Shown piece after piece: positions 1 to 64,000 of a DNA stretch of 64,000 nucleotides (positions within the stretch are counted from its first letter, which is position 1; every line of letters starts with the position of its first letter). The position numbers were made by a program, and so were the translations under genes. Under the pieces are notes generated by a model, which worked only from the letters and a program-made list of their open reading frames with translations, had not been told where the DNA came from and made no database searches. This stretch comes from Fibrobacter sp. UWR2 (GTDB taxonomy: Bacteria > Fibrobacterota > Fibrobacteria > Fibrobacterales > Fibrobacteraceae), in assembly GCF_002210285.1 (NCBI RefSeq), contig NZ_MWQE01000003.1, positions 1 through 64,000 on the forward strand. The letters are read 5' to 3'.

Positions 1-15
1 GCTTTTTGGCGATGC

Positions 16-227
16 TTTACGGACTAAAGTGGAGGGGGTCATGATTTAGTCCGTAAAAAATGCCGACTGCCGGCGCTAGTTTGTATGAAATTTGCACAAA
101 ATTACGGACTAAAACGCGGGGGGTCGGTATTTAGTCCGTAATGCGACTGAATTTTTGCCTTTAATTTGTATGTAATCTGCTGAATTTTACGGACTAAAGA
201 GCAGGGGGTCCTCTTTTAGTCCGTAAA
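16..227. repeat. Palindrome array A: three hairpin units about 85 bp apart
   Basis: Three inverted repeats lie at 16-57, 102-141 and 186-227. Each has a left arm TTTACGGACTAAA (or one base shorter), a G-rich loop of about 15 bases containing GGGGG, and a right arm TTTAGTCCGTAAA. The 40-odd base spacers are AT-richer and related to one another (TTTGTATG followed by A/T-rich sequence). Positions 1-141 recur almost perfectly at 1718-1858 with three mismatches. The stretch 1-431 contains no convincing gene; besides this array it holds only the minisatellite at 283-415. Confidence 0.9.
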
Positions 228-282
228 GGGCGCGCGCCGACCCCCGCCACATTGCCGCCCAGCAGTCACGTCGCCGCCTGCA

Positions 283-415
283 ACTGCTCCCGCCTGCCGA
301 GCCCGCAGTATCATTGCTCCCGCCTGCCGAGCCCGCAGTATCAATGCTCCCGCCTGCCGCGACTGCAGTCACATTGCCCCCGCATTCCGGACCCGCAGTA
401 TCATTGCCCCTGCAG
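283..415. repeat. 30-bp GC-rich minisatellite, about 4.4 copies
   Basis: Units of 30 bases start at about 283, 313, 343 and 373, with a partial fifth from 403. The two best units differ by one base. The unit core is TGCTCCCGCCTGCCGAGCCC followed by GCAGTATC. The period is a multiple of three, so all frames show a ten-residue repeat, but no frame has a credible start or ribosome binding site. It lies just beyond the 3' end of the minus-strand gene at 432-1292. Confidence 0.85.
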
Positions 416-431
416 AATCATCGCGTCCGCG

Positions 432-1292
432 TTATTTTGCCCGCGGCTTGAACAGCGTGTTGATGTACTCCTGCACCTGCTTGACAGAAAGTGGCGATAC
501 ATTAGTCTCGAACGTGGCGATGAAATTCTTCCCGAGGGTGTAGCCGCTTGCGGCATAAAGCGCAATCTTTTGCACTGCCTTCTCGGCGTAGTCGCGGTCG
601 TGCATCAGGCCGAAATGCTCCCAGATGATTTCCTCGCGAGTGCGCGTGTCGAGGCAGGTGAAGTCCGGGTAGAGCGTTCCCCACCCCTTTACGTTCGTGG
701 GGTATTCGTACCGGTAGGGAATCCCAGCGCGACTCAGCGCGTCCGCGATGATGATCTCGGACTTGGAGCGGACGCGCTCGCCCTTGCTCGTGATGAATTC
801 CGGCGCATTGATTTCAAAGGCCCGGCCGGTGTAGGGGAGGCGTTGCCAGTTGGCGATGAAGTCTGCGTCGGGTTCTCGCAAGGGCGCAACGAGCATGCGG
901 CGGCCTGGATGCAATCCGGTGAAGGCCTTGTCAAGCGCTCCGGGGTGAAACTCGGCGAGGAATCGCTCGATAGCCCCGATTGACTTCTTGAGAACGGCCG
1001 CCGCATCGCTGTTGTAGTCGCGCTGGGCGAGTGCCTTTGCCTTCTGGATTTCTGCTTTTGGCAGATACCGCCCGTTGGCGGGCTCGTTTTTTCCGCGCGC
1101 CGCCCTGCGACCATCGCTCACGATGTAGTATTGCGGGCGACCGTGATTCATGCCGACGCGCAGCTTTTGGCCGCCTGCCTGTTTTGCTGCCTGAGGGATG
1201 CCCGCAAGAAGCGCCTTGAGTTTAAGACAGCGGTCCGTCGCCGCCTGGATGAGGACGTCGTGCTTGTCGTTGTTGTTCTTTTTCTTTGCCAT
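432..1292 (-). CDS. PD-(D/E)XK-like nuclease-fold protein (accessory)
   Basis: This 286-residue protein has a lysine-rich start and a C-terminal half that fits a PD-(D/E)XK nuclease fold. The fitting pieces are RSKSE (E179), then YPDF (P209-D210), then IIWEHFG (E225-H226), then a helix with HDRDYAEKAVQKI. The usual E-x-K lysine is not obvious, and WEH stands in its place. I recall this arrangement in hypothetical proteins and helicase-linked nuclease domains of anaerobes, so nuclease activity is inference. The start ATG has a strong GGAGG four bases upstream. The gene sits alone between two copies of the palindrome array and has a terminator-like hairpin in its leader. Nothing nearby suggests a restriction or toxin partner. 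Confidence 0.7.
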   Translation of the reverse strand: MAKKKNNNDKHDVLIQAATDRCLKLKALLAGIPQAAKQAGGQKLRVGMNHGRPQYYIVSDGRRAARGKNEPANGRYLPKAEIQKAKALAQRDYNSDAAAVLKKSIGAIERFLAEFHPGALDKAFTGLHPGRRMLVAPLREPDADFIANWQRLPYTGRAFEINAPEFITSKGERVRSKSEIIIADALSRAGIPYRYEYPTNVKGWGTLYPDFTCLDTRTREEIIWEHFGLMHDRDYAEKAVQKIALYAASGYTLGKNFIATFETNVSPLSVKQVQEYINTLFKPRAK

Positions 1293-1317
1293 TGAACCTC
1301 CATCTGGAAAAAAGCAA

Positions 1318-1360
1318 TAAAAAAAGCGCTGATACTGCTATTAAGCAATGTATCAACGCT
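1318..1360 (-). terminator. Terminator-like hairpin inside the leader of the 432-1292 gene
   Basis: On the minus strand, AGCGTTGATACATTGCT (1360-1344) can pair with AGCAGTATCAGCGCT (1339-1325) with one mismatch and a two-base bulge. Seven T follow (1324-1318). This is the form of an intrinsic terminator, yet it lies between the predicted promoter (1371-1378) and the start codon (1292). It could be an attenuator or the end of a short RNA. Confidence 0.6.
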
Positions 1361-1370
1361 CATGTGCTGG

Positions 1371-1378
1371 TAATATAC
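1371..1378 (-). promoter_or_regulatory. Promoter -7-like element for the 432-1292 gene
   Basis: Minus-strand TATATTAC lies about 78 bases upstream of the start codon. It resembles the TAnnTT element seen before many other genes in the window. Its placement leaves a leader long enough to contain the hairpin at 1318-1360. Confidence 0.4.
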
Positions 1379-1652
1379 GAAAAACGATTCGTCAGAGACC
1401 AGTTTTTTCGAAAAAAAATTGGGGCGGTCGCAGCGGGTGTTTTGCAGGTGGACAAGGTGTAGGCTAGCATTGAGGCTGACGATGGGTGGTTGCGGGGGGG
1501 GGTGTGGCTCGGTTTGTTGTTGTTGTATATGGGGCGAGAGTCGGGCGGGCGCTAGTGCTATTGAAAAAGCAGTTTAAAGCTGGATTTTTGTTGATTCGGC
1601 GGGATTCTGCCGGTTTTAGGCTGATTTTAGGCTGTTTTTTGTCGCGGCGACA
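1379..1652. other. Intergenic stretch with no recognised gene
   Basis: This stretch is G-rich on the plus strand, including a run of nine G near 1496. An open frame crosses it from 1486 to 1761, but it has no ribosome binding site, is low in complexity, and runs into the palindrome array. I see no gene here. Confidence 0.6.
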
Positions 1653-1915
1653 GACTAAATGCAGGGGGGGTGGTATTTTAGTCCGTAAAATTTTGGCTGT
1701 TGATGGCCTGCGGGGTCGCTTTTTGGCGATGCTTTACGGACTAAAGTGGAGGGGGTCATGATTTAGTCCGTAAAAAATGCCGACTGCCGTCGCTAGTTTG
1801 TCTGAAATTTGCAAAAAATTACGGACTAAAACGCGGGGGGTCGGTATTTAGTCCGTAACCCCCTCCATTTTTAGCGTTTAATTTGTATGTAATTTGCCAA
1901 ATTTTACGGTCTAAA
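1653..1915. repeat. Palindrome array B: duplicate of array A
   Basis: Hairpin units lie at 1653-1689 (left arm shortened to GACTAAA), 1733-1774 and 1819-1858. A fourth left arm, TTTACGGTCTAAA at 1903-1915, has lost its right arm. Unit spacing is again about 80-86 bp. The segment 1718-1858 matches 1-141 in the same orientation with three mismatches, and the following spacer (1859-1901) resembles 142-185. The two arrays therefore form a direct repeat flanking the gene at 432-1292. Confidence 0.9.
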
Positions 1916-1976
1916 GTGCAGGGGGGCGCCAAAAAGTATGTAATCGCGCAGTGAAAGCCGCCGCCCGCCGTGCACT

Positions 1977-2260
1977 CGCCACCACAAAGCAGCATCCTCG
2001 CCACCACAAAGCAGCATCCTCCCCGCTACAAGGCGGCATTTGCCCCTGCGACAAGCCTGCACCCCGCTCGCGGCACATCTCGCCACCACAAATAAGCATC
2101 TTGCCGCTGTAAAAGCGCATCTCCCTGCCACAATCATACATCTCGCCACCACAAATAAGCATCTTGCCGCTGTAAATGCGCATCTCCCTGCCACAATCAT
2201 GCATCTCGCCGCCGCAATTGCGCATCCAGCCGTCATAAACGCACATCCCTCCGCTGCAAG
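1977..2260. repeat. 21-bp minisatellite with a 63-bp higher-order repeat
   Basis: About thirteen units of mostly 21 bases follow the pattern CGCCNCCACAANNNNGCATCT. Three consecutive units (2079-2141) recur with few changes at 2142-2204, giving a 63-bp super-repeat. Every frame shows seven-residue periodicity because 21 is a multiple of three; the plus strand spells HLATTNK, HLAAVKA, HLPATII and so on. No ATG start or ribosome site supports translation. Confidence 0.85.
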
Positions 2261-2315
2261 CCCGCTTTTTTCGCCCGCATTGGCGCCGCCCGCCGCCAAT
2301 CTAGGGCCACTTTTT

Positions 2316-2323
2316 TATCTTTA
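2316..2323 (+). promoter_or_regulatory. Probable purA promoter element and leader
   Basis: TATCTTTA after a T-run matches the TAnnTTTG-like element seen elsewhere in the window. It leaves a leader of roughly 110 bases before purA. The leader contains a small hairpin, CAGGGA (2339-2344) with TCCCTG (2348-2353), and GC-rich sequence to about 2425. I recognise no known riboswitch. Confidence 0.45.
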
Positions 2324-2441
2324 TGGCGAAAAAGGGTGCAGGGAAGGTCCCTGTGCTGCAATTTCGTGTTTTAACAAATAATCGACCTGCGGGCCGCCTC
2401 TCGGGGTTTCGCCTGCCGGGTCACAAAAAAATGAAGGATAT

Positions 2442-3746
2442 ATGGCAAATCGTGTTGTAATCGGTTCCCAGTGGGGTGACGAGGGTAAGGCCAAGGTGGT
2501 GGATTTCTTGACTCTGGACGCAGATATCATCGTGCGTTTCCAGGGCGGCGCCAATGCGGGCCATACCGTGGAGGTGGGCGACCAGAAGTTCGTGTTCCAC
2601 CTGATCCCGTCGGGCATCATGCACAAGGACAAGATTTGTGTCATCGGTAACGGTGTCGTTCTCGACCCGATTCAGACCCTCGCGGAAATTGCGGACCTCC
2701 ACACGAAGGGCATCAACCCCGAAGGCCGCCTCTTTATCGCGAACAACGCCCACGTGGTGCTCCCGTACCACTCCACGCTCGACAAGGCGAAAGAAAAGAA
2801 GGCCGGCAAGGCCGCCATCGGCACCACCGGCCGCGGCATCGGCCCCTGCTACAGCGACAAGGTCAACCGCATCGGCGTGCGCGTGGGCGACCTCATGGAC
2901 GAGCGCGAACTGCGCCCCCGCGTCGAGGCGATGGCCAAGGTCCACAACGAAGAATTTACCGTGATGTACGACGTCCCGGCGATCGACCCCGAAGTGGTCA
3001 TCAAGGAATACCTCGAGCTCGGCCAGAAGATCAAGCCGTTCGTGCGCGACGTGAGCGAGTTCCTGTACAAGTCCGTGAAGGCCGGCAAGCGCCTGGTGTT
3101 CGAGGGCGCGCAGGGCACCATCCTCGACGTGGACCAGGGCACCTACCCGTTCGTGACCTCGAGCAACACTGTCTCGGGCTACGCGAGCTGCGGTTCGGGC
3201 GTCGGTCCCACCGTGCTGGACGAGGTCTGGGGCGTGGTCAAGGCCTATACGACCCGCGTGGGCAACGGCCCCTTCCCCACGGAACTCCTGGACGAGACGG
3301 GCGACACGCTCCGCAAGATTGGTAACGAATACGGCGCCACGACGGGCCGCAACCGCCGCTGCGGCTGGTTCGACGCTCCGGTCGTCCGCAAGGCGACCGT
3401 GGTGAACGGCCTCACTCACCTCGCCATCACCAAGCTCGACGTGCTCGACACATTCGACACGGTGAAGATTTGCACCCACTACGAGTGCGACGGCGAGAAG
3501 CTCGACCTTATCCCGAACCAGCTTTCGAAGGTCGGACGTTGCGTGCCGGTCTACGAGGAAATGCCGGGCTGGAAGTGCGATACCACCAAGTGCCGCACCT
3601 ACGACGAGCTTCCGGAGAATGCAAAGAAGTATTTACAGCGCATGGCTGAACTTGTTGATGTGAAAATTGGTATGATTTCTATTGGCGCTAAGCGCGATCA
3701 GAGTATTGTCATCGATTCCGGCCTCGCCAAGGGGTTGGGTCTTTAA
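2442..3746 (+). CDS. purA: Adenylosuccinate synthetase
   Basis: This is PurA (434 residues, normal family length). It joins IMP and aspartate using GTP in the first committed step from IMP to AMP, in the cytoplasm. The N-terminal phosphate loop reads QWGDEGKAK (10-18), with catalytic Asp13 in place and alanine where many homologues have glycine. NAGHT places the catalytic His at 41. Later family segments are also present: TTGRGIGP, the AQGTILD region, and TGRNRRCGWFD. The start ATG follows a GAAGGAT sequence. It is the first gene before a Crp-type regulator. Confidence 0.98.
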   Translation: MANRVVIGSQWGDEGKAKVVDFLTLDADIIVRFQGGANAGHTVEVGDQKFVFHLIPSGIMHKDKICVIGNGVVLDPIQTLAEIADLHTKGINPEGRLFIANNAHVVLPYHSTLDKAKEKKAGKAAIGTTGRGIGPCYSDKVNRIGVRVGDLMDERELRPRVEAMAKVHNEEFTVMYDVPAIDPEVVIKEYLELGQKIKPFVRDVSEFLYKSVKAGKRLVFEGAQGTILDVDQGTYPFVTSSNTVSGYASCGSGVGPTVLDEVWGVVKAYTTRVGNGPFPTELLDETGDTLRKIGNEYGATTGRNRRCGWFDAPVVRKATVVNGLTHLAITKLDVLDTFDTVKICTHYECDGEKLDLIPNQLSKVGRCVPVYEEMPGWKCDTTKCRTYDELPENAKKYLQRMAELVDVKIGMISIGAKRDQSIVIDSGLAKGLGL

Positions 3747-3767
3747 CTTTCACAAGGAGTGAGCAAC

Positions 3768-4481
3768 ATGGTGGACGCAACTATTCTCGGACTGCTGAAG
3801 GGCGTTGAGCTCTTTTCGGAACTGAGCGAAGAACAGATTGGGATGCTCGCCGACCTGGTGGTTTCCCAAAAATTCAACCGCGACGAGACGGTTGTGCTCG
3901 AGGGCGACGACTCGGTGCAGGCTCTGTACCTGATTGCGTCGGGCTCGGTGCAGGTCTACATGACCGGCGTCGATGGGCGCGAGACCATCCTCAGTTTCCT
4001 GGAACGTGGTGACTTCTTCGGCGAAATGTCGCTCATCGACGGCGAACCGAGGTCCGCCTCGGTGCGCACCGTGACCGACGCGCAGATGCTCATCATCCAC
4101 CGTGAATCATTCCTCAAGCTCATCCGCCAGTCCCCGGAGATTGCGATGGGCCTGTTGAGCGAACTCAGCAAGCGCCTGCGCAAGGCGAACCGCCAGATTG
4201 GCTCGCTCTCCACGATGTCCGTGAGCGGGCGCGTGGCCGGCACCCTCCTCAACCTCATGGAAGAACGCGGCGTGCGCATCCACACCGACAACGGCAGCAT
4301 GGTGACGGTCATCCACAACCGCCCCACTCAGCAGCAGCTGGCCGACATGTCGGGCACCACGCGCGAAACCGTGAGTCGCATCTGCTCCCTGCTGGTGAAG
4401 ACGAACGCGATTGCCATGACCGGCAAGGACATCGTCATCTTCGACGAGAGCGCGCTGCAAGAGAAGGCTACCAAGGGCTAG
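3768..4481 (+). CDS. Crp/Fnr-family transcription regulator
   Basis: This is a 237-residue regulator with an N-terminal cyclic-nucleotide-binding-type beta-barrel (LLKGVELFSELSEEQ to about 120, including GDFFGEMSLIDGEPRSASV). A connecting helix follows, then a C-terminal winged helix with TQQQLADMSGTTRETVSRI as the recognition region. The barrel keeps the GE..L.DG..R pattern of nucleotide-binding members, so cAMP or a related ligand is possible; no Fnr-type cysteine cluster is seen. The start is set at ATG 3768 because AAGGAG (3754-3759) lies 8 bases upstream; a GTG at 3759 would overlap that site. It follows purA by 21 bases. Confidence 0.93.
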   Translation: MVDATILGLLKGVELFSELSEEQIGMLADLVVSQKFNRDETVVLEGDDSVQALYLIASGSVQVYMTGVDGRETILSFLERGDFFGEMSLIDGEPRSASVRTVTDAQMLIIHRESFLKLIRQSPEIAMGLLSELSKRLRKANRQIGSLSTMSVSGRVAGTLLNLMEERGVRIHTDNGSMVTVIHNRPTQQQLADMSGTTRETVSRICSLLVKTNAIAMTGKDIVIFDESALQEKATKG

Positions 4482-4484
4482 ACC

Positions 4485-5258
4485 GTGGCGAAAATAAAGT
4501 CGTTTATAAACAAATTCCTTACGTGGCTCAAGACCTCTTCGCTGGTAAAGGCGTTCGTGGCCTGGGTCATTCTTGTTATTTTACTCGCATTCGCCGTAGA
4601 CAAGATCGTGATGCCCATTCTCGCTGGCTCCTTGACGAGCACGGGCGTCGTGCCTACGCTCGAAGGCTTGCCGCCGGAGGTTGCCGAAAAGAAACTCGAT
4701 TCCGCCGGATTCAAGTACGAATGGCTCGAAGAGGGCCGCTACAATTCGCAGGTGCCCGAGGGCATGGTGCTGGTGCAGATGCCTGCCGCCGGCCGTGTCG
4801 CCAAGCTCGGCCGCACGGTGAAGCTCACGAAGAGTCTCGGTATCCGCGAGGTGGAAATCCCTGACCTGCGCGGCAAGAGTCAGAAGCAGGCCGAAATCTC
4901 GCTTACGCGTGCAGGCCTTGTACGTGGCGAAATCGTGAAGGGCGCTCACGCGAGCATCCCGCGCGGCGTGGTTATCCGTACCGACCCGATGGCCGGCAAC
5001 AAGGTGCGCCTCGGCGACACGGTGAAGGTCGTGATCTCGGCTGGCGCCACTACGGGCAAGGTAATGCTGCCTTCGTTCGAAGGCGAGATGATGGATAACG
5101 TTTACCCGAAACTCGAGGCGCTCGGATTCCGCGTGGGCAAGGTCAAGCGCGTGAAGGGCCAGAACGGCGAACTTTCGGGAACGGTGCTCGAGACGGCGCC
5201 CAAGGAAGGCGACTACCTCAAGCCGGATTCCAAGATCGACTTCGTGATAGTGGATTAA
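4485..5258 (+). CDS. Membrane-anchored PASTA-repeat protein
   Basis: This 257-residue protein has one N-terminal membrane helix (about residues 20-47) followed by three PASTA domains (about 53-118, 119-188, 189-257). Each carries the typical P-x-(L/F)-x-G and late G-(D/K)-x-V features, for example EIPDLRGKSQKQAE. PASTA domains bind cell-wall muropeptides or beta-lactams in kinases and penicillin-binding proteins. Here there is no kinase or transpeptidase domain, so it is probably a periplasmic wall-sensing or scaffold protein (inference). It begins at GTG 4485, three bases after the Crp gene, and its last codon is five bases from the next start. Confidence 0.85.
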   Translation: MAKIKSFINKFLTWLKTSSLVKAFVAWVILVILLAFAVDKIVMPILAGSLTSTGVVPTLEGLPPEVAEKKLDSAGFKYEWLEEGRYNSQVPEGMVLVQMPAAGRVAKLGRTVKLTKSLGIREVEIPDLRGKSQKQAEISLTRAGLVRGEIVKGAHASIPRGVVIRTDPMAGNKVRLGDTVKVVISAGATTGKVMLPSFEGEMMDNVYPKLEALGFRVGKVKRVKGQNGELSGTVLETAPKEGDYLKPDSKIDFVIVD

Positions 5259-5262
5259 ACCT

Positions 5263-7224
5263 ATGAAGTTCTCTGCCAAGCTGCCAGCCGTACTGCTCTG
5301 TACTGCGTTCGCCCTTGTGGCGTGCAGCTCGGCTCCCGTGAAAAAGACTGAAGATAACGCTCCGGCCGAAGCCCCGGCTGTTGCCGCGGGCGAAGAGGAC
5401 GAGTTCCACGGAATCGCTCCGGGCAACCTCGATACTGCACATGCCGCGTTTATCCAGGCGCTGGACCTCGAGATGCGTGGGCTCCAGCACGAGGCGGATT
5501 CCATGTGGATGCTGGCCTGGCGCTATGACCCGCGCAGCCGCTACCTCTCGTTCAGGGTGGCGCAGAAGATGCTCGCCGTGGGGGCGGATTCCGTTGCGGC
5601 GTCTATCGCGAAGCAGGCGAACAAGTTGCCTGGCAAGCGCACCGCCGGCCAGTTCGAGACGATGGCGCATGTCTTTTTGAAGGAGAGTGCCGCCGACTCC
5701 GCCCGCAAGTATTTTTTGCTCGCGCTTGATTCCTCGAAGTACCAGGACATGCGCATGCTGTACGACTACAGCCTGTTCCTCGAGGCCGTGCAGGACAAGA
5801 AGGAACTCGTACGCGTGTACGACCTGCTGCTCCCGCAGACAAACTACATCCAGTCGCTTTTTGGCCGCCAGGTGAACCTGCTTGTTGAACTCGGGAAGGA
5901 TTCCGCGCTGGTCGAACTCTTCGGTCGTGCGCACGATGCTACTGGCGACAAGGAAAAGCTCGCGAAGATGGTGCAGGTGATGGTAATCCAGAAGCGCTTT
6001 GCGGAAGTGCGCGCGATTGCCGATACCATCACGAGCTCGCTCGAGGACGACGGGAAGATTATTGAACTTGCATTGCTGACTTACGCGAACGCCCCGAAAG
6101 AGGAAATGCTCGCCTTCCTCAAGAAGAAGTACTATAAGGACAGTGTCCGCGTCCCTGAACTCGTGTACCACCTGGGGCTCAACGAGTACATGCTGCACGA
6201 GGTCGACAGCGCGAAGGTGCACCTCGAAGATGCTCACCTGAAGCTCGTGAACGACAAGGAGGCGGGCGCGCACGCGTGCCGCACGCTTTCGGCGATTGCC
6301 TTTAGCCGCGGGCAGAACAAGGACGGCGTGCGCTATGCGGAACAGGCGGATTCCCTGCTGATGGGCGAGGGCAAGGTTTTCCTCGCGCTTGCGCTCGGGA
6401 CCGCGAAGGAATACGGAAAGTCGTATGCGCTCCTCGATTCCATGCTAGGCGTGTGGATCAACTGGCGCCCGATGGAAGGGATTGCCGACTCCGTGCTGAT
6501 GAAGAAACTCAAGGCGCAGGCGATGCTGAAGTACCGCAGGTTCCAGCGTGCCTATGCCGACGTGCTCATGATGCAGGCCCGTGACCTCGAGGAGAAGGGA
6601 ACCTTTACGGGCATAATCAATTCGTTCGTTATGGGCAAACCGAAGGAAACTCTGAGGGATTCCCTGAACCGCGCGGCCGCACGCGAGGCCCGCACGAAGG
6701 CGGAACTGTTCTGGGAAAGCGTGTTGGCCGAGGAACCCGACGACGTCGTGCTCCGCTTCTCGATGGCGCGGAACCTGGAACGCCTGGGCCGGATAGACGA
6801 GATGTTCGCGATGTTCGAGACAATTCTCAAGTCGCCGAACCTGCAGCCGAAACTCAGCTACTCCGAGGTGGCGAACTACTACGGCTATACGCTCATCAAC
6901 CTGAACAGGAACAGGGCCGAGGTGGAATACGGCTATTCGCTTGTGGTGAAGGCGCTCGACTCGATAAAGGGCGACAAGCCCGACGCGATCATAGATTCCA
7001 AGGCCTGGGGACTCTACCGCCTGGGGCGCTTTGACGAGGCGCTCGAAGTGATAATGCAGGTGAATCCCGAAAAGTTCAAGGACGACGACGAGTACCTGGA
7101 GCACCTGGGTGCAATTCAGGTGGCTGCCGGCAAGCAGGCCGAGGCGGCGGAGACATACCGCAAGCTTTTGAAACTCAGCCCCAAGCACCCGGCGGCGCTG
7201 GAATTCCTGAAAGGGAAGAAGTAG
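5263..7224 (+). CDS. TPR-repeat lipoprotein
   Basis: This 653-residue protein begins with a lipoprotein signal (FALVACSS, Cys at about 21), then an acidic, alanine-rich linker. The rest is helical with tetratricopeptide-like repeats, most clearly near the C-terminus (GLYRLGRFDEALEVIMQVNPE, then AAGKQAEAAETYRKLLKLSPKHPAALEFL). It is likely an outer-membrane or periplasmic scaffold facing the envelope. It is the third gene of a closely packed run (gap of four bases before it, six after it), which suggests co-transcription with the PASTA protein and the LolB-like lipoprotein. Its specific partner is unknown. Confidence 0.8.
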   Translation: MKFSAKLPAVLLCTAFALVACSSAPVKKTEDNAPAEAPAVAAGEEDEFHGIAPGNLDTAHAAFIQALDLEMRGLQHEADSMWMLAWRYDPRSRYLSFRVAQKMLAVGADSVAASIAKQANKLPGKRTAGQFETMAHVFLKESAADSARKYFLLALDSSKYQDMRMLYDYSLFLEAVQDKKELVRVYDLLLPQTNYIQSLFGRQVNLLVELGKDSALVELFGRAHDATGDKEKLAKMVQVMVIQKRFAEVRAIADTITSSLEDDGKIIELALLTYANAPKEEMLAFLKKKYYKDSVRVPELVYHLGLNEYMLHEVDSAKVHLEDAHLKLVNDKEAGAHACRTLSAIAFSRGQNKDGVRYAEQADSLLMGEGKVFLALALGTAKEYGKSYALLDSMLGVWINWRPMEGIADSVLMKKLKAQAMLKYRRFQRAYADVLMMQARDLEEKGTFTGIINSFVMGKPKETLRDSLNRAAAREARTKAELFWESVLAEEPDDVVLRFSMARNLERLGRIDEMFAMFETILKSPNLQPKLSYSEVANYYGYTLINLNRNRAEVEYGYSLVVKALDSIKGDKPDAIIDSKAWGLYRLGRFDEALEVIMQVNPEKFKDDDEYLEHLGAIQVAAGKQAEAAETYRKLLKLSPKHPAALEFLKGKK

Positions 7225-7230
7225 GCCGCG

Positions 7231-8061
7231 ATGCGTTTACCTGGCATTACATCTGCGGGAATATGGGGCTTGTGCCTCGTTTTAGTTTGTCTGTTGAGCG
7301 GCTGTGCCGGCAAGAAGCCCGCGACTGAACCGACGGCAAAATGCGCGGCCGGCGCAGTAGATGGCTCGGCAGATGGCTCGGCAGATGCTGGCTCGGCGAA
7401 TGCCGGCGAGGCGTGCGCGCCCGAAGTAAAGCTCGACAGCCTGCGCGCGAAGATGGCGGTCACGATTGTGGACGACAACGGGAAGGAACATAACCTGGAC
7501 GCCGTGCTGTTCTCGGTGCCGCGGTTGCGCTACCGCATGGAGTTCACGGGCCCGCTGGGAATCGGAGTCGCCTCGATGCTCTGGACTGACGAGGGCTGGA
7601 CCATGGTTTTCCCGACGGAGAAACTCTACATGAAGGGCCGCGGCTACATGGTGGGGCTTTTCAATGCGTCGAGCATCCCGATGGTAAATATCCATCAGGT
7701 GGCAGGATTCTTTAACGGAGAATACGTGCCCGAGGGGGCGAAACCCGTGTCGGAACTCGATTCTGCGGGCTTGAAGATTGTAGAGGCGACCGACCCGGTC
7801 GGGATGCGCCTGACGTATGCGGTACGTGACGGGCGCGTGGAATGGATCTCGAAGAAGGGGAGGGATGGAAAGCCCGAAATGCTGAAGTTCTTGGACTACA
7901 AGGAACTCGAAGGCAGGCCCCTCGCCGGAAAAATCGTGTTCGAACGGGATGGAAAGATGTTCCTGGAGATGCGCCTGAAGAAGGTGACCCACGGAAAATC
8001 GTTCGGTTCGGGAACATGGCGCCTCAAGGTGCCCGCGAGTTACAAGTCCGTGATGGAATGA
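7231..8061 (+). CDS. LolB/DUF4292-like lipoprotein
   Basis: This 276-residue protein has a lipobox (LLSGC, Cys at about 28) and a linker with a short repeat of DGSADGSAD type. The following beta-rich domain begins LDSLRAKMAVTI, with PRLRYRMEFTGPLGIGVASM and a tryptophan-rich strand, and resembles the LolA/LolB half-barrel. LolB-type proteins receive lipoproteins at the outer membrane. Position in an envelope operon right after the TPR lipoprotein fits such a role, but sequence similarity is only at the level of pattern. An alternative is a DUF4292 protein of unknown function. Confidence 0.6.
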   Translation: MRLPGITSAGIWGLCLVLVCLLSGCAGKKPATEPTAKCAAGAVDGSADGSADAGSANAGEACAPEVKLDSLRAKMAVTIVDDNGKEHNLDAVLFSVPRLRYRMEFTGPLGIGVASMLWTDEGWTMVFPTEKLYMKGRGYMVGLFNASSIPMVNIHQVAGFFNGEYVPEGAKPVSELDSAGLKIVEATDPVGMRLTYAVRDGRVEWISKKGRDGKPEMLKFLDYKELEGRPLAGKIVFERDGKMFLEMRLKKVTHGKSFGSGTWRLKVPASYKSVME

Positions 8062-8067
8062 TTTTTG

Positions 8068-8075
8068 TAGATTGA
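8068..8075 (+). promoter_or_regulatory. Promoter -7-like element ending 6 bases before ATG 8082
   Basis: TAGATTGA follows a T-tract (ATTTTTG). It ends at 8075, and the ATG begins at 8082. If this is the -7 element, transcription would begin at or just before the start codon. Confidence 0.5.
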
Positions 8076-8081
8076 GGCTGT

Positions 8082-11000
8082 ATGAAGATCTTGTCCCGAG
8101 TTTTTTTTGCCCTGCTCTTATGCCTGTCGCTTGCGCCGATGTCTTTTGCCGTAGATACGCTGCAGGTATTTGCGCTCCGCATCCAGTTCCAGGAAGAGAA
8201 GACCGATAACTCGCTCACGACGGGCGTCGGGCTTTTCGATATCGAGAAGAAGGATAAGAGCACCTACAGCCTCGACCCTCCGGGCCGCAGAGGTACTGCC
8301 GGGTACTGGCTCAAGCATTTCGAGTTCGCGAAGAACTACTACAGCACGGTGAGTGGCGGGAACGTCGTCATCGATGCACGCATTTTCCCGGACCCCTCCT
8401 CGGGTTCCACGGCGTACACGCTCGACAAGCAGATTATCGACTACAACCGCACGGGCAAAAAGAAGGGCGAGAAGACTGCCGAATTCGACGAGGCACGTAG
8501 CCGTGACTACCTCACGTTCGTGTACGACGCGATTGCCGCTGCGGCGAAGGATTCCTCTGCGGAGGGCCCGTTCCGCATTCCGCTCTCTAAAAACCCTAAC
8601 GTGAAGCGTGCCTACATGATTATACACGCGGGCGCGAGCCGCCTTTTGGACGGTGGCAGCATGGGCACGAAGGGTGCCGACACTCCGGGTGACTTCATAG
8701 ATGTCTATATCGCGGGTGACGACTGGCAGTACCTGATGGCTGATTCCGCGAAGAGCAAGTCCGCGAAGGCCGTGACGGGCATTACGAGCGAGGGCGATAC
8801 CGCGACTACGGGCATCTACATTCCGGGCGGTACTACCGATACGCTGCGCTCGGTGATGGTGGTGAGCGAGACTGCCTCGCAGGATGGCCTCAACTGGGGC
8901 GTGAACGGAATCATGGTGAATCAGATTGGCCGCGAACTCGGACTCCCGAATACCCACGACGTGGTGAAGGGAATCAGCCGCCTCGGTTACTTCGACGTGA
9001 TGGACTTTGCGGGTTATAATGCGGGCAACGGGTTCATGCCATCGATGCCTGCGGCGTGGGAACGCGCGTACATGGGCTGGAGCAACGTGAAGGAAGTTCG
9101 CCCTGTTGCGGGTAAGCCCGTGACGGTGGATATCGCGGCCGCGGGTACGGGCAAGGGGACGGAAATTGTGAAGGTGTCGCTCAGTGCGAGCGAGTACCTG
9201 CTGATCGAGAACCGCCAGCGCAGCTGGAACAAGGAAGGGACGATCGACGTGGTTCTTGGAAGCGCCGGAGCGGATTCCGACACGACCATTCGCACAGTGC
9301 CCGTGGATAGCCTGAACCTCGTGTTCGAGGACAGCGTGTGCGTGAAGGGCAAGTGCAAATGGAACGGGAGAAAGGCGAAGGGCCTGATTGTCGGGCTCGA
9401 TTCCTACGATGCGGGGCTACCGGCGAGCGGCATCGTGGTGTGGCGCGTGAACGACTGGTACCTGCGCGAGACATTGAAATACGGCGTGGCGAACTTCTGG
9501 GGCGGCGATACACTGCGTGACCACCAGTTCGGTGTCGCGATGGTGGAGGCCGACGGCGTGCTTTCCATCGGCAAGACGTTCAAGAATGCGCTCGGCGAAG
9601 ATACATACGACTACGGAAGCGGTACGGACCTGCTGCCGCACAAGCGTATGCCGGCCGAGGGCTCGAAGCAGAAGTACAAGACTGTCACGGAAATCGGTTC
9701 TACCGGCTACGCGAATACAAAAACATCGCAGGGCGGCTACACCGGAATCAAGATAAAGGTGGACGTGCCGAAGGATGCCCGCGAAGAGAAGACCGCGAAT
9801 GCATTCCAGGGCGACAGCGTGGTGAACTATGCCGCATTGAGCATCCGCGTGACGATAAGCATTGACGACGGCAGCATTGAAGGCGGGCAGTTCCCGCGCA
9901 ATGTGGGCCTGAATTCGGCGGTGCGTGGCGCGGTGTTCGTGGACGACCCCGAAAACGAGGGCGAGAAGATTCTAGTGGTGGGTGCCGAGGACGGTACGTT
10001 GCAGGCGTTCAACGCGATGGGCGATACGCTTTTCGTTGCCGATACCGCGATAGTGCAGAAGTCGCTGACCCGCGACGTCGCGGAACGCGAAGTGCCGCTG
10101 TACCGCGTGGCTGCAAGCTATGGCCCGCTGGTGGGCCTTGCAAGCGACGGCAAAAACGTCTACAGCCTGCATGCGAACAAGCTCGTGAAGACTTCGTTTA
10201 TTGGCGGTATCCCGGTGCAGAAATCTTACCCGGTGGATTCGGCTACGGCGGGCCCGCTTGTCTATGACGGGTATGTCTATTTTGCCGAAAAGAGCGGCGA
10301 CAGGAAGGTCAATGCCGCGGAATTCGAGGACGGCGCGTCGGCAGGCGTACGCGTTACGGTGGCCGATAACGACGTGAAAAATGTCACGGACATGGCCTAC
10401 TGCGGGAACAATGATGCTGACGGGTCTGCGCGATTTGCCTATGTGACGGCGGATGGACGCCTCGTTATTCCGATGCACGGAATGAACAAGAAGTTGAACG
10501 GCAAGGACGGCGAAACATGGCGCGTAGCCTGCACCGACCTGGACCGTGACGGCGACGTGGACGCAATTGTCGTGGGTAGCCGCGGGACGGTTGCCGATGT
10601 CGCGCTCAGGGGCTATACGAAGTCGTACTCCACGGATGCCATGCGCTGGTCGAAGGAATACAAGCGCGGTGCCGCGGGCACGAGCGGCCTTGAGGATGAA
10701 ACTTCCGGCATCGCGATTGGCGACATAAACGGTGACGGCTACCCTGAAGTTGTTTTCCTGGGTGATAACCTGGTGTATGCGATTGACCGTTCGGGCCTGC
10801 CGATTGCGGGCTTCCCGGTGAAGATTTCCCGAGGGTCGCCGATATTCGGATTCTTCAGCGACCCGGTGCTTGTCGATGTGAACGGTGACAAGACGCCCGA
10901 GATTCTGGTGCCGAGCAACGACGGTCTCGTGTATGCGTACACCGGCAAGGGAACGGAAGTGAAGGACGGTTTCCCGCTTGCGGCCGGCAGTTTTGAGTAT

Positions 11001-11540
11001 GTGGATTCGCTCAAGTCCCTGCAGCCGATGAGCGTATTTGTAGCGGACGCCGTTCCGGGCAAGAAGTCTGCGGGGCCGGAACTGTACGCCCTGCATCGCA
11101 GTAGCCTTTCCGCCTATCGCCTGCACAAGGCTTCGGCAGATGCGGCAAGTGCCCCCGCGGCGTGGGCGCTCCCTGCCGGCGGTAACGAGCGCACCGGCTA
11201 TTTTGACGCATCGCTCCTTGACGACGTGGAAAAGGAAACCGAGAAGGACGAGATAAGCGAGTTCTTTATCTACCCGAACCCGGTGCGCGGCGGCAATGCG
11301 AAGGCGCGATTCACGATTGGTTCCGTGGCGTTTAAGGCCGAGCTGGAATTCTATGACATTACGGGCCTTTGCGTGTACAAGACGAAAATGGATGATGGCA
11401 TTATTACCCGCGGGCGCAACGAGTTTGCACCGCTCGACCTGAAGAATCTCGGTTCTGCCGTGTACACTGCACGCCTGAAGGTGAAGTTCAAGGACGGAAA
11501 GACGAAGCAGAAACTCTACCGCGTGGGTGTTGTCAAATGA
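8082..11540 (+). CDS. Secreted M6-like protein with degenerate zinc site, FG-GAP-like repeats and C-terminal sorting domain
   Basis: This 1152-residue exported protein has a signal peptide (about 1-24). The N-terminal part resembles M6/immune-inhibitor-A peptidases, including WLKHFEFAKNYYSTVSGGN and the later AAWERAYMGW. Where active members have HEFGHxLGLP, this protein has NQIGRELGLP (280-289), so both zinc histidines and the catalytic Glu are replaced. The middle (about 600-1000) has beta-propeller-like segments with DxNxDG-type loops (DLDRDGDVD, DINGDGYPE, DVNGDKTPE). The C-terminus (about 1060-1152) starts FFIYPNPVRGG and looks like a type IX secretion or FlgD-like sorting domain. It overlaps the next start by four bases (ATGA). 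It is likely a surface-binding pseudoprotease (inference). Confidence 0.8.
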   Translation: MKILSRVFFALLLCLSLAPMSFAVDTLQVFALRIQFQEEKTDNSLTTGVGLFDIEKKDKSTYSLDPPGRRGTAGYWLKHFEFAKNYYSTVSGGNVVIDARIFPDPSSGSTAYTLDKQIIDYNRTGKKKGEKTAEFDEARSRDYLTFVYDAIAAAAKDSSAEGPFRIPLSKNPNVKRAYMIIHAGASRLLDGGSMGTKGADTPGDFIDVYIAGDDWQYLMADSAKSKSAKAVTGITSEGDTATTGIYIPGGTTDTLRSVMVVSETASQDGLNWGVNGIMVNQIGRELGLPNTHDVVKGISRLGYFDVMDFAGYNAGNGFMPSMPAAWERAYMGWSNVKEVRPVAGKPVTVDIAAAGTGKGTEIVKVSLSASEYLLIENRQRSWNKEGTIDVVLGSAGADSDTTIRTVPVDSLNLVFEDSVCVKGKCKWNGRKAKGLIVGLDSYDAGLPASGIVVWRVNDWYLRETLKYGVANFWGGDTLRDHQFGVAMVEADGVLSIGKTFKNALGEDTYDYGSGTDLLPHKRMPAEGSKQKYKTVTEIGSTGYANTKTSQGGYTGIKIKVDVPKDAREEKTANAFQGDSVVNYAALSIRVTISIDDGSIEGGQFPRNVGLNSAVRGAVFVDDPENEGEKILVVGAEDGTLQAFNAMGDTLFVADTAIVQKSLTRDVAEREVPLYRVAASYGPLVGLASDGKNVYSLHANKLVKTSFIGGIPVQKSYPVDSATAGPLVYDGYVYFAEKSGDRKVNAAEFEDGASAGVRVTVADNDVKNVTDMAYCGNNDADGSARFAYVTADGRLVIPMHGMNKKLNGKDGETWRVACTDLDRDGDVDAIVVGSRGTVADVALRGYTKSYSTDAMRWSKEYKRGAAGTSGLEDETSGIAIGDINGDGYPEVVFLGDNLVYAIDRSGLPIAGFPVKISRGSPIFGFFSDPVLVDVNGDKTPEILVPSNDGLVYAYTGKGTEVKDGFPLAAGSFEYVDSLKSLQPMSVFVADAVPGKKSAGPELYALHRSSLSAYRLHKASADAASAPAAWALPAGGNERTGYFDASLLDDVEKETEKDEISEFFIYPNPVRGGNAKARFTIGSVAFKAELEFYDITGLCVYKTKMDDGIITRGRNEFAPLDLKNLGSAVYTARLKVKFKDGKTKQKLYRVGVVK

Positions 11541-12493
11541 TTTATGGTGCTACACATAAACTAACACTTGCGGGTGTGTTCGCCTCGCTCCTGTTTGCGC
11601 TCGCTGCCTGCACTGTGGATGGCGACCCCGTCTCGGTGGAACCTGTATCGCATGGCGGCAAGCACTTGTCGAGTTCCGCGCAGTCTTCCGACAGCAAGTC
11701 TTCGGGCGTGGAATCTTCGAACAGCGAATCTGCGGAAAATGAATCCTCCAGCAGTGAAGTTGTAGACGATGTGGATCGCGACTCCACGGTTTACAAGATG
11801 TTCGAGTGGCTTGAATTTGACTCCGGCAGGGTGGAGATAAATGCCGTCAAGTTCACTTTCGACAGATATGCTGTTGCCAGTACCGAAGTCACGCAGGAGG
11901 CCTTTGTGGCGGCGATGGGCGGCATGCCCGAGCAGCCGCAAAAGGGTGACGACTACCCCGTGGTGAATGTCTCCTGGTTTGATGCGGTGCTTTTTTGCAA
12001 CGAACTCTCGAAGATGATGGGCTTCGATACGGCGTACACCTATTCGTCCGTGGGTAGCGAGAACTTCTTGAAGGATGTCGAGATTGACTACGGCGTCGAG
12101 GCCTTCCGCCTGCCTACAGAAATCGAGTGGGAAATCGCTGCGCATGGCGGTTCAAGTTCCAAGTACTACTGGGGCAACGAAGTAGCCTCGGACTACGTGT
12201 ATTACGGACAAACTACGGGCCCGGTTGAGGTGGCGAGCTACCCCCCGAATCCCTACGGACTTTACGACATGGCGGGCAACGCCGCCGAATGGGTGAACGA
12301 CTGGTACGGTACGTTCCCGACAAAGGATATGGACAATTATACGGGTGCATCGAAGGGAACTGCCCGCGTTGTGCGCGGGGGAGGCTGGAGTGACCCCATC
12401 AAGGACTGCGCTCCGGATGTCCGTGCGAAGAAGGACCCGCTCTACACTGCTATGACACTCGGATTTCGCGTGGTATACTCGAAAGGGTTCTAG
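11537..12493 (+). CDS. SUMF1/FGE-sulfatase-domain lipoprotein
   Basis: This 318-residue lipoprotein has a lipobox ALAAC (Cys at about 25) and a serine/acid-rich linker (about 40-75) typical of Fibrobacter surface proteins. A formylglycine-generating-enzyme-like domain follows (about 85-318), with YPVVNVSWFDAVLFCNELS, FRLPTEIEWEIAA, YDMAGNAAEWVNDWYG and VRGGGWSD. The C-terminus reads GFRVV where true FGE enzymes carry their copper-binding cysteines, so catalysis of formylglycine formation is unlikely; many such domains are binding or structural. It is translationally coupled to the M6-like protein through a four-base overlap, which suggests they work together on the surface. Confidence 0.85.
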   Translation: MIYGATHKLTLAGVFASLLFALAACTVDGDPVSVEPVSHGGKHLSSSAQSSDSKSSGVESSNSESAENESSSSEVVDDVDRDSTVYKMFEWLEFDSGRVEINAVKFTFDRYAVASTEVTQEAFVAAMGGMPEQPQKGDDYPVVNVSWFDAVLFCNELSKMMGFDTAYTYSSVGSENFLKDVEIDYGVEAFRLPTEIEWEIAAHGGSSSKYYWGNEVASDYVYYGQTTGPVEVASYPPNPYGLYDMAGNAAEWVNDWYGTFPTKDMDNYTGASKGTARVVRGGGWSDPIKDCAPDVRAKKDPLYTAMTLGFRVVYSKGF

Positions 12494-12512
12494 GACCGCC
12501 CGCGAAATTTTT

Positions 12513-12520
12513 TAGATTGT
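12513..12520 (+). promoter_or_regulatory. Promoter -7-like element ending 7 bases before ATG 12528
   Basis: TAGATTGT after a run of T (AAATTTTT) lies just before the start of the NlpE-like gene. No Shine-Dalgarno sequence lies between the motif and the ATG. Confidence 0.5.
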
Positions 12521-12527
12521 CGTTTAT

Positions 12528-12983
12528 ATGAAGAAACTCTTTTTTACGGGCCTTCTTGCGGGCCTATTTTCGCTGTCCATGCTTGCTGGCTGCGAAAACG
12601 AGAAACCGGCTCCCTTGCCGGACTTACCCAAGGTGGAACTCCCTAAGGGCCTTGCCGGCCTGTATTCGGGCCGCCTCCCGTGCGATAACTGCAAGGTACG
12701 CATGGTGCGCATGGAACTTGCCGAGGACAGTACCGTTTCGGTGATCGAGACCGTGCTTACGGATACGGCGAAGACCGATACGCTGCAGGGCAGGTACACG
12801 CAGAATGCGAACGTGATTTCTGTAGAACTGGGCAACGGAGCGAAATGGAATTTCGCTCCGGGCAATTCCGGCGCCCTCTCGCTATTGACCGGCGCGGGCA
12901 CGGTATACAAGGACGAGAACGGCTTGCCCGCCGACCTGATCAGGATTATCAACAAACCGAAGACTGAAGGAGAGAAGAAATAA
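12528..12983 (+). CDS. NlpE-like lipoprotein
   Basis: This 151-residue lipoprotein has a lipobox SMLAGC (Cys at about 23). It is followed by one domain that matches the NlpE N-terminal fold: LAGLYSGRLPCDNCKVRMVRMEL with the CxxC pair, then VLTDTAKTDTLQGRY and a terminal AGTVYKDENGLPADLIRI. NlpE in enterobacteria signals envelope or surface-contact stress, and its N-terminal domain has a conserved cysteine pair. Here it overlaps the following LytTR regulator by one base (TAATG), so a link between envelope sensing and that regulator is plausible, though no histidine kinase is present. Confidence 0.75.
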   Translation: MKKLFFTGLLAGLFSLSMLAGCENEKPAPLPDLPKVELPKGLAGLYSGRLPCDNCKVRMVRMELAEDSTVSVIETVLTDTAKTDTLQGRYTQNANVISVELGNGAKWNFAPGNSGALSLLTGAGTVYKDENGLPADLIRIINKPKTEGEKK

Positions 12984-13753
12984 TGCAGGCTAGGACTTTG
13001 ATTATTGACGACGAGCCGCTTGCGCGCATGCGCCTCCGCTCGCTATTGGAAAAGTATACCGAAGACCTCGAGATTCTTGACGAGGCAGCCTCGGGCAACC
13101 AGGCGATTTCGAAGATAAACGACCTCGTCCCCGACGTGGTGTTCCTGGATATCCAGATGCCCGACATGGATGCGTTCGAGGTGCTCAAGAACATCGACGA
13201 AGATGCGATGCCGCTTATCGTGTTCACGACCGCGCACGAGAACTTCGCGCTCCGCGCCTTCGAGGAGAACACGGTGGATTACCTGCTGAAGCCGGTGGAC
13301 CCCGAACGCCTTGACGCTACGATGGAAAAGCTGCGCAAGCGCCTGCCCGCCGTGGTGGAGAGCCAGCAGATGCCCGCGGATTTCTCGTGGGACAAGTTCC
13401 GCTCTCTCATGGCGATGGGAGACCAGTACCTGCAGCGCATCCAGGTGAAGATCGGTGACCGCATACTGCTCGTGAACGTGGACGAGATTATCCGGTTCCA
13501 CAGCGAGGAGAAGTACACGACCGTCTACACTCCCACGAACCAGTACATTATCGATACTCCGCTCGTGGACCTCGAGAAGAAACTTGACCCGCGTCAGTTC
13601 GTGCGCGTGCACAGGGCTCACCTCGTGGCTATCGACTACATCGCCGAAATCCGCAAGACGGACATGAGCCGCCTGAACGTGGTGCTGCGCGACAAGGACC
13701 ATACGCAGATCCTGGTGAGCAGGAACTTCGTGAAGAGTGTCCGCAATCTGTAA
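12983..13753 (+). CDS. LytTR-type response regulator
   Basis: This 256-residue regulator has an N-terminal receiver domain: acidic pair in IIDDEPLARMRLRSLL, phospho-acceptor Asp in VVFLDIQMPDMD (about residue 56), conserved Thr/Lys in FTTAHENFALRAF and DYLLKPVDPERL. The C-terminal LytTR DNA-binding domain (about 150-256) carries VNVDEIIRFHSEEKYTTVYT and FVRVHRAHLVAIDYI. Members are usually phosphorylated by LytS-type kinases and control surface or secretion genes. It overlaps the NlpE-like gene by one base and is followed by signal peptidase I after 13 bases. No kinase gene is in the window. Confidence 0.95.
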   Translation: MQARTLIIDDEPLARMRLRSLLEKYTEDLEILDEAASGNQAISKINDLVPDVVFLDIQMPDMDAFEVLKNIDEDAMPLIVFTTAHENFALRAFEENTVDYLLKPVDPERLDATMEKLRKRLPAVVESQQMPADFSWDKFRSLMAMGDQYLQRIQVKIGDRILLVNVDEIIRFHSEEKYTTVYTPTNQYIIDTPLVDLEKKLDPRQFVRVHRAHLVAIDYIAEIRKTDMSRLNVVLRDKDHTQILVSRNFVKSVRNL

Positions 13754-13766
13754 TTCTGGAATTTAT

Positions 13767-15167
13767 ATGGAAGACAAACCGAAAAAGTTTTCGATTGGCA
13801 AATTTCTCAAGGCATTATCGCGGGAAATCATTGTCCCCATCGTGCTTGCACTTATCGTTATCCAGTATGTGATACAGGCGTTCCAGATTCCGAGTGAGTC
13901 TATGGAAAAGTCCTTGCATACCGGCGACTTTTTGCTGGGGCTCAAGTTTACCTATGGTTCGCCGATACCGTTTACGAACCAGCATTTCCCCGGCTATACT
14001 GAACCGAAGCCCGGCGATGTGGTGATATTCCGTTACCCGGGGGAACCTGAATACCCCGACAATAATCCTGCGCGCTACACGCACCTGTTTAACGCGCTGA
14101 TGTTCGGAAACTTCTACTGGGACCACGAACCCGAAGATGGCCAGCCGCACTTGGTGCACTATGCGGACGGCCCGAAGGACTACATTAAGCGCTGCGTTGC
14201 AGTGAGCGGTGATACGGTCGCTATTCACGAAGGCCGCCTTTACATTAACGGTGTAAAGCAGGATACTATCCCGGGGCGTGGGCAGTGGACGGCTACATTC
14301 CGCACGAAGTCTTCGCCGAGGGACGAGCGCGAAACGTTCGTGGTGCCGAGTGTAGGCGATACGTTTGCGATAGACACGATGCCGCTCGAAAAACTCTGGT
14401 GGTTGCGTTCCATTATTTTGCAGGAGAATCCGGATAGCCATGTAGAGATGGAAATTTCGCTCTTGCGCGATGGCGTGGAAGACAACAACTTTGAATTCAG
14501 TGACTTCAAGGTGCCGGTGGAAAGTGAACGCGGCATGCTCCTGAACGCGATGTTCACGCGCAACAGGACGGTTGTCCAGAAGAGGCTTACGCAGGGCGAT
14601 ACCGTGAGCGGTGCGATGAGTTTCTCGTACTTCCGCGAACTGGCGAAGATTGGGTTCCTGCCGCTGCTTGACCCGCATGCAAAGGGCGGCTTTACGCGCC
14701 AGGTGAGCTATGTCGGGTTCGAAGGTTCTATTCTGCGTGACCTTGAAGGCAATGTCGCGATGCTCAATGCTCCGGCAGTTGTCGATAGCGCCGCTGCTGT
14801 GGATAGTGCCTCTGCTACGCCGGTGGATACTGCGCAGGCATCCTTACAGGCAGATACAGCGCAGGTCGCGCAGTCGCAGCCGCGCCTCGAGATTCGCCGC
14901 AGGATTCTGGTGGATGGCAAGCCTATCGACAGCTATGTAATCAAGACTCCGCTGTTCTTTATGATGGGCGACAACCGCGACAATTCTGCGGATAGCCGCT
15001 ACTGGGGCTTTGTGACGCTCAGGAATATCCGCGCGAAGGCGTCGGTTATTTACTTCTCGTTCGAAAACGACGACCAGGCGTTCAGTTTTGGCAATCCATT
15101 TACCTGGTGGCGCATTCCTTTCCGTATTCGCTGGTCGCGCATTGGCAAGTTTATCCCTTTGATTTAA
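13767..15167 (+). CDS. lepB: Signal peptidase I with a large insertion
   Basis: This 466-residue inner-membrane serine protease cleaves secretory signal peptides. A membrane helix (about 21-40) precedes the catalytic PSESM (Ser45). The catalytic Lys is at 141 in YIKRCVAVSGDT. The last conserved box, MMGDNRDNSADSRYWG, lies near 399-414. The roughly 250 residues between the Lys box and the GDN box are much longer than in typical enzymes and include an Ala/Val/Asp/Ser low-complexity stretch near 335-365. The ATG at 13767 is chosen because homology begins there; an in-frame ATG at 13737 lies inside the preceding regulator gene. Confidence 0.93.
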   Translation: MEDKPKKFSIGKFLKALSREIIVPIVLALIVIQYVIQAFQIPSESMEKSLHTGDFLLGLKFTYGSPIPFTNQHFPGYTEPKPGDVVIFRYPGEPEYPDNNPARYTHLFNALMFGNFYWDHEPEDGQPHLVHYADGPKDYIKRCVAVSGDTVAIHEGRLYINGVKQDTIPGRGQWTATFRTKSSPRDERETFVVPSVGDTFAIDTMPLEKLWWLRSIILQENPDSHVEMEISLLRDGVEDNNFEFSDFKVPVESERGMLLNAMFTRNRTVVQKRLTQGDTVSGAMSFSYFRELAKIGFLPLLDPHAKGGFTRQVSYVGFEGSILRDLEGNVAMLNAPAVVDSAAAVDSASATPVDTAQASLQADTAQVAQSQPRLEIRRRILVDGKPIDSYVIKTPLFFMMGDNRDNSADSRYWGFVTLRNIRAKASVIYFSFENDDQAFSFGNPFTWWRIPFRIRWSRIGKFIPLI

Positions 15168-15180
15168 CGGTTAGTCTGTA

Positions 15181-16965
15181 ATGAAGTTGCGTTACCCTGC
15201 TTTCGCCCTGTTGCTTGCTCCGGTGCTTGCCTGCATCGCTCTGCTGGCATGCGCGACGCAGGTTGCACCGGGCGGCGGGCCTGAAGACAAGCTTCCGCCC
15301 CGCGTTGCCGCCGTATACCCCGCGCCGAACACGACGAACCATCCCGAGGAACTCTACGTGAAGCTGGAGTTCGACGAATGGATCAATGCGTCGGTCCCGC
15401 GCGGCGCCGTCTCGATTTCGCCGCCGGTGGACGGGAAGATGAAATTCACCGTGAGCGGCCGTACGATGGAACTTACATCGAGGGCGCTGCTCGATTCGGG
15501 AACTACCTACACGGTCACGTTTGCAGGCGGCATCAAGGACCTGCACGGCAACGCGCTTGCCAAGCCGTTCCATGTGGTGTTCTCGACGGGCGACCATATC
15601 GATTCCCTCACGATTACGGGCCGCGTTCTGGTGAACGACTCGATGGCCCGCAAGAAGACTTTCCCGAGTATCGGGCTCTTTTTGATGGGGCCCGAGCGCG
15701 AAGGCCGCCGCTACCTGGAAAAATACCGCGATACGGTGACCAAGCAGCTGGATAGCCTCCCGATGCTTGCGAAGGAGCCGCCGCTGTTCGTGACCCGCGC
15801 GGACAGTGCAGGTAACTTCACGCTGACCGGACTCAAGCCCGGACGCTACCGTGTGGTGGCGTTCGTGGACGAGAACGGTAACCAGAAGATTGAGCCCGCG
15901 AACGAGCTCGCGGGCGTATGGACGAACGACCTCGTGCTTACCGAGGAGAGCACCGACACGCTGTGGGTGCCGCTGACCGACCACGATACGTCGGCGCTGG
16001 AACTGGAATCGGTGTCGCAGCCGTTTGCCCGCGTGCTCGAGGCGAATTTCTCGCGGTCGGTGTTCTTTGATTCCGCATTCGCCGATACCGCGAACTGCTG
16101 GCTCACATACCCCGACGGGAGCACGGTGCACCCGCACTACATCTACATGGCCGCCTCCGGTAAAAAGCCGCAGTTCTACTTTGATTCTATCCCCAAGCCG
16201 GAACTTACTTACAAGTTTGCCTGCAAGGCCGCGAAGGATTCACTTTCTAGGGCACTCGATTCGGCGCATGCCGAGGTGGAGTGGAGCTGGGTCGACAAGC
16301 CCGCCGATACGCTTGCGCCCGCGATTGCCAGCACCAAGCTCCTGTCCATGGCGAAGTCCGTTTTCCCGGGCGATACGCTGGTCATCGCCTTCAACAAGCC
16401 CGTGGATTCGCTCGTGAACACGTACCATGTGGTGCTGAACAAGGATACGACCGCGGTTACCATGAAGCGCATCGACCCTATCCGCTACATGGCAGTGCGT
16501 GCGGAGCCCTGGCCCACCGATGCGACGATTGATTTCTTGGAAGGGTACAAGGATACGACTCTCGCGAAGGCCGATAGTAACGGCGTGCGCGATACGGTTA
16601 TCACGACGAAGTACAACAGGCTGCTGCGATTCGAGACGGTTCCCAAGATCAAGCTTGCCTCGCTCAAGGGGAAACTTGTGCGTGCGAACCCGGGCGTGAC
16701 GGTACGCCTGCTCTCTATCGATACGAAACGCCCGTACTTTACCAAGTGCGACACGGACGGGAGATTCGCCTTCGACAACCTGATGGAAGGCAAGTACTTT
16801 ATTGATTATTACTATGCGGAAGAGGGCCGGAATACGCCGGATGGCGGCTCACTCTCTCCGTTCAAGTTTGGTAGGCCCTGGCGTGCGCCCAACGATACGG
16901 TCCGCGTTTCCAACGGTGAAAACGTGTTGGAAAAGCTGTTGCCGGATTTGCCCGCGTTGCCATGA
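15181..16965 (+). CDS. Lipoprotein with SbsA-type Ig-like domain
   Basis: This 594-residue lipoprotein has a lipobox LLACA (Cys at about 24), followed by PGGGPEDKLPPRVAAVYP, a hallmark of Ig-like (Big_5/SbsA) lipoproteins of the FCB group. The Ig-like domain spans about 35-140 (LYVKLEFDEWI to NALAKPFHVVFST). A short carboxypeptidase-regulatory or DUF2141-like element follows (GRYRVVAFVDENGNQKIEPANE), then beta-rich sequence to the end. Such proteins are cell-surface or outer-membrane components of unknown specific role. The gene starts 13 bases after lepB and is followed closely by the DinG-like gene. Confidence 0.8.
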   Translation: MKLRYPAFALLLAPVLACIALLACATQVAPGGGPEDKLPPRVAAVYPAPNTTNHPEELYVKLEFDEWINASVPRGAVSISPPVDGKMKFTVSGRTMELTSRALLDSGTTYTVTFAGGIKDLHGNALAKPFHVVFSTGDHIDSLTITGRVLVNDSMARKKTFPSIGLFLMGPEREGRRYLEKYRDTVTKQLDSLPMLAKEPPLFVTRADSAGNFTLTGLKPGRYRVVAFVDENGNQKIEPANELAGVWTNDLVLTEESTDTLWVPLTDHDTSALELESVSQPFARVLEANFSRSVFFDSAFADTANCWLTYPDGSTVHPHYIYMAASGKKPQFYFDSIPKPELTYKFACKAAKDSLSRALDSAHAEVEWSWVDKPADTLAPAIASTKLLSMAKSVFPGDTLVIAFNKPVDSLVNTYHVVLNKDTTAVTMKRIDPIRYMAVRAEPWPTDATIDFLEGYKDTTLAKADSNGVRDTVITTKYNRLLRFETVPKIKLASLKGKLVRANPGVTVRLLSIDTKRPYFTKCDTDGRFAFDNLMEGKYFIDYYYAEEGRNTPDGGSLSPFKFGRPWRAPNDTVRVSNGENVLEKLLPDLPALP

Positions 16966-16982
16966 TTTTTGAGGATGTTGCT

Positions 16983-19715
16983 ATGGAAAAGATACCTGCA
17001 TTTGTCGCGGTAGACCTGGAAACCACGGGTCTTGAATTTGACAAGGACGAAATCATCGAAGTCGCCCTCGTCCGGTTCGAGAACGGCGTGGCGACAGAGA
17101 ACGTGGATTACCTTGTCAAGCCCGGTTCTGCCGTGTTGCGCCCGTTTATCGAGAGCCTCACGGGCATTACCAATGCGGATATCGCCGATGCCCCGGACTT
17201 CGCGAGTGTCGCAGGTAAGATTTGTTCGTTTATCGGTGACCTGCCGATTGTGGCGCACAATGCCACGTTTGATTCCAAGTTCCTCAAGAATACGATGGAA
17301 AAGGTCGGCATCCCGTTTGAACATGCCGTCTGGGATTCACTTACTTTGTCTAGAATTGCCTTCCAGGATGTGCCGAACCACCGCCTGGATACGCTCACGC
17401 AGGAACTGAACATCGAGCGCAGCCGCGCCCACCGCGCCCTCCCGGACGCCGAGGCCTGCGGAAAGCTGTTCGTGATGTCCTATGAAAAGATCGCGAAGAT
17501 GGATGCGTGGCTGCTTGCTGCGCTGACCCGCGTTGCCGAAGGCTCCGACTGGGAAATGCTCTTTGGCGCCAGTAAAAAGGCGGCTGGCGACAAGCCCGCA
17601 GAATTGCCGGTGCCCACGTTCGCGATGCCCGAGAAGGCAGCCCCCTCCGGTGCGCTTGCCCGCTCGAGAATGCCCCGCGTCGATGAATTCTTCAAGGAAG
17701 GCGGACTGCTTTCGCAGGTGGTCGAGAACTATACCCCGCGCAGGAACCAGCAGGAATTTGCATCTTGCGTGGAACGCAATATCCACAAGGGTGGCCTGAG
17801 CGTTATCGAGGCGCCGACCGGTTCGGGCAAGTCGCTTGCGTACCTCGTGGCCGCGGCGAACAAGGCTGCCGATGGCGAACGCGTAATTATCAGTACGGCG
17901 ACTCGCGCGCTGCAGGAACAGCTCTGGAACCACGATATCCCGCAGGTGAAGTCGCTTTACGGCGACAAGCTTAAACCTGCCATTTTGAAGGGGCGCGACA
18001 ACTACATCTGCTTCCGCAAGTTTGTTGAAGTCCTGAAGGCGCCGCGCACGCTGCTTGCGCCCGAAGAGCGCGATTCCTTCATGGCGATTATCCCGTGGGC
18101 GCTTTCCACCCAGAAGGGCGATATCAACGAGAGTTCTTCGTTCAGCCACAGCCGCAATCGTGTGCTCTGGTCTAAACTTTCGAGCAGCGCTTCGACCTGC
18201 GAAGGCGACAAGTGCCCGTTCTATGCGAAGTGCCCCGCGCTCTGCGCCAAGCGTGCTGCGGTAGAGGCAAACCTGCTGCTGGTGAACCACGCGCTGTTCC
18301 TTGCCGACTTGTCGCTTGATTTTGCGCTGCTCCCGACGTATGAACACGTGGTGTTCGACGAAGCGCACCGCCTTCCCGGAACGAGCAACCAGAGCTTTGG
18401 CCGCACGGTATCGTTCTTCGGTTTCAGGAACGTGGCCAAGACGCTCTTGCCGGCGAAGGACGGCCATGGCGGCCTGCTTAGCGAAATATTTACGCGCATC
18501 CCGGAAGAAGACGAGGCCCCGCGCACGGAATGCATGCAACTCGTTACGGATATCTCCGAAACCGAGAAGGCGCTGCACCGGTTCTTCATGAAGATAGGCA
18601 AGAAGCTTTCGAAGCAGAAACTCGCGAAGGATAGCCTCACGTATTCGAACGGAATCCTTGCGGAATACGATGCAGACCCGAAGCCGGTGCTCGACCAGTT
18701 CGAAATTGCCCGCAGTCGTGCGAATTCCGTCGTCTCGTTCCTTGCTGGCATCAGCCCGCTGGAAGGCCTGCTGAAGGACCTTTCTGGCCGCATGGAAGAA
18801 CTGAACCGATTTATCACGGATTTTGAGTTCCTGGTGAAGGCGGGCCGTAGCGGCTGGGTGTTCTACATGGAAGAACCGTTTAACCCGCACACGCTCAAGA
18901 TGCATGCGTACCCGCTGCACTCCGGCGATATCTGGAAAGAGAAATTCTACCCGTGGGTAAAGTCCGCGACGTTCGTGTCTGCGACGCTCGCCGTGCAGGG
19001 CGACCTCACGTACTTTGTGGACCGCATGGGGATGGGCTCGTTTGAACGCAAGCGCCCCTACCTGAAGGTGTTCCCCGAGAGTGCGACGAGCGGCGACCGT
19101 CGCTCCGTGATGGTGACCCGCTACTTGCCCAAGCCCTCGCTCCCGGAATACGTGACCGAACTGAACAATACGCTTGTCGAGGTGCTCCCCGCCATCGAAG
19201 AGAACACGATGGTTCTCTTCACGAACGTCGCGACGATGATGAAGGCGCAGGCTGCACTTGCCCCCGCTTTTGCCGCGAAGGGCAAACTGCTTTTGTGCCA
19301 GCACGTGGACGGCGCGCTCGATGGCCTCATCGCCATGTTCCGCAAGTCGCGCGGTGCCTGCTTGCTCGGCTGCCAGAGCCTGTGGGAAGGTGTCGACTTC
19401 CCGGGCGATGCGCTCAAGCTGCTCGTGGTAACCAAGCTTCCGTTCCCGAACCCCTCTGACCCGCTTGTCGCCGGAGTTTCTGCCGAGATGAAGTCGAAGG
19501 GCGAGAACGTGTTCAAGACCTACTACATTCCCGAGGCGTTCATGGAACTGCGCCAGGGCCTTGGTCGCCTGCTGCGTTCCGAGACGGATAGCGGCAAGGT
19601 CCTCATTCTCGATAACCGTATCGTGAACGAGCCCTACGGCAAGACGTTCTCCCGCATCTGGAACATGAAGCAGGTTGTCGCCAACACCGTCGACGACGTG
19701 AAGAAGTTCGTGTAG
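16983..19715 (+). CDS. DinG-family helicase with N-terminal DnaQ-like exonuclease
   Basis: This 910-residue two-part protein begins with a DEDD-type 3'-5' exonuclease (about 5-170): AVDLETTGLE (D11, E13), HNATFDSKFL, and HRALPDAEACGKLF. A superfamily 2 iron-sulfur helicase of the DinG/XPD type follows. Its Walker A is EAPTGSGKS (276-284), its four iron-sulfur cysteines fit C406, C411, C417 and C421, its DEAH box is 459-462, and its late motif is GLGRLLRSETDSG. It probably unwinds DNA with 5'-3' polarity and trims ends in repair. ATG 16983 is preferred (GAGG nine bases upstream, exonuclease strand begins at once); ATG 16962 overlaps the previous stop and would add seven residues. Confidence 0.93.
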   Translation: MEKIPAFVAVDLETTGLEFDKDEIIEVALVRFENGVATENVDYLVKPGSAVLRPFIESLTGITNADIADAPDFASVAGKICSFIGDLPIVAHNATFDSKFLKNTMEKVGIPFEHAVWDSLTLSRIAFQDVPNHRLDTLTQELNIERSRAHRALPDAEACGKLFVMSYEKIAKMDAWLLAALTRVAEGSDWEMLFGASKKAAGDKPAELPVPTFAMPEKAAPSGALARSRMPRVDEFFKEGGLLSQVVENYTPRRNQQEFASCVERNIHKGGLSVIEAPTGSGKSLAYLVAAANKAADGERVIISTATRALQEQLWNHDIPQVKSLYGDKLKPAILKGRDNYICFRKFVEVLKAPRTLLAPEERDSFMAIIPWALSTQKGDINESSSFSHSRNRVLWSKLSSSASTCEGDKCPFYAKCPALCAKRAAVEANLLLVNHALFLADLSLDFALLPTYEHVVFDEAHRLPGTSNQSFGRTVSFFGFRNVAKTLLPAKDGHGGLLSEIFTRIPEEDEAPRTECMQLVTDISETEKALHRFFMKIGKKLSKQKLAKDSLTYSNGILAEYDADPKPVLDQFEIARSRANSVVSFLAGISPLEGLLKDLSGRMEELNRFITDFEFLVKAGRSGWVFYMEEPFNPHTLKMHAYPLHSGDIWKEKFYPWVKSATFVSATLAVQGDLTYFVDRMGMGSFERKRPYLKVFPESATSGDRRSVMVTRYLPKPSLPEYVTELNNTLVEVLPAIEENTMVLFTNVATMMKAQAALAPAFAAKGKLLLCQHVDGALDGLIAMFRKSRGACLLGCQSLWEGVDFPGDALKLLVVTKLPFPNPSDPLVAGVSAEMKSKGENVFKTYYIPEAFMELRQGLGRLLRSETDSGKVLILDNRIVNEPYGKTFSRIWNMKQVVANTVDDVKKFV

Positions 19716-19739
19716 CAGCGACACATCGGAAAAAATTTC

Positions 19740-19747
19740 TATATTTG
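19740..19747 (+). promoter_or_regulatory. Promoter -7-like element TATATTTG
   Basis: This is an exact TAnnTTTG match after an A/T-rich tract (AAAAAATTTC). It lies 24 bases before ATG 19772, leaving a short leader with an AGGTGG ribosome site. Confidence 0.55.
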
Positions 19748-19771
19748 CCCGTCCAATTTACTAGGTGGACG

Positions 19772-21652
19772 ATGTTAGATTTATTCAGTTTTTTTGATGG
19801 CATGTCTAAGCCCCTCCTTCGCGATGTGCATGCGAAGGCGTACGGCAAGAAAGGCCTCCTGAACAATGCCTTGATCCAATCCGAAGTGATGTCCTTTTTC
19901 TCGGACAAGGCCCGCGCCGTATCCCGTTTCGAAAAGATGGAACCGTGGCAGCGCCGCTGCATGAACCTTTTGTACCATAGCGGTTCGCGTGGACTCACGT
20001 ACAACGAACTGCGCCTTACCGTACCCGTGAGCAAGAACAAGGAACTTAGGTCCTTCTTGCTTGAGATGTGCCGCGAATTTTTGCTGTGGCGTTCGCAGGC
20101 GTCCGGTACTGCCGTCTACCTCGGCTTTGCCGACTTCGCGCACTGCTTTGAAATCGAACCGCAGGAATCCGTCGATGCGTCCAAGACGTTTACGGAATAC
20201 GGCTGCCTGCTGGACTGGCATGTGTGCCTCGTGCTCTCGCTGGCCAAGCGCGGTGAACTGCGCATCAATACGAACGGTACGCTCCACCGCCGCAGCTACC
20301 AGATCTGCACGGCCGCCTTCGTGACGGCATCCAAGATCTCTGCAAAGGCCGCCGAGAACGAGCTCTCGCTGATTTTCAGTTTCCTTACGCAGAAGGGCTG
20401 GCTCGAACAGGAAAATTCTCTCCTGTACCCCTCCGAGAAGGCGTACGAGTTCCTGAAGACGAGCGCGTTCCGCCTGCACCAGTACGTTTTGACATGGTGG
20501 GTCGAGGAACGCTTCCGCAACGACAGCGCGCATTGCAGACAAATGCTCAAGTGCATCACCGATGCCCGCGGCGTGTCCGATGCCGCCTACATGTTCTGGG
20601 TGATGGACCCGTCTTACCGCATTCTGGAATCGAACCGCCACCTGGCCTGGGAATACCTGCCGCGCCCGCTGCGCGAACTGTGGCTGCTCGGGCTCGTGAA
20701 GTTCCAGTTCCAGTCCGGCAAGGTTTCTGCCGTGATGCTGAGCGATGCCGGCCGTGAATGGACGACTACTTCTGTGTTCCCGCAGTACGAGGGCCAGGTA
20801 TCCATGCTGCCGAACTTCGACCTCGTGGTATCGGCCTCCACTTCGCCGCAGCTCCTGTTTACCGTCGCCTGCCTTGCACGCGTCAAGAACGACGAGACGT
20901 TCCTGTGCTTCAACTTCGACAAGGATACCTACCTGGCCGGCCTCAAGAGCGGCATTCCCGAATCCGAGATGGAACAGGTGTTCGGCTGGATCAAACCGCC
21001 CGAGAATGTGCTTTCGACCTTCCGCGAATGGAATTCCTCGTTCTACGGGGCGAAGGTGCGTACTGTTCGTTTGTTAAAAATTGACGACCTGAAGATTTTG
21101 ACGGAACTTTCCCGCTTTTCGCAGTTCACGGAATGCACCGAGGAATATATCCCGGGGTATGGCTTTGTGCTCGTGCCCGAGAAGGAACATCTGGCCTTTG
21201 AAATTCTCGAGAGCTTCGGCTACTGCCCGTTCGTGGACCGCTCTGCGAAAATTCGCGACAAGGCCCCGACCGACGAATGGCGCAAGGATTTCACCATCGC
21301 ATGGCCCGAGGCAGGTTCTCCGGATTACGAACTGAAGAACGAAGTGGACGAGGCGACGCTCCAGTCGGCGCTCAAGTCTACGAAGTACAGCGATGTGTAC
21401 CAGAAACTCGATACGTCGGACCTGGTGTATGTGCTGCGCTACGCGAAGACTACGGGCGTGTACCTTGCCGCAAAGGTCAGGGACCCGGCGAAGCGCGCCG
21501 AGAAGGAACGCGAGATCATGTTCTCCGTGCATGCGCTGCACTTGGCCAAGGCGCCGCTCAACGTGGATATCCAGGAGAAGGACTGCGAAGGGGTTGCCCC
21601 GCTGCAGCTTTCGTTTATCCAGGAAATCAAGGTGCTCCGCAAGGAAGCGTAG
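19772..21652 (+). CDS. Helicase_C_3 (XPB/Ssl2-like) domain protein
   Basis: This is a 626-residue protein. The N-terminal part is helical and resembles winged-helix repeats (SRFEKMEPWQRRCMNLLYHSG, then LTYNELRLTV). A central segment, EGQVSMLPNFDLVVSAS to about 430, follows the pattern of the Helicase_C_3 domain found in XPB/Ssl2-associated proteins (start of a probable ATP-independent partner domain, GIPESEMEQVFGW, then PPENVLSTFREWN). No Walker A or DEAH box is present, so it is not a helicase by itself. The ATG at 19772 has AGGTGG upstream; an upstream TTG would lie inside the promoter motif. It follows the DinG-like gene and may share a role in DNA repair. Confidence 0.6.
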   Translation: MLDLFSFFDGMSKPLLRDVHAKAYGKKGLLNNALIQSEVMSFFSDKARAVSRFEKMEPWQRRCMNLLYHSGSRGLTYNELRLTVPVSKNKELRSFLLEMCREFLLWRSQASGTAVYLGFADFAHCFEIEPQESVDASKTFTEYGCLLDWHVCLVLSLAKRGELRINTNGTLHRRSYQICTAAFVTASKISAKAAENELSLIFSFLTQKGWLEQENSLLYPSEKAYEFLKTSAFRLHQYVLTWWVEERFRNDSAHCRQMLKCITDARGVSDAAYMFWVMDPSYRILESNRHLAWEYLPRPLRELWLLGLVKFQFQSGKVSAVMLSDAGREWTTTSVFPQYEGQVSMLPNFDLVVSASTSPQLLFTVACLARVKNDETFLCFNFDKDTYLAGLKSGIPESEMEQVFGWIKPPENVLSTFREWNSSFYGAKVRTVRLLKIDDLKILTELSRFSQFTECTEEYIPGYGFVLVPEKEHLAFEILESFGYCPFVDRSAKIRDKAPTDEWRKDFTIAWPEAGSPDYELKNEVDEATLQSALKSTKYSDVYQKLDTSDLVYVLRYAKTTGVYLAAKVRDPAKRAEKEREIMFSVHALHLAKAPLNVDIQEKDCEGVAPLQLSFIQEIKVLRKEA

Positions 21653-21655
21653 TTT

Positions 21656-22156
21656 TTAAGGCAACGTCTGCGCGTAGCCCGCGATGTCCTTCATCTCGTC
21701 GAGCGTAATCTCGTCGTAATAGGATTCCATGCGGCGGTCTTCGTCGCCGAAGTTCATCTGGTACCAGAACGTGGGCATGTCTTCGCGCGCCCGCTGCCCG
21801 ATAAAGGCGGGGTTGCCCATAGGGTTGAAGTTTATGCGGTGGCCGTCTTCGCCATGGCACGGCCTGCAGTTCTGGTAAAAGAGTTTTGCACCGCGCTTGA
21901 GGTTTGCTCCCTTGATTTTGCCGTTCTTGTCGAGCAGCTTGTACACAAGGTAGGCCATGCGCTTGTCTTCGCGGGTGAGCGTATCTCCCGGCGACCCCGG
22001 TTCCGGCGCATCTACTGCCTGCGCGGCATCTTTAGTAGAGTCTTTAGCCGGGCGCGCGACCTTCCCTGTCGGGGGAGTATCTGCGGCAATACCGATAGCC
22101 GCCCCGTAGAGGGCGGCGAGGATCCCTGCGATAAGCGTCGTTTTGCGCACCTGCAT
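21656..22156 (-). CDS. Small exported c-type cytochrome
   Basis: This 166-residue protein has an N-terminal signal (about 1-24, ending AIGIAAD), then a linker rich in Pro, Asp, Ala and Lys. A single haem c domain follows (about 75-166). The haem site is CRPCHGEDGH, and the distal Met may lie in NPMGNPAF or DMPTFWYQM. The tail ITLDEMKDIAGYAQTLP is typical of class I cytochromes c. It would work outside the inner membrane as an electron carrier and needs a haem-attachment system not seen here. It is convergent with the Helicase_C_3 gene (three-base gap), and its own promoter-like TATATTCT ends four bases before the ATG. Confidence 0.88.
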   Translation of the reverse strand: MQVRKTTLIAGILAALYGAAIGIAADTPPTGKVARPAKDSTKDAAQAVDAPEPGSPGDTLTREDKRMAYLVYKLLDKNGKIKGANLKRGAKLFYQNCRPCHGEDGHRINFNPMGNPAFIGQRAREDMPTFWYQMNFGDEDRRMESYYDEITLDEMKDIAGYAQTLP

Positions 22157-22160
22157 GGTC

Positions 22161-22168
22161 AGAATATA
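22161..22168 (-). promoter_or_regulatory. Promoter -7-like element ending 4 bases before the cytochrome ATG
   Basis: Minus-strand TATATTCT preceded by TTTTT, then GACC, then the ATG. There is no ribosome binding site between them. Confidence 0.5.
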
Positions 22169-22230
22169 AAAAACGTGCGGTCTGAACGGCCTGTGTCCCC
22201 GTATGTCGACGAGCCTGCACCAGAACTTTC

Positions 22231-22238
22231 TACCTTGT
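22231..22238 (+). promoter_or_regulatory. Promoter -7-like element ending 5 bases before ATG 22244
   Basis: TACCTTGT follows ACTTTC and ends five bases before the start of the SGNH esterase gene. No Shine-Dalgarno sequence is present. Confidence 0.4.
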
Positions 22239-22243
22239 TGCCT

Positions 22244-23311
22244 ATGAGAACAAGCATTTTATTTTCGGCTGTCCTTGCATTGGCTGCCACCGTATTTGGA
22301 GGAACCCCCATGCTTTCTAGTGATCTCGAGTCCCTTTACTTGAACGGCCGCTGGTCTGTGCAGGATTCCTGCCTGTGTGCAAGCGCCCCCGCTGTGTCGG
22401 TTGCGTTCAAGGCTGTTACCGGCGAGGTCACTTTCGACATAGAAGGCGAGGCGCGCTTCCTTTTCGAGGTAGACGGCAAGCCGTCGAAGTACTTTACGGT
22501 GAATGCCCGCAAGAAGCAGAAGCTTGCGACCCCGAAGGATAACAAGCCGCACGCCTACCGCCTCATCAAGGTGAGCGAATCTAACCCGGGCAAGTTCTGC
22601 ATCTACGATATCGACCTCGGCAAGAAGGGCTCCTTTGCTGAGAAGCCGAAATCGTCTAACCGCCGCATCGAGTTTATAGGGGATTCCTTTACGGTGGGTT
22701 ACGGCGTCGAGGCGAAAGGCCCCGAGGACGGCACCCCGTTCGAGAAGACGAATGCTTCCAAGAGCTATGCCTTCCTGCTGGCCGAAGGGTTCAAGGCCGA
22801 CTACCAGGTGAATGCGGTGAGCGGCCGCGGGCTCGTGCGCAACTACGCGAACATCGTGCCGGAATGGACGCTCGAGACCTTGTACGACTACACGATGATG
22901 GGTGTGCCCGAACAGGACCCTGCTACCGAACGCTGGGATTTCGACAAGTTCCACCCGCAGGTCGTGGTCGTGTTCGTGGGGATCAATGATTTCCAGGGCG
23001 AACCCCCGTATGCGGATGCCGCGCAGTACAAGGCCGCCTACGCAAAGCTCCTGGATAGGCTGCGTTCGCTCCATCCGGGCGTAAAGTTCCTGCTCGTGTC
23101 TACCAAGACATGGCCGAATGACGCACTTACGCCCGTGGTCGAGGAGATCTACAAGGAGCAGGTGGCCGCCGGACATACCGACCTTTTGTATAAACTTGTT
23201 TACACTGAGAATACCGCACTGCACGGACACCCGAGCGAAATGTCCCAAAAGGAGCTTGCGAACACTTTAAGGCCCCTTGTAGGCCGTCTTGGAGGCTGGC
23301 TTTCCCGCTAG
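22244..23311 (+). CDS. Secreted SGNH esterase, CE2-like (probable xylan/glycan acetyl esterase)
   Basis: This 355-residue exported protein has a signal peptide (about 1-20) and an N-terminal beta-sandwich (about 25-135). An SGNH hydrolase domain follows: block I FIGDSFTVGYG with the nucleophile Ser at about 150, block III FVGINDF, and a late His in LHGHPS. The jelly-roll plus SGNH arrangement matches carbohydrate esterase family 2, which removes acetyl groups from plant polysaccharides. That fits a fibre-degrading organism. ATG 22244 gives the signal peptide directly; the open frame extends further upstream but without a start of better quality. Confidence 0.85.
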   Translation: MRTSILFSAVLALAATVFGGTPMLSSDLESLYLNGRWSVQDSCLCASAPAVSVAFKAVTGEVTFDIEGEARFLFEVDGKPSKYFTVNARKKQKLATPKDNKPHAYRLIKVSESNPGKFCIYDIDLGKKGSFAEKPKSSNRRIEFIGDSFTVGYGVEAKGPEDGTPFEKTNASKSYAFLLAEGFKADYQVNAVSGRGLVRNYANIVPEWTLETLYDYTMMGVPEQDPATERWDFDKFHPQVVVVFVGINDFQGEPPYADAAQYKAAYAKLLDRLRSLHPGVKFLLVSTKTWPNDALTPVVEEIYKEQVAAGHTDLLYKLVYTENTALHGHPSEMSQKELANTLRPLVGRLGGWLSR

Positions 23312-23366
23312 ATTATCCGTAATAAGTTATTTTTTATTCGGGTGATTAGGAAGGAAAAGATTTTTT

Positions 23367-24695
23367 ATGTCCAGGATTATGGAAAAAATATACGCTCTCT
23401 TCAGGATGAATATCCTGATATTCGTGTTGCTGGCTGCGACGGTTATAGCCCTTTTTGCATACCAGAACGGATTGGACGATATTGTCTTCTTGAATCTTTC
23501 CGATTACCCGTATGTAATTGCCGAGACTGACAGCGCTGACGGCGGTTCTTCTGCTGTGGCCATCACGCGTACCGATTCCTCTATCATTGTCGACTACGAA
23601 CTCAAGGAAGGCTATGCCTACCCGTATGCCGGTGTCAAGATTTTGCTGGGGGACGGTAAGATCAAGGGGCGTGACTTCTCGAAGTACGACAGCATCTTTG
23701 TGTGGGTCAAGCCGCGCGGCGAGGGTACGGTGCGTATCTACTTCCGCGCCTACGACCCGGCGTTCTACCGCGACGGCGACGAGGGCTCGCTCAAGTTTAA
23801 CGAAGTCGAGTTCTTCCCGCTCGAGGAGACTTACCCGGCTGTGTTCGTCCCGCAGGAATTCCGCGTGGCCAGCTGGTGGGTTGCCCAGAACGAGATTAGC
23901 GTGCACAAGGCCCGCGTAGACCTTTCGAACATCCCGCTCATTGAAATCCAAACGGGCACGAATGCTCCGCTTGGTTACGGTACCCTCGAAATCCGCGGGT
24001 TCTGCTTCAAGGGCAAGAAGATTGCGAAACTGGACCTCGTGACCATCCTGGTCGCTCTCTGGTTCGTGACGTTCCTCATTATTCTCGTAATCCGCTTCTT
24101 CGACTACAACCGCGAACGCGCCGCCAACCGCAAGAAGCAGGAGGAACTCGAGAAGTACCTCGAGGCCCTCGAGATCGAGAAGAGCGAATACGAGAAGTCC
24201 AGCCGTACCGACCCGCTTACGGGTTGTCTCAACCGTGCCGGCTTCGGTAGCGTGCTCCTGCGCGAACAGGAGAACCTGACCAAGAATGGCAGTCCGGTCT
24301 CGTTCGTGCTGCTCGATATCGACCATTTCAAGTATGTGAACGACACCTACGGCCACAATGTGGGCGACGAGGTGCTCGTGAACCTCACCAAGCTTATCCA
24401 GGGCAAGATCCGTAACAGCGACAGTCTGGTGCGCTGGGGTGGCGAAGAATTCGTTATCCTTTGCGGCGAGACTCCTATCCAGAACGCACAGTTCCTGGCC
24501 GAGAAGCTTCGCGTGGCAATCGAGAAGACCCAGCTGATTCCGCAGCAGCAGATTACCTGCTCCTTCGGTATTTCCGAGATGGTGCAGGGCGAAGACCCCA
24601 AGCGCCTGTTCGAGCGTGCGGACAAGGCGCTGTATGCCTCCAAGGAAGGCGGGCGCAACCGCGTGACGAGCGCGACCTACCGGCGCCAGCGCTAA
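23367..24695 (+). CDS. Membrane diguanylate cyclase (GGDEF)
   Basis: This 442-residue protein has a membrane helix near 13-32, a periplasmic beta-rich sensor region (about 40-220), a second helix (about 227-248), and a coiled linker rich in E, K and R. The C-terminal GGDEF domain runs from about 270 to 442. The domain has RTDPLTGCLNR, LLDIDHFKYVNDTYGHNVGD and the signature GGEEF (358-362). A product-inhibition site RxxD (RNSD, 349-352) lies five residues before it. All catalytic features are intact, so it should make cyclic di-GMP from GTP in response to an external cue. An AGGAAGG site lies upstream of the ATG. Confidence 0.95.
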   Translation: MSRIMEKIYALFRMNILIFVLLAATVIALFAYQNGLDDIVFLNLSDYPYVIAETDSADGGSSAVAITRTDSSIIVDYELKEGYAYPYAGVKILLGDGKIKGRDFSKYDSIFVWVKPRGEGTVRIYFRAYDPAFYRDGDEGSLKFNEVEFFPLEETYPAVFVPQEFRVASWWVAQNEISVHKARVDLSNIPLIEIQTGTNAPLGYGTLEIRGFCFKGKKIAKLDLVTILVALWFVTFLIILVIRFFDYNRERAANRKKQEELEKYLEALEIEKSEYEKSSRTDPLTGCLNRAGFGSVLLREQENLTKNGSPVSFVLLDIDHFKYVNDTYGHNVGDEVLVNLTKLIQGKIRNSDSLVRWGGEEFVILCGETPIQNAQFLAEKLRVAIEKTQLIPQQQITCSFGISEMVQGEDPKRLFERADKALYASKEGGRNRVTSATYRRQR

Positions 24696-24698
24696 GCC

Positions 24699-25064
24699 AT
24701 GAAACCCTTCGTTCTTTTACTCCTGGTGGCGATGCTGCTCGTGTCGTGTGCCCGCAAGGAGCCCGAGGTCGATTTCAAGCCCATCCAGTTGGGGTGGTCC
24801 GCCCTCTCCGAGGCGGCGGAAAACCACCCGCAGAAGGATGCCTGCGTGATTGCAATCACGTCGTTCCTGATGCGCGACAAGCATGTCACGGGCTCGAAAA
24901 TCGAGTCGCTCGACTACGTGGTGAGGTACGACGTCAAGGGCGAAAGCCTTGAATTTCAAGGAAATTGCGAAAATCCGGGATATAAGGACTCGGTCGAGTG
25001 CCACTGGACGGCGCTCTGTGCCGACGTAGAAAAAGTCGTTGTAAAATTTCACAACGGAGACTAG
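24699..25064 (+). CDS. Small lipoprotein of unknown function
   Basis: This 121-residue lipoprotein has a short signal and lipobox (LLVSCARKEPE, Cys at about 17). The mature part is about 105 residues with four further cysteines (DACVIAI, FQGNCENPG, SVECHW, TALCADV), which may form disulfides. I do not recognise a family. It starts three bases after the diguanylate cyclase stop, so the two are probably one transcript and it could be part of that signalling unit (inference). Confidence 0.7.
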   Translation: MKPFVLLLLVAMLLVSCARKEPEVDFKPIQLGWSALSEAAENHPQKDACVIAITSFLMRDKHVTGSKIESLDYVVRYDVKGESLEFQGNCENPGYKDSVECHWTALCADVEKVVVKFHNGD

Positions 25065-25166
25065 TTGGCGACAGTACCTTTTCGGGGGTTAGAGTTCTAT
25101 TTTTAATCTGTTAGCCCACAATACTTTGCGGGTGTTCTTACGGGTTGAAATATAAGGATTTTATCT

Positions 25167-26003
25167 GTGAAGCCGATCTTTGAATATACAGACTATCGCG
25201 AATGGATTAGGGACGCTTTTGATGACTTCAAACAGCGTAAGACGGTCATTTCTTGGCGATACATGGCTATGAAGCTCGGTGCGGATCCGGGTAACCTGCT
25301 CCGCGTATCCCAAGGGAAGATCCACCTGACGCTTTCGCTCGTGAAGCCCATGGCCGAGTTCTTCGAACTCGACGAGAAGGAGACGGCCTACTGGACGGAG
25401 CTCGTGTGCTTCGGGCGCGCGAAGACCGACGCCGAGGCCCTGAACCATTACGAGAAGATGCAGATCTTGAAGGGAATCCCCCTCAAGAGGCTTGCGAAGA
25501 AGGAACTGGAGTTCTACAGGCACTGGTACTGCAACTCGATACGCTCGATTATCGGCATTTGCAGGTTCAAGGACGACTACGAGGGCCTTGCGGAGAGCTG
25601 TACGCCCCCTATTACGGTAGAAGAGGCGAAGAGTGCCGTAAAACTTTTGTATGATTTAAACATGATTTCGAAGGATCGGGACGGGTACTGGAAGGTGAAC
25701 GACACCTTCGTGAGCACTGGTGGAAACTGGCGCTCCGAGGCCGTGCGTACATTCCAGAAGGAAACTATCCGACTCGCGGGCGAATCGCTGGAGCGCCATG
25801 CGCCTCCTCTGCGCGATATCAGCACCGTGACGATGACCTTCAATATGGACGACATCGCGCTCATCCGCGAGAAGATCAAGGAATTCCGTAGCGAACTCCT
25901 GCGTATGTCGCAGGAAGGCAACGGCGACGATACCGTGTTCCAGCTGAACGTGCAGCTGTTCCCGATTGGTTTTGCGAAGAAACTACAGGAGAAGGCAAAA
26001 TGA
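25167..26003 (+). CDS. TIGR02147/DUF4423 family protein, module copy 1
   Basis: This 278-residue member of the Fibrobacter TIGR02147 family opens with the family signature FEYTDYREWIRDAFDDFK. A helix-turn-helix-like section follows (ISWRYMAMKLGADPGNLLRVSQGKIHLTLSLVKPMAEFF, about 30-70), then the DUF4423 half, ending VFQLNVQLFPIGF. Family members are thought to be regulators, and the DNA-binding-like N-terminus supports that. Translation starts at GTG 25167 with AAGGA eight bases upstream. Its stop overlaps the next start by four bases (ATGA), so it is translationally coupled to the lipoprotein at 26000. Confidence 0.9.
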   Translation: MKPIFEYTDYREWIRDAFDDFKQRKTVISWRYMAMKLGADPGNLLRVSQGKIHLTLSLVKPMAEFFELDEKETAYWTELVCFGRAKTDAEALNHYEKMQILKGIPLKRLAKKELEFYRHWYCNSIRSIIGICRFKDDYEGLAESCTPPITVEEAKSAVKLLYDLNMISKDRDGYWKVNDTFVSTGGNWRSEAVRTFQKETIRLAGESLERHAPPLRDISTVTMTFNMDDIALIREKIKEFRSELLRMSQEGNGDDTVFQLNVQLFPIGFAKKLQEKAK

Positions 26004-27658
26004 AAAAGTTCCTTCTCCTAATACCGGTTGCGCTTGCGGCCTGGTTCTGTTCTTCGCCTACCAACGAGTACCCGTTGGACCTTGTGGGCGGACCCGGAAG
26101 CGAGACGACGAATGGACTTGCCCTTGTCGATGGCAGGCCTGCCTCCTATGCGACTGTTGCTTTGCGCAAGGCCGACTCCAGGGCGGACAAGGCTGTCGAG
26201 GAGAACGCCATTGTCGTGGCCGACACCTATGCCGACGAACAGGGCCGCTTCGACGTGAAGATCCCTGCCGACGGCAAGTACCGCCTCACGGTGGCGCACG
26301 ATGGCGTGGCGTTTACGAAGATTGTTTCCCGCAGTGACTTTGCCGAACCGGGCAAGGCGACTGCTCCCGATACGGTGAACCTCGTGGCGACTGGCCTGGT
26401 GGCCGGTGTCGTGGATGTGCCCGAGGGTTCCTCTACCGTGTGGGTCGGCGTGCTCGGAACCGATGTGCTCGTGAAGACGGATGCGAACGGCTGGTTCGCT
26501 CTCCCGGCTGTCCCCGCGAAGGATTCCCTGCAGCTCTACTTTGTTGACGAGACTTACAAGACGAACTTGGGTGAGCAGACCCTGTATGTCGAACCCATGG
26601 AATCCGTGCTGAAGGATTACCGTGCGCCTGATGACGGCAAGGTTGTCGTGCTCCAGGAAGACGGCACTCCCGCTGCCTACGCGACTGTGGCTCTCCGTGC
26701 TGCCGGCGCGATGGTGGAGAAGTACGCGGTGCAGAACAAGATGGTCGATTCCGATATCCGCACCGATGACCAGGGCAAGTTCGCCATGGAATGGCCCACG
26801 AAGGGCGATTTCCGCCTGACGGTTGTCTCGGAAGGTTTCGCCTTCTCGAAGGTGTTCGCTGCCGCCGAGCTGCCTGCCCTGGATACCTTGCGCCTCGTGC
26901 CGACTGCCGCCGTTTCGAGTAAAGTAACACTCCTGAGCAGTAACGATTTCGCATGGGTCGGCGTCTACGGGCTTGACCTGCTCGTGAAAACGAACAATGT
27001 CGGCGAGTACGTGCTGCCGGGTGTCCCTGCCGGCGATTCGCTCTCCATTTACTTTGTGACTGCGGATTCCGCGAAGGAAGAGCTCTATGCCGAATGGAAG
27101 ACTGCCGCTGAACCTAACAGCACGCAGTTCCTGAGCCCCGTGATGGTCCTGCAGGATTTCGAAGGCGATGCTGACGGCTGGTACCTGAATATCGATTCCC
27201 TCAAGAAGGGCACCGAGTTCAAGACGGCAAATGTGGTGGCTGGCATCGAGAATGATTCTTCCCGTGGCTCGAACGTGTTCCATGGCAAGTACAAGCTGGC
27301 CAACGACGATTACGCCTGGGCGCTTATTGGAACATCGTTCGAACATTACATGAACTTCGCCGCAATCGATTCCATCGTGTTCTACGCGAAGGGCGATGGC
27401 AGCATCAGGCTTTCGCTCGAGAACTGGGTTTCGCCCACGATAAACCTGAAGGCGGCTACTGACTGGATTTCGCTTTCGTCCAAGTGGAAGCGCGTCAGCG
27501 TGAACCCGGCAGAACTCTGCGTGGGCAGCGCCAACGAGGAGACTTGCTTTGCCACATGGAGCGCGGTCAAGGGCGGCGTCAAGCAGTTCCACATATTCGT
27601 GGAAGGCGGCTCCGAGTTCTATGTCGACGACGTGACGCTCTACGGCGCGTTGTTCTAG
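26000..27658 (+). CDS. Lipoprotein with carboxypeptidase-regulatory-like repeats and C-terminal carbohydrate-binding-like domain
   Basis: This 552-residue protein has a short signal with a non-classical lipobox (AAWFCSS, Cys at about 17). Two related beta-sandwich repeats follow. Each begins with VLxxDGxPAxYATVALR (about 40 and 215), then DEQGRFDVKIPADGKYRLTV and a VGVxGxDxLVKT section; these are carboxypeptidase-regulatory-like. The C-terminus (about 375-552) opens VLQDFEGDADGWYLNI and looks like a CBM11/CIA30-type jelly roll ending EFYVDDVTLYGALF. It is probably surface displayed and binds a polymer. It is coupled to the TIGR02147 gene and followed by a strong terminator. Confidence 0.75.
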   Translation: MKKFLLLIPVALAAWFCSSPTNEYPLDLVGGPGSETTNGLALVDGRPASYATVALRKADSRADKAVEENAIVVADTYADEQGRFDVKIPADGKYRLTVAHDGVAFTKIVSRSDFAEPGKATAPDTVNLVATGLVAGVVDVPEGSSTVWVGVLGTDVLVKTDANGWFALPAVPAKDSLQLYFVDETYKTNLGEQTLYVEPMESVLKDYRAPDDGKVVVLQEDGTPAAYATVALRAAGAMVEKYAVQNKMVDSDIRTDDQGKFAMEWPTKGDFRLTVVSEGFAFSKVFAAAELPALDTLRLVPTAAVSSKVTLLSSNDFAWVGVYGLDLLVKTNNVGEYVLPGVPAGDSLSIYFVTADSAKEELYAEWKTAAEPNSTQFLSPVMVLQDFEGDADGWYLNIDSLKKGTEFKTANVVAGIENDSSRGSNVFHGKYKLANDDYAWALIGTSFEHYMNFAAIDSIVFYAKGDGSIRLSLENWVSPTINLKAATDWISLSSKWKRVSVNPAELCVGSANEETCFATWSAVKGGVKQFHIFVEGGSEFYVDDVTLYGALF

Positions 27659-27674
27659 AGCACACGAAAAAGAC

Positions 27675-27704
27675 AGAAAAGCCCCCGCCGGGGGCTTTTT
27701 TAAT
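27675..27704 (+). terminator. Rho-independent terminator after the 26000-27658 gene
   Basis: AAAAGCCCCC, loop GCC, GGGGGCTTTTTT: a stem of at least seven GC-rich pairs flanked by A and T runs. It closes the TIGR02147-lipoprotein operon. Confidence 0.9.
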
Positions 27705-27749
27705 TGTTATTTGAACGGCGCCACCATTGTTTGTAAACCCGAATTTAAG

Positions 27750-27757
27750 TATCTTTG
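27750..27757 (+). promoter_or_regulatory. Promoter element TATCTTTG ending 4 bases before ATG 27762
   Basis: This is an exact TAnnTTTG match. A TTGTTT lies 16 bases upstream (27728-27733) as a possible -35. Only GGTT separates the element from the ATG, and there is no ribosome binding site. Confidence 0.6.
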
Positions 27758-27761
27758 GGTT

Positions 27762-28649
27762 ATGGAAAATCTTGAAAAAGAATCTGCCGTCGCGCAGGAA
27801 TATCTTGCGCGCATTGCGAAAGAAGCCGAAGCGAAATTTGATGAACATCTGCCCCCGGTAAGCGACCGTCCGTGTCGCCTGCACGAAGCCATGCGTTATT
27901 CCATGTTTGCGGGCGGAAAGCGCCTGCGTCCCGGCCTTGCGAAGGCCGCCTTCGACATGTTCGGTGGAAAGGGCGACAAGATTTGGCTTGCCACGAGTGC
28001 CCTCGAGATGCTCCATACCTTTAGCCTTATCCACGACGACCTGCCCTGTGTCGACAACGACGATTACCGCAGGGGCAAGCTCACGAGCCACAAGAAGTTT
28101 GGCGAGGCGACTGCCGTGATGGCGGGCGATGCACTCTGCGTGCAGGCCTTTGAGCTGATGGGCCGTGCGGGCGACGCGCGTGCCATCGAGGTTCTTGCCC
28201 ACCTGCTGGGTACCTACGGCATGATCGGCGGCGAGATGACCGATATCGAGTGCGAAGGCAAGAAGGTCGATCTCGAGATTGTCGACTACATCCATTACCA
28301 CAAGACGGCGGCGCTCATCGAGGCCTCCCTCCAGGTGGGTGCGATGCTTGCGGGCGCCGAGGAGAAGTCCATCGAGGCTATCCGCAACTACGGGCGCTCC
28401 ATCGGGCTTGCGTTCCAGATTGTCGACGACATCCTGGACATTGTCTCCACGACCGAGGAACTGGGCAAGGACGCCGGTTCCGATATCGAGAAGGGCAAGG
28501 CGACTTACCCCTCTATCGTCGGGCTCGAAAATTCACGCGTGAAGGCGAAGGAACTCTACGACGAATCCCTGAAGGCTATCGACGGCCTCAAGTACGATAC
28601 GTCTATCCTGCGCGCTATCGCCGCATTTATCATTACCCGGGTTAAGTAA
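27762..28649 (+). CDS. ispA: Polyprenyl (farnesyl/geranyl) diphosphate synthase
   Basis: This 295-residue trans-prenyltransferase makes C15 (or C20) diphosphate from IPP and DMAPP. The first Asp-rich motif, HDDLPCVDNDDYRRGK, has the two-residue insertion typical of bacterial FPP synthases (D92-D98). The second is QIVDDILDI. GGKRLRP and the allylic-binding KTA segment are also present. It is followed by dxs with a one-base overlap (TAATG), so precursor supply and chain elongation are co-expressed. Product chain length cannot be fixed by eye. Confidence 0.93.
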   Translation: MENLEKESAVAQEYLARIAKEAEAKFDEHLPPVSDRPCRLHEAMRYSMFAGGKRLRPGLAKAAFDMFGGKGDKIWLATSALEMLHTFSLIHDDLPCVDNDDYRRGKLTSHKKFGEATAVMAGDALCVQAFELMGRAGDARAIEVLAHLLGTYGMIGGEMTDIECEGKKVDLEIVDYIHYHKTAALIEASLQVGAMLAGAEEKSIEAIRNYGRSIGLAFQIVDDILDIVSTTEELGKDAGSDIEKGKATYPSIVGLENSRVKAKELYDESLKAIDGLKYDTSILRAIAAFIITRVK

Positions 28650-30520
28650 TGGATTTAAAAGACGTAAAGTCTCCAAAGGATATCAAGCACTGTTCCGTGC
28701 AGGAACTGAACCGGCTTGCCTCGCAGGTGCGCGAGACAATCATTGGCCAGGTCTCCAAGCACGGCGGCCACTTGGCTTCTAGCCTGGGTGTCGTAGAACT
28801 TACGCTTGCACTCCACTATGTGTACAATGCCCCCGATGACAAGATTGTGTGGGACGTTGGCCACCAGGCTTATGTGCACAAGCTTTTGACCGGGCGCTAC
28901 GACCGGTTCGGTACACTTCGCCAGCAGGGCGGTATTTCCGGGTTCCTCAAGAGGAACGAGAGCGAGTACGACTGCTTTGGCGCAGGCCATGCGACCACGT
29001 CTATTTCGGCGGCGCTCGGCTTTGCCGTGGCGCGCAACCATTTCGACCGCAAGAATAACGTGGTGGCCGTCATCGGTGACGGTTCCATGACTGGCGGTAT
29101 GGCTTTCGAGGCCCTGAACAATGCGGGCATCTCGAAGCAGAACATGACCATCATCTTGAACGATAACAAGATGAGCATTGCGCCCAATGTGGGCGGGTTC
29201 AGCAAGTACCTGAACCGAGTGATTTCGGACCCGGTCTACAACAAGATGCGTTCGGACCTGGACCGCCTGATGAAACGTGTGCCCGGTATTCTCGGGAGCC
29301 GTTTCCGTGACTTGTTCTTGCAGGTGGAAGCCGCCGCGAAGAATGCGGTGAAGCCTGGCGCCTTCTTCGAAGACATGGGCATTCGTTACTTTGGCCCCAT
29401 CGACGGTCACGACATCAATGAACTTATCATGATTCTCGAACGCGTGAAGTCGCAGCCCGGCCCGTGCATTGTGCACGTGCTGACCGAGAAGGGCCGCGGG
29501 CTCGATGCCGCGGAGAAGAACCCCTCGAAGTTCCATGGATGCGGACCGTTCGACCCGGAAAGCGGGCTCCCGCTCGCCCCCGGCAAGCCGAACCCTTCGC
29601 TCACGAGTGTATTCGGCAAGACTTTGCTCGAACTTGCGAAGAAGGACAACCGTATCATGGGAATCACGGCCGCCATGCCCACGGGCTGCGGTCTCGATAT
29701 TGTTGCGAAGGAACTGCCCGACCGCGTGATAGACGTGGGCATTGCGGAAGAACATGCCGTGACATTTGCTGCGGGCCTTGCCTGCGACGGCGTGGTTCCG
29801 GTGGTCGCCATTTATTCAAGCTTCATGCAGCGCGCTTACGACCAGATTATGCACGATGTCGCGCTACAGAACCTGCACGTGGTCTTTGTTCTTGACCGCG
29901 CGGGACTTGTCGGTGCCGACGGCCCCACGCACCACGGTGCATTCGACCTTTCGTTCTTGCGTACGGTGCCGGGCATGACTGTGCTTGCGCCTAGCAACGA
30001 GAACGAACTCAGGGACATGATTACCGCCTCCATCGACATGGAGGGGGCCGTCGCCATCCGTTACCCGCGCGGTACGGCGCTCGCCGAATCGCTCGCGCCC
30101 GCAAGCGACGCTCCCTTTGATGCGAAACTTCCGAAGGTCATCGAGCAGGGCAAGGATATCTTGTTGCTCGGTGCCGGGTTCATGACAAACGAACTGAAAA
30201 AGACGGCGGAAATCCTGAAGGCGAACGGCTACAGCCCTACGCTTGTAGACGCGCGCATCATCAAGCCGCTTGACGAGGAATGCTACCGCGGGCTTTTGGA
30301 AAGCCACAAGGTCATCGTCACGCTCGAAGACAACACGCGCATTGGCGGCTATGGCTCTGCGGTCATGGAACTCATGGCCGACCTGGGGATTACGGGAAAG
30401 AAGTTCTTCCGGTTTGGTCTGCCTGACCATTTCGTGGAACAGGGTGAAATCCAGAATCTGTACAAACTCTTGAAAATAGACGGCGAGTCTGTCGCCAAAC
30501 AATTGATGGAAAGACTATGA
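28649..30520 (+). CDS. dxs: 1-deoxy-D-xylulose-5-phosphate synthase
   Basis: This 623-residue thiamine-diphosphate enzyme makes DXP from pyruvate and glyceraldehyde-3-phosphate, the entry step of the MEP isoprenoid pathway. Visible features are VWDVGHQAYVHKLLTGR, GAGHATTSISAALG, the ThDP site GDGSMTGGMAFEALNNAG, DVGIAEEHAVTFAAGLA with the catalytic Glu, and the C-terminal transketolase domain (IRYPRGT, then RFGLPDHFVEQG). It overlaps the upstream prenyl synthase by one base and the downstream methyltransferase by four. Confidence 0.98.
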   Translation: MDLKDVKSPKDIKHCSVQELNRLASQVRETIIGQVSKHGGHLASSLGVVELTLALHYVYNAPDDKIVWDVGHQAYVHKLLTGRYDRFGTLRQQGGISGFLKRNESEYDCFGAGHATTSISAALGFAVARNHFDRKNNVVAVIGDGSMTGGMAFEALNNAGISKQNMTIILNDNKMSIAPNVGGFSKYLNRVISDPVYNKMRSDLDRLMKRVPGILGSRFRDLFLQVEAAAKNAVKPGAFFEDMGIRYFGPIDGHDINELIMILERVKSQPGPCIVHVLTEKGRGLDAAEKNPSKFHGCGPFDPESGLPLAPGKPNPSLTSVFGKTLLELAKKDNRIMGITAAMPTGCGLDIVAKELPDRVIDVGIAEEHAVTFAAGLACDGVVPVVAIYSSFMQRAYDQIMHDVALQNLHVVFVLDRAGLVGADGPTHHGAFDLSFLRTVPGMTVLAPSNENELRDMITASIDMEGAVAIRYPRGTALAESLAPASDAPFDAKLPKVIEQGKDILLLGAGFMTNELKKTAEILKANGYSPTLVDARIIKPLDEECYRGLLESHKVIVTLEDNTRIGGYGSAVMELMADLGITGKKFFRFGLPDHFVEQGEIQNLYKLLKIDGESVAKQLMERL

Positions 30521-31767
30521 GCGAAGAAAACAAGCGCACAGTGAGAAGCACTCTTACCCGCAAGTTCGGGGTGAGCGAAAAGAAAGACGAACGCCGCCCG
30601 CGTAGGGATGACGGCGAAGGCAAGAAGTTCGGCGACCGCCCGGTGTTCGGTGGACGTCGCGATGGCGAACGCTTCCGTGATGGCCGCCCGCGTGGCTTGC
30701 GCGAAGATGGCAGCCGCAACGAGGATTCCGAAGGCCGCTTTGACCGCGAACGCCGCCCGCGCCGCTTTGGCGACCGCCCGTTTGGCCGTCGCGAAGGTGG
30801 CCGTTTCGGCGACCGCTTTGGCAAGCGCGGTGACCGTCCGTTCCGCGCCTTTGACGGTGCTTCCGAGAACAGCGCTCCGGTCTACCGCCAGCGCCCGGAA
30901 CAGAAGTCCGAACGCGTTGACGAAAACATTGACGAGGCCGCGCTCGAAGCTCGCGCCGCCATGGTCGAGAAGTCCGAAGACAGCGTCGCCAATCCGCCCT
31001 GGTTCAAGAAACTCCTCGCCGTCACGACCGAGAAGGGTCGCGACCGCGAAGGCCGCTTCCTCGGTGAAGGCGTCCATGTGGTGGACGAGCTTATCACCAA
31101 GCACCGCGAAATCGTTATCGCCGTCTATATCGTAGAAGGTTTCGAGAACGAGGCCCTCATCGAGAAGATCAACGAGGCCGACGTGACTATCCACGTGCTC
31201 ACCGAAGACCAGATGAAGCAACTCTCCTCGACGGTTACCACGCAGGGCATTATCGCACACTGCCGCATCGCCAACACGAAGCCGGTGTACGAATCCAGCC
31301 GCAGCGTGATTACGCTCGTGGATGCCGTGCAGGATCCGGGCAACCTCGGTACGCTTTTCCGCACGAGCCTCGGCTTTGGTTCTAACGGCATGGTGCTCGG
31401 CCGCGGTACGGTGAGCCCGTTCAACCCGAAGGTCGTGCGCGGTTCCTCGGGTACGTTCCTCCGCGTGCCTTTTGAATTCGACATCGACATGGTCGACCAC
31501 ATCAACTTCTTGCGCAGCAAGGGCTACACCATCATCGCTACCGATTTGCATGCAAAGCAGACGCTGCGCGACATCCCGAAGCACAAGCTCCGCAAGATGG
31601 CGTTCCTCGTGGGTAACGAGGGTGCAGGCACGAACCCGTACTTCATTGAACTTGCCGACGAGACGGTGAAGATCCCGATGAGCAGTGAACTCGAATCTCT
31701 CAATGTTTCTGTGGCGCACGGCATCTTGAGCTACGAAGCCGCCCAGATTCAGGAGGAACTCAAGTAA
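30517..31767 (+). CDS. SpoU/TrmH-family RNA 2'-O-methyltransferase with Arg/Gly-rich N-terminal tail
   Basis: This 416-residue protein has a knotted SpoU methyltransferase domain at the C-terminus (about 265-412): LVDAVQDPGNLGTLFRTSLGFG, then FLVGNEGAGTNPYF, then IPMSSELESLNVSVAHGILSYEA. An L30e-like substrate-binding section precedes it (about 165-250). The first 120 residues are disordered and rich in R, G, D, E and F, with repeated RFGDR/GDRPF units (for example RRFGDRPFGRREGGRFGDRF). It probably modifies rRNA. The tail is likely to bind RNA. It overlaps dxs by four bases and pyrF by one. Confidence 0.9.
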   Translation: MSEENKRTVRSTLTRKFGVSEKKDERRPRRDDGEGKKFGDRPVFGGRRDGERFRDGRPRGLREDGSRNEDSEGRFDRERRPRRFGDRPFGRREGGRFGDRFGKRGDRPFRAFDGASENSAPVYRQRPEQKSERVDENIDEAALEARAAMVEKSEDSVANPPWFKKLLAVTTEKGRDREGRFLGEGVHVVDELITKHREIVIAVYIVEGFENEALIEKINEADVTIHVLTEDQMKQLSSTVTTQGIIAHCRIANTKPVYESSRSVITLVDAVQDPGNLGTLFRTSLGFGSNGMVLGRGTVSPFNPKVVRGSSGTFLRVPFEFDIDMVDHINFLRSKGYTIIATDLHAKQTLRDIPKHKLRKMAFLVGNEGAGTNPYFIELADETVKIPMSSELESLNVSVAHGILSYEAAQIQEELK

Positions 31768-32654
31768 TGGCGAACTTTCACGAGCGTCTTGAACAGCGTA
31801 TCGCTGCCTGCGGGAACCCGGTGTGCCTGGGTATGGACCCGGTACTCAAACTGATTCCGCTCGAAGGCAGTGCCGAAGAGAAAATCAAGCGCTTCTACCT
31901 CGACATTCTGGAATGCGCCCTGAAGCGCAACGTGACGCCCGCGGTGGTGAAGCCGAACAGCGCTTACTACGAATGCGTGAGCGTGCAGGCGATGCTCGTG
32001 TTGCAGGAACTCATTGCCGCCTACAGGAGTGCCGGTATTCCGGTGATTCTCGATGCGAAGCGCGGCGATATCGGCAAGTCGAGTGCCGCGTATGCGAACG
32101 CCGCCTACGACGTGTACAAGGCCGATGCGGTGACGGTTTCCCCCTGGATGGGTTCTGATTCCGTTGGCCCGTTCATCCGCGAGAATTCCGAAAACGGTGC
32201 ATATGTGCTGCTCCGTACGAGCAACAAGGGTGCACACGATTTCCAGGACATGAACGTTGTCCGCAGTGACGACCCGCGTGACAATGCGCAGGCATTCTAT
32301 TCCGTTGCCGACAAGATTATCGAATGGGACGGTAGCCTCGGTTACCTCGGCGCTGTCGTCGGTGCGACGCACCCCGAAGAACTCGAGCAGATTACCGCCT
32401 ACACGGTGGCGAAGAAGCACGAAATCCCGTTCCTCATTCCGGGCGTCTCGATTCCGGGCGTTCCCGGCGGTCAGGGCGGCGACGCAGCCACCGTTCTCCG
32501 CGCTATCGCGAACGGTGGTGGCAAGCGCAAGTTCCACGTGCTCAATAGCAGCAGCGGGCTTAACTTTGCCTGGCAGCGCAATAACACTCCGGCGAACTTC
32601 GCGAACGATTGTATCGACGCGCTGGAACGCCTTGCCGAGGCTTGCGCGGTATAA
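31767..32654 (+). CDS. pyrF: Orotidine 5'-phosphate decarboxylase, type 2
   Basis: This 295-residue enzyme converts OMP to UMP, the last step of pyrimidine synthesis. It has VCLGMDPVLKLIP near the start and the catalytic DAKRGDIGKSSAAYA. VGATHPEEL, the PGVSIPGVPGGQGGD phosphate loop and a terminal NSSSGLNFAW are typical of the longer, type 2 (mycobacterial/FCB-like) OMP decarboxylases. It is coupled to the methyltransferase by a TAATG overlap. Confidence 0.95.
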   Translation: MANFHERLEQRIAACGNPVCLGMDPVLKLIPLEGSAEEKIKRFYLDILECALKRNVTPAVVKPNSAYYECVSVQAMLVLQELIAAYRSAGIPVILDAKRGDIGKSSAAYANAAYDVYKADAVTVSPWMGSDSVGPFIRENSENGAYVLLRTSNKGAHDFQDMNVVRSDDPRDNAQAFYSVADKIIEWDGSLGYLGAVVGATHPEELEQITAYTVAKKHEIPFLIPGVSIPGVPGGQGGDAATVLRAIANGGGKRKFHVLNSSSGLNFAWQRNNTPANFANDCIDALERLAEACAV

Positions 32655-32666
32655 GGAAGGGCGCCG

Positions 32667-33539
32667 ATGCGGTTCCTTGTTCCCATAGTTCTTGCCGTTG
32701 CGGTTATTGCGCTTGCGTTTAACCTCGCAAAGCCGCTACCCAGTACGAACTTCGACGAATCCTTCTTGCCGAAGGCTTCGTCGGTTAAGTACGTCGCCGC
32801 CGGGCACGATGCCTCTGTAGCCGGACTTTTCTGGATCAAGGGACTTACCGAACTGGGCGAGAGCTACCTTACCGGCAAGGAGTATGCGTACCTCGGGCAT
32901 GTGGCGAACCTTTGTACGGAACTTGATAGCCTGTTCTACACGCCGTATTACTTTATCAGCGGGGTTACGCCCATCGACGCTCCGGATACCTCCGACCTGG
33001 TGGTGCTTCGCAGGGCTGTTCGCGTGTACCCCGAAAAGTGGCGCGTTGCCGTAAGCCTTGCGCTACGGCTTGCAAAGGGGCCTTACCCCGACAAGCAGGC
33101 GGCTGCCGATGTGATGCGCCCCTACTTTAACAGCACGGACACGACCATGCCGGAACATATCCGCATGATGTACCGCTCGTTCGAACTGGACATGGAGCAG
33201 ACGGAAACGGCTATCGAGATGATTCTGAACGATGTGATGCAGCCGCGGTTCAAAAAATTCCGCAAGAGTTTCAGCAACAAGGCTTTCCGCGCTCTCGGGT
33301 ACGGCGGTTACGGGTCTGTGAGCGGGCCTGATTCCACCGTCTATAAAGAAATTGAGAAAACTATCGAGGCCTTTGTCGATGGCAAGGTACCGCCGATGTA
33401 CGCCTACTCGCACCTGCTTGCGCTGAAGAAGGTGGAGAAGAAGGAAGAAGAAACCGCCGCAGTAGAACCCGCGGCTGAAACAACAGAAAAACCCGTGGAC
33501 GGTGCCACGGGTAATGCAGCGGAAACTCCCGCCAATTAA
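32667..33539 (+). CDS. Membrane-anchored helical protein of unknown function
   Basis: This 290-residue protein has one N-terminal membrane helix or uncleaved signal (about 1-20). The mature part is mainly helical (SVAGLFWIKGLTELGESYLTG, LRRAVRVYPEKWRVAVSLALRLAKG) with a TPR-like feel but without clear repeats. The last 40 residues are Glu/Ala/Pro/Thr rich and probably disordered. I do not recognise a family. It is 12 bases after pyrF and convergent with the GH74 gene (three-base gap), so it ends this operon. Confidence 0.65.
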   Translation: MRFLVPIVLAVAVIALAFNLAKPLPSTNFDESFLPKASSVKYVAAGHDASVAGLFWIKGLTELGESYLTGKEYAYLGHVANLCTELDSLFYTPYYFISGVTPIDAPDTSDLVVLRRAVRVYPEKWRVAVSLALRLAKGPYPDKQAAADVMRPYFNSTDTTMPEHIRMMYRSFELDMEQTETAIEMILNDVMQPRFKKFRKSFSNKAFRALGYGGYGSVSGPDSTVYKEIEKTIEAFVDGKVPPMYAYSHLLALKKVEKKEEETAAVEPAAETTEKPVDGATGNAAETPAN

Positions 33540-33542
33540 TCT

Positions 33543-36386
33543 TTACCGTGTTATTGCAATGCGGGTGCTGAACAGCATCTTGCCGTTGCTTGTCGCCCTC
33601 ACGTAGTACGTGCCCTTCGATTTCGCGAGGCTCCTTACGGGTACGCTGCCCGACTTTGCGAAGGTGTTGTCGTACACGTTTTTCCCGCGCATGTCGAATA
33701 CGGTCAGGCGCATGCTTGCGTTGCTCAGCACGAATTCCAGGTTGCCGTTCCTGTAGTTCACGCTCCCGAATCCTTCGGGTTTTGCCTTCCGGGCAATCGC
33801 AGTCGTTCCGCTAGATTCGCTCGAGCCCATGTTCCAGTCGCTCGGGACGCGTGCCGCGATTCCCCTGCCCGCTGTGCTCATGTAGACGACTCCGTAGGTA
33901 TTCATGTCGCCCATCACGAACTCGCCGTTCGCGAGCCCGCCGTATTCGTGCCCGTCGTCGTTCACGCGGGTCCATGTCTTGCCTGCGTCGTCGCTTCCGA
34001 ACACGCCTACGGTTTCACCCACCTTGCCGAACGCATAGATCACGGGATAGCCGCCTGCAGTCTTAGACTTCCCGTAGCCTACGGCCTCGCAGTAGCCTAT
34101 GCCCTCTGCGGGTGTCCAGCTCTTGCCGCCGTCGGTGGAGTGGAGCAGCTTGCCTGTCACGGGGTCGCCGGTCTCGTTCCTTTCGGCGATAGGGAGCCAG
34201 AGGTCGCCTTCGTATCCCGGGATGGCGCGGAATTTCTTGTCGTTGCTCTTGCCGGGTTCGCTCACCTTCGTGAACGAGCCGCCCTTGTCTTCGCTCCTGA
34301 AGAATTCTCCCGTTGTTCGGTTGTATGCATAGAACACGTTTGCGTTTTCGGGGTCGCCCACGACGAATGACGCGTTGTCGATTCCCGATACGGTTTCCCA
34401 TCCGGAATTTACCTGGCGGTAAACGGTGGTGGTTCCGTTACCCGGTACCCAGACGATGATGCTCCCGTCGGTAGAAATTGCGACCGTGCCTTCCTTGTAG
34501 TTCTTGTCGAGGCTCCCGTAGGTGGCTACGCTCCATGTGCGCCCGGAATCCTTCGAGACCTGCACCGGGTCGATGGGCACGTCGTTGTACTGCCCTTCGT
34601 AGGCGCGGGTGGCGCTCACCTTCACGAGCGTTCCCGATTTCGGGGCGTAGGCGAGTGCCCACGTGGAACCGAGGGAGGTGTTGGTGCCCGAGACGGAGGT
34701 GAGGTGCCTGTGGGCGGGGAACTTCGAGATGTCCTCGTGCCTGAATCCGTCATAGTCGGCGATGACGGAAACTAGCGGGCCTCCGGGAATGCTCACCACC
34801 TCGTAGGGGACGGTCTCCTCGATGCCGTGTGCGTTGAAGTGCCATACCTGGCCCTGGACCGCCTCGTCGCTCGAATAGTAGTAGTTTGTCGTGGAATCGA
34901 ACGTTCCCGCAGGTATCACCTCGTAGTCGTCCATGTTGTCGCAGCGGAAGATGCCGTTGCCGGAACTCACGAATACGCGCTTGGGGTTGAACGGGTCGAT
35001 TGCCGCACTGCCCGACCAGTGGATGGATCCTCCCTGCATCCAGCCGATTCCGTTCTCGTCCATCTGCTTGACGGTGGGGTAGTAGCCGCCTTCCATCCAG
35101 TAGTACTTGAAGCTTGCGACCCATGTCTTGCCGCCGTCCGTGGTGCGGAAGATGTTGGAACCCCACTGGTCGCTCCACTTGCCGTTTTCGCCGTCGGTAG
35201 CGATGTACCAGAATTGCGGGCCGCGGTAGCCTTCCGTGGTGACGACCATCTCGTTCGGGTCTTCCGGATTGATGGATATGCCACCGTAGGGTGCAATGTA
35301 GGTGTAGTTTTCCATGTCGGCGTAGTCGGCGTTGTCGTATTCCGATGCGCCCGTGTTGCCGTCGTCGATGTAGTCTTCCGGCGATACGTCGGTCCAGGTG
35401 AGCGTCGCGATATCGCACTGCAGTACCGCACCGCGGCCGAACCCGTCGTATATCATGCCCCAGCCCTCGTCCCAGCCCATGGAATGCGGGCCCGCGCCGT
35501 CGGCGAACGTGACGGTGAGCGTGCCGCCGTCCTTCGAGACGACCGCGCGCTGCGGCATCAGGCGTACCTTCGCGCCACCTGCGGTTGTGCGGAGCGCGTC
35601 GGGAATCGGGAGCGGTTTCCATGTCTTGCCCGCGTCTGTCGAGGTGAACACGTTCTCGAACGTGGATTTTGCCGTGCTCCCTTCGCGCAGGAATCCGGCA
35701 TAGAGCGTGCTGGAACTGCCCGGCGCGAACTGCACGAAGCTGAACCCGGAGCCGTTCCAGGTGGTATCGCTCCCGGCGGCCGCGGTCCAGGAATCCACGT
35801 GGCTCCAGGTGGAACCGTTGTCGCTTGATTTCCAGAGTCCGGACCTTCTCGAACCGTAGAACATGATGTCGGTATTGTTCGGGTCGATGGCGAGCGCTTC
35901 GCCGTTCCCGCGGCCCATGCCGTTGCCGTGAACGCCGAAATCCATCACCACGCCGCCCTTCGCGCCCGTGGAATCCCAGGTGTAGTGCACTTCCCAGCTC
36001 TTGCCGTAGTCCGTAGAACGCAGGAGAGCGCTGCGGGCGTTGCTGAAGTAGCTCGTGCCCGCCATCATGTACACCTTGCCTTCGTCCTTCGGGTCTACTG
36101 CGATGGCCTCGATCCCGAGCAGGCCGAGTTCGCTCACGTCGACCCAGTCCATCATGGATTCCCATCGCTTGGTTTCTTCGTTCCAGCGGTATGCGCCGCC
36201 CACGTCGGTGCGCGCGTAGAACACGTTCTTTTCGACGGGCGAGGCGATGACGGCGCTAACGAACCCGCCACCGCCCATGCTCACGTTGCTCCAGCTGAAA
36301 TCGCCCTCGCCGGTCGCTGCGTGGACGGCGATAGATGCACCCGCGATGGCGAGAAATGCGCCTGCGGGTTTGAAAAAGTTACCCAT
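33543..36386 (-). CDS. GH74 xyloglucanase with C-terminal sorting-type domain
   Basis: This 947-residue exported glycoside hydrolase family 74 enzyme would cut xyloglucan in plant walls. The signal peptide is about 1-24. The twin beta-propeller shows NVSMGGGGFVSAVIASP, YARTDVGGAYRW (catalytic-type Asp), repeated DxGKTW blades, and AAIDPFNPKRVFVSSGNGIF matching the second conserved Asp region. The C-terminus (from about 875) begins after a linker with LEFVLSNASMRLTVFDMRGKNVY and ends FSTRIAITR, like a type IX-style sorting domain. No carbohydrate-binding module is seen. ATG 36386 is chosen because GAGGTG lies just upstream; a GTG two codons earlier overlaps that site. Confidence 0.93.
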   Translation of the reverse strand: MGNFFKPAGAFLAIAGASIAVHAATGEGDFSWSNVSMGGGGFVSAVIASPVEKNVFYARTDVGGAYRWNEETKRWESMMDWVDVSELGLLGIEAIAVDPKDEGKVYMMAGTSYFSNARSALLRSTDYGKSWEVHYTWDSTGAKGGVVMDFGVHGNGMGRGNGEALAIDPNNTDIMFYGSRRSGLWKSSDNGSTWSHVDSWTAAAGSDTTWNGSGFSFVQFAPGSSSTLYAGFLREGSTAKSTFENVFTSTDAGKTWKPLPIPDALRTTAGGAKVRLMPQRAVVSKDGGTLTVTFADGAGPHSMGWDEGWGMIYDGFGRGAVLQCDIATLTWTDVSPEDYIDDGNTGASEYDNADYADMENYTYIAPYGGISINPEDPNEMVVTTEGYRGPQFWYIATDGENGKWSDQWGSNIFRTTDGGKTWVASFKYYWMEGGYYPTVKQMDENGIGWMQGGSIHWSGSAAIDPFNPKRVFVSSGNGIFRCDNMDDYEVIPAGTFDSTTNYYYSSDEAVQGQVWHFNAHGIEETVPYEVVSIPGGPLVSVIADYDGFRHEDISKFPAHRHLTSVSGTNTSLGSTWALAYAPKSGTLVKVSATRAYEGQYNDVPIDPVQVSKDSGRTWSVATYGSLDKNYKEGTVAISTDGSIIVWVPGNGTTTVYRQVNSGWETVSGIDNASFVVGDPENANVFYAYNRTTGEFFRSEDKGGSFTKVSEPGKSNDKKFRAIPGYEGDLWLPIAERNETGDPVTGKLLHSTDGGKSWTPAEGIGYCEAVGYGKSKTAGGYPVIYAFGKVGETVGVFGSDDAGKTWTRVNDDGHEYGGLANGEFVMGDMNTYGVVYMSTAGRGIAARVPSDWNMGSSESSGTTAIARKAKPEGFGSVNYRNGNLEFVLSNASMRLTVFDMRGKNVYDNTFAKSGSVPVRSLAKSKGTYYVRATSNGKMLFSTRIAITR

Positions 36387-36425
36387 AATCACCTCACATA
36401 ACCGGGACGGAAAGCCCCGTAATGA

Positions 36426-36433
36426 GGAATATA
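36426..36433 (-). promoter_or_regulatory. Promoter -7-like element of the GH74 gene
   Basis: Minus-strand TATATTCC lies about 40 bases before the GH74 start, leaving a short leader with a GAGGTG ribosome site. Confidence 0.4.
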
Positions 36434-36473
36434 TATTATGTCTCCTGGAACCGTATCGCCCGCGCGAGCTTCC

Positions 36474-36500
36474 ACGAAAAAGCCGTTGTGCGGTTTTCTA
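36474..36500 (-). terminator. Weak terminator-like hairpin after the MlaD-TPR operon
   Basis: On the minus strand, AAAACCG, a CACAA loop, then CGGCTTTTT. The stem is short, but it lies about 45 bases past the stop at 36542 and has a T-run. Confidence 0.4.
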
Positions 36501-36541
36501 CGATACGAAACACCCCGAAATAAGCATCCCGGGGGTCGCAA

Positions 36542-37312
36542 TCATTCCCCGCAGCGCTTCGCGTTGTTCGGGAGTCCCATCAGTTCAAAAGCGTTCTTGC
36601 AACGGAGCTTCAGGTCGGCCGCTTCGTCGGCCTTTGTGCTTTTCAGTTGAGCCCTCTGGTAGAGGATTGTCGCCGTCATGTACGGGACGTTGTTCTTGAT
36701 GGAAAGTTCCTCGGCGGCGCGATAGAGTGAATCGGCTTCGCCTTTGCCTTGCAGGTCTGCCATGCGGGCTGCTGTCCAGGCGTAGAACCCGCCCTTCTTG
36801 CTTGCGCGCTTACCGACCATCTTGAGCGATTCCTCGGCGTCTTCGTGCCTGCCCTTGGCGGTCTGCGCGATGGCGCACTCGGAGTAGAACGAGGCCTGCA
36901 GCGGCTTGTCGGACTTGCCTACGGAATCGGGGTCTGCGGAACTGCAGACCTTGTATGCCTCGTCGTATTTGCCTTGCGCATTCGCGAGGGCGGCCTTGCC
37001 CCGGAGGAGCATCAGGTTGGTGTTCTTGTCCAGGATTTCCGGGCGCACCTGCGAGAGTAGCGTCTCGGCGAGTTCGAAGTCCAGGCTCATCGTGCGGACT
37101 TGCGCCATTGCCATGAGCACGCGGCCTTCGGAGCGCAGGTCCGCTTCCTTGCGGCTGGCGAGCAGTGCGCGTTCCAGCTGGCTGTAACTTTTGGCGAACT
37201 TGCCCGCGTCGAGCGAACGCTGGGCGCGGGACGAAAGTATTCCCGACTCGGATGCGCTTGCAACGGTTGCAAGCGAGAGCAGAACTGCTATGCCGAACTT
37301 GCGCACTACCAT
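36542..37312 (-). CDS. Exported TPR-like protein
   Basis: This 256-residue protein has a signal peptide (about 1-20, ending ASAS). Helical hairpins of TPR type follow (SLDAGKFAKSYSQLERALLAS, LANAQGKYDEAYKVCSSADPD, ECAIAQTAKGRHEDAEESL). It ends with NAKRCGE. It overlaps the end of the MlaD gene by seven bases (ATGGTAG), so translation is coupled and the protein probably works with the lipid-transport protein in the periplasm. The precise function is unknown. Confidence 0.75.
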   Translation of the reverse strand: MVVRKFGIAVLLSLATVASASESGILSSRAQRSLDAGKFAKSYSQLERALLASRKEADLRSEGRVLMAMAQVRTMSLDFELAETLLSQVRPEILDKNTNLMLLRGKAALANAQGKYDEAYKVCSSADPDSVGKSDKPLQASFYSECAIAQTAKGRHEDAEESLKMVGKRASKKGGFYAWTAARMADLQGKGEADSLYRAAEELSIKNNVPYMTATILYQRAQLKSTKADEAADLKLRCKNAFELMGLPNNAKRCGE

Positions 37313-38313
37313 AGCGTCTCCACCATGAACGGCACGGAATCCTTGTTAGGCATGTTTCTGCGGATAATCCACACGTTGGAAATGCCCGTCATGAGGTCGT
37401 CGGCGTTCTGCAATGTCTGTTCCGTGGTTTCCATGAAGTCCGTAAGGCCCGAGGTAACCTGGCTCACTTCCTTCAGGAGCCCGTCGACCTTGCCGATAGT
37501 CGTGTCGATGTTGCTCATCATGCCGTCGACATTGCCCATGATCTTGTCGACCTTGCCCGGTAGCGGCTTGAGTTCGGTCATCATGCCCGATACATCGTCG
37601 GTGATGCCGTCGACTTTCCGCAACAGCCCGGGCACGTTGTTCTGCAGCGTGTCGAGTAGGTTCGATGTCTTGTGGATGGCCGACTTGCCCGCATAGGTAA
37701 TGTCGTCGAGGCGCATAAGCTGGCGGTTCAGGTTGTCGTATAGTCCGCGCGACCCGAACAGGGCGCCCACCGTGGTTCCGGTATCCATCGTCATCGCTAC
37801 GAGCGTGTCGGCTGCATCGATAAGGAGGTTCACGCGCCCGAGGAGCTCGTTGGCGGTCTCGAGCACGGTCTCGATGTCCTGTGCCCTGCCGGGCGGGAGG
37901 TAGTCGCCGTCTTCAAGCACGCGGCCCTTGCCGCGGTTCACGTCGATGTTGATGACGCGTGCCGAAATCAGGTTCTGGTCGCGGATGGCGAAAACCTGTG
38001 CGCTGTCGGTAATCCAGTTCTGGAACTGCTTGCGGATGGTAAACTCGATATGAACGCCGTTCGCCTCGATTTCCATGTCCGAAATCTGGCCAACGTCTAC
38101 GCCGCTGATCTGTACGCGGGTACCCGGGCGCAGACCGAGCGCTTTTTCAAAGTTACTGTGGAGCTTATATTCTTCGACGCCAATAATGCCGCTGGTGAAC
38201 AACTTGGTATAGAGGACAAAGCCGAAAATCACGACGGCGATAGTGAAGAACACGCCGACCAGGAGGCCTGAAACTTCCATCCAGTTTATCTGTTTTACCG
38301 GCTTTATTATCAT
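37306..38313 (-). CDS. MlaD/MCE-family lipid transport protein
   Basis: This 335-residue protein has an N-terminal membrane helix (about 12-36). A single MCE domain follows (about 42-115: LHSNFEKALGLRPGTRVQISGVDVGQISDMEI, then VFAIRDQNLISARVINID), and then a long C-terminal helical, coiled-coil-like region with repeated KVD/NVDG units (about 215-300). MCE proteins form hexameric periplasmic parts of phospholipid transporters. The permease (MlaE) and ATPase (MlaF) genes are not adjacent. ATG 38313 is chosen because the promoter-like TATATTTC ends five bases before it; the in-frame ATG 30 bases upstream would lie beyond that element. Confidence 0.88.
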   Translation of the reverse strand: MIIKPVKQINWMEVSGLLVGVFFTIAVVIFGFVLYTKLFTSGIIGVEEYKLHSNFEKALGLRPGTRVQISGVDVGQISDMEIEANGVHIEFTIRKQFQNWITDSAQVFAIRDQNLISARVINIDVNRGKGRVLEDGDYLPPGRAQDIETVLETANELLGRVNLLIDAADTLVAMTMDTGTTVGALFGSRGLYDNLNRQLMRLDDITYAGKSAIHKTSNLLDTLQNNVPGLLRKVDGITDDVSGMMTELKPLPGKVDKIMGNVDGMMSNIDTTIGKVDGLLKEVSQVTSGLTDFMETTEQTLQNADDLMTGISNVWIIRRNMPNKDSVPFMVETLW

Positions 38314-38318
38314 GTTAA

Positions 38319-38326
38319 GAAATATA
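38319..38326 (-). promoter_or_regulatory. Promoter -7-like element ending 5 bases before the MlaD ATG
   Basis: Minus-strand TATATTTC in an A/T-rich tract, then TTAAC, then ATG. No ribosome binding site is visible. Confidence 0.5.
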
Positions 38327-38395
38327 TAAATATTTATTTTCAATGTGCAAAAGCGATTTTGTCTTTTTTATTTTGCATTGAAAAGAGAGGTTTTT

Positions 38396-39595
38396 ATGGA
38401 CTTTTTGGATTTTCTGAACTTTTCGGTGACGCCTTACCACACGGTGGAGGGTATAAAGGCGCTGCTCTCGCAGTCGAAGGCTGGTGGATTGAAGGTATGG
38501 GAACGCGGGGGTGCGCTCATCGCGGTCCGTATGCCGAAGAACGCCTGCGCGGACTTCAAGTTCAGGATTGCGCTTGCCCATACCGACTTCCCGGCGCTCA
38601 AGATTACGCCGAATCCGGACTGCCGTGCGGCGGGAATCCAGACGCTGCACCCCGAGATATATGGTAGCCCGATTTACACGAGCTGGCTGGATCGTGACCT
38701 GGGATATGCCGGGATTTTGGCGTACGAGGCTGACGGCAGGGTCGAGACGAAGGTGTTCCGTTCGGACAAAGTTGTCCGCATTCCCCAGCTGGCGGTCCAC
38801 CTGAACCGCGGTGTGAACCAGGACGGCCTGAAGGTGAACCCGCAGACGGACCTGAATGCGCTCTGGACGGCCCGCGAGGGCGTGAAGTTCGTGGACGCGC
38901 TGAAGAAGGAGTTGCCGGAAGGGGCGGAACTGCTCGATTTCGACGTCCAGTTGTTCGATGCGCAGCCGGCGCAGGTGGGCGGGCTCGATGACGAATGGAT
39001 TTTCTCGGGCCGCCTCGACAACCTCTCGAGCTGCCATGCGATTGCGACTGCGCTCACGGCGGCTCCTGTTCCCGAGAAGGATTGCCTGGTGGCGGCCTTC
39101 TTCAACAACGAGGAGATCGGCTCCGAAACCCGTGAAGGTGCTGCCGGCAACTTCCTGAAGAGCGTGCTGGAATCGGTATCGTCTCTTGGCTGTGCCGAAC
39201 TTGCGGATGCGCTCTCGTCCAGTTTGGCCCTTTCTATCGACATGGCGCATGCCGAACACCCGAACTTTGTGCAGAAACACGACCAGAACCATGCTCCGGT
39301 TCTTGGTGGCGGAATCGTGTTGAAGACAAACTCGCAGAAGCGCTATGCGAGCGACGTGTTCTCGAATGCCCAGTTCAAGTTGCTCTGCAGGCGGGCGGGT
39401 GTCGCGTACCAGACCTTCGTGATGCGAAACGACATGCCCTGCGGCTCGACCGTGGGCCCCGCCGTCTCTGCCGCGCTCGGAATCCCGACGGTCGACATCG
39501 GCGAACCCATGCTCAGCATGCACAGTATCCGCGAGATGACTGCAAAAAAAGACCACCAAGGCATGATCGCCCTGGTGTCTACGTTCTTTGCGTAA
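38396..39595 (+). CDS. apeB: M18-family aminopeptidase
   Basis: This 399-residue metallo-aminopeptidase of family M18 has all expected blocks: FLDFLNFSVTPYHTVEGIKALL at the start, IALAHTDFPALKI with the first metal His, LDRDLGYAG, RLDNLSSCHA with the bridging Asp, FFNNEEIGSETREGAAG with the catalytic and metal Glu, DMAHAEHPNF, and the terminal GEPMLSMHSIREM with the last His. It removes N-terminal, often acidic, residues in the cytoplasm. ATG 38396 has AGAGAGG upstream. It is convergent with the epimerase gene, nine bases apart. Confidence 0.93.
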   Translation: MDFLDFLNFSVTPYHTVEGIKALLSQSKAGGLKVWERGGALIAVRMPKNACADFKFRIALAHTDFPALKITPNPDCRAAGIQTLHPEIYGSPIYTSWLDRDLGYAGILAYEADGRVETKVFRSDKVVRIPQLAVHLNRGVNQDGLKVNPQTDLNALWTAREGVKFVDALKKELPEGAELLDFDVQLFDAQPAQVGGLDDEWIFSGRLDNLSSCHAIATALTAAPVPEKDCLVAAFFNNEEIGSETREGAAGNFLKSVLESVSSLGCAELADALSSSLALSIDMAHAEHPNFVQKHDQNHAPVLGGGIVLKTNSQKRYASDVFSNAQFKLLCRRAGVAYQTFVMRNDMPCGSTVGPAVSAALGIPTVDIGEPMLSMHSIREMTAKKDHQGMIALVSTFFA

Positions 39596-39604
39596 GGTTC
39601 TTGA

Positions 39605-40642
39605 CTACGAGAGCCACTTGAGCAGGCGAATGACTCCCATCTTGGCGCACTCGTTGTGGGCCGAGACGTTGGTGCGGTGCTCGATGGCCTTGCGGTTCTG
39701 GTGGTAGAACTCGTAGGCGCGCAGGAGCATCTCCTCGTTTGTCTTTGTCGGCTGGAATCCGAGTTCCTTCTTGATTTTTGACGTGTCGAACACGAACGTG
39801 CTCGCAATCATCTTGTACTGGTAGGGGCCAAGCGGCGAGATGCCGAGCTTGCTTGCGAGTTTCATGCAGGGGATAATGAACCACTTGGGGAAATGCGCAA
39901 GCCTGGATTTCGATTCGCCATGCTTGATGACGTAGCTGTAGACCTCGTTGAATGTCTTTACGTTGTCCGAACCGATATTGAAGACCGTGGTTCCCTGGTA
40001 GTTCAGCGCGAGTTCGCAGGCGTTTGCGAGGTCCTTCGCGTAGATGAACTGGTAGCGGTTGTTGCCGTCGCCGACCATCCAGAGTTTACGGTTCTCGTCG
40101 ATGAACTCGAACAGGATGGAAAGCAGGCCGAGGCGGCCTTCGTCCATGATGGTGGGGCAACGGAAGATGACGGAGTTGAGCTTGTCCTTGCGGGTGAAGA
40201 GGATCTTTTCGCCTTCCAGCTTGGACTTGCCGTAGATCTCGATGGGGTTCGGTTCCTCGTCTTCGGTGACGGGGTCATCGAAGTTCTTAGCCCACAGGCA
40301 GTTCGACGATGTGAATACGAGCTTGTTCACATTGTGGCGGATGCAGGCGTCGGCGATAATCTCGGTGCCGTCGACGTTCGATGTCCAGAGGTTGTTGATG
40401 CGCTTGCGGTCGTGGGCGAGCATGGCAGCCAGGTGGAACACTGCATCGAACTGGTTCTCGCTGAAAATCTTTTCGACCTGTTCCTTGTCGCGGATGTCGC
40501 CGAGGATGCTCACGAGATTCTCGTGCTTGTCGGGGTCCGGGCAGAGGTCGATACTTACGCACTTGTGGCCTTTTTCAAGGAGCTCTTTCTTAAGAATGGA
40601 ACCGAAGAATCCGGCGCCGCCAGTAATCAAGAAACAAGACAT
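39605..40642 (-). CDS. NAD-dependent sugar epimerase/dehydratase
   Basis: This 345-residue extended short-chain dehydrogenase has the NAD-binding FLITGGAGFFGSILKKELLEKG and DIRD. FHLAAMLAH and VFTSSNCLWA follow, and the catalytic pair lies in IEIYGKSKLEGEKI (Tyr and Lys). The C-terminal half has VGDGNNRYQFIYAKDLANAC, typical of nucleotide-sugar or polyprenyl-sugar epimerases. It is transcribed away from the GtrA-oxidoreductase-glycosyltransferase genes and probably supplies the sugar. The exact substrate cannot be read from the sequence. Confidence 0.88.
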   Translation of the reverse strand: MSCFLITGGAGFFGSILKKELLEKGHKCVSIDLCPDPDKHENLVSILGDIRDKEQVEKIFSENQFDAVFHLAAMLAHDRKRINNLWTSNVDGTEIIADACIRHNVNKLVFTSSNCLWAKNFDDPVTEDEEPNPIEIYGKSKLEGEKILFTRKDKLNSVIFRCPTIMDEGRLGLLSILFEFIDENRKLWMVGDGNNRYQFIYAKDLANACELALNYQGTTVFNIGSDNVKTFNEVYSYVIKHGESKSRLAHFPKWFIIPCMKLASKLGISPLGPYQYKMIASTFVFDTSKIKKELGFQPTKTNEEMLLRAYEFYHQNRKAIEHRTNVSAHNECAKMGVIRLLKWLS

Positions 40643-40647
40643 TGCTA

Positions 40648-40655
40648 AAATCCTA
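40648..40655 (-). promoter_or_regulatory. Minus-strand promoter-like element before the epimerase
   Basis: Minus-strand TAGGATTT ends five bases before the epimerase ATG. It is a loose match to the TAnnTT motif, and it lies four bases from the plus-strand element at 40659-40666. Confidence 0.35.
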
Positions 40656-40658
40656 TGA

Positions 40659-40666
40659 TAAATTAT
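40659..40666 (+). promoter_or_regulatory. Plus-strand promoter-like element before gtrA
   Basis: TAAATTAT ends six bases before ATG 40673. With the element at 40648-40655 it would form a back-to-back promoter pair. Confidence 0.35.
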
Positions 40667-40672
40667 TCTGAT

Positions 40673-41158
40673 ATGAAATTTACTAACTTTCCCGCCATGG
40701 ATTCTGAAAATTCCATTGTTTGCAAGATAAAAAAGCTGATTCCCGGCAGGCAGAATGTGCTGGGCCAGTTCCTGCGCTACTTCGTGACGGGTGGCCTTGC
40801 TTTTGTCGTTGACTTTGGTGCCTTCGCGCTCGCGCTCTACTATTTTGATATCCACTACCTGATTTCGAACCTGATCGGGCTCATGGCGGGCAACGTGGTC
40901 AACTACCTGTTGACCGTGGGCTGGGTGTTCAGTACCGAGAAGCGCAAGATGGAAAAGCACGTCGTCCTCGAAGTCGTGGTGTTCGTGACGATCAGCCTTG
41001 TCGGCATGGGACTCAACGAATTCCTGATGTATGTGTTCGTCGGGCTGCTTGCCATTCAGGAGATGGTGTCCAAGGTGGTGGCCGCTATAATCGTGCTCCT
41101 GTACAATTTCCTCGCGAGAAAGTTTATCCTGTTCAAGTCCGGCAAGAAAACGGCCTAA
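40673..41158 (+). CDS. GtrA-like membrane protein
   Basis: This 161-residue protein has four predicted membrane helices ([90 protein letters not shown]). The FxxxGxxxxxVxF and N-F-xxR-K-x-x-x-F features match the GtrA family. GtrA proteins help move polyprenyl-linked sugars across the membrane for surface glycans. ATG 40673 is preferred because the promoter-like element precedes it; ATG 40655, 12 bases from the divergent gene, is the alternative. Confidence 0.88.
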
Positions 41159-41184
41159 ATCCGGCTTTCCCGAAAAAATCTTTC

Positions 41185-41192
41185 TATATTCC
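41185..41192 (+). promoter_or_regulatory. Promoter -7-like element ending 6 bases before ATG 41199
   Basis: TATATTCC follows AAAAAATCTTTC. No ribosome binding site lies before the ATG. Confidence 0.5.
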
Positions 41193-41198
41193 ATCAAT

Positions 41199-42845
41199 AT
41201 GGAAGAGAAACAGAAAATAGCCGTAATCGCGGGCGCAGGCCCTGCAGGTCTTACGGCTGCATTGGAATTGTTACGTACGACAGGCGTAAAGCCGGTCATA
41301 TTCGAAGCAGAAGATGTCATAGGGGGAATTTCCCGCACGGCGCGCTATAACGGCAACCGCATGGATATCGGCGGGCACCGGTTCTTCAGCAAGAGCGATA
41401 CCGTGATGGACTGGTGGCAGGGGATTCTCCCGCTGCAGGGTTCCGCGAGCAAGGACGATATCGCCATCGGGCGCAGCGTGCCGCTGGTGGCCGGCGGCCC
41501 CGACCCCGAGAAGACGGACTACGTGATGCTTTGCCGTAGCCGCCTCAGCCGCATCCTTTTCCTCCGCAAGCTTTTCGATTACCCGGTCACGCTGAATGGG
41601 GATACCATCCGCAATCTCGGGCTGTGGCGCATGTTCAAGATAGGCATGAGCTACATCAAGGTGCAGCTGTTGCCTGCCCGCAAGGAAAAGAGTCTCGAAG
41701 ACTTCATGATCAACCGCTTCGGCGTGGAACTCTACCGCACGTTCTTCCGCGACTATACCGAGAAGGTGTGGGGAGTGCCGTGCAGCAAGATCAGCCCCGA
41801 CTGGGGCGGACAGCGCATCAAGGGATTGTCGATTACCAAGACGGTGATCCATGCGCTCAAGCAGATTTTTGCAGGCAAGAAGAAGGCCGAGGCTGGTGCC
41901 GCGAACGGTGCGGACATCCGCCAGAAGGATACCGAGACGAGCCTTATCGGGCAGTTCCTCTACCCGAAATTCGGCCCGGGCCAGCTCTGGGAAACTGTCG
42001 CCGAGAAGGTGCAGGAACTTGGCGGTGAAATCAACATGAATGCGAAGGTCGTGGGCGTGAACCGTTCTGCCGATGGCATGCGCATCGAGAGCGCTGTCGT
42101 TGAGAGCATGGATTCTACGGGCGTTGTCTTGCGCGAAAAGGTCCCCTGCGACTACTTCCTCAGCACCATGCCGGTCAAGGAACTGATCTCTGCGATGGAC
42201 AACGAGAAGACTCCCGTGCCCGCCGAGGTCAAGCGCGTCGCCGATGGCCTCGTGTACCGTGACTTCATCACCGTGGGCCTGCTCCTGGACAAGCTGCTCA
42301 TCAAGAATCCGGCGAAGCCCGGCACTCCCGAAAGCAAACTCAAGTTCGTGGCCGACAACTGGATCTACGTGCAGGAATCCGACGTGAAGCTCGGCCGCAT
42401 CCAGATCTTTAACAACTGGAGCCCCTACCTGGTGGCCGACCCCGAGAAGGTGTGGATTGGCCTAGAGTACTTCGCTACCGAGGGCGACGACATGTGGCGC
42501 ATGCCCGACAAGGACTTCATCAAGTTCGCGATAGAGGAACTCGACAAGATTGACGTGGCAAGGCCAGAAGACGTGCGCGATTCCGTGGTGTTCCACATCA
42601 AGAAGGCGTATCCCGCCTACTTCGGTACTTACGGCGAGTTTGACAAGATCCGCGAATATGTGGATCCGGTCGAGAACCTCTTCCTCATGGGCCGCAACGG
42701 CATGCACAAGTACAACAATATGGACCACAGCATGCTCGCCGCCATGGAAGTCGTGAAGTGTATCCGCGAGAATTCTACCGATAAGACTGCCCTCTGGAGC
42801 GTGAATTCCGAAGAGGAATACCACGAGGGCAAGAAGCAGAAATAA
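41199..42845 (+). CDS. FAD/NAD(P)-dependent amine-oxidase-like oxidoreductase
   Basis: This 548-residue protein has a dinucleotide-binding start ([19 protein letters not shown]), then an acidic strand end (VIFEAED), then GGISRT and [13 protein letters not shown]. The fold type is shared by UDP-galactopyranose mutases, protoporphyrinogen oxidases and phytoene desaturases. The long central part has [24 protein letters not shown], and the tail has [20 protein letters not shown], which close relatives in surface-polysaccharide clusters share. A role in making an unusual sugar or lipid carrier is inferred from the GtrA and GT-C neighbours. The substrate is unknown. Confidence 0.85.
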
Positions 42846-42861
42846 GCAGACAGAATCATAG

Positions 42862-44619
42862 ATGAAGAAGTTGAGAAAGTTAATCCGTATTCCGGAACTG
42901 TATTTGGGCATACTCCTGGTCGTTTTCGGCCTCCTTGCGGCCTCCGATAACGTCGTGGGGAAGAATATTACGATTACCAAGGGTGGGGAGACAAGGCAGA
43001 CCGCCTTCCCGATAATGGAAAAGATGGCGAAGGGGGAGAACTTCCTGGTCGCGTTCGATGTCCGTGCGGCGGATGGCGATTACGACCTGCACATTATTCC
43101 CGATGACTGCGTGCGCCAGATTGTCGTGAACGGCGTGGAAGTCCCGCTCGGCGGGATCGATGGCCTCTGCAACTATTCGAACGGATTTTTCCTGAGACAC
43201 GAACTCTTTGACGGTACCGGCAGGGACCATTTCGAACTGGACCTTAGGAACACGGGCGGTCCGGGCGGCCTGAATGTCGAGATAAGCCATCCGCTTGTCA
43301 GTTCCAATTCTGCGTACAGCGTGATTTTCTGGGTTGTGTTCTGCGGGCTTTGCTTCTGCATCCTGCGCAGACTCCGCGTTCCGGCGGTACCCCTGGTTAT
43401 ACTGATTTGCGGTATCGCCCTGCGAATCGCCTTTACGGAATCGCTCCCGTCGCCGAGCAAGTTCGGACACGATGTGGACGGGCATGTCGCCTACGTGCAG
43501 TATATCGTGGAGAAAGGGTCGATTCCCGATGCCGACGACTGCTGGACATGCTACCATCCGCCGGTCTACTTCGCGAGTGTCTCCCCGGCATGGAGATTCG
43601 CGGGCCTGCTCAACATGACGGGCGATGAGGCGCTCCAGATGGTGAGCCTGTTCTTCTCGTTCATCATACTGATTATGGGATTCTTCGTGCTGCAGAAATG
43701 GCTGTGCGGGACTCCCCTGAATATTGCCACGCTGCTGTGGACCTTCTGGCCGGTGATGATTATCTCGTGCTCGCGAATCGGGAACGACCAGCTCTTCTAT
43801 GTATTCCATATCGTGTGCCTCTGGGGCAGCGTGAAGTATGTGAAGGAACGCGACGGCAGGAGCCTGCTGGTGGCCGCGGTGGCGAGCCTGCTTGCCATCT
43901 GGACAAAGAGCACGGGCGCGATTTCTGTGGGCGTGTGCATGCTTGCTCTCCTGTTCGGGTATTTCGGGCCGGTTGGCTGGCTCAGGCTCAAGAAGACGGA
44001 ACTTGCGGCGATTGCCGTGATGGTTCTGACTGTCGGCGGTTACCTTGTCCATACGCTCATGAGTGATGGCGGCCTGGTCGGGAACGCCAATTCCCTTAAC
44101 CACGGGCTTACCGTCGGCAAGAACATCGTGAATTTCCTTTATATCGACTGGCAGCAGATGATCGGTCATCCGTTTACGAATGCCTGGGACGACGAACTTG
44201 GACGGCAGTACTTCCTGAATTACCTGATGAAGACTTCGCTTTTCGGTGAGTTCGTGCTGTTCAAGCAGGGTGCCGGAGTCACGTTCGCGCAGGCGACGAA
44301 TGTGTCTTTCTTTGTGCTGCTTGCATACGCAATCCGCGGTTTCTGGGTAAAGAAGGTCTCGCGCACGAGCCTGCTGTTCACGGCTCAGATTGTGGCGTTT
44401 GTGCTCGCGGTCGCTTTCCTCCGCTTCAAGTACCCGTATTCGTGCAGCAACGACTTCCGCTTTATCGAACCCGTGCTCCTGTCGGTTATCCCGTTCATGA
44501 CTATGGGCATTTCCGCTCCCGGTTCTTCGACAAAATCCAGGGTCCTGGGCATCACGGCAGCCGTCGTTTTCGCCGTTAGTTCGGTGGTGACGATGTTCTT
44601 TGTGATGGGTAGTTTCTAG
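42862..44619 (+). CDS. Multi-membrane GT-C-type glycosyltransferase
   Basis: This 585-residue integral membrane protein has about a dozen helices. A periplasmic loop follows the first helix (about 30-150). The first large loop after a later helix has FGHDVDGHVAYVQYIVE and CWTCYHPPVYF, the acidic and histidine pattern of GT-C fold (PMT/ArnT-like) enzymes. Those enzymes transfer sugars from polyprenyl phosphate to proteins or lipids outside the membrane. It lies 16 bases after the oxidoreductase and completes the epimerase-GtrA-oxidoreductase-transferase set. Acceptor and donor are not known. Confidence 0.75.
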   Translation: MKKLRKLIRIPELYLGILLVVFGLLAASDNVVGKNITITKGGETRQTAFPIMEKMAKGENFLVAFDVRAADGDYDLHIIPDDCVRQIVVNGVEVPLGGIDGLCNYSNGFFLRHELFDGTGRDHFELDLRNTGGPGGLNVEISHPLVSSNSAYSVIFWVVFCGLCFCILRRLRVPAVPLVILICGIALRIAFTESLPSPSKFGHDVDGHVAYVQYIVEKGSIPDADDCWTCYHPPVYFASVSPAWRFAGLLNMTGDEALQMVSLFFSFIILIMGFFVLQKWLCGTPLNIATLLWTFWPVMIISCSRIGNDQLFYVFHIVCLWGSVKYVKERDGRSLLVAAVASLLAIWTKSTGAISVGVCMLALLFGYFGPVGWLRLKKTELAAIAVMVLTVGGYLVHTLMSDGGLVGNANSLNHGLTVGKNIVNFLYIDWQQMIGHPFTNAWDDELGRQYFLNYLMKTSLFGEFVLFKQGAGVTFAQATNVSFFVLLAYAIRGFWVKKVSRTSLLFTAQIVAFVLAVAFLRFKYPYSCSNDFRFIEPVLLSVIPFMTMGISAPGSSTKSRVLGITAAVVFAVSSVVTMFFVMGSF

Positions 44620-44633
44620 AAAACCAATTTTGT

Positions 44634-44641
44634 ATATTCTA
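44634..44641 (+). promoter_or_regulatory. Promoter -7-like element of the BatC-like operon
   Basis: TATATTCT preceded by AATTTTG. It lies 22 bases before ATG 44664. Confidence 0.45.
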
Positions 44642-44663
44642 TACTCAGTTCAGAGATTTGGAT

Positions 44664-45401
44664 ATGCGATTATTTGTATTACTAGTATGTGTATTGTCGG
44701 CGGCCCTATTGGCGCGCCCGATTAATGACGGCAACAAACTGTTTGCCAAGGGCGACTATGCCGGCGCCCTGGAAAAGTATATGAAGGCCCGCGAGGCCGA
44801 ACCCGCTAACCCGCTCCTGTTCTACAACATCGGTACGTGCCAGTACAGGCTCGGCAACTACGACGAAGCCAAGAAGGAACTCGAGAGCGCCGTGCGCATG
44901 CCGGATAAGAAGATGGCCGCGAAGGCCGCCTACAACCTCGCGAATACGCATTTCCGTATGGGCGAGAAGGCCGCCGAAGGCAGCGAACGCATTGCCGCGT
45001 GGCGCGAGTCGGTTGCTTACTTGAAGAAGGCCATCGACCTCGACAACAATTTCGAGAATGCGAAGAAGAACGTGGAAATTGTCCAGCGCAAGCTGAAGGA
45101 AGAACTCGACAAGCAGAAAGAGAACAAGGACCAGAATCAGGATCAGGACAACAACCAGAAACAGCCGCCGCTTTCCGAGAAGGCGAAGGAAGTCCTGGCG
45201 CGTGCACTCCAGCTTTGCAAGGACGGCAAGTACGCCGAGGCGAAGGAGATGCTCGAGAACCTGATTGCCGAGGACGAGACTGCGGGCCAGCTCAGCGGCC
45301 ACGTGCAGCGTATCGATGACGTCATCGAGATCAAGGCGGGCCGCAAGCCCAAGGCGAAGATTGACGCTAGCAACACCGACAACGACCTGGAGGTAATCTG
45401 A
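44664..45401 (+). CDS. BatC-like TPR protein, first of a pair
   Basis: This 245-residue exported protein has a signal peptide (about 1-17). TPR units follow (DGNKLFAKGDYAGALEKYMKA, FYNIGTCQYRLGNYDEAKKEL, AAYNLANTHFRMGEKA), then a DQNQDQDNNQ stretch, then another helical pair (ARALQLCKDGKYAEAKEMLENL). It resembles the TPR components (BatC/BatE) of the VWA-domain Bat complexes in Bacteroides and spirochaetes. No BatA, BatB, BatD or MoxR gene is adjacent here. ATG 44664 starts the signal peptide cleanly; a TTG two codons earlier is less likely. It overlaps the next gene by one base. Confidence 0.75.
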   Translation: MRLFVLLVCVLSAALLARPINDGNKLFAKGDYAGALEKYMKAREAEPANPLLFYNIGTCQYRLGNYDEAKKELESAVRMPDKKMAAKAAYNLANTHFRMGEKAAEGSERIAAWRESVAYLKKAIDLDNNFENAKKNVEIVQRKLKEELDKQKENKDQNQDQDNNQKQPPLSEKAKEVLARALQLCKDGKYAEAKEMLENLIAEDETAGQLSGHVQRIDDVIEIKAGRKPKAKIDASNTDNDLEVI

Positions 45402-46066
45402 TGAAAAAGATGATGCCTATAGTCGCGGTGCTTTCTCTTGCTGCCGCAGCGTTTGCCGCCCCGAAGAGTGCGAGCGCCTACTACAGCGATGCCGCCTTCC
45501 AGTATATCGAAAACCGTTTGCCCTCTGCCGAGATTACTTGCAACGAAGGCCTGCAATACTACCCGAACGACCAGAAGCTGCAAATGCTCCTTGACCGTAT
45601 TAAAGAGGCCAAGGACGAACAGAAGAACGAGAACAAGAAGAACGACAAGAACCAGGATAACAACCAGGACCAGAATCAGGATCAGAACCAAGATCAGAAT
45701 CAGGACCAAAATAAGGACCAGCAGAACCAGGACCAGAACGGCGATGGCAATTCCAGCGGGTCCGAGAGTTCTTCGAGCCAGGGCGATGACCAGAATCAAG
45801 ACCAGCAGGGCGGCGGCCAGTCCAGCAGCAGCCAGGGCGGTGAAAGTTCCGACAGCAATGGCGGGCAGCAGCCCGAGCCGCAACAGCCTGAAGAGAATTC
45901 CAGCGAAAGCAATGGTGGCGAAGACGAGCAGGAACAGCCCGTGCAGATGGGCGAGATGAGCCCCGAAGAGGCGGCCCAGCTCCTGAAGGATTTCGACGAA
46001 CAGAACGGTGAACGCAAGCCGTGGAAACCCGTCCGCGGCCAGGCCAGACCTGCAAAAGACTGGTAA
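45401..46066 (+). CDS. BatC-like protein with Asp/Gln/Asn-rich repeat, second of a pair
   Basis: This 221-residue exported protein has a signal peptide (about 1-20), a short TPR-like region (YYSDAAFQYIENRLPSAEITCNEGLQYYPNDQKLQMLLDRI), and then about 100 residues of low complexity. The latter begin with repeats of DQNQ/NQDQ, followed by Ser/Gly/Asp/Gln-rich sequence. It ends with an acidic helix (MSPEEAAQLLKDFDEQNGE) and a terminal KDW, a feature of BatC proteins. The repeat DNA is built from CAGAATCAGGAC-like units and could change length by slippage without shifting frame. A terminator follows. Confidence 0.75.
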   Translation: MKKMMPIVAVLSLAAAAFAAPKSASAYYSDAAFQYIENRLPSAEITCNEGLQYYPNDQKLQMLLDRIKEAKDEQKNENKKNDKNQDNNQDQNQDQNQDQNQDQNKDQQNQDQNGDGNSSGSESSSSQGDDQNQDQQGGGQSSSSQGGESSDSNGGQQPEPQQPEENSSESNGGEDEQEQPVQMGEMSPEEAAQLLKDFDEQNGERKPWKPVRGQARPAKDW

Positions 46067-46094
46067 GGTCAACCGAAATCGACCTCAGTATGTC

Positions 46095-46121
46095 ATCCCC
46101 GACCTGGTCGGGGATCTTTTT
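46095..46121 (+). terminator. Rho-independent terminator after the BatC-like pair
   Basis: ATCCCCGAC, loop CTG, GTCGGGGAT, then C and five T: a perfect nine-pair stem. The T-run merges into the promoter-like element of the expansin gene. Confidence 0.9.
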
Positions 46122-46129
46122 TATATTGT
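46122..46129 (+). promoter_or_regulatory. Promoter -7-like element ending 5 bases before ATG 46135
   Basis: TATATTGT directly follows the terminator T-run, then ATTAC, then ATG. No ribosome binding site is present. Confidence 0.5.
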
Positions 46130-46134
46130 ATTAC

Positions 46135-47196
46135 ATGAGACTTTATGTCCTTGTTTTTTTATGTGCGCTTTTGACTGCGGCGTTTGTCGCCTGCGGTGAC
46201 GATTCCAGTTCCGGTACGGATGCCTCAGTTACGGAAAGTTCATCGGAGCAGGCTCTGTCGAGTTCCGCGCTGTCGCCTGAACGTTCGTCTTCGAGTGTCG
46301 CACCGGTATCGAGTTCCGCCGAGGTCGAGTCGTCGAGTTCGGAGACGCCGGCATCGAGCGATACTCCCGAATCCAGTTCCGGCGACGTTTCCAGTTCCAG
46401 CGAAACGGGGCCCGAATCTAGCAGCAGCGAAACTGCTCCGGAATCTTCCGAAGATGACGGCGACGATGGCAAGTGCACCGACTGCGATAGCTATACGGCA
46501 GCCGACCCGGAACTCACTGAAAACGGCGGCAAGGGTTCCGTGACTACCTACGGGAGCATTACCGCAAAAGAAACGAGCCTCGGTGGTGCCTGCAACTATG
46601 GACAAACGAATATCCAGTATTACGCGGCTATCCATGTGAATGTTTCTTCGGGTGATGACAAGGGCCCGTGGGATGGCGGTGCGGCCTGCGGTGGCTGCGT
46701 TCGCGTGAAGGCGAAGACTCCCGATGGCTGGAAGCGTGTGACGGTACGCATTACCGACCGCTGTCCCGACGCGAATTGCGGTGTCGACCTGGGCGGAGCT
46801 CCTGCTGCCGATATCATGGGCGACCGCGTGGGCCGTTACTATGGCGAATGGGAGTTCGTGAGTTGCGAAGGCGTCGATGGCGTGTGGGGCGATTCTACGT
46901 CGCTCTGGGTCAAGGAAGGCGCAAGCACTTTCTGGAGCATTGTCCAGGTGCGTAACCCGAAGGACATGGTCAAGTCCATCACGATTTACGGGGTCGATAC
47001 GAACGATTTTTATGAACTTGAAATGGTCGTCGGCACAGAAAACTTCTGGACGGTTCCGCAGGGAGTCTTGCAGACGGACAACCGCTACCGCGTCGTGGTG
47101 AAGTATCGCACCGGCAACGACGACGAATGGCATATCAAGGGCTCCGAACTCGCTGTACCCGAGGCGAACCTGTATCTGTACGAACATCGGGAATAG
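46135..47196 (+). CDS. Lipoprotein expansin (DPBB plus CBM63-like)
   Basis: This 353-residue protein begins with a lipobox (AAFVACGDD, Cys at about 20) and a serine/Glu/Pro-rich linker of about 100 residues. An expansin module follows. The six-stranded double-psi beta-barrel has GACNYGQTNIQYYAAIHV, CGGCVRVKAK, VTVRITDRCPDANCGVDLGGAPAADI, with the key Asp of the DL-x-x-x-A motif. The second domain (STFWSIVQVRNPKDMVKSITI to the end) resembles CBM63. Expansins loosen cellulose-xyloglucan contacts without hydrolysis. Tethering through a lipid anchor and a long linker is unusual compared with free bacterial expansins and would keep it on the cell surface. Confidence 0.9.
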   Translation: MRLYVLVFLCALLTAAFVACGDDSSSGTDASVTESSSEQALSSSALSPERSSSSVAPVSSSAEVESSSSETPASSDTPESSSGDVSSSSETGPESSSSETAPESSEDDGDDGKCTDCDSYTAADPELTENGGKGSVTTYGSITAKETSLGGACNYGQTNIQYYAAIHVNVSSGDDKGPWDGGAACGGCVRVKAKTPDGWKRVTVRITDRCPDANCGVDLGGAPAADIMGDRVGRYYGEWEFVSCEGVDGVWGDSTSLWVKEGASTFWSIVQVRNPKDMVKSITIYGVDTNDFYELEMVVGTENFWTVPQGVLQTDNRYRVVVKYRTGNDDEWHIKGSELAVPEANLYLYEHRE

Positions 47197-47203
47197 GTTT
47201 TTA

Positions 47204-47211
47204 TACATTTG
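47204..47211 (+). promoter_or_regulatory. Promoter element TACATTTG ending 8 bases before ATG 47220
   Basis: An exact TAnnTTTG match after GGTTTTTA. The intervening bases (GAAAAGAT) carry at most a weak ribosome site. Confidence 0.5.
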
Positions 47212-47219
47212 GAAAAGAT

Positions 47220-49025
47220 ATGCCGAGAAAGAAGACTAACCGCGCGATGCTTTCGGGACTAACCGCCGCCATGATGATTGTCATGTTGGTCGGCTCGATG
47301 GCAATCATCAAGCTTACCGCCGTTTTGGGCCCTACATCGTATTTCCTCTTTATCGCGCTTTTCCTTGTTGTCGTACTCATCGGATTTCACATATGGACCC
47401 GCTTCCGCTCGAACGAGACGGCGCAGCAGGTTGCCGACCTGATGAAAGAGGCGCTGACTTCTCCGCTGGAACATTCCCTGGCGGGCGATACGCAGTATGC
47501 CGTCGCCGTGAGGCAGGATGGCACGATAAACCCGAAACTCACGAAGTACATGACGAGGTTCGCACCGACGGTGAATGCCATCTCGACATTCTTCAAGGAC
47601 TTCATCCACTACGATGGTGTGGCCGAAATCCTGCGCAAGCATTTTGAATTGGGCGAGGGCAACGACACGTTCCAGGAACTTTCGACCATTTTCCTTTCGG
47701 ATGTCGTCTACCTTTCTGAAAAACTCGGGCACGAGATGAGCCTCGACGAGTTCGAGTCGTGCGGTTTTGTTTCGCTGCTGTTGCGCCTGCGTACGAATGC
47801 TCCGGCTTCTACGGACTGGAACCGCCTTGTACTCCAGTCGTTTGTCGATAAGGAAATCGAGATGGGTCCCTTGGTCCAGAGTCTAGAGATGAACCATGCT
47901 CAGCTCGAATCTACGGGTGAACTTTTCTTGTTTGCTGCCATCTTCGGAGGATACTCTCCGGATGCGGTGCGTAAGTACATGCGTCTCATGTACGACTATT
48001 CTGCGGCGCTCGCGAACATCGACGGTGCGCTCACTCCCGACGAGGTGCAATGGTTGCAGTATTTGGAACGCTATATCGGGAACAACCGCTCGGCTGCGCG
48101 CCGTACGGGGTTCGTGAAGTGCTCTACGCGCACGGTGAACTACAAGAATACTCCTCTGAAGGAGGCTGTCGCCCGGAACATGCGTCCCAGGAAAGAGGAT
48201 CATGTCCCGAATGGCGAGGCGGTGAAAAAGCTTGATTCGCTTATTGGACTTTCGACGGTGAAGAAGGAAGTTGTCACGTTCTACAACTTCATCCGCGTAC
48301 AGAATGAACGCAAGAAGAAGGGCCTTTCTGTCCCTCCGACTTCGTACCACTTGGTATTTTCCGGGAATCCCGGAACGGGCAAGACGACGATTGCGCGTAT
48401 CATGGCCGAGATTTTCAAGGACCTGGGCGTGCTCGCGAAGGGCCACCTGGTCGAGGCGACGCGCGCGGATCTGGTTGCCGGTTACATGGGGCAGACCGCC
48501 ATCAAGACGAATAAGGTAATCGACGAGGCCCTGGACGGCGTATTGTTTATCGACGAGGCCTATACGCTTGCAAGGAGCGCCGAGAACGACTACGGTCAAG
48601 AAGCGATAGATACGCTCCTGAAGCGCATGGAAGACGACCGCGAGAGACTGGTGGTCATCATCGCCGGTTACACCGAGGAAATCAAGCGCTTCGTGAACTC
48701 GAACCCGGGTCTCTCTTCGCGATTCAACAGGTATATTAACTTCCCCGATTACACAGAAGACGAACTTGCGCAGATCTTCAGGTCGTTCCTTTCGAAATAC
48801 GATTACAAGATGGGCGAAGCTGCCTCTGCCACCATGAAGCGCTGTATTGCCGATGCGGTGCGTGAGAAGGACAGCCGGTTCGGCAACGGACGCTTTGTAC
48901 GCAACCTGTTCGAGAAGGTTATCGAGAAGCAGGCGAATCGCCTTGCCGCCTCGCCGGACTTGAGCAGGGCCGATGTGAGCTACCTTACTGTGCAGGATTT
49001 CGAACAGGTTATTCCACGGCATTAG
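47220..49025 (+). CDS. Membrane-anchored CbxX/SpoVK-type AAA+ ATPase
   Basis: This 601-residue protein begins with two closely spaced membrane helices (about 12-34 and 39-58). A helical cytoplasmic region follows (about 60-320), then a CbxX/CfqX-type AAA+ domain (about 340-600). Walker A is GNPGTGKT (382-389). Walker B is VLFIDEAYTL, the arginine-containing LSSRFNRYINFPDY is the sensor/finger region, and GNGRFVRNLFEK is sensor 2. Related enzymes remodel Rubisco (CbbX) or act in type VII secretion and sporulation, mostly without membrane helices. The target here is unknown. The next gene, 22 bases on, is a Y-family polymerase. Confidence 0.88.
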   Translation: MPRKKTNRAMLSGLTAAMMIVMLVGSMAIIKLTAVLGPTSYFLFIALFLVVVLIGFHIWTRFRSNETAQQVADLMKEALTSPLEHSLAGDTQYAVAVRQDGTINPKLTKYMTRFAPTVNAISTFFKDFIHYDGVAEILRKHFELGEGNDTFQELSTIFLSDVVYLSEKLGHEMSLDEFESCGFVSLLLRLRTNAPASTDWNRLVLQSFVDKEIEMGPLVQSLEMNHAQLESTGELFLFAAIFGGYSPDAVRKYMRLMYDYSAALANIDGALTPDEVQWLQYLERYIGNNRSAARRTGFVKCSTRTVNYKNTPLKEAVARNMRPRKEDHVPNGEAVKKLDSLIGLSTVKKEVVTFYNFIRVQNERKKKGLSVPPTSYHLVFSGNPGTGKTTIARIMAEIFKDLGVLAKGHLVEATRADLVAGYMGQTAIKTNKVIDEALDGVLFIDEAYTLARSAENDYGQEAIDTLLKRMEDDRERLVVIIAGYTEEIKRFVNSNPGLSSRFNRYINFPDYTEDELAQIFRSFLSKYDYKMGEAASATMKRCIADAVREKDSRFGNGRFVRNLFEKVIEKQANRLAASPDLSRADVSYLTVQDFEQVIPRH

Positions 49026-49047
49026 CCCTGAGAATTCAAGGACGCGT

Positions 49048-50433
49048 ATGGCCCGCACGTATGCTGCCATAGACCTCAAGTCTTTTTTCGCCTCGGTGGA
49101 ATGTATCCTCCGGGGCCTGGATCCGCTGAAGGCGAAGCTCGTGGTGGCCGACGAAAGCCGCACCGAGAAGACGATTTGCCTTGCGGTGACGCCTGCGCTC
49201 AAGGCCTACGGGATTCCGGGACGTGCCCGCCTTTTCGAGGTGAACCAGAAGGTGCGCGAGGTGGAACGCCGTACGGGCGAGAAGGTCGAATTCCTGATTG
49301 CCAAGCCGCAGATGGCGAAGTACGTGGAGTATTCCACGAAGGTTTACAACGTTTATCTGAAGTACGTGAGCGCCGAGGATATCCATGCCTATTCCATCGA
49401 CGAGTGCTTCTTGGATTTGACGCGTTACCTTAAGTTGTACAAAAAATCGGCAAGGGAACTGGTAAAGACGATTATCCAGGATGTTTTTACGACTACGGGG
49501 ATTACGGCGACGGGCGGAATCGGCACGAACCTTTACCTGTGCAAGATTGCGATGGATATCATGGCGAAGCATGTGGATGCCGACGAAGATGGCGTGCGCA
49601 TCGCGGAACTTGACGAGATGAGCTACCGCAGGCAGCTGTGGTCGCACCAGCCGATAACGAGTTTTTGGCAGGTGGGGCGCGGGATTGCGGCGCGCTTGGA
49701 AAAGTGCTACTTGAATGGTGGGCGTGGAATCCGCACGATGGGCGACCTTGCGCGCGCCAGTGTCAAAAGTCCCGAAGCGTTGTACAAGATGTTCGGCGTG
49801 AATGCGGAGATTTTGATTGACCATGCCTGGGGTTACGAGCCCTGCACGATTGCCGACATCAAGAAGGCGAAGCCGCGCAGCCAGAGTACGGGCGAGGGCC
49901 AGGTTCTGCAGGATCCGTACAGCTTCGAGAAGGCACGCCTTGTGGTACGCGAGATGGTAGATACCGTCTCGATGACGCTGGTATCGCATGACCTGGTGAC
50001 GAATGCGTTGGTGCTTACGGTGGGTTATGACCGCGAGAACGTGGATAAGGGAATTTACCATGGCGAGACCGTGGTGGATTTTTATGGACGGACAATTCCG
50101 AAGCCTGCTCACGGGACAGCGAACATCGGCTACTATACGAGTTCGCAGGCTGTGATGGCGGAAGCCGTGATGAAACTTTTTGACCGCATCGTGAACCCGG
50201 AACTGACGGTGCGCCGCCTGAACCTGGTGGCGGCGGACATCGTGGACGCGAGTTACGAGCAGTACGACCTGTTTACCGATGTGCAGAAACAGCAGCGCGA
50301 AAAGAAACGCCTGAAGGCCGAACTCCTTATCAAGAAACGTTTTGGCAAGAATGCCATCGTGAAGGGCATGGACTTGCAGGAGGGGGCAACTACCATCGAG
50401 CGTAACGGGCAAATCGGAGGTCACCGTGCGTGA
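49048..50433 (+). CDS. Y-family DNA polymerase (UmuC/UvrX-like)
   Basis: This 461-residue lesion-bypass polymerase has the first metal-binding block YAAIDLKSFFASVEC (Asp at 9), then VAVDES-type VVADESRTEKTI. The catalytic YSIDECFLDLTRY and a GGIGTNLYLCKIAMDIMAK fingers/thumb region follow. The C-terminal little-finger domain ends with a Lys/Arg-rich tail. It is closer in layout to the UvrX/YqjW-type polymerases of Gram-positive bacteria and their mobile elements than to E. coli UmuC. The small gene at 50426 overlaps it by eight bases, as the YolD partner does in that group. No LexA-box-like palindrome is obvious upstream. Confidence 0.93.
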   Translation: MARTYAAIDLKSFFASVECILRGLDPLKAKLVVADESRTEKTICLAVTPALKAYGIPGRARLFEVNQKVREVERRTGEKVEFLIAKPQMAKYVEYSTKVYNVYLKYVSAEDIHAYSIDECFLDLTRYLKLYKKSARELVKTIIQDVFTTTGITATGGIGTNLYLCKIAMDIMAKHVDADEDGVRIAELDEMSYRRQLWSHQPITSFWQVGRGIAARLEKCYLNGGRGIRTMGDLARASVKSPEALYKMFGVNAEILIDHAWGYEPCTIADIKKAKPRSQSTGEGQVLQDPYSFEKARLVVREMVDTVSMTLVSHDLVTNALVLTVGYDRENVDKGIYHGETVVDFYGRTIPKPAHGTANIGYYTSSQAVMAEAVMKLFDRIVNPELTVRRLNLVAADIVDASYEQYDLFTDVQKQQREKKRLKAELLIKKRFGKNAIVKGMDLQEGATTIERNGQIGGHRA

Positions 50434-50647
50434 CGACTACAGGGACATCATCGACTTGCCGTACCCGCGGAATGACTGGAACTTCCTCATGAAACATCCG
50501 CGCATGAGCGTGGCGGACCGTGCAAAGATTTTCCATCCGTTCGCTGCGTTGCGCGGACATGCGGAGGCGCTTGATGCGACCGCGGAACGCAAGCAGGATG
50601 CGGTCGAGAACGAGTTTACTCTTGACGATCAGGATTTTGGCGCGTGA
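50426..50647 (+). CDS. YolD-like small protein, partner of the Y-family polymerase
   Basis: This 73-residue protein starts at GTG inside the last codons of the polymerase gene. It carries YRDIIDLPYP near the start, then HPRMSVADRAKIFHPFAALRGHAEAL, the central pattern of YolD-like proteins that follow Y-family polymerases in Firmicutes. The acidic C-terminus has no domain I know. Function is unproven; YolD-like proteins have been proposed to replace UmuD as polymerase partners. The overlap indicates translational coupling. The upstream GGAGG in the polymerase coding sequence serves as ribosome site. Confidence 0.8.
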   Translation: MRDDYRDIIDLPYPRNDWNFLMKHPRMSVADRAKIFHPFAALRGHAEALDATAERKQDAVENEFTLDDQDFGA

Positions 50648-50671
50648 TTTTGCAAATGACGAAAATGTACT

Positions 50672-50692
50672 GTTATAGGCAGAATCTATAAC
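50672..50692. promoter_or_regulatory. Perfect inverted repeat, possible operator
   Basis: GTTATAG (50672-50678), seven bases, CTATAAC (50686-50692). It lies about 32 bases upstream of a possible -35 (TTGTAA, 50724-50729) of the permease gene, a usual place for an activator site. Confidence 0.4.
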
Positions 50693-50746
50693 CCTGTATA
50701 AGAAAGTAGTATTGTTGCTGGCCTTGTAATGCAGGGACCGCATTTC

Positions 50747-50754
50747 TATTTTTG
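50747..50754 (+). promoter_or_regulatory. Promoter of the permease gene
   Basis: TATTTTTG is an exact TAnnTTTG match, with TTGTAA 17 bases upstream. The leader of about 25 bases carries GGAGG, six bases before ATG 50786. Confidence 0.55.
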
Positions 50755-50785
50755 CGCCGTCTTTAGAACCTCATGGAGGTGCATC

Positions 50786-51994
50786 ATGGAAAAACGTACA
50801 GGTCTCTTTTCGAATGGAATTATCTGGTTCGGTGTCGCCATCTCGGTTTCCGAAATCGAGGCGGGTATCGAAATCGGTGCGGCGTCTGCGCCGGGATCTC
50901 TCTGGCTTCCGCTAATCCTCGGGCACGTGCTGGGTGGCATCTTGCTGTTCTTCGTGGGTCTTATCGGTGCCCGCGTCCGCGTGAACGCGATGGAGACTAC
51001 GGCTTCTTCGTTTGGCAAGTACGGCTCTAAGTTCTTTGCCGCGCTGAACGTTTTCCAGCTGCTCGCGTGGGTGGCCGTGCTGAATGCGCAGGGCGCTTCA
51101 GCACTAGCGGGCCTGAGCCTGCCCATCTCCTTCCCGATTACTTGCGTGATTCTCGCCGTGCTGATTGCCATCTGGGTTTTTGTGGGGCTCAGGCGCTCCG
51201 CGACCGTGACCACGGTCGTGATGGCCGCCCTCGCCATATTGCTTGCCGTACTTACAGTTAAGTTGTTCGGTGTCGGTGCATCTGGCGCGCTTACTGCAGG
51301 GGCTGCAACTTCTGCCGCACTGCTCGGTTTCTGGAACATCTTCGAGATTTCCATCGCCATGCCCATCTCCTGGCTCCCGGTGATTTCGGACTACACGAAG
51401 GACGTTGAAAATCCGGTGAAGGCAACGGCGGTTTCTGCGGCGGCCTACACGTTCGCGAGCCTCTGGATGTACATTCTCGGTATCGAGATTGCTGGCATTG
51501 GCGCCGGCAACAACATCGCGCAGGCCATCCTCCTTGCAGGCCTCGGGATTCCGGGCATTATCATCGTGGTGCTCTCTACCGTCACGACGAACTTCCTTGC
51601 GGCAAATTCTGCAGGCGAATCCTCGAAGGCGATTTACGGCAAAATCAACCCGAAGGTTGCGGGCGTCGTCGTAGCCCTTTTGAGTGCGGCTCTCGCTATC
51701 TCGGGAATCATGGACCACTACATTAGTTTCCTGTACTTGATTGCCTCGGTATTTGCGCCCATGGCTGCTGTATTGCTCGTCTCGTTCTACTTCGGGAAGG
51801 GTGATGCGGATACACGCAGCGGATCTTTCGGATTCTGGCTCTGGAACCTTTTCTCTTGGCTTGCAGGCTTTATTGTGTATCAGGTGGCCGCGCACCAGGA
51901 ATCCGTTTTCTTCGGGCCCACGCTCCTTGCCGTTATCGTGTCTGTTGCTTTTGCTTATGGCCGTGTGCTCGTCTTGTCGAGCCGCAACTCGTAA
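50786..51994 (+). CDS. NCS1-family permease (CytX/CodB-like)
   Basis: This 402-residue transporter has about 12 membrane helices. It opens with GLFSNGIIWFGVAISVSEIEAGIEIG, the NCS1 first-helix pattern, and has the conserved NIFEISIAMPISWLPVISDYTKD section in the middle. Family members import cytosine, purines, hydroxymethylpyrimidine or related vitamins. The next gene is a pyridoxal/pyridoxamine kinase-type protein, so a vitamin B6 or pyrimidine-type vitamin precursor is a reasonable guess, but no riboswitch was found to decide it. ATG 50786 has a strong GGAGG. Confidence 0.88.
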   Translation: MEKRTGLFSNGIIWFGVAISVSEIEAGIEIGAASAPGSLWLPLILGHVLGGILLFFVGLIGARVRVNAMETTASSFGKYGSKFFAALNVFQLLAWVAVLNAQGASALAGLSLPISFPITCVILAVLIAIWVFVGLRRSATVTTVVMAALAILLAVLTVKLFGVGASGALTAGAATSAALLGFWNIFEISIAMPISWLPVISDYTKDVENPVKATAVSAAAYTFASLWMYILGIEIAGIGAGNNIAQAILLAGLGIPGIIIVVLSTVTTNFLAANSAGESSKAIYGKINPKVAGVVVALLSAALAISGIMDHYISFLYLIASVFAPMAAVLLVSFYFGKGDADTRSGSFGFWLWNLFSWLAGFIVYQVAAHQESVFFGPTLLAVIVSVAFAYGRVLVLSSRNS

Positions 51995-52002
51995 TTAATT
52001 TC

Positions 52003-52010
52003 TAGATTTA
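52003..52010 (+). promoter_or_regulatory. Promoter -7-like element ending 7 bases before ATG 52018
   Basis: TAGATTTA follows AATTAATTTC. There is no ribosome binding site before the ATG. Confidence 0.5.
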
Positions 52011-52017
52011 GACTGCT

Positions 52018-52848
52018 ATGCCACAGAAGAAGATTGCGCTTATCAACGACATTACCGGATTCGGCCGCTGCTCGGTCGCCGTCATGGCACCCGTCATCTC
52101 GGCCATGAAAATCCAGGCGGTCGCGGTGCCTACGGCAATACTTTCCACGCATACGCAGTTCCCCAAGTATTTCTTTGACGATTACACACCCAAGATGCGC
52201 GACTACATCCAGACGTACAAAGATCTGGACATGAGTTTCGACGCCATCGCCACGGGGTTCCTCGGCTCCGAAGAACAGGTGGACATCGTTATCGACTTTA
52301 TCAAGACGTTCAAGAAAAATGGCGTGTTCACGCTGGTCGACCCGGTGATGGGCGACTACGGCAGGCTCTATACCACCTATACGCCGGAACTTTGCGAAAA
52401 GATGCGCGCGCTCGTGCATTACGCCGACCTCTTGACGCCGAACCTCACCGAACTCTGCTCGCTCACAGGTTGCGACTACCGCGACGGGAATCTCTCCCTC
52501 TCCGAAATCGAGAACATGTGCAAGACGCTTGCTGGACAGGGGCCCAAGCACATTGTGGTTACGGGAATCCATTACAGCAAAACGCAGATTATGAATTACG
52601 TTTATAGCAAGGATGAGGAAGCGAAAATCGTGATGGCCGACCGCATCGGTGGCGACCGCAGCGGAACGGGCGATGTGATTAGCGCGGTAATCGCCGGCAT
52701 GTACCTGAACGGCCACGACTTCTACGAGTCGGTAAAGAAGGCCGCCGAATTCGCATCCAAGTGCATCCGCTACTGCGAAGACAACAACGTTCCCGATCAC
52801 TGGGGCCTGAGCGTCGAAATGTACCTTCGCGACCTCATCGAAGACTAA
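52018..52848 (+). CDS. pdxY: Pyridoxamine/pyridoxal kinase (PdxY/PdxK-like)
   Basis: This 276-residue ribokinase-fold enzyme starts with IALINDITGFGRCSVAVMAP, the PdxY/ThiD-type opening. It has LVDPVMGDYGRLY, LLTPNLTELCSLTG and the catalytic end motif GGDRSGTGDVISAVIAG with the base Asp. The VYxxY-like features and DITGFGRC opening favour B6 vitamer phosphorylation over HMP kinase, though the latter cannot be excluded. Neighbouring the NCS1 permease suggests uptake followed by trapping by phosphorylation. It has its own promoter-like element. Confidence 0.85.
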   Translation: MPQKKIALINDITGFGRCSVAVMAPVISAMKIQAVAVPTAILSTHTQFPKYFFDDYTPKMRDYIQTYKDLDMSFDAIATGFLGSEEQVDIVIDFIKTFKKNGVFTLVDPVMGDYGRLYTTYTPELCEKMRALVHYADLLTPNLTELCSLTGCDYRDGNLSLSEIENMCKTLAGQGPKHIVVTGIHYSKTQIMNYVYSKDEEAKIVMADRIGGDRSGTGDVISAVIAGMYLNGHDFYESVKKAAEFASKCIRYCEDNNVPDHWGLSVEMYLRDLIED

Positions 52849-52857
52849 GGGGGCCTA

Positions 52858-53517
52858 ATGATAGTTTATACTGTAACTGGGACCGTCGGGCAGGCGGGCT
52901 ATTTGGATATCGCCAACAGTGGCGACATTACCGGCAAGAACATCTACGTGAACATGACGAACCGTTGCCCGTGCAACTGCGTTTTTTGCCTGCGCCAGAC
53001 GAAGAAGATGATGGAAGGCAATACGCTTTGGCTCAAGGGCGGTGACCCGAGTGTCGACCAGGTGATGGAAATTTTTGACGCGTACGACCTCAACGTCATC
53101 AACGAACTGATTTTCTGCGGATACGGCGAACCGCTTGAACGCCTTTACGACGTGTGCAGCGTGATTGACAAGCTCAAGGCGAAGTACCCGAACTTGAAGG
53201 TGCGCCTCAACACGAACGGCCTTGCGAACCTGATTCACGGCAAGGATATCACGCCCGAACTCGAAGGCCGCTTCGATACCGTCTCGATTTCGTTGAATGC
53301 CCCTGACGCCGAGGAATTTTTGGCGCTCACGCGTTCCAAGTTCGGCATCAAGTCTTACGATGCGCTCAAGGAATTCGCCGTGCTTGCGAAGGCTCATGTG
53401 AAGAACGTGGTCATGACTGTCGTCGAGAAGGTGATGCCCGAAGAAAAAATCGAAATCTGTCGCAAGCTGTGCGAAGAACTCGGAGTCACGTTACGAGTGC
53501 GTCCGTTTGAATCTTAA
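52858..53517 (+). CDS. Radical SAM protein of the TatD-associated type
   Basis: This 219-residue radical SAM protein has the CX3CX2C cluster motif at C37, C41 and C44 within NMTNRCPCNCVFCLRQTK. That sequence closely matches the small radical SAM proteins usually encoded beside TatD nucleases. FCGYGEPLERLYDV and LNTNGLANLI follow the usual SAM-binding pattern. No TatD gene is adjacent here, and the C-terminus is short with no second cluster site. The substrate is unknown. It starts nine bases after the pyridoxal kinase stop, so it may be in that operon. Confidence 0.85.
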   Translation: MIVYTVTGTVGQAGYLDIANSGDITGKNIYVNMTNRCPCNCVFCLRQTKKMMEGNTLWLKGGDPSVDQVMEIFDAYDLNVINELIFCGYGEPLERLYDVCSVIDKLKAKYPNLKVRLNTNGLANLIHGKDITPELEGRFDTVSISLNAPDAEEFLALTRSKFGIKSYDALKEFAVLAKAHVKNVVMTVVEKVMPEEKIEICRKLCEELGVTLRVRPFES

Positions 53518-53543
53518 ATGTTAACCTGGCGCGGAGAATGACG

Positions 53544-54200
53544 ATGCTGCGTTTGATTGTGATGTGCTTGGCGGTGGCGCTTGCCTGCACGAACTCGTTT
53601 GCGGCGAAGTCCGGCGCAAAATCTAAACCGGCGAAGGCTTCGCCCGCAAAAACTAAGTCCGCCAAGTCCAAAAATCTCGAGTTCAAGGACCCGCGTGATA
53701 AGCAGACTTACCGCCTTGTGAAAATCGGGGAGCGCACCTGGTTCGGCGACAACCTGAATTTCAAGTCCGAAGGTAGCTATTGCCTCGATGACGACGAGAA
53801 CAACTGCATGGCCTATGGCCGCCTTTATTCGTGGGATGCCGCCCGCAGTGCATGCCCCTCCGGTTTCCGCCTGCCGAAGCACGAAGATTTCGAGAACCTC
53901 TGGAATGCCGCCGGTGCCGACTACAATGCGGGCTACCTGCTCAAGACGACTTACGGCTGGAAGGGCGATACCAACGGCAACGATACGCTTAAGTTTGGTG
54001 CCATGCCTGCCGGCAACCGTTTCGACGACGCCACCTATGGCAATCTCGCCAAATTCGCCTTCTTCTGGAGCGCCGATGACGCGCTGGAAGATATCGGGCA
54101 GGGTGAAGCCCGCGTGTGGTACCTGACGAACAAGTCGATGGCCTTCGGTTATACCTCGAAGGCGAAAAATTTCGGATTTTCGGTACGCTGCGTGAAGTAG
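53544..54200 (+). CDS. Exported FISUMP-domain protein
   Basis: This 218-residue protein has a signal peptide (about 1-21, ending SFA), then a Lys/Ala/Ser-rich linker. The Fibrobacter major paralogous domain follows (about 48-218): FKDPRDKQTYRLVKIGERTWFGDNLNF, then YCLDDDENNCMAYGRLYSWDAARSACPSGFRLP, and a terminal GFSVRCVK. The domain family is abundant in Fibrobacter and of unknown function. It is probably a surface-exposed binding domain. ATG 53544 is chosen because GGAGA lies seven bases upstream; an ATG two codons earlier is too close to that site. This copy has no lipobox and no TIGR02147 partner. Confidence 0.92.
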   Translation: MLRLIVMCLAVALACTNSFAAKSGAKSKPAKASPAKTKSAKSKNLEFKDPRDKQTYRLVKIGERTWFGDNLNFKSEGSYCLDDDENNCMAYGRLYSWDAARSACPSGFRLPKHEDFENLWNAAGADYNAGYLLKTTYGWKGDTNGNDTLKFGAMPAGNRFDDATYGNLAKFAFFWSADDALEDIGQGEARVWYLTNKSMAFGYTSKAKNFGFSVRCVK

Positions 54201-54276
54201 GGCTGACGGGAGGGGGCAGTTGCTGTTTTTTACAACGTTTTTTTGCGGCGGACAACCGCTTTAGTCCGTTAATTTC

Positions 54277-54284
54277 TATTTTGT
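54277..54284 (+). promoter_or_regulatory. Promoter -7-like element before the 54310 lipoprotein
   Basis: TATTTTGT lies 25 bases before ATG 54310, with AAGGAG as ribosome site. TTTAGTCCGT, the right arm of the palindromes at 16-227, occurs just upstream at 54260-54269. Confidence 0.4.
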
Positions 54285-54309
54285 GCCTCAAATATTATAA
54301 GGAGATTTT

Positions 54310-55257
54310 ATGAAAAATAAACTTTTAATCCTCGGTATCAGCCTTTTGATGTTCTCCGCTTGCGAAGTGACAGTGACTGATACGACTTCCGATAATGGTG
54401 GAGCAAACAGAGTCGAAAGTGATTTCCATGTCGGCGATGTCCAGAAGACTCGTCACCTTCCGACTGAATACTACATCAAGGACGTGATGGCATACACTTG
54501 GAACAGCTCTTCGGAACAGGCTAAGGTCTATTCTTCTGTTTGTGAAGAACAAAACTTCAAGTTGGTCTGGAAGCCCGACTATGAGTTCAAATATACGCTC
54601 ACATTCTACGATTATTATGAACGCGATTCTGTTTACATGTACGTGAATAGCCTCGGTATCGAGATGTTCTACGATGCCGATCCGGATCTTCCGTATCCGG
54701 CCGGCTTGCTCTACCAGGCTGACCAGGCTGATAAGTACAGCATCAACGGCTTTGTTGTTGGTGAAAATACCTACACCAATGTCGGCTTCATCAATACGGA
54801 CTGCCTTGTCGACGACCTCGACTTTGCCGACGAGATCCTCAACTTCCTCGAAATCAACGAAAGGGATCGTGTTACCTACGGCTGCAACTCTGTCAATGCT
54901 GCCGGTGTCAATATCACCCTCGTCTCCAACCAGCCCACGTCTGTTTCGTACAATCTCTCCTACGAAGGCATCAAGTGCGACGTGACCGAAAAACTCCGCT
55001 TCGCCTACTACGAAGACGATTGCAAGGCCGCCTATGACGACTTCACGATTGATGCCGAAAAGGATCCGGCCCTCACGTTTAAGATGGAAGACTACAGCTA
55101 TGCCCTCAGCACGAGCGACATTGCATGTATCGACGACCTTATGGACGAATTCTACATGAATGCTCCGCTTTACAAGAGCCAGAGCGTAAAGAAAAAGAAG
55201 ACCGGCAGGGATATGGCCAAGCTCCTCGCCAGCATGTCCAAGAAGATCCGCAAGTAA
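54310..55257 (+). CDS. Lipoprotein of unknown function
   Basis: This 315-residue lipoprotein has a lipobox LMFSACEV (Cys at about 18). The mature protein is acidic and rich in Tyr and Asp, with several cysteines (VCEEQ, TDCLVDD, YGCNSV, IKCDV, DDCKAAYDD, IACIDD). It is probably beta-rich. The last 30 residues are basic (SVKKKKTGRDMAKLLASMSKKIRK). I do not recognise a family. Base composition is lower in GC than the flanking housekeeping genes. AAGGAG precedes the ATG, and a terminator follows, so it is a single-gene transcript. Confidence 0.75.
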   Translation: MKNKLLILGISLLMFSACEVTVTDTTSDNGGANRVESDFHVGDVQKTRHLPTEYYIKDVMAYTWNSSSEQAKVYSSVCEEQNFKLVWKPDYEFKYTLTFYDYYERDSVYMYVNSLGIEMFYDADPDLPYPAGLLYQADQADKYSINGFVVGENTYTNVGFINTDCLVDDLDFADEILNFLEINERDRVTYGCNSVNAAGVNITLVSNQPTSVSYNLSYEGIKCDVTEKLRFAYYEDDCKAAYDDFTIDAEKDPALTFKMEDYSYALSTSDIACIDDLMDEFYMNAPLYKSQSVKKKKTGRDMAKLLASMSKKIRK

Positions 55258-55275
55258 TTTCGGACGACAACGTTT

Positions 55276-55309
55276 AAAAGGGAATTCCTCAAAAGGGAAT
55301 TCCTTTTTT
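55276..55309 (+). terminator. Terminator after the 54310 lipoprotein
   Basis: AAAAGGGAATTCCT occurs twice in tandem, followed by T. GGAATTCC is self-complementary, so the two copies can pair around a short loop and are followed by six T. Confidence 0.7.
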
Positions 55310-55311
55310 GT

Positions 55312-55319
55312 TAGATTTG
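55312..55319 (+). promoter_or_regulatory. Promoter element TAGATTTG ending 5 bases before ATG 55325
   Basis: An exact TAnnTTTG match directly after the terminator T-run. AGGGT separates it from the ATG, too close to act as a ribosome site. Confidence 0.55.
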
Positions 55320-55324
55320 AGGGT

Positions 55325-57292
55325 ATGCCGCAATCTGTCCGCAACATAGCGATTCTCGCGCACGTCGATGCCGGAAAGACGACCCTTTCCGAACGCATCT
55401 TGTTTGCGGCGGGCGAAGTCCGCAGGCCGGGGAAGGTCGAAGAGGGCCTCGCCACGATGGACTATATGCCCGAAGAAAAGGAACGTGGCATTACGATTGA
55501 AAGCGGTGTCGCGCATTTCGAGTGGAAGAACACCTGGTTCAACTTTATCGATACGCCGGGGCACGTGGATTTCGGTGCCGAAGTGGATATGGCGCTTACG
55601 GCGGTTGAGGGCGCAGTGCTTGTGGTGAGTGCAGCAAGCGGTGTCGAGACGCAGACGATTGCGGCCTACAAGAAGCTCCGCGAAGCGGGTGTGCGTACCA
55701 TCCTGTATGTGAACAAGCTCGACAATCCCGACTATTCGCTCGACGAGACCCTCATCAACATAGAAGAGGTCCTGGGCGTGCGTCCGGTGCTGATGACGCT
55801 CCCTGAATACCAGGATGGGCGCATGACGGGCGTGCTCGATGTGCTGAGCCAGAGCAGGCTCGTGCATTCGGAATCGGGAGCCGAAGAAATTGACGACGTC
55901 TGGAACGTAGAAGACGGCTGGGACAATTCCCGCGAACTCAAGAAGCATTATGCCGAGGCTGTTGAATTTGCGAGCAGTTTTGATGACGAGATTTTGCAGC
56001 TGGCGATGGAAGGCAAAAAGGTCCCGCCGAAGATGCTTTTGCGCGGGCTGCGCAAACTGGTGAAGAGTGACGATTATGCGCTTTGCTATGCGGGATCCGC
56101 GATGGAAGGCTACGGCGTGCGCAGCCTGATTACAGCGCTCACGTTCTTCTTGCCCGAACCGCCCCAGTTTGCGGAAGGTGAACTTGGCCAGGTGATACGC
56201 CTGCGGCATTTCAAGGGCGTGGGCGAAATCTCGCTTTTCCGTAGCCATACCGACATGGAACGCAAGGCTTGGCCTGCGGGTTTCGAGTTCTCGCGTCTCA
56301 AGGCGAACCTGTTGCAACCTGTCGACGAAATCCGTTCGGGTGACATCTACGCGATGCGTACTCCGTTCGAGACGGAACTCGGCCAGGTGATTTATACGGA
56401 TGGAACTTCGCCGTCGTTGCAGGCCGAAGAGTCGCCCAGCGACAATGCCCAACCGTCTATTCGCAATAATTACAAGCCTTTGCTGCAGACCCGCGTGGAA
56501 TGCATCGGTGCCGAAGACTACGCGCATGTCGAAAAGAGCCTGAATACGCTTTCCCGCATGGACCCGTCATTCCGTGTGCAGCACGACCTGGATGGCGGTT
56601 TCTGGTACCTGCATACCGTAGGGGAGGTGCAGCTGGATGTGCTGCTCGCGCGCCTCAAGCGCGAATTCGGGTGCGAAGTGCGGGCCGGCAGCCCTGAGGT
56701 GCGCTGGCAAGAACGCCTTTGCCATGCGGTAGGGCCCGTCGAGAATACCTTCCAGCTTGGCCCTCATAAGATTTCAATTAAGTTGTCTGCAACGCCGCTC
56801 GAAGGCGATGCGCACGACATCCGGCTTTCTGCCGAATTCCTCGAGACGGCTCCGCGCGAAATCCTCGCGGGCGTGCGTTCCGCCCTCCTGGAATCTACCG
56901 AGGTAGGTGTCCTGGGTAAGGGCGCGCTTGTCGGCGTTTGCTTCGAAGTCCATGAATTCACGTGGACCGAAGGGGCGCTACCCCCCATGATCAAGAAGGC
57001 GTGTAGCGATGCCGTTATCAAGCTCGTGAAGCCTGCAGATGTACAACTGCACGAACCCGTCATGGAACTTTCGGTGGAATGCCCCGTGAATTTTGCGGGC
57101 CTCGTGACGGGCGATATCCAGTCCCGCGATGGCAAGGTTAAAGAAATCGCGGGCGACGGCAAGACGCACTTCCTGAAGGCGGATGTCCCCCTGCGCAAGA
57201 TATTCGGCTACGCGACGGGTGTGCGTAGCATCAGCAAGGGTACCGCGCTTTATAGCATGAAACTACTGGGATACCGCCCTACGGCAGTTTAA
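55325..57292 (+). CDS. EF-G-like translational GTPase
   Basis: This 655-residue GTPase has the elongation factor G layout. G1 is AHVDAGKTT (12-20), the switch I region is KERGITIES, G3 is DTPGHVDFG and G4 is NKLD. Domains II to V end with the EF-G C-domain (VPLRKIFGYATGVRSISKGTALYSM). It is shorter than canonical EF-G and diverged in switch I and domain IV, which places it with EF-G paralogues or ribosome-protection (TetM-like) factors. The exact role, such as recycling, stress translocation or antibiotic protection, cannot be told by eye. Its end overlaps the convergent GSCFA gene by 14 bases. Confidence 0.88.
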   Translation: MPQSVRNIAILAHVDAGKTTLSERILFAAGEVRRPGKVEEGLATMDYMPEEKERGITIESGVAHFEWKNTWFNFIDTPGHVDFGAEVDMALTAVEGAVLVVSAASGVETQTIAAYKKLREAGVRTILYVNKLDNPDYSLDETLINIEEVLGVRPVLMTLPEYQDGRMTGVLDVLSQSRLVHSESGAEEIDDVWNVEDGWDNSRELKKHYAEAVEFASSFDDEILQLAMEGKKVPPKMLLRGLRKLVKSDDYALCYAGSAMEGYGVRSLITALTFFLPEPPQFAEGELGQVIRLRHFKGVGEISLFRSHTDMERKAWPAGFEFSRLKANLLQPVDEIRSGDIYAMRTPFETELGQVIYTDGTSPSLQAEESPSDNAQPSIRNNYKPLLQTRVECIGAEDYAHVEKSLNTLSRMDPSFRVQHDLDGGFWYLHTVGEVQLDVLLARLKREFGCEVRAGSPEVRWQERLCHAVGPVENTFQLGPHKISIKLSATPLEGDAHDIRLSAEFLETAPREILAGVRSALLESTEVGVLGKGALVGVCFEVHEFTWTEGALPPMIKKACSDAVIKLVKPADVQLHEPVMELSVECPVNFAGLVTGDIQSRDGKVKEIAGDGKTHFLKADVPLRKIFGYATGVRSISKGTALYSMKLLGYRPTAV

Positions 57293-58268
57293 GGTCCAGT
57301 CCGGGAATTTGTGATTCCAGGACACTTGCCTCGCTGTGGATCTTCTGCAAAAAATTTTCTGCTGCAGGGGAGCCCATATCCACAATCCGGTGGCCTGCCA
57401 TCTTCATAAACTTTTCAACGCGCGCGATGTTTCCGCGGGTCTTTTCGTTGCAGTAGGTATCGACCATGCGCTCGAAGATGTATTCCTCTGCGGTCTTGGA
57501 CAGGTGAACCATGTCGCTATCGTAGAAGCGGTAGTCGCGCAGTTCGTCCATCACGATTTCGTAACTCGGGAAGTATGTTGCCGGAATTACGGCGGTCCCA
57601 AACCCGCGTTTTACGATTTCGTTCACGGCGAGTTGCAGAGTCGCCTTGGATAGCGTGTTGTTGTGCGCCCCGTCGGCCATGTGCCTAAGCGGCGATACGG
57701 TAAACACGATGCGGATGTCGGTGCGGATTTTTTGCAGATCGCGCTCGATCTCCCGAAGCGCCCGTGCCGCTTCCTCGACCGTAATCATCCTGCGTTCAAA
57801 AAGTGCGGGATTTTGCCGGTGGCAGTTTGCGACTACGCGGCCATCCTTGAGGAAGTACACGAACGATGTCCCGAGCGTAATGAATGCGGTGTCGGCCTGC
57901 TGCAAAAAAGTTCTCGCGCTATCTGCGGCAGCGTTCAGTTTCGAGATACATTCCTCGCGCGTTGCGGCCGAGAGCGAACTGTGCGCATCCCAGCTGTGCC
58001 AGGGCCCGCGGGCATCTTGTTCCGTTCGCGCATCCTGAAAGACGTCTCCCTCCCCGAAAACTTTCCCGTCGGCAATCGCCCTGATTTGCCCTGCGATAGA
58101 TACCGGGTTGTACACCGTCCCGAACGGGTTCGCGAGAACATTGAACTTGCGCGCGCTAAACTGCGCCGATATGTTGTCTGCAAAACACGACCCGAAAAAT
58201 GCGATGCGGCTCGTGTAGTCGATCCTGAAGTCGGCCGCGGAGGTGTCTACCCTGGTGAAAAGTTCCAT
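57279..58268 (-). CDS. GSCFA-domain protein
   Basis: This 329-residue protein has the GSCFA signature near the start (IAFFGSCFADNISAQF, 22-37). TNFxNPFGTVYNP-like sequence (VLANPFGTVYNPVSI), then ITLGTSFVYFLKDG, VFTVSPLRHMADG and a late YFPSYEIVMDELRDYRFY follow. The family resembles SGNH-type hydrolases, with Ser, Asn and His-like residues in matching blocks, but its substrates are not established. No signal peptide, so it is likely cytoplasmic. A promoter-like TATATTTA ends four bases before the ATG. Confidence 0.9.
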   Translation of the reverse strand: MELFTRVDTSAADFRIDYTSRIAFFGSCFADNISAQFSARKFNVLANPFGTVYNPVSIAGQIRAIADGKVFGEGDVFQDARTEQDARGPWHSWDAHSSLSAATREECISKLNAAADSARTFLQQADTAFITLGTSFVYFLKDGRVVANCHRQNPALFERRMITVEEAARALREIERDLQKIRTDIRIVFTVSPLRHMADGAHNNTLSKATLQLAVNEIVKRGFGTAVIPATYFPSYEIVMDELRDYRFYDSDMVHLSKTAEEYIFERMVDTYCNEKTRGNIARVEKFMKMAGHRIVDMGSPAAENFLQKIHSEASVLESQIPGLDLKLP

Positions 58269-58272
58269 GCCA

Positions 58273-58280
58273 TAAATATA
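58273..58280 (-). promoter_or_regulatory. Promoter -7-like element ending 4 bases before the GSCFA ATG
   Basis: Minus-strand TATATTTA, then TGGC, then ATG. No ribosome binding site can fit. Confidence 0.5.
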
Positions 58281-58362
58281 GGTAATGGAGTTCCCTTGGC
58301 GGATTATTTGTTCTTGTGTTGCTGAAAATGACAACTTTTTTATGATTTTTATTATAATTGCT

Positions 58363-58433
58363 GAAATTTTAATAAAAACGATATTTTTGTATTGTAAAAT
58401 AAGTTGACTTTTGCAGGATAAGAGGTATATTTA
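58363..58433 (+). promoter_or_regulatory. Conserved upstream block and promoter of TIGR02147 module copy 2
   Basis: GAAATTTTAATAAAA (58363-58377) is followed after 13 bases by ATTGTA (58391-58396). TTGACT (58404-58409) then lies 16 bases before TATATT (58426-58431), close to a sigma-70 consensus, with TATATTTA overall. The first two boxes recur upstream of module copy 3 at the same mutual spacing. Confidence 0.6.
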
Positions 58434-58476
58434 GAGCGTAACCCACCCAGAAACAGGGAATCGGTTAGGAGGAAAA

Positions 58477-59310
58477 ATGAAAGATATCTTTGAATACACG
58501 GGCTACCGTCAGTACATCGCGGATTTTTACGCCGAAAGGAAAGTGAAATCCGCATTTACCTGGCGCGAGTTTGCGAGGATGGCGGGGTTCTCCTCGTCGG
58601 TCCATTTGAAATACGTAAGTGAGGGGAGATTCAACCTGGGAGAAGAAGCCGTAGAGCGCGTGGCCAAGGCCATGGGGCTTGACGGGAACCGGCTGGAGTA
58701 TTTCCGCGCGATGGTAGAGTTCGACCATGCTATTACGGACAACATAAAGAAGGAAATCTTTGACAGGATGCTCTCCATTGCAAAGCAGAGCAATGCCAAG
58801 GTTATCGAGGGCGACGCGTTCCGCTATTTCGACAGCTGGAGGAATCCGGTGCTTCGCGAACTTGCTCCCGCTATGCCCGGGGCAAAACCGCTTGCTCTGG
58901 CAAAAGCATGCCGCCCGAAGGTCACTGCCGCCGAAGTCAGTGAATCTCTGAATTTTTTGGTCAAGGCAAACCTGCTCAAGAAAGATGCCGCCGGCAATTA
59001 CAAACAGTCCGATAAGATTGTGACGGCTGGGCCGATGGCGGCAGCGTCCGTCGCTGTCCGCGGGCTGCACCGCCAGATGGGTGAAATCGCGCTTGACGCC
59101 ATTGAGGGCGTGCCGCAAAATGAACGTCATTTTTCGGGCGTGACCTTGGGTATCACCCGCAGCGCTTACGACGAGATTGTCGCAGTGATTAATGATTGCC
59201 GCAAGAAAATTATTGAGATCGCTACTCGGGATGACGCGACAGACGAGGTGTATCGCCTGAACATGCAGTTTTTCCCGATGACGAACAAGAAAGGTTTTAA
59301 AAAAGGGTAG
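58477..59310 (+). CDS. TIGR02147/DUF4423 family protein, module copy 2
   Basis: This 277-residue TIGR02147 member opens FEYTGYRQYIADFYAERK. It then has a helix-turn-helix-like region (FTWREFARMAGFSSSVHLKYVSEGRFNLGEEAVERVAKAMG) and the DUF4423 half ending VYRLNMQFFPMT. It is closely related to the protein at 61358, sharing long runs such as RYFDSW, RELAPAMPGAKPLALA and GVPQNERHFSG, and more distantly related to the one at 25167. AGGAGG lies four bases before the ATG. It is followed after nine bases by a FISUMP lipoprotein, with AGGAGG in between, as in the third copy. Confidence 0.93.
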   Translation: MKDIFEYTGYRQYIADFYAERKVKSAFTWREFARMAGFSSSVHLKYVSEGRFNLGEEAVERVAKAMGLDGNRLEYFRAMVEFDHAITDNIKKEIFDRMLSIAKQSNAKVIEGDAFRYFDSWRNPVLRELAPAMPGAKPLALAKACRPKVTAAEVSESLNFLVKANLLKKDAAGNYKQSDKIVTAGPMAAASVAVRGLHRQMGEIALDAIEGVPQNERHFSGVTLGITRSAYDEIVAVINDCRKKIIEIATRDDATDEVYRLNMQFFPMTNKKGFKKG

Positions 59311-59319
59311 GAGGAAATC

Positions 59320-61077
59320 ATGAATAATGTTAAAATGAGCAGAAAGTTTATCTGCAGTATGGCGATGCCGCTCGCCATGATGTTCGCGGCTTTCCAGACG
59401 AGCGCACTTGTGGCGTGTTCCGATGACAAGTCCGTCTCGGGCGGTGCTTCGGAAGAGCCGAGCGTTTACGCCCTGAAAGATATCACGGTAGCGGCGCGGG
59501 CTTATTATGCACGCACCCTTGAAAGCGATGGCGGTTCCGGTGAAATTGCGGTGTCTGCTCCGTCGAATCTTTTCCTGTATGGGGGCGAAGCCCGTTTATC
59601 GGAACTGGATACGGTAACCTTGGAACCGCTGGACAGTGTGGCCATTACGGCCAATATCTGTACAACAGAACCGGATACCTTGACCGGCGAAGTAACTAAT
59701 CCCTGTGACGAGGGAACAGCTACCGGATCGTTCAAGTTTAAGGACATCACGTTGAAAAGTCCCGTAGTCCTGATAGAGGCTGTTGCAGGGGAGGTGTCAC
59801 TCAAGGCGATTGTGGACGTGCGAGATTCGGGTTCTTTTGCTATTGACGCTATGTCGCATTTGGCGTATTACCGAATCGCGAATCTTGTCGCGTCCGGTTC
59901 GTCGTTTGCCGCAGCGAAAACGCAGGCTGAATCAGAACTCATGAGTGCCTTTGCATTCGGCGAGTCACCAGCCATACGGCAGGCTGCCTTGAGTGAAGGT
60001 GTCCCGTATGATCTTCTGGAAAAAGTTGGAGAAGAGTTTGGCGCGGCGGGTTCGGTTGCAGGATTGTCGGATTCGACAAGGAGAGCGCTTGAAACGTCGA
60101 TAGAGGGCCTGAATATTTTCACGGTTGTGCAATTTTCTCCTTGGAGCTTTGAAAGGCGCGGTGAGGGCTCTGCCCAGTATTACCAAGAATGCCTGCAGAA
60201 GAAAACTTATTATGCGAACCTGCTTGCGTCTGTGTTTGAGCATGGAACATGCTCGGCCGAGAAGGAGGGAACATTTGCCGATATTTCGGGCAATCTGTTT
60301 GAACTGATGTGCGCGTCCGGTTCCTGGGATATTGCTCTTCGCGAGAGGAACGGCGCCCGCATCAATCACACGTTCGGAACGATGACGGACGCCCGCGACG
60401 GCAAGGTGTACAAGACTGTGACTCTCGATCTGGATGGAATGTCGCAGACATGGATGGCGGAAAACCTGAAGTACGAGGCAGAGGGGTCATTCTGTTTTGA
60501 TGACGAATGTTTCGAGGGCGTGTCATCGAATAGTTCCATTGGTCGCATGTATTCGTTCGTGTCTATGCTGGATTCTGCGTACTTTAAGGGAGCCTGGGAA
60601 GACGAAGATGGCTATGTCGATTACGATAGTGTGAAGTGGGATATGATTGCCGATTCGTTGGATGTCCTGAATTTTAACATGTGCCCCGAAGGTTGGCATG
60701 TGGCTCGATACGAAGAATGGGAAACTCTGTTCTCGTACCTGAGGAATAACTTTGGTGCCGAGTTGGGCAAGGAAACAAACTGGTTGATGCAGTCCTTTGG
60801 CAATCCGACGGGATTCGGCATGGATATGGTGGCTCGTGTGCGAGGGGCTAATGGTTGGTTCAAGATACAATTCTATCCGATGAAGTACCTGTTCGCTCCG
60901 ACGTTCTTGCCTGAAAGTGCTCTTAAGCCGGAGGTTAGCATGTCGTGGGCTGGTGTGTTCGGAACGATTGTTAGTTATAGTTATTCGGGGGAACGTCTTG
61001 GTAGCCACTCTCATTTTGTAATTGAACATTATTATGGACCGGCAACAACGGGTTTCGTCCGTTGCGTCATGGATTAA
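59320..61077 (+). CDS. FISUMP-domain lipoprotein, module copy 2
   Basis: This 585-residue protein has a long signal with lipobox-like ALVACSDD (Cys at about 31). An N-terminal beta-rich domain follows (YALKDITVAARAYYARTLES to the VDVRDSG region). A helical section comes next (RIANLVASGSSFAAAKTQAESELMSAF) and then a variable helical part. The C-terminal FISUMP domain starts at GTMTDARDGKVYKTVTL, has WMAENLKYEAEGSFCF and CPEGWHVARYEEW, and ends TTGFVRCVMD. It is likely on the cell surface. The upstream TIGR02147 gene is probably its regulator or partner. A terminator follows. Confidence 0.9.
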   Translation: MNNVKMSRKFICSMAMPLAMMFAAFQTSALVACSDDKSVSGGASEEPSVYALKDITVAARAYYARTLESDGGSGEIAVSAPSNLFLYGGEARLSELDTVTLEPLDSVAITANICTTEPDTLTGEVTNPCDEGTATGSFKFKDITLKSPVVLIEAVAGEVSLKAIVDVRDSGSFAIDAMSHLAYYRIANLVASGSSFAAAKTQAESELMSAFAFGESPAIRQAALSEGVPYDLLEKVGEEFGAAGSVAGLSDSTRRALETSIEGLNIFTVVQFSPWSFERRGEGSAQYYQECLQKKTYYANLLASVFEHGTCSAEKEGTFADISGNLFELMCASGSWDIALRERNGARINHTFGTMTDARDGKVYKTVTLDLDGMSQTWMAENLKYEAEGSFCFDDECFEGVSSNSSIGRMYSFVSMLDSAYFKGAWEDEDGYVDYDSVKWDMIADSLDVLNFNMCPEGWHVARYEEWETLFSYLRNNFGAELGKETNWLMQSFGNPTGFGMDMVARVRGANGWFKIQFYPMKYLFAPTFLPESALKPEVSMSWAGVFGTIVSYSYSGERLGSHSHFVIEHYYGPATTGFVRCVMD

Positions 61078-61143
61078 ACACCTTAAATTGCAAAAATAGG
61101 AGGGGAATGCCCTAAAAAGGAGGAATAGGGCTAGGAGGGGAAG
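61078..61143. other. Purine-rich stretch with orphan ribosome-binding-like sites
   Basis: Three AGGAGG-type motifs occur here (61098-61105, near 61117 and near 61133) without a real gene after them. The first precedes ATGCCCTAA (61107-61115), a two-codon frame. It may be a remnant of an earlier module copy. The rest of 61078-61357 holds the terminator and the promoter of module copy 3. Confidence 0.4.
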
Positions 61144-61175
61144 GAAGATAGGCTTGCGCCTATCTTCTTTTTTTT
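61144..61175 (+). terminator. Rho-independent terminator between module copies 2 and 3
   Basis: GAAGATAGGC, loop TTGC, GCCTATCTTC: a perfect ten-pair stem followed by eight T. Confidence 0.93.
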
Positions 61176-61268
61176 GCGCTAAATTCAGTTTTCGAGTTGC
61201 TTCGCTTTTTTTTGGAAGTTTACATTGGGAAAATATGATGATTTTTTAGAAATTTATTTAAAAATGGC

Positions 61269-61340
61269 GAAATTTTAATAAAATCGCTAATTTTACATTG
61301 TAGAAAAAAGTGATTTTTCTTATTTCGGAGGTTATATTTA
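61269..61340 (+). promoter_or_regulatory. Conserved upstream block and promoter of TIGR02147 module copy 3
   Basis: GAAATTTTAATAAAA (61269-61283) and ATTGTA (61297-61302) repeat the pair found upstream of copy 2, again 28 bases start to start. TATATTTA (61333-61340) then lies 36 bases after the start of ATTGTA (35 in copy 2). The -35 is not a clear match here. Confidence 0.6.
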
Positions 61341-61357
61341 GAATGCTAGGAGGAACA

Positions 61358-62188
61358 ATGAAGGGAATACTTGAATACACGAGCTACCGCCGGTATATTG
61401 CCGACTACTACGCCGAAAAAAAGGCCAAGTCGGCTTTCACCTGGCAGGACTTCACAAAGGCGGCAGGATTCACGTCGACTGTCTACCTTAAGTATGTGAG
61501 CGACGGATATTTCAACCTGAGCGATGCCGCCACGAAACGCGTGGCCGCGGCCATGAATCTGACGGAATTCGAACAGGAATACTTCTATGAGATGGTCCGG
61601 TTTGACCGCGCAAAGACGGATGCCGAGAAAAAGGCAATCTTCAAGAAGATGCTCTCTATCGCGGAATCGCACAAGGCGAAAATTCTGGAAGGGGACTCGT
61701 TCCGCTATTTCGACAGCTGGAAAAATCCTGTCATTCGCGAACTTGCTCCCGCTATGCCGGGCGCAAAGCCGCTAGCTCTCGCGCATGCGTGCCGCCCTAA
61801 AATTACCGCAGCCGAAGTGAGCGAAACTCTCAACTTTCTTGTCAAGGCGAACCTGCTCCAAAAGGACAAAGACGGGAAATATGCACAGACCGAAATAGGC
61901 GTGTCTACGGGTCCCATGGATGCGACTCCGGTAGCGGTTCGCGAAATGCATCGCCAGATGGGTGAATTTGCTCTCGGGGCCATAGAAGGTGTACCGCAAA
62001 ATGAACGCCATTTTTCGGGCTTGACGCTTGGCGTCACACATGATGCCTACGATGAAATTGTTCAAGAAATTGCAGAATTCCGCAAAAGAATTATTGCGAT
62101 TGCAACGAGAACGAATGATACGGACGAAGTATATCGTTTGAATGTTCAGTTCTTTCCGATGACAAAAAAGTGTGTAAAAAAGGATTAG
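61358..62188 (+). CDS. TIGR02147/DUF4423 family protein, module copy 3
   Basis: This 276-residue TIGR02147 member has LEYTSYRRYIADYYAEKK, a helix-turn-helix-like FTWQDFTKAAGFTSTVYLKYVSDGYFNLSDAATKRVAAAM, and the DUF4423 half ending VYRLNVQFFPMTKK. It is a clear tandem paralogue of 58477-59310. ATG 61358 has AGGAGG upstream and follows the promoter element; an in-frame ATG at 61310 would lie upstream of that element. The stop is nine bases before the next ATG, with AGGAGG between them. Confidence 0.93.
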   Translation: MKGILEYTSYRRYIADYYAEKKAKSAFTWQDFTKAAGFTSTVYLKYVSDGYFNLSDAATKRVAAAMNLTEFEQEYFYEMVRFDRAKTDAEKKAIFKKMLSIAESHKAKILEGDSFRYFDSWKNPVIRELAPAMPGAKPLALAHACRPKITAAEVSETLNFLVKANLLQKDKDGKYAQTEIGVSTGPMDATPVAVREMHRQMGEFALGAIEGVPQNERHFSGLTLGVTHDAYDEIVQEIAEFRKRIIAIATRTNDTDEVYRLNVQFFPMTKKCVKKD

Positions 62189-62197
62189 GAGGATATC

Positions 62198-64000
62198 ATG
62201 AAAATTTCAAAACAAAACACGCTGCTGCATGATTTTGTTGGGCCTGCATTCTGCCTGATGATGACGGTTGTTCCTCTCGTGATCTTCTCGGGTTGTTCTG
62301 GAGATGACGGTAAATCGCCGTTGGTGCACGAAGGTGGCTACACTGAAGAAACCGCTTCGCTTGAAAACATCACGGTTGCCGGTCGTGCATTGAACTTGTA
62401 TGTGAAGGCGCAGGAGGTGGAATCCGACGATGAAGAATCGGTTGCGGTTATCTCGGGATCTGCTTATGCCGAGGGAGCCCGGGTAAAGTTTTTCGGAGTC
62501 GATACGGCGACATTTGAAATTTCCGAAGAACCGTTTGCACAGGCGCAATCGGATAATGACGGTAATTTCGAAGTGAAGGATGTTTCTCCCGAGAGCCCGT
62601 TCGCTGTTGTCGAGGTTACTGGAAATATTGCTTTGAATGTGAAGAATCCTGGCGGTATGTTGTCGTATTATCCGGACGATTCGCTGGCCGAGACTACTTA
62701 TAGGACCGTTGTGGATTTGCGCAAGACAAAAGATGTGAAGGTTAATATACTGACGACCTTGGCGACAGGCCGCGTGTTTAACCTCGCAAAATCGGGGCTA
62801 ACCTTTGCAGAAGCGAAGACCCAGGCTGAAACGGATGTGTTACATGCGCTTGGAATACGCGAAACTTTAGACGCGTTCGACAAGGTGGATTACTCAAAAA
62901 AAACGAGTTCCATTTTCCCTGTGTTCATTATGACCAGTTATCTGTTTGAAGGTTCCCTTGCGGCGGTAGACCTTGCGGCTGCCGACATTGCTGAGGATGG
63001 CAATTGGAGAGCACTTACTTACGAGCGTTATTTTGACCAGAAACATGCGGAGATGATGTTCCATTTGCTACGTGAGCCGGAATTCCTTGTGCTTTTGGGG
63101 CTTGATTCAACGGATACCCTTGTTGCGGAATTGGCAGAAAAGTACTTCTTTAATGTTGTAATAAAGATTGCGTACAGAAAGGGCGATTGCACCGAGAGTC
63201 GTCAGGGAGAATCATTTGATCATGGTTATTATGTCTATGTAGTATGTGAAGACGATTATTGGAGGGTTCGTGAAAAGGAATTGCAGAAAAATCTTGGAAC
63301 GATGACGGACGATCGTGATGGTAAGGAGTACAAGACATTTTCGTTTACATACAAGGATACGACATGGACTTGGTTTGCGGAAAATTTGAATTATGCTGTT
63401 GACGGCTCTTGGTGTTACGATGATGACCCGTCCAATTGCGAAACTTACGGGCGCCTGTATTCGATGTGGACAACGTTCAAGGTTCCTAGGGATACGGCGT
63501 TTGTTGCGAAGGAATGGGCGTGCTTCTATCCGGCTCCCTCGGAGGCTGGTAATGAGGATGAACTTTGCAAAGGCTATGAAGAAGCGAGAGATCGTGTGTT
63601 TGATGCTTTCGATTCGGCGGATGTTCAAGGTGTTTGCCCGGAGGGTTGGCATGTTGCAACTCCGGATGATTGGGCGAATTTGATTGATTACGCGTTTGAT
63701 GAAATCGGCTATGCCGATGATGTGTCTGCGGCCTTTAAAACAACGACATGGACGGCGGGATCTGATGGAAAAGATGCCTTTGGGTTCAATATGTTGCCGG
63801 CTGGCCGTGTCGACCGTCGGGATCTTCCGGAATGGTACTACAGTACAGAATACGTTGACGGCACTAATCCGCAGCATGTAGCAGGAGATTTTGGCTTAGG
63901 GGCGTATGGCTGTTTTTCTGCGTGGGGCGACGGTCATAAGTCTCCGTTTAAAATAAGGAGTAAAGAAAATGGCAAGAATCATCTTCCCTATTGTGTAAAC
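62198..64000 (+). CDS. FISUMP-domain lipoprotein, module copy 3 (3' end beyond window)
   Basis: The frame from ATG 62198 is open for 601 codons to the window edge, so the gene is partial. It has a signal with lipobox IFSGCSGDD (Cys at about 36). The N-terminal domain is related to copy 2 (SLENITVAGRALNLYV, then VVDLRKTKD). The same helical section follows (FNLAKSGLTFAEAKTQAETDVLHALG), then a diverged middle. The FISUMP domain begins GTMTDDRDGKEYKTFSF, with WFAENLNYAVDGSWCYDD, CETYGRLYS and CPEGWHVATPDDW. GC content is lower than in the housekeeping genes of the window. AGGAGG precedes the ATG. Confidence 0.92.
   Translation, partial: MKISKQNTLLHDFVGPAFCLMMTVVPLVIFSGCSGDDGKSPLVHEGGYTEETASLENITVAGRALNLYVKAQEVESDDEESVAVISGSAYAEGARVKFFGVDTATFEISEEPFAQAQSDNDGNFEVKDVSPESPFAVVEVTGNIALNVKNPGGMLSYYPDDSLAETTYRTVVDLRKTKDVKVNILTTLATGRVFNLAKSGLTFAEAKTQAETDVLHALGIRETLDAFDKVDYSKKTSSIFPVFIMTSYLFEGSLAAVDLAAADIAEDGNWRALTYERYFDQKHAEMMFHLLREPEFLVLLGLDSTDTLVAELAEKYFFNVVIKIAYRKGDCTESRQGESFDHGYYVYVVCEDDYWRVREKELQKNLGTMTDDRDGKEYKTFSFTYKDTTWTWFAENLNYAVDGSWCYDDDPSNCETYGRLYSMWTTFKVPRDTAFVAKEWACFYPAPSEAGNEDELCKGYEEARDRVFDAFDSADVQGVCPEGWHVATPDDWANLIDYAFDEIGYADDVSAAFKTTTWTAGSDGKDAFGFNMLPAGRVDRRDLPEWYYSTEYVDGTNPQHVAGDFGLGAYGCFSAWGDGHKSPFKIRSKENGKNHLPYCVN

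Follow-up and report, generated by a model that had tools for sequence, protein, structure and literature searches.

A predicted lipoprotein expansin with a serine-rich stalk in Fibrobacter

A gene in the window (the whole 64 kb stretch of Fibrobacter sp. UWR2 DNA analysed here) encodes an expansin that is predicted to be a lipoprotein, with a complete two-domain module behind a lipobox and a long Ser-rich linker. We consider it probable that this is an outer-membrane lipoprotein, in which a non-hydrolytic two-domain expansin is tethered facing outwards and loosens fibres at the point of cell contact, beside anchored hydrolases. How Fibrobacter achieves contact-dependent degradation of cellulose without a cellulosome or free cellulases has been described as an open question (PMC6851124). 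The predicted tethered expansin, found in nearly all complete genomes of the genus, may be a candidate for the contact-dependent step that can be tested through a single gene. Taken alone, the expansin adds only modestly to what is known, since both lipoprotein expansins and expansin-like genes of Fibrobacter have been published before.

Results

The gene and its protein comprise the following features.

46135-47196, + strand: expansin open reading frame, 353 amino acids (coding part 46135-47193)
46135..46191, + strand: predicted signal peptide, residues 1-19
46192..46194, + strand: Cys20, predicted to be lipid-modified, followed by Gly-Asp-Asp
46195..46476, + strand: Ser-rich linker (stalk), residues 21-114, 39% Ser by composition count
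46510..46869, + strand: expansin domain D1, a double-psi beta-barrel, borders approximate (structures matching D1 only start at model residues 10-18 and mostly end at 127-138)
46888..47184, + strand: expansin domain D2, a CBM63-like beta-sandwich, borders approximate (structures matching D2 only lie within model residues 138-234)
47194..47196, + strand: stop codon, with no T9SS C-terminal domain after D2

The precursor has the traits of a lipoprotein, namely a charged n-region, a hydrophobic stretch and a lipobox (FVAC) closed by Cys20, the lipobox being called by eye and by pattern match under a permissive rule. The lipobox ahead of the module, as proposed in the initial annotation, is thus borne out, and it recurs in the homologues described below. 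The same annotation gave the linker as roughly 100 residues rich in Ser, Glu and Pro. Its length (94 residues) and Ser-rich character stand, and Ser/Glu/Asp-rich is the better description, given 37 Ser, 12 Glu, 9 Asp, 7 Ala and 6 Pro. The expansin module occupies residues 115-353, and these 239 residues make up the C-terminal two thirds of the protein.

Profile searches relate the module to the EXLX1 subfamily. The NCBIfam model expansin_EXLX1 (NF041144) matches the full protein with E 8.1e-16 and 57.9 bits, and the module alone with 59.4 bits; both scores are below the curated cut-off of 100 bits, so that the module is a relative of this subfamily and is filed outside it. The same model matches all 30 members of an alignment of homologues hand-picked for spread (23 from Fibrobacter, including that of the window, and seven outgroup sequences). 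Pfam Barwin, EXPB1_D1 and DPBB_1 each match the full protein at about 5e-4 and below their cut-offs, and Barwin barely passes on the module alone (21.2 against 21). Pfam Expansin_C (PF01357) is an uninformative marker here, with zero matches in this genome and equally zero in control genomes. Glyco_hydro_45 has no match at E<=1 in the expansin protein, compared with 83.9 bits for a stalked GH45 protein of the same genome.

An AlphaFold model of the module, built from the 30-row alignment, has a pLDDT of 85.5 and a pTM of 0.83. Foldseek returns 12 matches at E<=0.001, all of them two-domain expansins or grass group-1 (pollen) allergens of that fold, the best at 5.6e-10. By VIA-align, ten expansin entries (eight proteins) reach Z 14.5-17.3 over 186-203 residues; the remaining matches listed, which include kiwellin, loosenin and GH45, stay under Z 10 and align over essentially a single domain. 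Thus, among the matches listed by both programs, those over the full length are expansins only. The solved expansin 9ms5 is also matched at the profile level (E 4.2e-14). In the model and in both structure comparisons, D1 is followed directly by the D2 beta-sandwich, the arrangement by which the expansin family is recognized. The sequence comparisons and the predicted structure confirm that the gene encodes an expansin module with a complete two-domain fold.

The DPBB_1 match belongs to a lytic transglycosylase family, and it raises the alternative of a periplasm-facing lipoprotein like RlpA, a lipid-anchored DPBB lytic transglycosylase, that would bind or remodel the cell's own peptidoglycan, with the stalk reaching the murein. 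BsEXLX1 does bind peptidoglycan (PMC10501053), and the roughly 94 residues of predicted disorder could span the periplasm. However, DPBB_1 scores 20.4 bits on the full protein against a cut-off of 28.8, a complete D2 follows D1, a Pfam scan of the full protein found no SPOR match at E<=1, and the listed full-length structural matches are all expansins, so that the protein does not qualify as a member of RlpA. The reach of the stalk also appears to be no constraint, given stalks of 11-27 residues in four members of the genus and none in some relatives from the same class (below). We therefore regard the RlpA-like explanation as unlikely.

Residues required for expansin function are known from BsEXLX1: D71 and D82 in D1, together with an essential Tyr73, and for binding by D2, K119 and an aromatic platform of W125, W126 and Y157 (PMC11040781, PMC5072189). 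Asp94, Asp104, Lys146 and Trp153 of the module correspond to D71, D82, K119 and W126 and are invariant in all 30 aligned sequences, and the W125 equivalent (module position 152) is Phe, Tyr or Trp in every one. Two other positions are replaced throughout the alignment. The place of Tyr73 is taken by Cys96 of the module. The solved expansins 9ms5, 7wvr and 4jcw have a Cys at this position as well, so Tyr73 does not define the expansin family as a whole. The place of Tyr157 is taken by an invariant Glu188, which aligns to a Tyr of 7wvr that is taken here as the probable equivalent of Y157. Judging from these comparisons, the module is complete, yet its cellulose-facing surface appears to be unlike that of BsEXLX1, with a difference at one of three aromatic positions. 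The expansin module (DPBB plus CBM63-like) that the initial annotation called intact is therefore complete in fold, with Z values up to 17.3, and altered at the Tyr73 and Tyr157 positions. Its six Cys are likewise invariant in all 30 sequences, fitting for an exported protein.

Another possibility is that the tethered module is a cellulose adhesin, which holds the cell on the fibre without loosening it. A role as molecular anchor has been proposed for bacterial expansins (PMC5072189), cell adhesion has been called crucial for cellulolysis by F. succinogenes (PMC6851124), and the binding residues K119, W125 (as Phe, Tyr or Trp) and W126 are kept. However, a pure D2 binder would need less than what is conserved here: the equivalents of D71 and D82 are invariant in 30/30 sequences, and D1 holds 49 of the 59 invariant columns of the alignment. 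A purely adhesive protein thus seems improbable to us.

Among the homologues of the genus, a lipobox Cys precedes the module in all 57 distinct sequences with a closed 5' end that remained after removal of outgroup loci (below 60% identity), loci open at the 5' end and repeated N-termini. The distance from this Cys to the module ranges from 11 to 154 residues (median 97; for L032, the script picked the first of two close Cys) and the intervening stretch has a median of 38% Ser. In the four members of the genus with the lowest identity (L061-L063 and L114), the stalk measures only 11-27 residues. In four relatives from the same class, all of a single genus, the module (42-45% identical) directly follows a short N-terminus with no Ser stalk, and the lipobox is clear in two (L102 and L103) and ambiguous in the others (L098 and L100). 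In another family, three genomes (L097, L099 and L101) have a module of 46-48% identity behind a longer N-terminal part that has no lipobox by the rule used. The homologues show, at the level of sequence, that the linker varies freely while the module stays conserved. The comparison, made without a tree, points to an older module in front of which the stalk was elaborated within Fibrobacter. Two of the three longer N-terminal parts were scanned (L097 and L099), and both have sub-threshold matches to carboxypeptidase-regulatory-like domains; L097 has sub-threshold T9SS-sorting-like matches as well, ahead of the module rather than C-terminal.

Cleavage by signal peptidase I with release of the protein, or its shedding with outer membrane vesicles, would place its action away from the cell. 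Bacteroides surface lipoproteins have been linked with vesicle packing (PMC6222051), and extracellular vesicles have been described as contributing when F. succinogenes degrades cellulose (PMC6851124). However, retention of the lipobox Cys in 57/57 homologues argues against signal peptidase I, and vesicle shedding is compatible with a lipid anchor. We consider release in either form very unlikely.

The module is present in 31 of the 33 Fibrobacter genomes that are at least 90% complete and in 47 of the 61 genomes of the genus overall, once per genome with a single exception (G013). Outside the genus, it was found in 8/39 genomes, one of them with a weak match (G085). Related loci in named genomes (66-93% identity) are labelled Fibrobacter in 37 of 38 cases; the exception, L065, comes from a horse-faeces bin labelled 'archaeon', probably a binning error. 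A tblastn search of the plasmid collection with the expansin found no match. The dN/dS of the module is 0.040-0.075 in all seven comparisons, made with members of the 30-row alignment that share 89% identity or more with the window sequence, and by this measure the module is under purifying selection. A chance origin of the architecture is unlikely because of this constraint and the lipobox shared by 57/57 homologues. G013, a Fibrobacter MAG of 77% completeness, has two other expansin copies and one copy (L064, about 4001-4718) that is split between two frames and may be a pseudogene, an assembly error or the product of a mixed bin.

Discussion

The step on which the proposed display depends most is orientation. 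Loosening of fibres at the attachment site requires that the lipoprotein be on the outer face of the outer membrane, and an outer-membrane lipoprotein of a Gram-negative bacterium may face the periplasm. In an envelope proteome of F. succinogenes S85, 40 of the 49 putative lipoproteins that were quantified decreased on cellulose, and the cellulases were placed on the T9SS route (PMC6851124); we count both against the proposed explanation. Under that explanation, signal peptidase II would process the precursor at Cys20 and the lipoprotein would be placed in the outer membrane on its outer side, the weakest step. The disordered Ser/Glu/Asp-rich tether would keep the expansin away from the membrane. 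D2 would bind cellulose or hemicellulose through Lys146, the aromatic residue at position 152 and Trp153, on a platform modified by Glu at the Tyr157 position, and D1, by means of Asp94 and Asp104, would loosen fibres at the place of cell contact. Hydrolases with a like anchor, for instance a GH45 endoglucanase, would work beside the expansin.

That bacterial expansins are usually freely secreted, as was initially assumed, is a dated view, given that one third of expansin precursors in diderms carry lipoprotein signal peptides, a figure attributed to de Sandozequi et al. 2022 (PMC10501053). Diderm lipoprotein expansins (Burkholderiales, Xanthomonadales and Myxococcales; PMC10501053) share with the Fibrobacter protein an expansin that follows a lipoprotein signal peptide. 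In contrast to these, the Fibrobacter protein has a long Ser-rich stalk, and it lacks the T9SS C-terminal domain that expansins of a superphylum including Fibrobacteres are said to have (PMC10501053): a Pfam and NCBIfam scan of the full protein found no T9SS sorting model at E<=1, and the protein ends with D2. EXLX1 expansins (B. subtilis YoaJ 2BH0/3D30, Streptomyces 9MS5, Clavibacter 4JCW and Xanthomonas 9MS4) and the fungal 7WVR have in common with it the two-domain fold, the equivalents of D71, D82, K119 and W126, and a KEG...W..iQVrN stretch. With 19-27% identity to these proteins, the Fibrobacter protein differs in its six invariant Cys, the Glu at the Tyr157 position, the predicted lipid anchor and the Ser stalk. 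The expansins of Clostridium clariflavum (PMC5072189) are likewise brought near hydrolases, there in the cellulosome and by a dockerin, whereas a lipid anchor is predicted in Fibrobacter.

Among rumen expansin-like proteins, Fibrobacter was reported as one of the main bacterial sources, with 1.3 genes per Fibrobacter genome (PMC12632131). These probably include orthologues of the Fibrobacter expansin, and 'lipoprotein', 'signal peptide' and 'anchor' each occur zero times in the main text of that paper. Literature searches on Fibrobacter expansin lipoproteins and on serine-rich lipoproteins of Fibrobacter succinogenes yielded no title pointing to this protein; an earlier description of the Fibrobacter expansin anchor is possible.

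The anchor and stalk are also found on other proteins of the same genome. A search with the whole protein hits 27 other places, all through its first 140 residues, and 23 of them have a lipobox and, over the 60 residues behind it, a Ser content of 20% or more; one of the 27 (L016) breaks the lipobox rule by an Asn and is lipoprotein-like by eye. Pfam matches on 15 of the 27 are Fib_succ_major (five), histidine phosphatase (two), and GH45, GH16, PETase-like and DUF4832 (one each), with no match in four. As these places were chosen by similarity to the N-terminus of the query, they show sharing and not frequency, and for the same reason no evidence can be drawn from their CGDD. A query-independent sample of 464 kb (the 64 kb window and 400 kb of the genome, 340 predicted genes) has 51 lipobox candidates, nine of which, including the expansin, have at least 20% Ser. 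Anchor plus stalk is, on these sequence counts, a general module of the lipoproteins of this genome rather than specific to the expansin. The GH45 endoglucanase (L020, 1474-2817) has a lipobox and a Ser-rich repeat linker ahead of it. A further Ser-rich lipoprotein candidate lies in the window at 11537-12493, with 32% Ser in the 60 residues after its Cys.

The CGDD of the expansin places Asp at +3 and +4 after the Cys, and Asp is kept in 39/57 homologues at +3 and in 33/57 at +4. The acidic +3/+4 resembles the export signal of Bacteroidota lipoproteins (SDDDD in B. fragilis, PMC5080379); that paper does not mention Fibrobacter, and the Fibrobacterota case is made by analogy. Among the 50 lipobox candidates other than the expansin, a list that includes false lipoproteins, at least two Asp or Glu at +2 to +5 were found in 8/12 proteins counted as Ser-rich with the threshold set to 0.15 and in 8/38 of the rest (P 0.006). 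At the three other thresholds looked at, the counts were 6/9 against 10/41 (0.18, P 0.022), 5/8 against 11/42 (0.20, P 0.058) and 4/6 against 12/44 (0.25, P 0.074). The link between an acidic pair after the Cys and Ser stalks is thus weak and threshold-dependent, and we treat it as a lead towards outward orientation.

A wider reading, which we put forward tentatively and hold to be rather doubtful, is that Fibrobacter displays a fibre-acting kit (the expansin, GH45, GH16, esterase-like and Fib_succ_major proteins) on the outside by means of a lipobox, a Bacteroidota-like CGDD export signal and a fast-evolving Ser-rich stalk. The shared CGDD and stalk would give a testable rule for which Fibrobacter lipoproteins are displayed. 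If true, the kit would be a second, lipid-based route beside the T9SS route to which F. succinogenes cellulases have been assigned (PMC6851124), and part of the answer to how Fibrobacter degrades cellulose without a cellulosome or free enzymes.

Upstream of the gene are four features.

44658-45401: TPR gene, which recurs in 14/38 named loci
45401-46066: low-complexity protein, in which a stretch of 37-42 residues is 92-100% identical in 15/38 named loci
46095..46115, + strand: terminator-like hairpin with a T run behind it, shortly before the expansin gene
46122..46127, + strand: TATATT, -10-like, ending exactly 7 nt before the start codon

The AAA ATPase downstream recurs in none of the 38 named loci; these neighbour counts cover the available flanks, which are short at some loci. 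No link to fibre degradation was found for the TPR gene, the low-complexity protein or the AAA ATPase. The low-complexity protein has a long Asp/Gln/Asn stretch, then a Ser-rich one, and no Pfam match.

The hairpin is weak when taken alone (two such found against 1.8 expected in shuffles), and a sigma-70 promoter scan gave one hit against 0.9 expected, with none at the expansin start. Of 55 distinct 5' regions from Fibrobacter, this one included, 20 have TATATT at exactly 7 nt from the start and 26 have it at 6-8 nt, and no other distance within 59 nt accounts for more than five. This recurrence makes it probable that the expansin mRNA is leaderless. The Fibrobacteria class was given the ordinary Shine-Dalgarno type in one survey (PMC10783764). 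There looks to be a class of leaderless mRNAs in Fibrobacter, with a modest genome-wide excess: in the 464 kb sample, TATATT precedes ATG 8, 10 and 9 times at spacings of 6, 7 and 8 nt, compared with 1-8 times at each remaining spacing between 0 and 30 nt. Of the 27 occurrences at 6-8 nt, 18 start an open reading frame of at least 80 codons.

Follow-up and report, generated by a model that had tools for sequence, protein, structure and literature searches.

Candidate class-specific operators and surface lipoprotein partners of the TIGR02147/DUF4423 proteins of Fibrobacter

Introduction

Why would a bacterium set a gene for a helix-turn-helix-like protein directly before one for a large lipoprotein, three times within 64 kb? 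This question is raised by the window analysed here (the whole 64,000-nt stretch, positions 1-64000 of NZ_MWQE01000003.1 from Fibrobacter sp. UWR2, GCF_002210285.1), in which the upstream genes belong to TIGR02147 (Fsuc_second) / Pfam DUF4423, paralogue families without a described function. Fibrobacter is a key rumen fibre digester, and TIGR02147 proteins and their partner lipoproteins are large families in it, for which the papers searched propose no mechanism: none of them was found to name TIGR02147 or to describe either the pair or its operators, and DUF4423 is mentioned in just one, in a table entry for Bd3700, which Bdellovibrio up-regulates as it grows in prey (PMC12546842). For the FISUMP domain of some partners (TIGR02145, Fib_succ_major), a putative role in cellulose binding or a possible analogy to cohesins has been reported (PMC4704652). 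A first-pass annotation of the window proposed that the pairs are cognate regulator-surface protein sets, possibly with many sets per genome, each switching a different surface protein. Here we argue that TIGR02147 proteins are probably class-specific, autoregulating DNA-binding regulators of co-transcribed surface lipoproteins and, sometimes, of nearby lipoprotein or CAZyme operons.

Results and discussion

Regulator and lipoprotein genes are paired across the genome and beyond the phylum

All three annotated pairs are present in the window (Table 1), with a 4-nt ATGA overlap between the two genes of module 1, and 9 nt between those of module 2 (58477-59310 and 59320-61077) and of module 3 (61358-62188 and 62198-64078); an additional module follows directly beyond the window (C3:64343-67168). 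The window genes score 302-338 bits against a TIGR02147 cut-off of 50, as full members of the family, and the DUF4423 score is 91.5 against a cut-off of 30. Genome-wide, a profile search (3.28 Mb, 20 contigs) recovered 31 TIGR02147 genes, all exceeding the cut-off, and had no match among 14 control genomes. A same-strand lipoprotein gene lies 3' of 30 of the 31, starting -77 to +22 nt from the regulator stop, frequently with an ATGA overlap at the junction; the one unpaired gene (C10:52936-53787) is convergent with the lipoprotein of an adjacent module. Gene calls, as well as lipobox and motif models, were home-made, and the lipobox signal seen in 30/30 genome partners was assigned by pattern only. 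Since lipoproteins by the strict pattern make up 113 of 951 genes (~12%) in a 1.26-Mb sample (38% of the genome), the pairing is far beyond chance (binomial P = 4.8e-27).

Table 1 Features of the three modules in the window (positions counted from its first nucleotide).
Feature	Position	Strand	Evidence and remarks
TIGR02147/DUF4423 regulator, module 1	25167..26003	+	GTG start; 338 bits; helix GNLLRVSQG
Partner lipoprotein, module 1	26000..27658	+	ORF; Pfam: two CarboxypepD_reg repeats
Post-lipobox motif GGPGSETTNGLA, module 1 lipoprotein	26087..26122	+	Alignment
Candidate class-A operator, module 2	58351..58394	+	Arms 58362-58371, 58380-58389; motif discovery, spacer and leave-one-out scans
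Sigma-70-like promoter TTGACT-16-TATATT, module 2	58404..58431	+	Just 3' of operator
TIGR02147/DUF4423 regulator, module 2	58477..59310	+	302 bits; AF2 pLDDT 90
AGGAGG ribosome-binding site, module 2	59309..59314	+	Overlaps regulator stop codon
Partner lipoprotein, module 2	59320..61077	+	FISUMP domain at 60379-60822
Post-lipobox motif GGASEEPSVYA, module 2 lipoprotein	59440..59472	+	Alignment
Predicted intrinsic terminator, module 2 end	61140..61171	+	14-bp hairpin, -19.9 kcal/mol, then T run
Candidate class-A operator, module 3	61257..61300	+	Arms 61268-61277, 61286-61295; spacer and leave-one-out scans
TIGR02147/DUF4423 regulator, module 3	61358..62188	+	303 bits; alternative upstream GTG start 61310
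AGGAGG ribosome-binding site, module 3	62187..62192	+	Overlaps regulator stop codon
Partner lipoprotein, module 3	62198..64000	+	FISUMP from 63299; gene end 64078, beyond window
Post-lipobox motif GGYTEETA, module 3 lipoprotein	62333..62356	+	Alignment

Across taxa, TIGR02147 occurs in 157 of 168 genomes of Fibrobacterota, and many of these carry tens of copies. With a lipoprotein start at -90 to +60 nt as the criterion, 91 of 98 sampled Fibrobacterota loci were paired (29/29 loci of the genus and, in distant families, 27/29 best hits and 35/40 other copies). Beyond the phylum, where a 7-sequence alignment served for the collection scan, 21 of 29 loci were paired; the genomes concerned include MAGs recorded under the names Bdellovibrionales, Oligoflexia, Myxococcales, Deltaproteobacteria and Silvanigrella. 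The first-pass observation understated the pattern: the preference for a downstream lipoprotein, whose absence would have counted against the proposal, holds elsewhere in the genome and phylum-wide.

The modules look like operons

The modules at 58-64 kb look like operons on account of the operator, the ribosome-binding site at the regulator-lipoprotein junction, and the terminator after module 2. Hairpins like that at 61140-61171 also stand 3' of the next two modules, and in 16 of 29 modules a terminator-like site stands after the lipoprotein gene, where mononucleotide shuffles predict 4.7. Judged by sequence criteria, regulator and lipoprotein form one transcription unit rather than being transcribed separately, which was the other outcome that would have counted against the first-pass proposal.

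TIGR02147 proteins are likely helix-turn-helix proteins

The annotated resemblance of the N-termini to helix-turn-helix (HTH) domains is supported by structure prediction and by weak profile matches. A profile of the 31 TIGR02147 proteins aligns at residues 24-73 with 3kxa, an XRE-like structure (E = 5e-4), and at residues 126-182, weakly, with a winged helix. Structurally, the AF2 model of regulator 58477 (pLDDT 90) consists of a helical HTH, a winged helix and two long helices, with no TPR repeats in the model, and Foldseek retrieved mainly MarR, PhiH1-repressor and XRE-like folds. All of these Foldseek matches were weak, with none below E 0.001, so that the HTH assignment stands as likely rather than proven; Pfam HTH models stayed below their cut-offs on the regulator.

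Operator classes follow recognition-helix classes

The candidate class-A operator is an inverted repeat, AAATTTgc-N8-GCnAATTTTg, for which the spacer scan gave a clear optimum at 8. Motif discovery in the 31 upstream regions yielded 18.3 bits per site versus 11-12 for control promoter sets, and in leave-one-out scans of 11 sites (both strands, 1.26 Mb) no site was outscored by more than one non-TIGR02147 position; the random control promoters and these scans together counter the notion of a generic AT-rich promoter element. Among 41 Fibrobacter genomes, a degenerate class-A pattern had 112 matches, compared with 3 for the reversed control, and TIGR02147 was directly downstream in 22 of 30 fetched loci. 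In two further fetched loci the operator precedes lipoproteins that bear the partner motif described below and have no adjacent regulator, four of these standing in a row in one cluster. Where a -35 box is recognisable, the operator lies ~10 nt to its 5' side, and this placement just upstream of the box suggests that class-A regulators may be activators.

Class-A operators track the recognition helix: they precede 12 of 19 genes with a [HYF][LM]K helix and 0 of 12 others, a sharing that is partly inherited, since many of the 19 LK-helix genes have common ancestry. The other seven LK-helix genes are without a clear class-A operator, and one operator-bearing gene (C3:168410) is only ~30% identical to window protein 58477. 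For some ten further copies, the module at 25167 among them, no operator was found; the helix/operator table likewise records no class-A site before the regulator of that module.

Two further classes were recognised. Class-B regulators, with helix xYLDL[IV][RHK]G, are preceded by GTGTTCYC-N4-TGTTCYY repeats; this pattern occurs once in the whole genome, before its TIGR02147 gene (C7), and before such a regulator in 27 of 30 fetched genus loci, while a reversed control pattern had no matches. Class-C regulators, with helix MFNKILQG, are preceded by TGTGGAC-N16/17-TGTGGACT, a double site found once in the genome, before its TIGR02147 gene (C1:1031152), and before such a regulator in 5 of 8 loci. 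The class-C module adjoins rhamnogalacturonan-lyase-like genes (RGL11, Pfam-confirmed in two genomes) and GDSL esterases in 6/6 genomes examined, and its partner lipoprotein has a pectate-lyase domain in 3/3 tested. TGTGGAC half-sites also precede RGL11 genes, clearly so in only 2 of 6 clusters, and other modules adjoin GH9 or GH26-CBM35 genes.

Operator classes thus match recognition-helix classes, with at least three class-specific candidate sites. The proposal of cognate sets holds between classes, since two other classes have operators of their own, but fails copy by copy: 12 of the 31 copies share a similar operator and one helix type, which makes cross-regulation likely inside class A.

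Partner lipoproteins share a post-lipobox motif and differ in their ectodomains

The surface-type domains reported for the window were recovered. FISUMP scores 87.9 bits in 59320 and 119 bits in 62198 (cut-off 41.65), the TIGR02145 profile has no match in module 1 lipoprotein 26000, which carries CarboxypepD_reg repeats, and the AF2 model of 59320 is of low confidence (pLDDT 45). Pfam finds varied ectodomains across the partners (FISUMP, CarboxypepD_reg, CBM_4_9, Laminin_G_3 and a pectate-lyase helix, several partners having no family), along with one CBM30-like match under cut-off. Some nine or ten partners, the two at 58-64 kb among them, carry FISUMP at the C-terminus. Of the genome's 112 FISUMP domains, the majority have no link to TIGR02147, which excludes FISUMP as the defining partner domain, and the pairing suggested by the names TIGR02145 and TIGR02147 is not the rule.

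Such partners speak against a toxin-antitoxin, immunity or anti-phage defence pair, a function that a small HTH gene tightly coupled to its partner might suggest: they are large, exported, often equipped with carbohydrate-binding domains and in several cases neighboured by CAZymes, and PADLOC defence-protein models had no match. We reject this function as highly improbable.

What the partners do have in common, by alignment, is a motif just past the lipidated cysteine, G-G-x-[ST]-[ED]-T-x-N, typically GT[ED]xGNP in other phyla; this, and not FISUMP, is their common sequence feature. A PSSM trained only on other genomes ranked partners first among the 113 lipoproteins (top nine all partners, Mann-Whitney P = 1.7e-7), so the motif is not a general lipoprotein feature of this genome.

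What might such a motif do? A site right after the acylated cysteine resembles known Bacteroidetes lipoprotein surface-export signals, and unrelated ectodomains carry the same motif, both of which would fit a tag by which one dedicated export or anchoring partner sorts these lipoproteins or assembles them at the surface, with TIGR02147 as an ordinary local regulator that does not itself engage the motif. A general surface-export signal is ruled out by the PSSM ranking, with the motif missing from the other sampled lipoproteins, and by most FISUMP domains lying outside the modules. The narrower version, which is compatible with class-specific autoregulation, we rate at somewhat under an even chance.

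Distances support linked evolution of the two partners

Evolutionarily, distances between regulators correlate with those between mature lipoproteins (Mantel rho 0.42, P = 1e-4; 0.31 without tandem copies), in support of linked evolution. In the same distance-correlation test the signal peptide did not co-vary with the regulator, which led us to reject it as a pheromone. Within the regulator, the middle domain tracks the lipoprotein with the other domains partialled out (89 non-redundant pairs), a result to which faster evolution of that domain could contribute.

Linked divergence and tandem copies would also arise from a duplicating cassette whose two genes stay together by inheritance only, neither regulating the other. 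Gene order, coupling and motif, however, persist across phyla while the ectodomains vary, and the operators match helix classes and also precede regulator-less lipoproteins; we regard a mere cassette as improbable, if less so than a defence pair.

A bolder possibility, which would add to class-specific autoregulation rather than replace it, is feedback: TIGR02147 would recognise the post-lipobox motif, in an unexported precursor or an imported fragment, and tune transcription to export status or ligand load. The specificity of the motif to linked partners, its GTExGNP form in other phyla, its presence in operator-driven lipoproteins without an adjacent regulator and the tracking by the middle domain are all in keeping with this idea. 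On the other side, the operon shows no contact route between a cytosolic regulator and an exported lipoprotein, the signal peptide does not co-vary, the model has a winged helix and long helices in place of a TPR peptide receptor, and a sorting tag would account for the motif just as well. Feedback is a rather unlikely addition. With the same reserve, one may imagine DUF4423 and GTExGN-motif lipoproteins as an undescribed signalling system, from Fibrobacterota to Bdellovibrio/Myxococcus-type bacteria, in which the cytosolic partner would read lipoprotein state (precursor or motif fragment) and set the surface repertoire.

A working model

Under class-specific autoregulation, TIGR02147/DUF4423 would act as an autoregulating transcription factor whose N-terminus forms an XRE-like HTH, with a winged helix as its second domain, and whose gene shares a transcript, and is coupled in translation, with that of one exported lipoprotein. 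Many partner ectodomains would bind sugars or other ligands (FISUMP, CBM, Laminin_G, pectate-lyase helix), each HTH class would read its own operator before its module, and some classes would also read operators before neighbouring lipoprotein or CAZyme operons; DNA binding, the sign of regulation, and the surface location and substrate role of the lipoproteins are here what the model predicts. The model has indirect support from the literature in one FISUMP protein that was listed for the envelope of F. succinogenes S85 grown on cellulose but not for that of cells on glucose (PMC4619616).

What emerges is a testable regulator-operator-lipoprotein code with named candidate binding sequences, one regulator class of which is tied to pectin degradation, for a pair that extends past the phylum. 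If right, the code would explain one way for such a bacterium to keep the surface proteins that face plant fibre under organised control.

Comparison with known systems

Three known systems invite comparison. Polysaccharide utilisation loci (SusR, HTCS, or ECF/anti-sigma with SusCD) likewise have a local regulator beside surface lipoproteins and lyases, as in the class-C pectin cluster, but here the regulator would be a one-component HTH protein: no membrane-spanning sensor or sigma factor was recognised in the modules, and no SusC/SusD there or among the translated module neighbours, which were surveyed mostly by eye and with Pfam on some. RRNPP regulators with lipoprotein-derived pheromones (PrgX type) also connect an XRE-like HTH protein with a lipoprotein, from which the present pairs differ in that the TIGR02147 model is without a TPR domain and the signal peptide without co-variation. 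In SigI/RsgI of Clostridium thermocellum, a polysaccharide-sensing anti-sigma system, the ectodomain is joined through the membrane to a cytosolic anti-sigma domain. The comparison is of the works-like kind: in that system, as would be the case in the modules described here, the regulators form sets of paralogues that differ in the carbohydrate-binding ectodomain that goes with each. In the modules, by contrast, the ectodomain is carried on a separate lipoprotein.

Module composition and operator placement

Among the 31 TIGR02147 genes of Fibrobacter sp. UWR2, the plus-strand copy of a pair converging on one lipoprotein gene (L019) is the sole one without its own partner (1/31). Some modules have two lipoproteins, as seen where the module at C1:89814 is followed by a second FISUMP lipoprotein bearing the post-cysteine motif (L013). 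FISUMP domains number 112 in this single genome, the majority outside TIGR02147 modules.

At locus L316, one class-A operator (the predicted inverted repeat) precedes four tandem lipoproteins, all with the SSVAGGDSEE-type motif, and no regulator adjoins them; in UWR2, the 3' end of a guanylate-kinase-like gene carries a strong class-A operator match (32 bits), and no TIGR02147 gene lies close by.

Coordinates of the atypical arrangements
Feature	Genome	Position	Locus
Second lipoprotein	UWR2	C1:93163-95970	L013
Convergent pair	UWR2	C10:52936-55891	L019
Operator, four lipoproteins	G136	C1:716000-720421	L316:1-4422
Operator match	UWR2	C1:568447	

A DUF4423 gene was observed in a MAG (L259) whose Klebsiella pneumoniae label is probably wrong. 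In distant Fibrobacterota (L064-L133), arginine immediately precedes the lipobox cysteine in several predicted partner lipoproteins (e.g., LLFRCSPD and LLLRCSAG), an unusual variant that escapes standard patterns.
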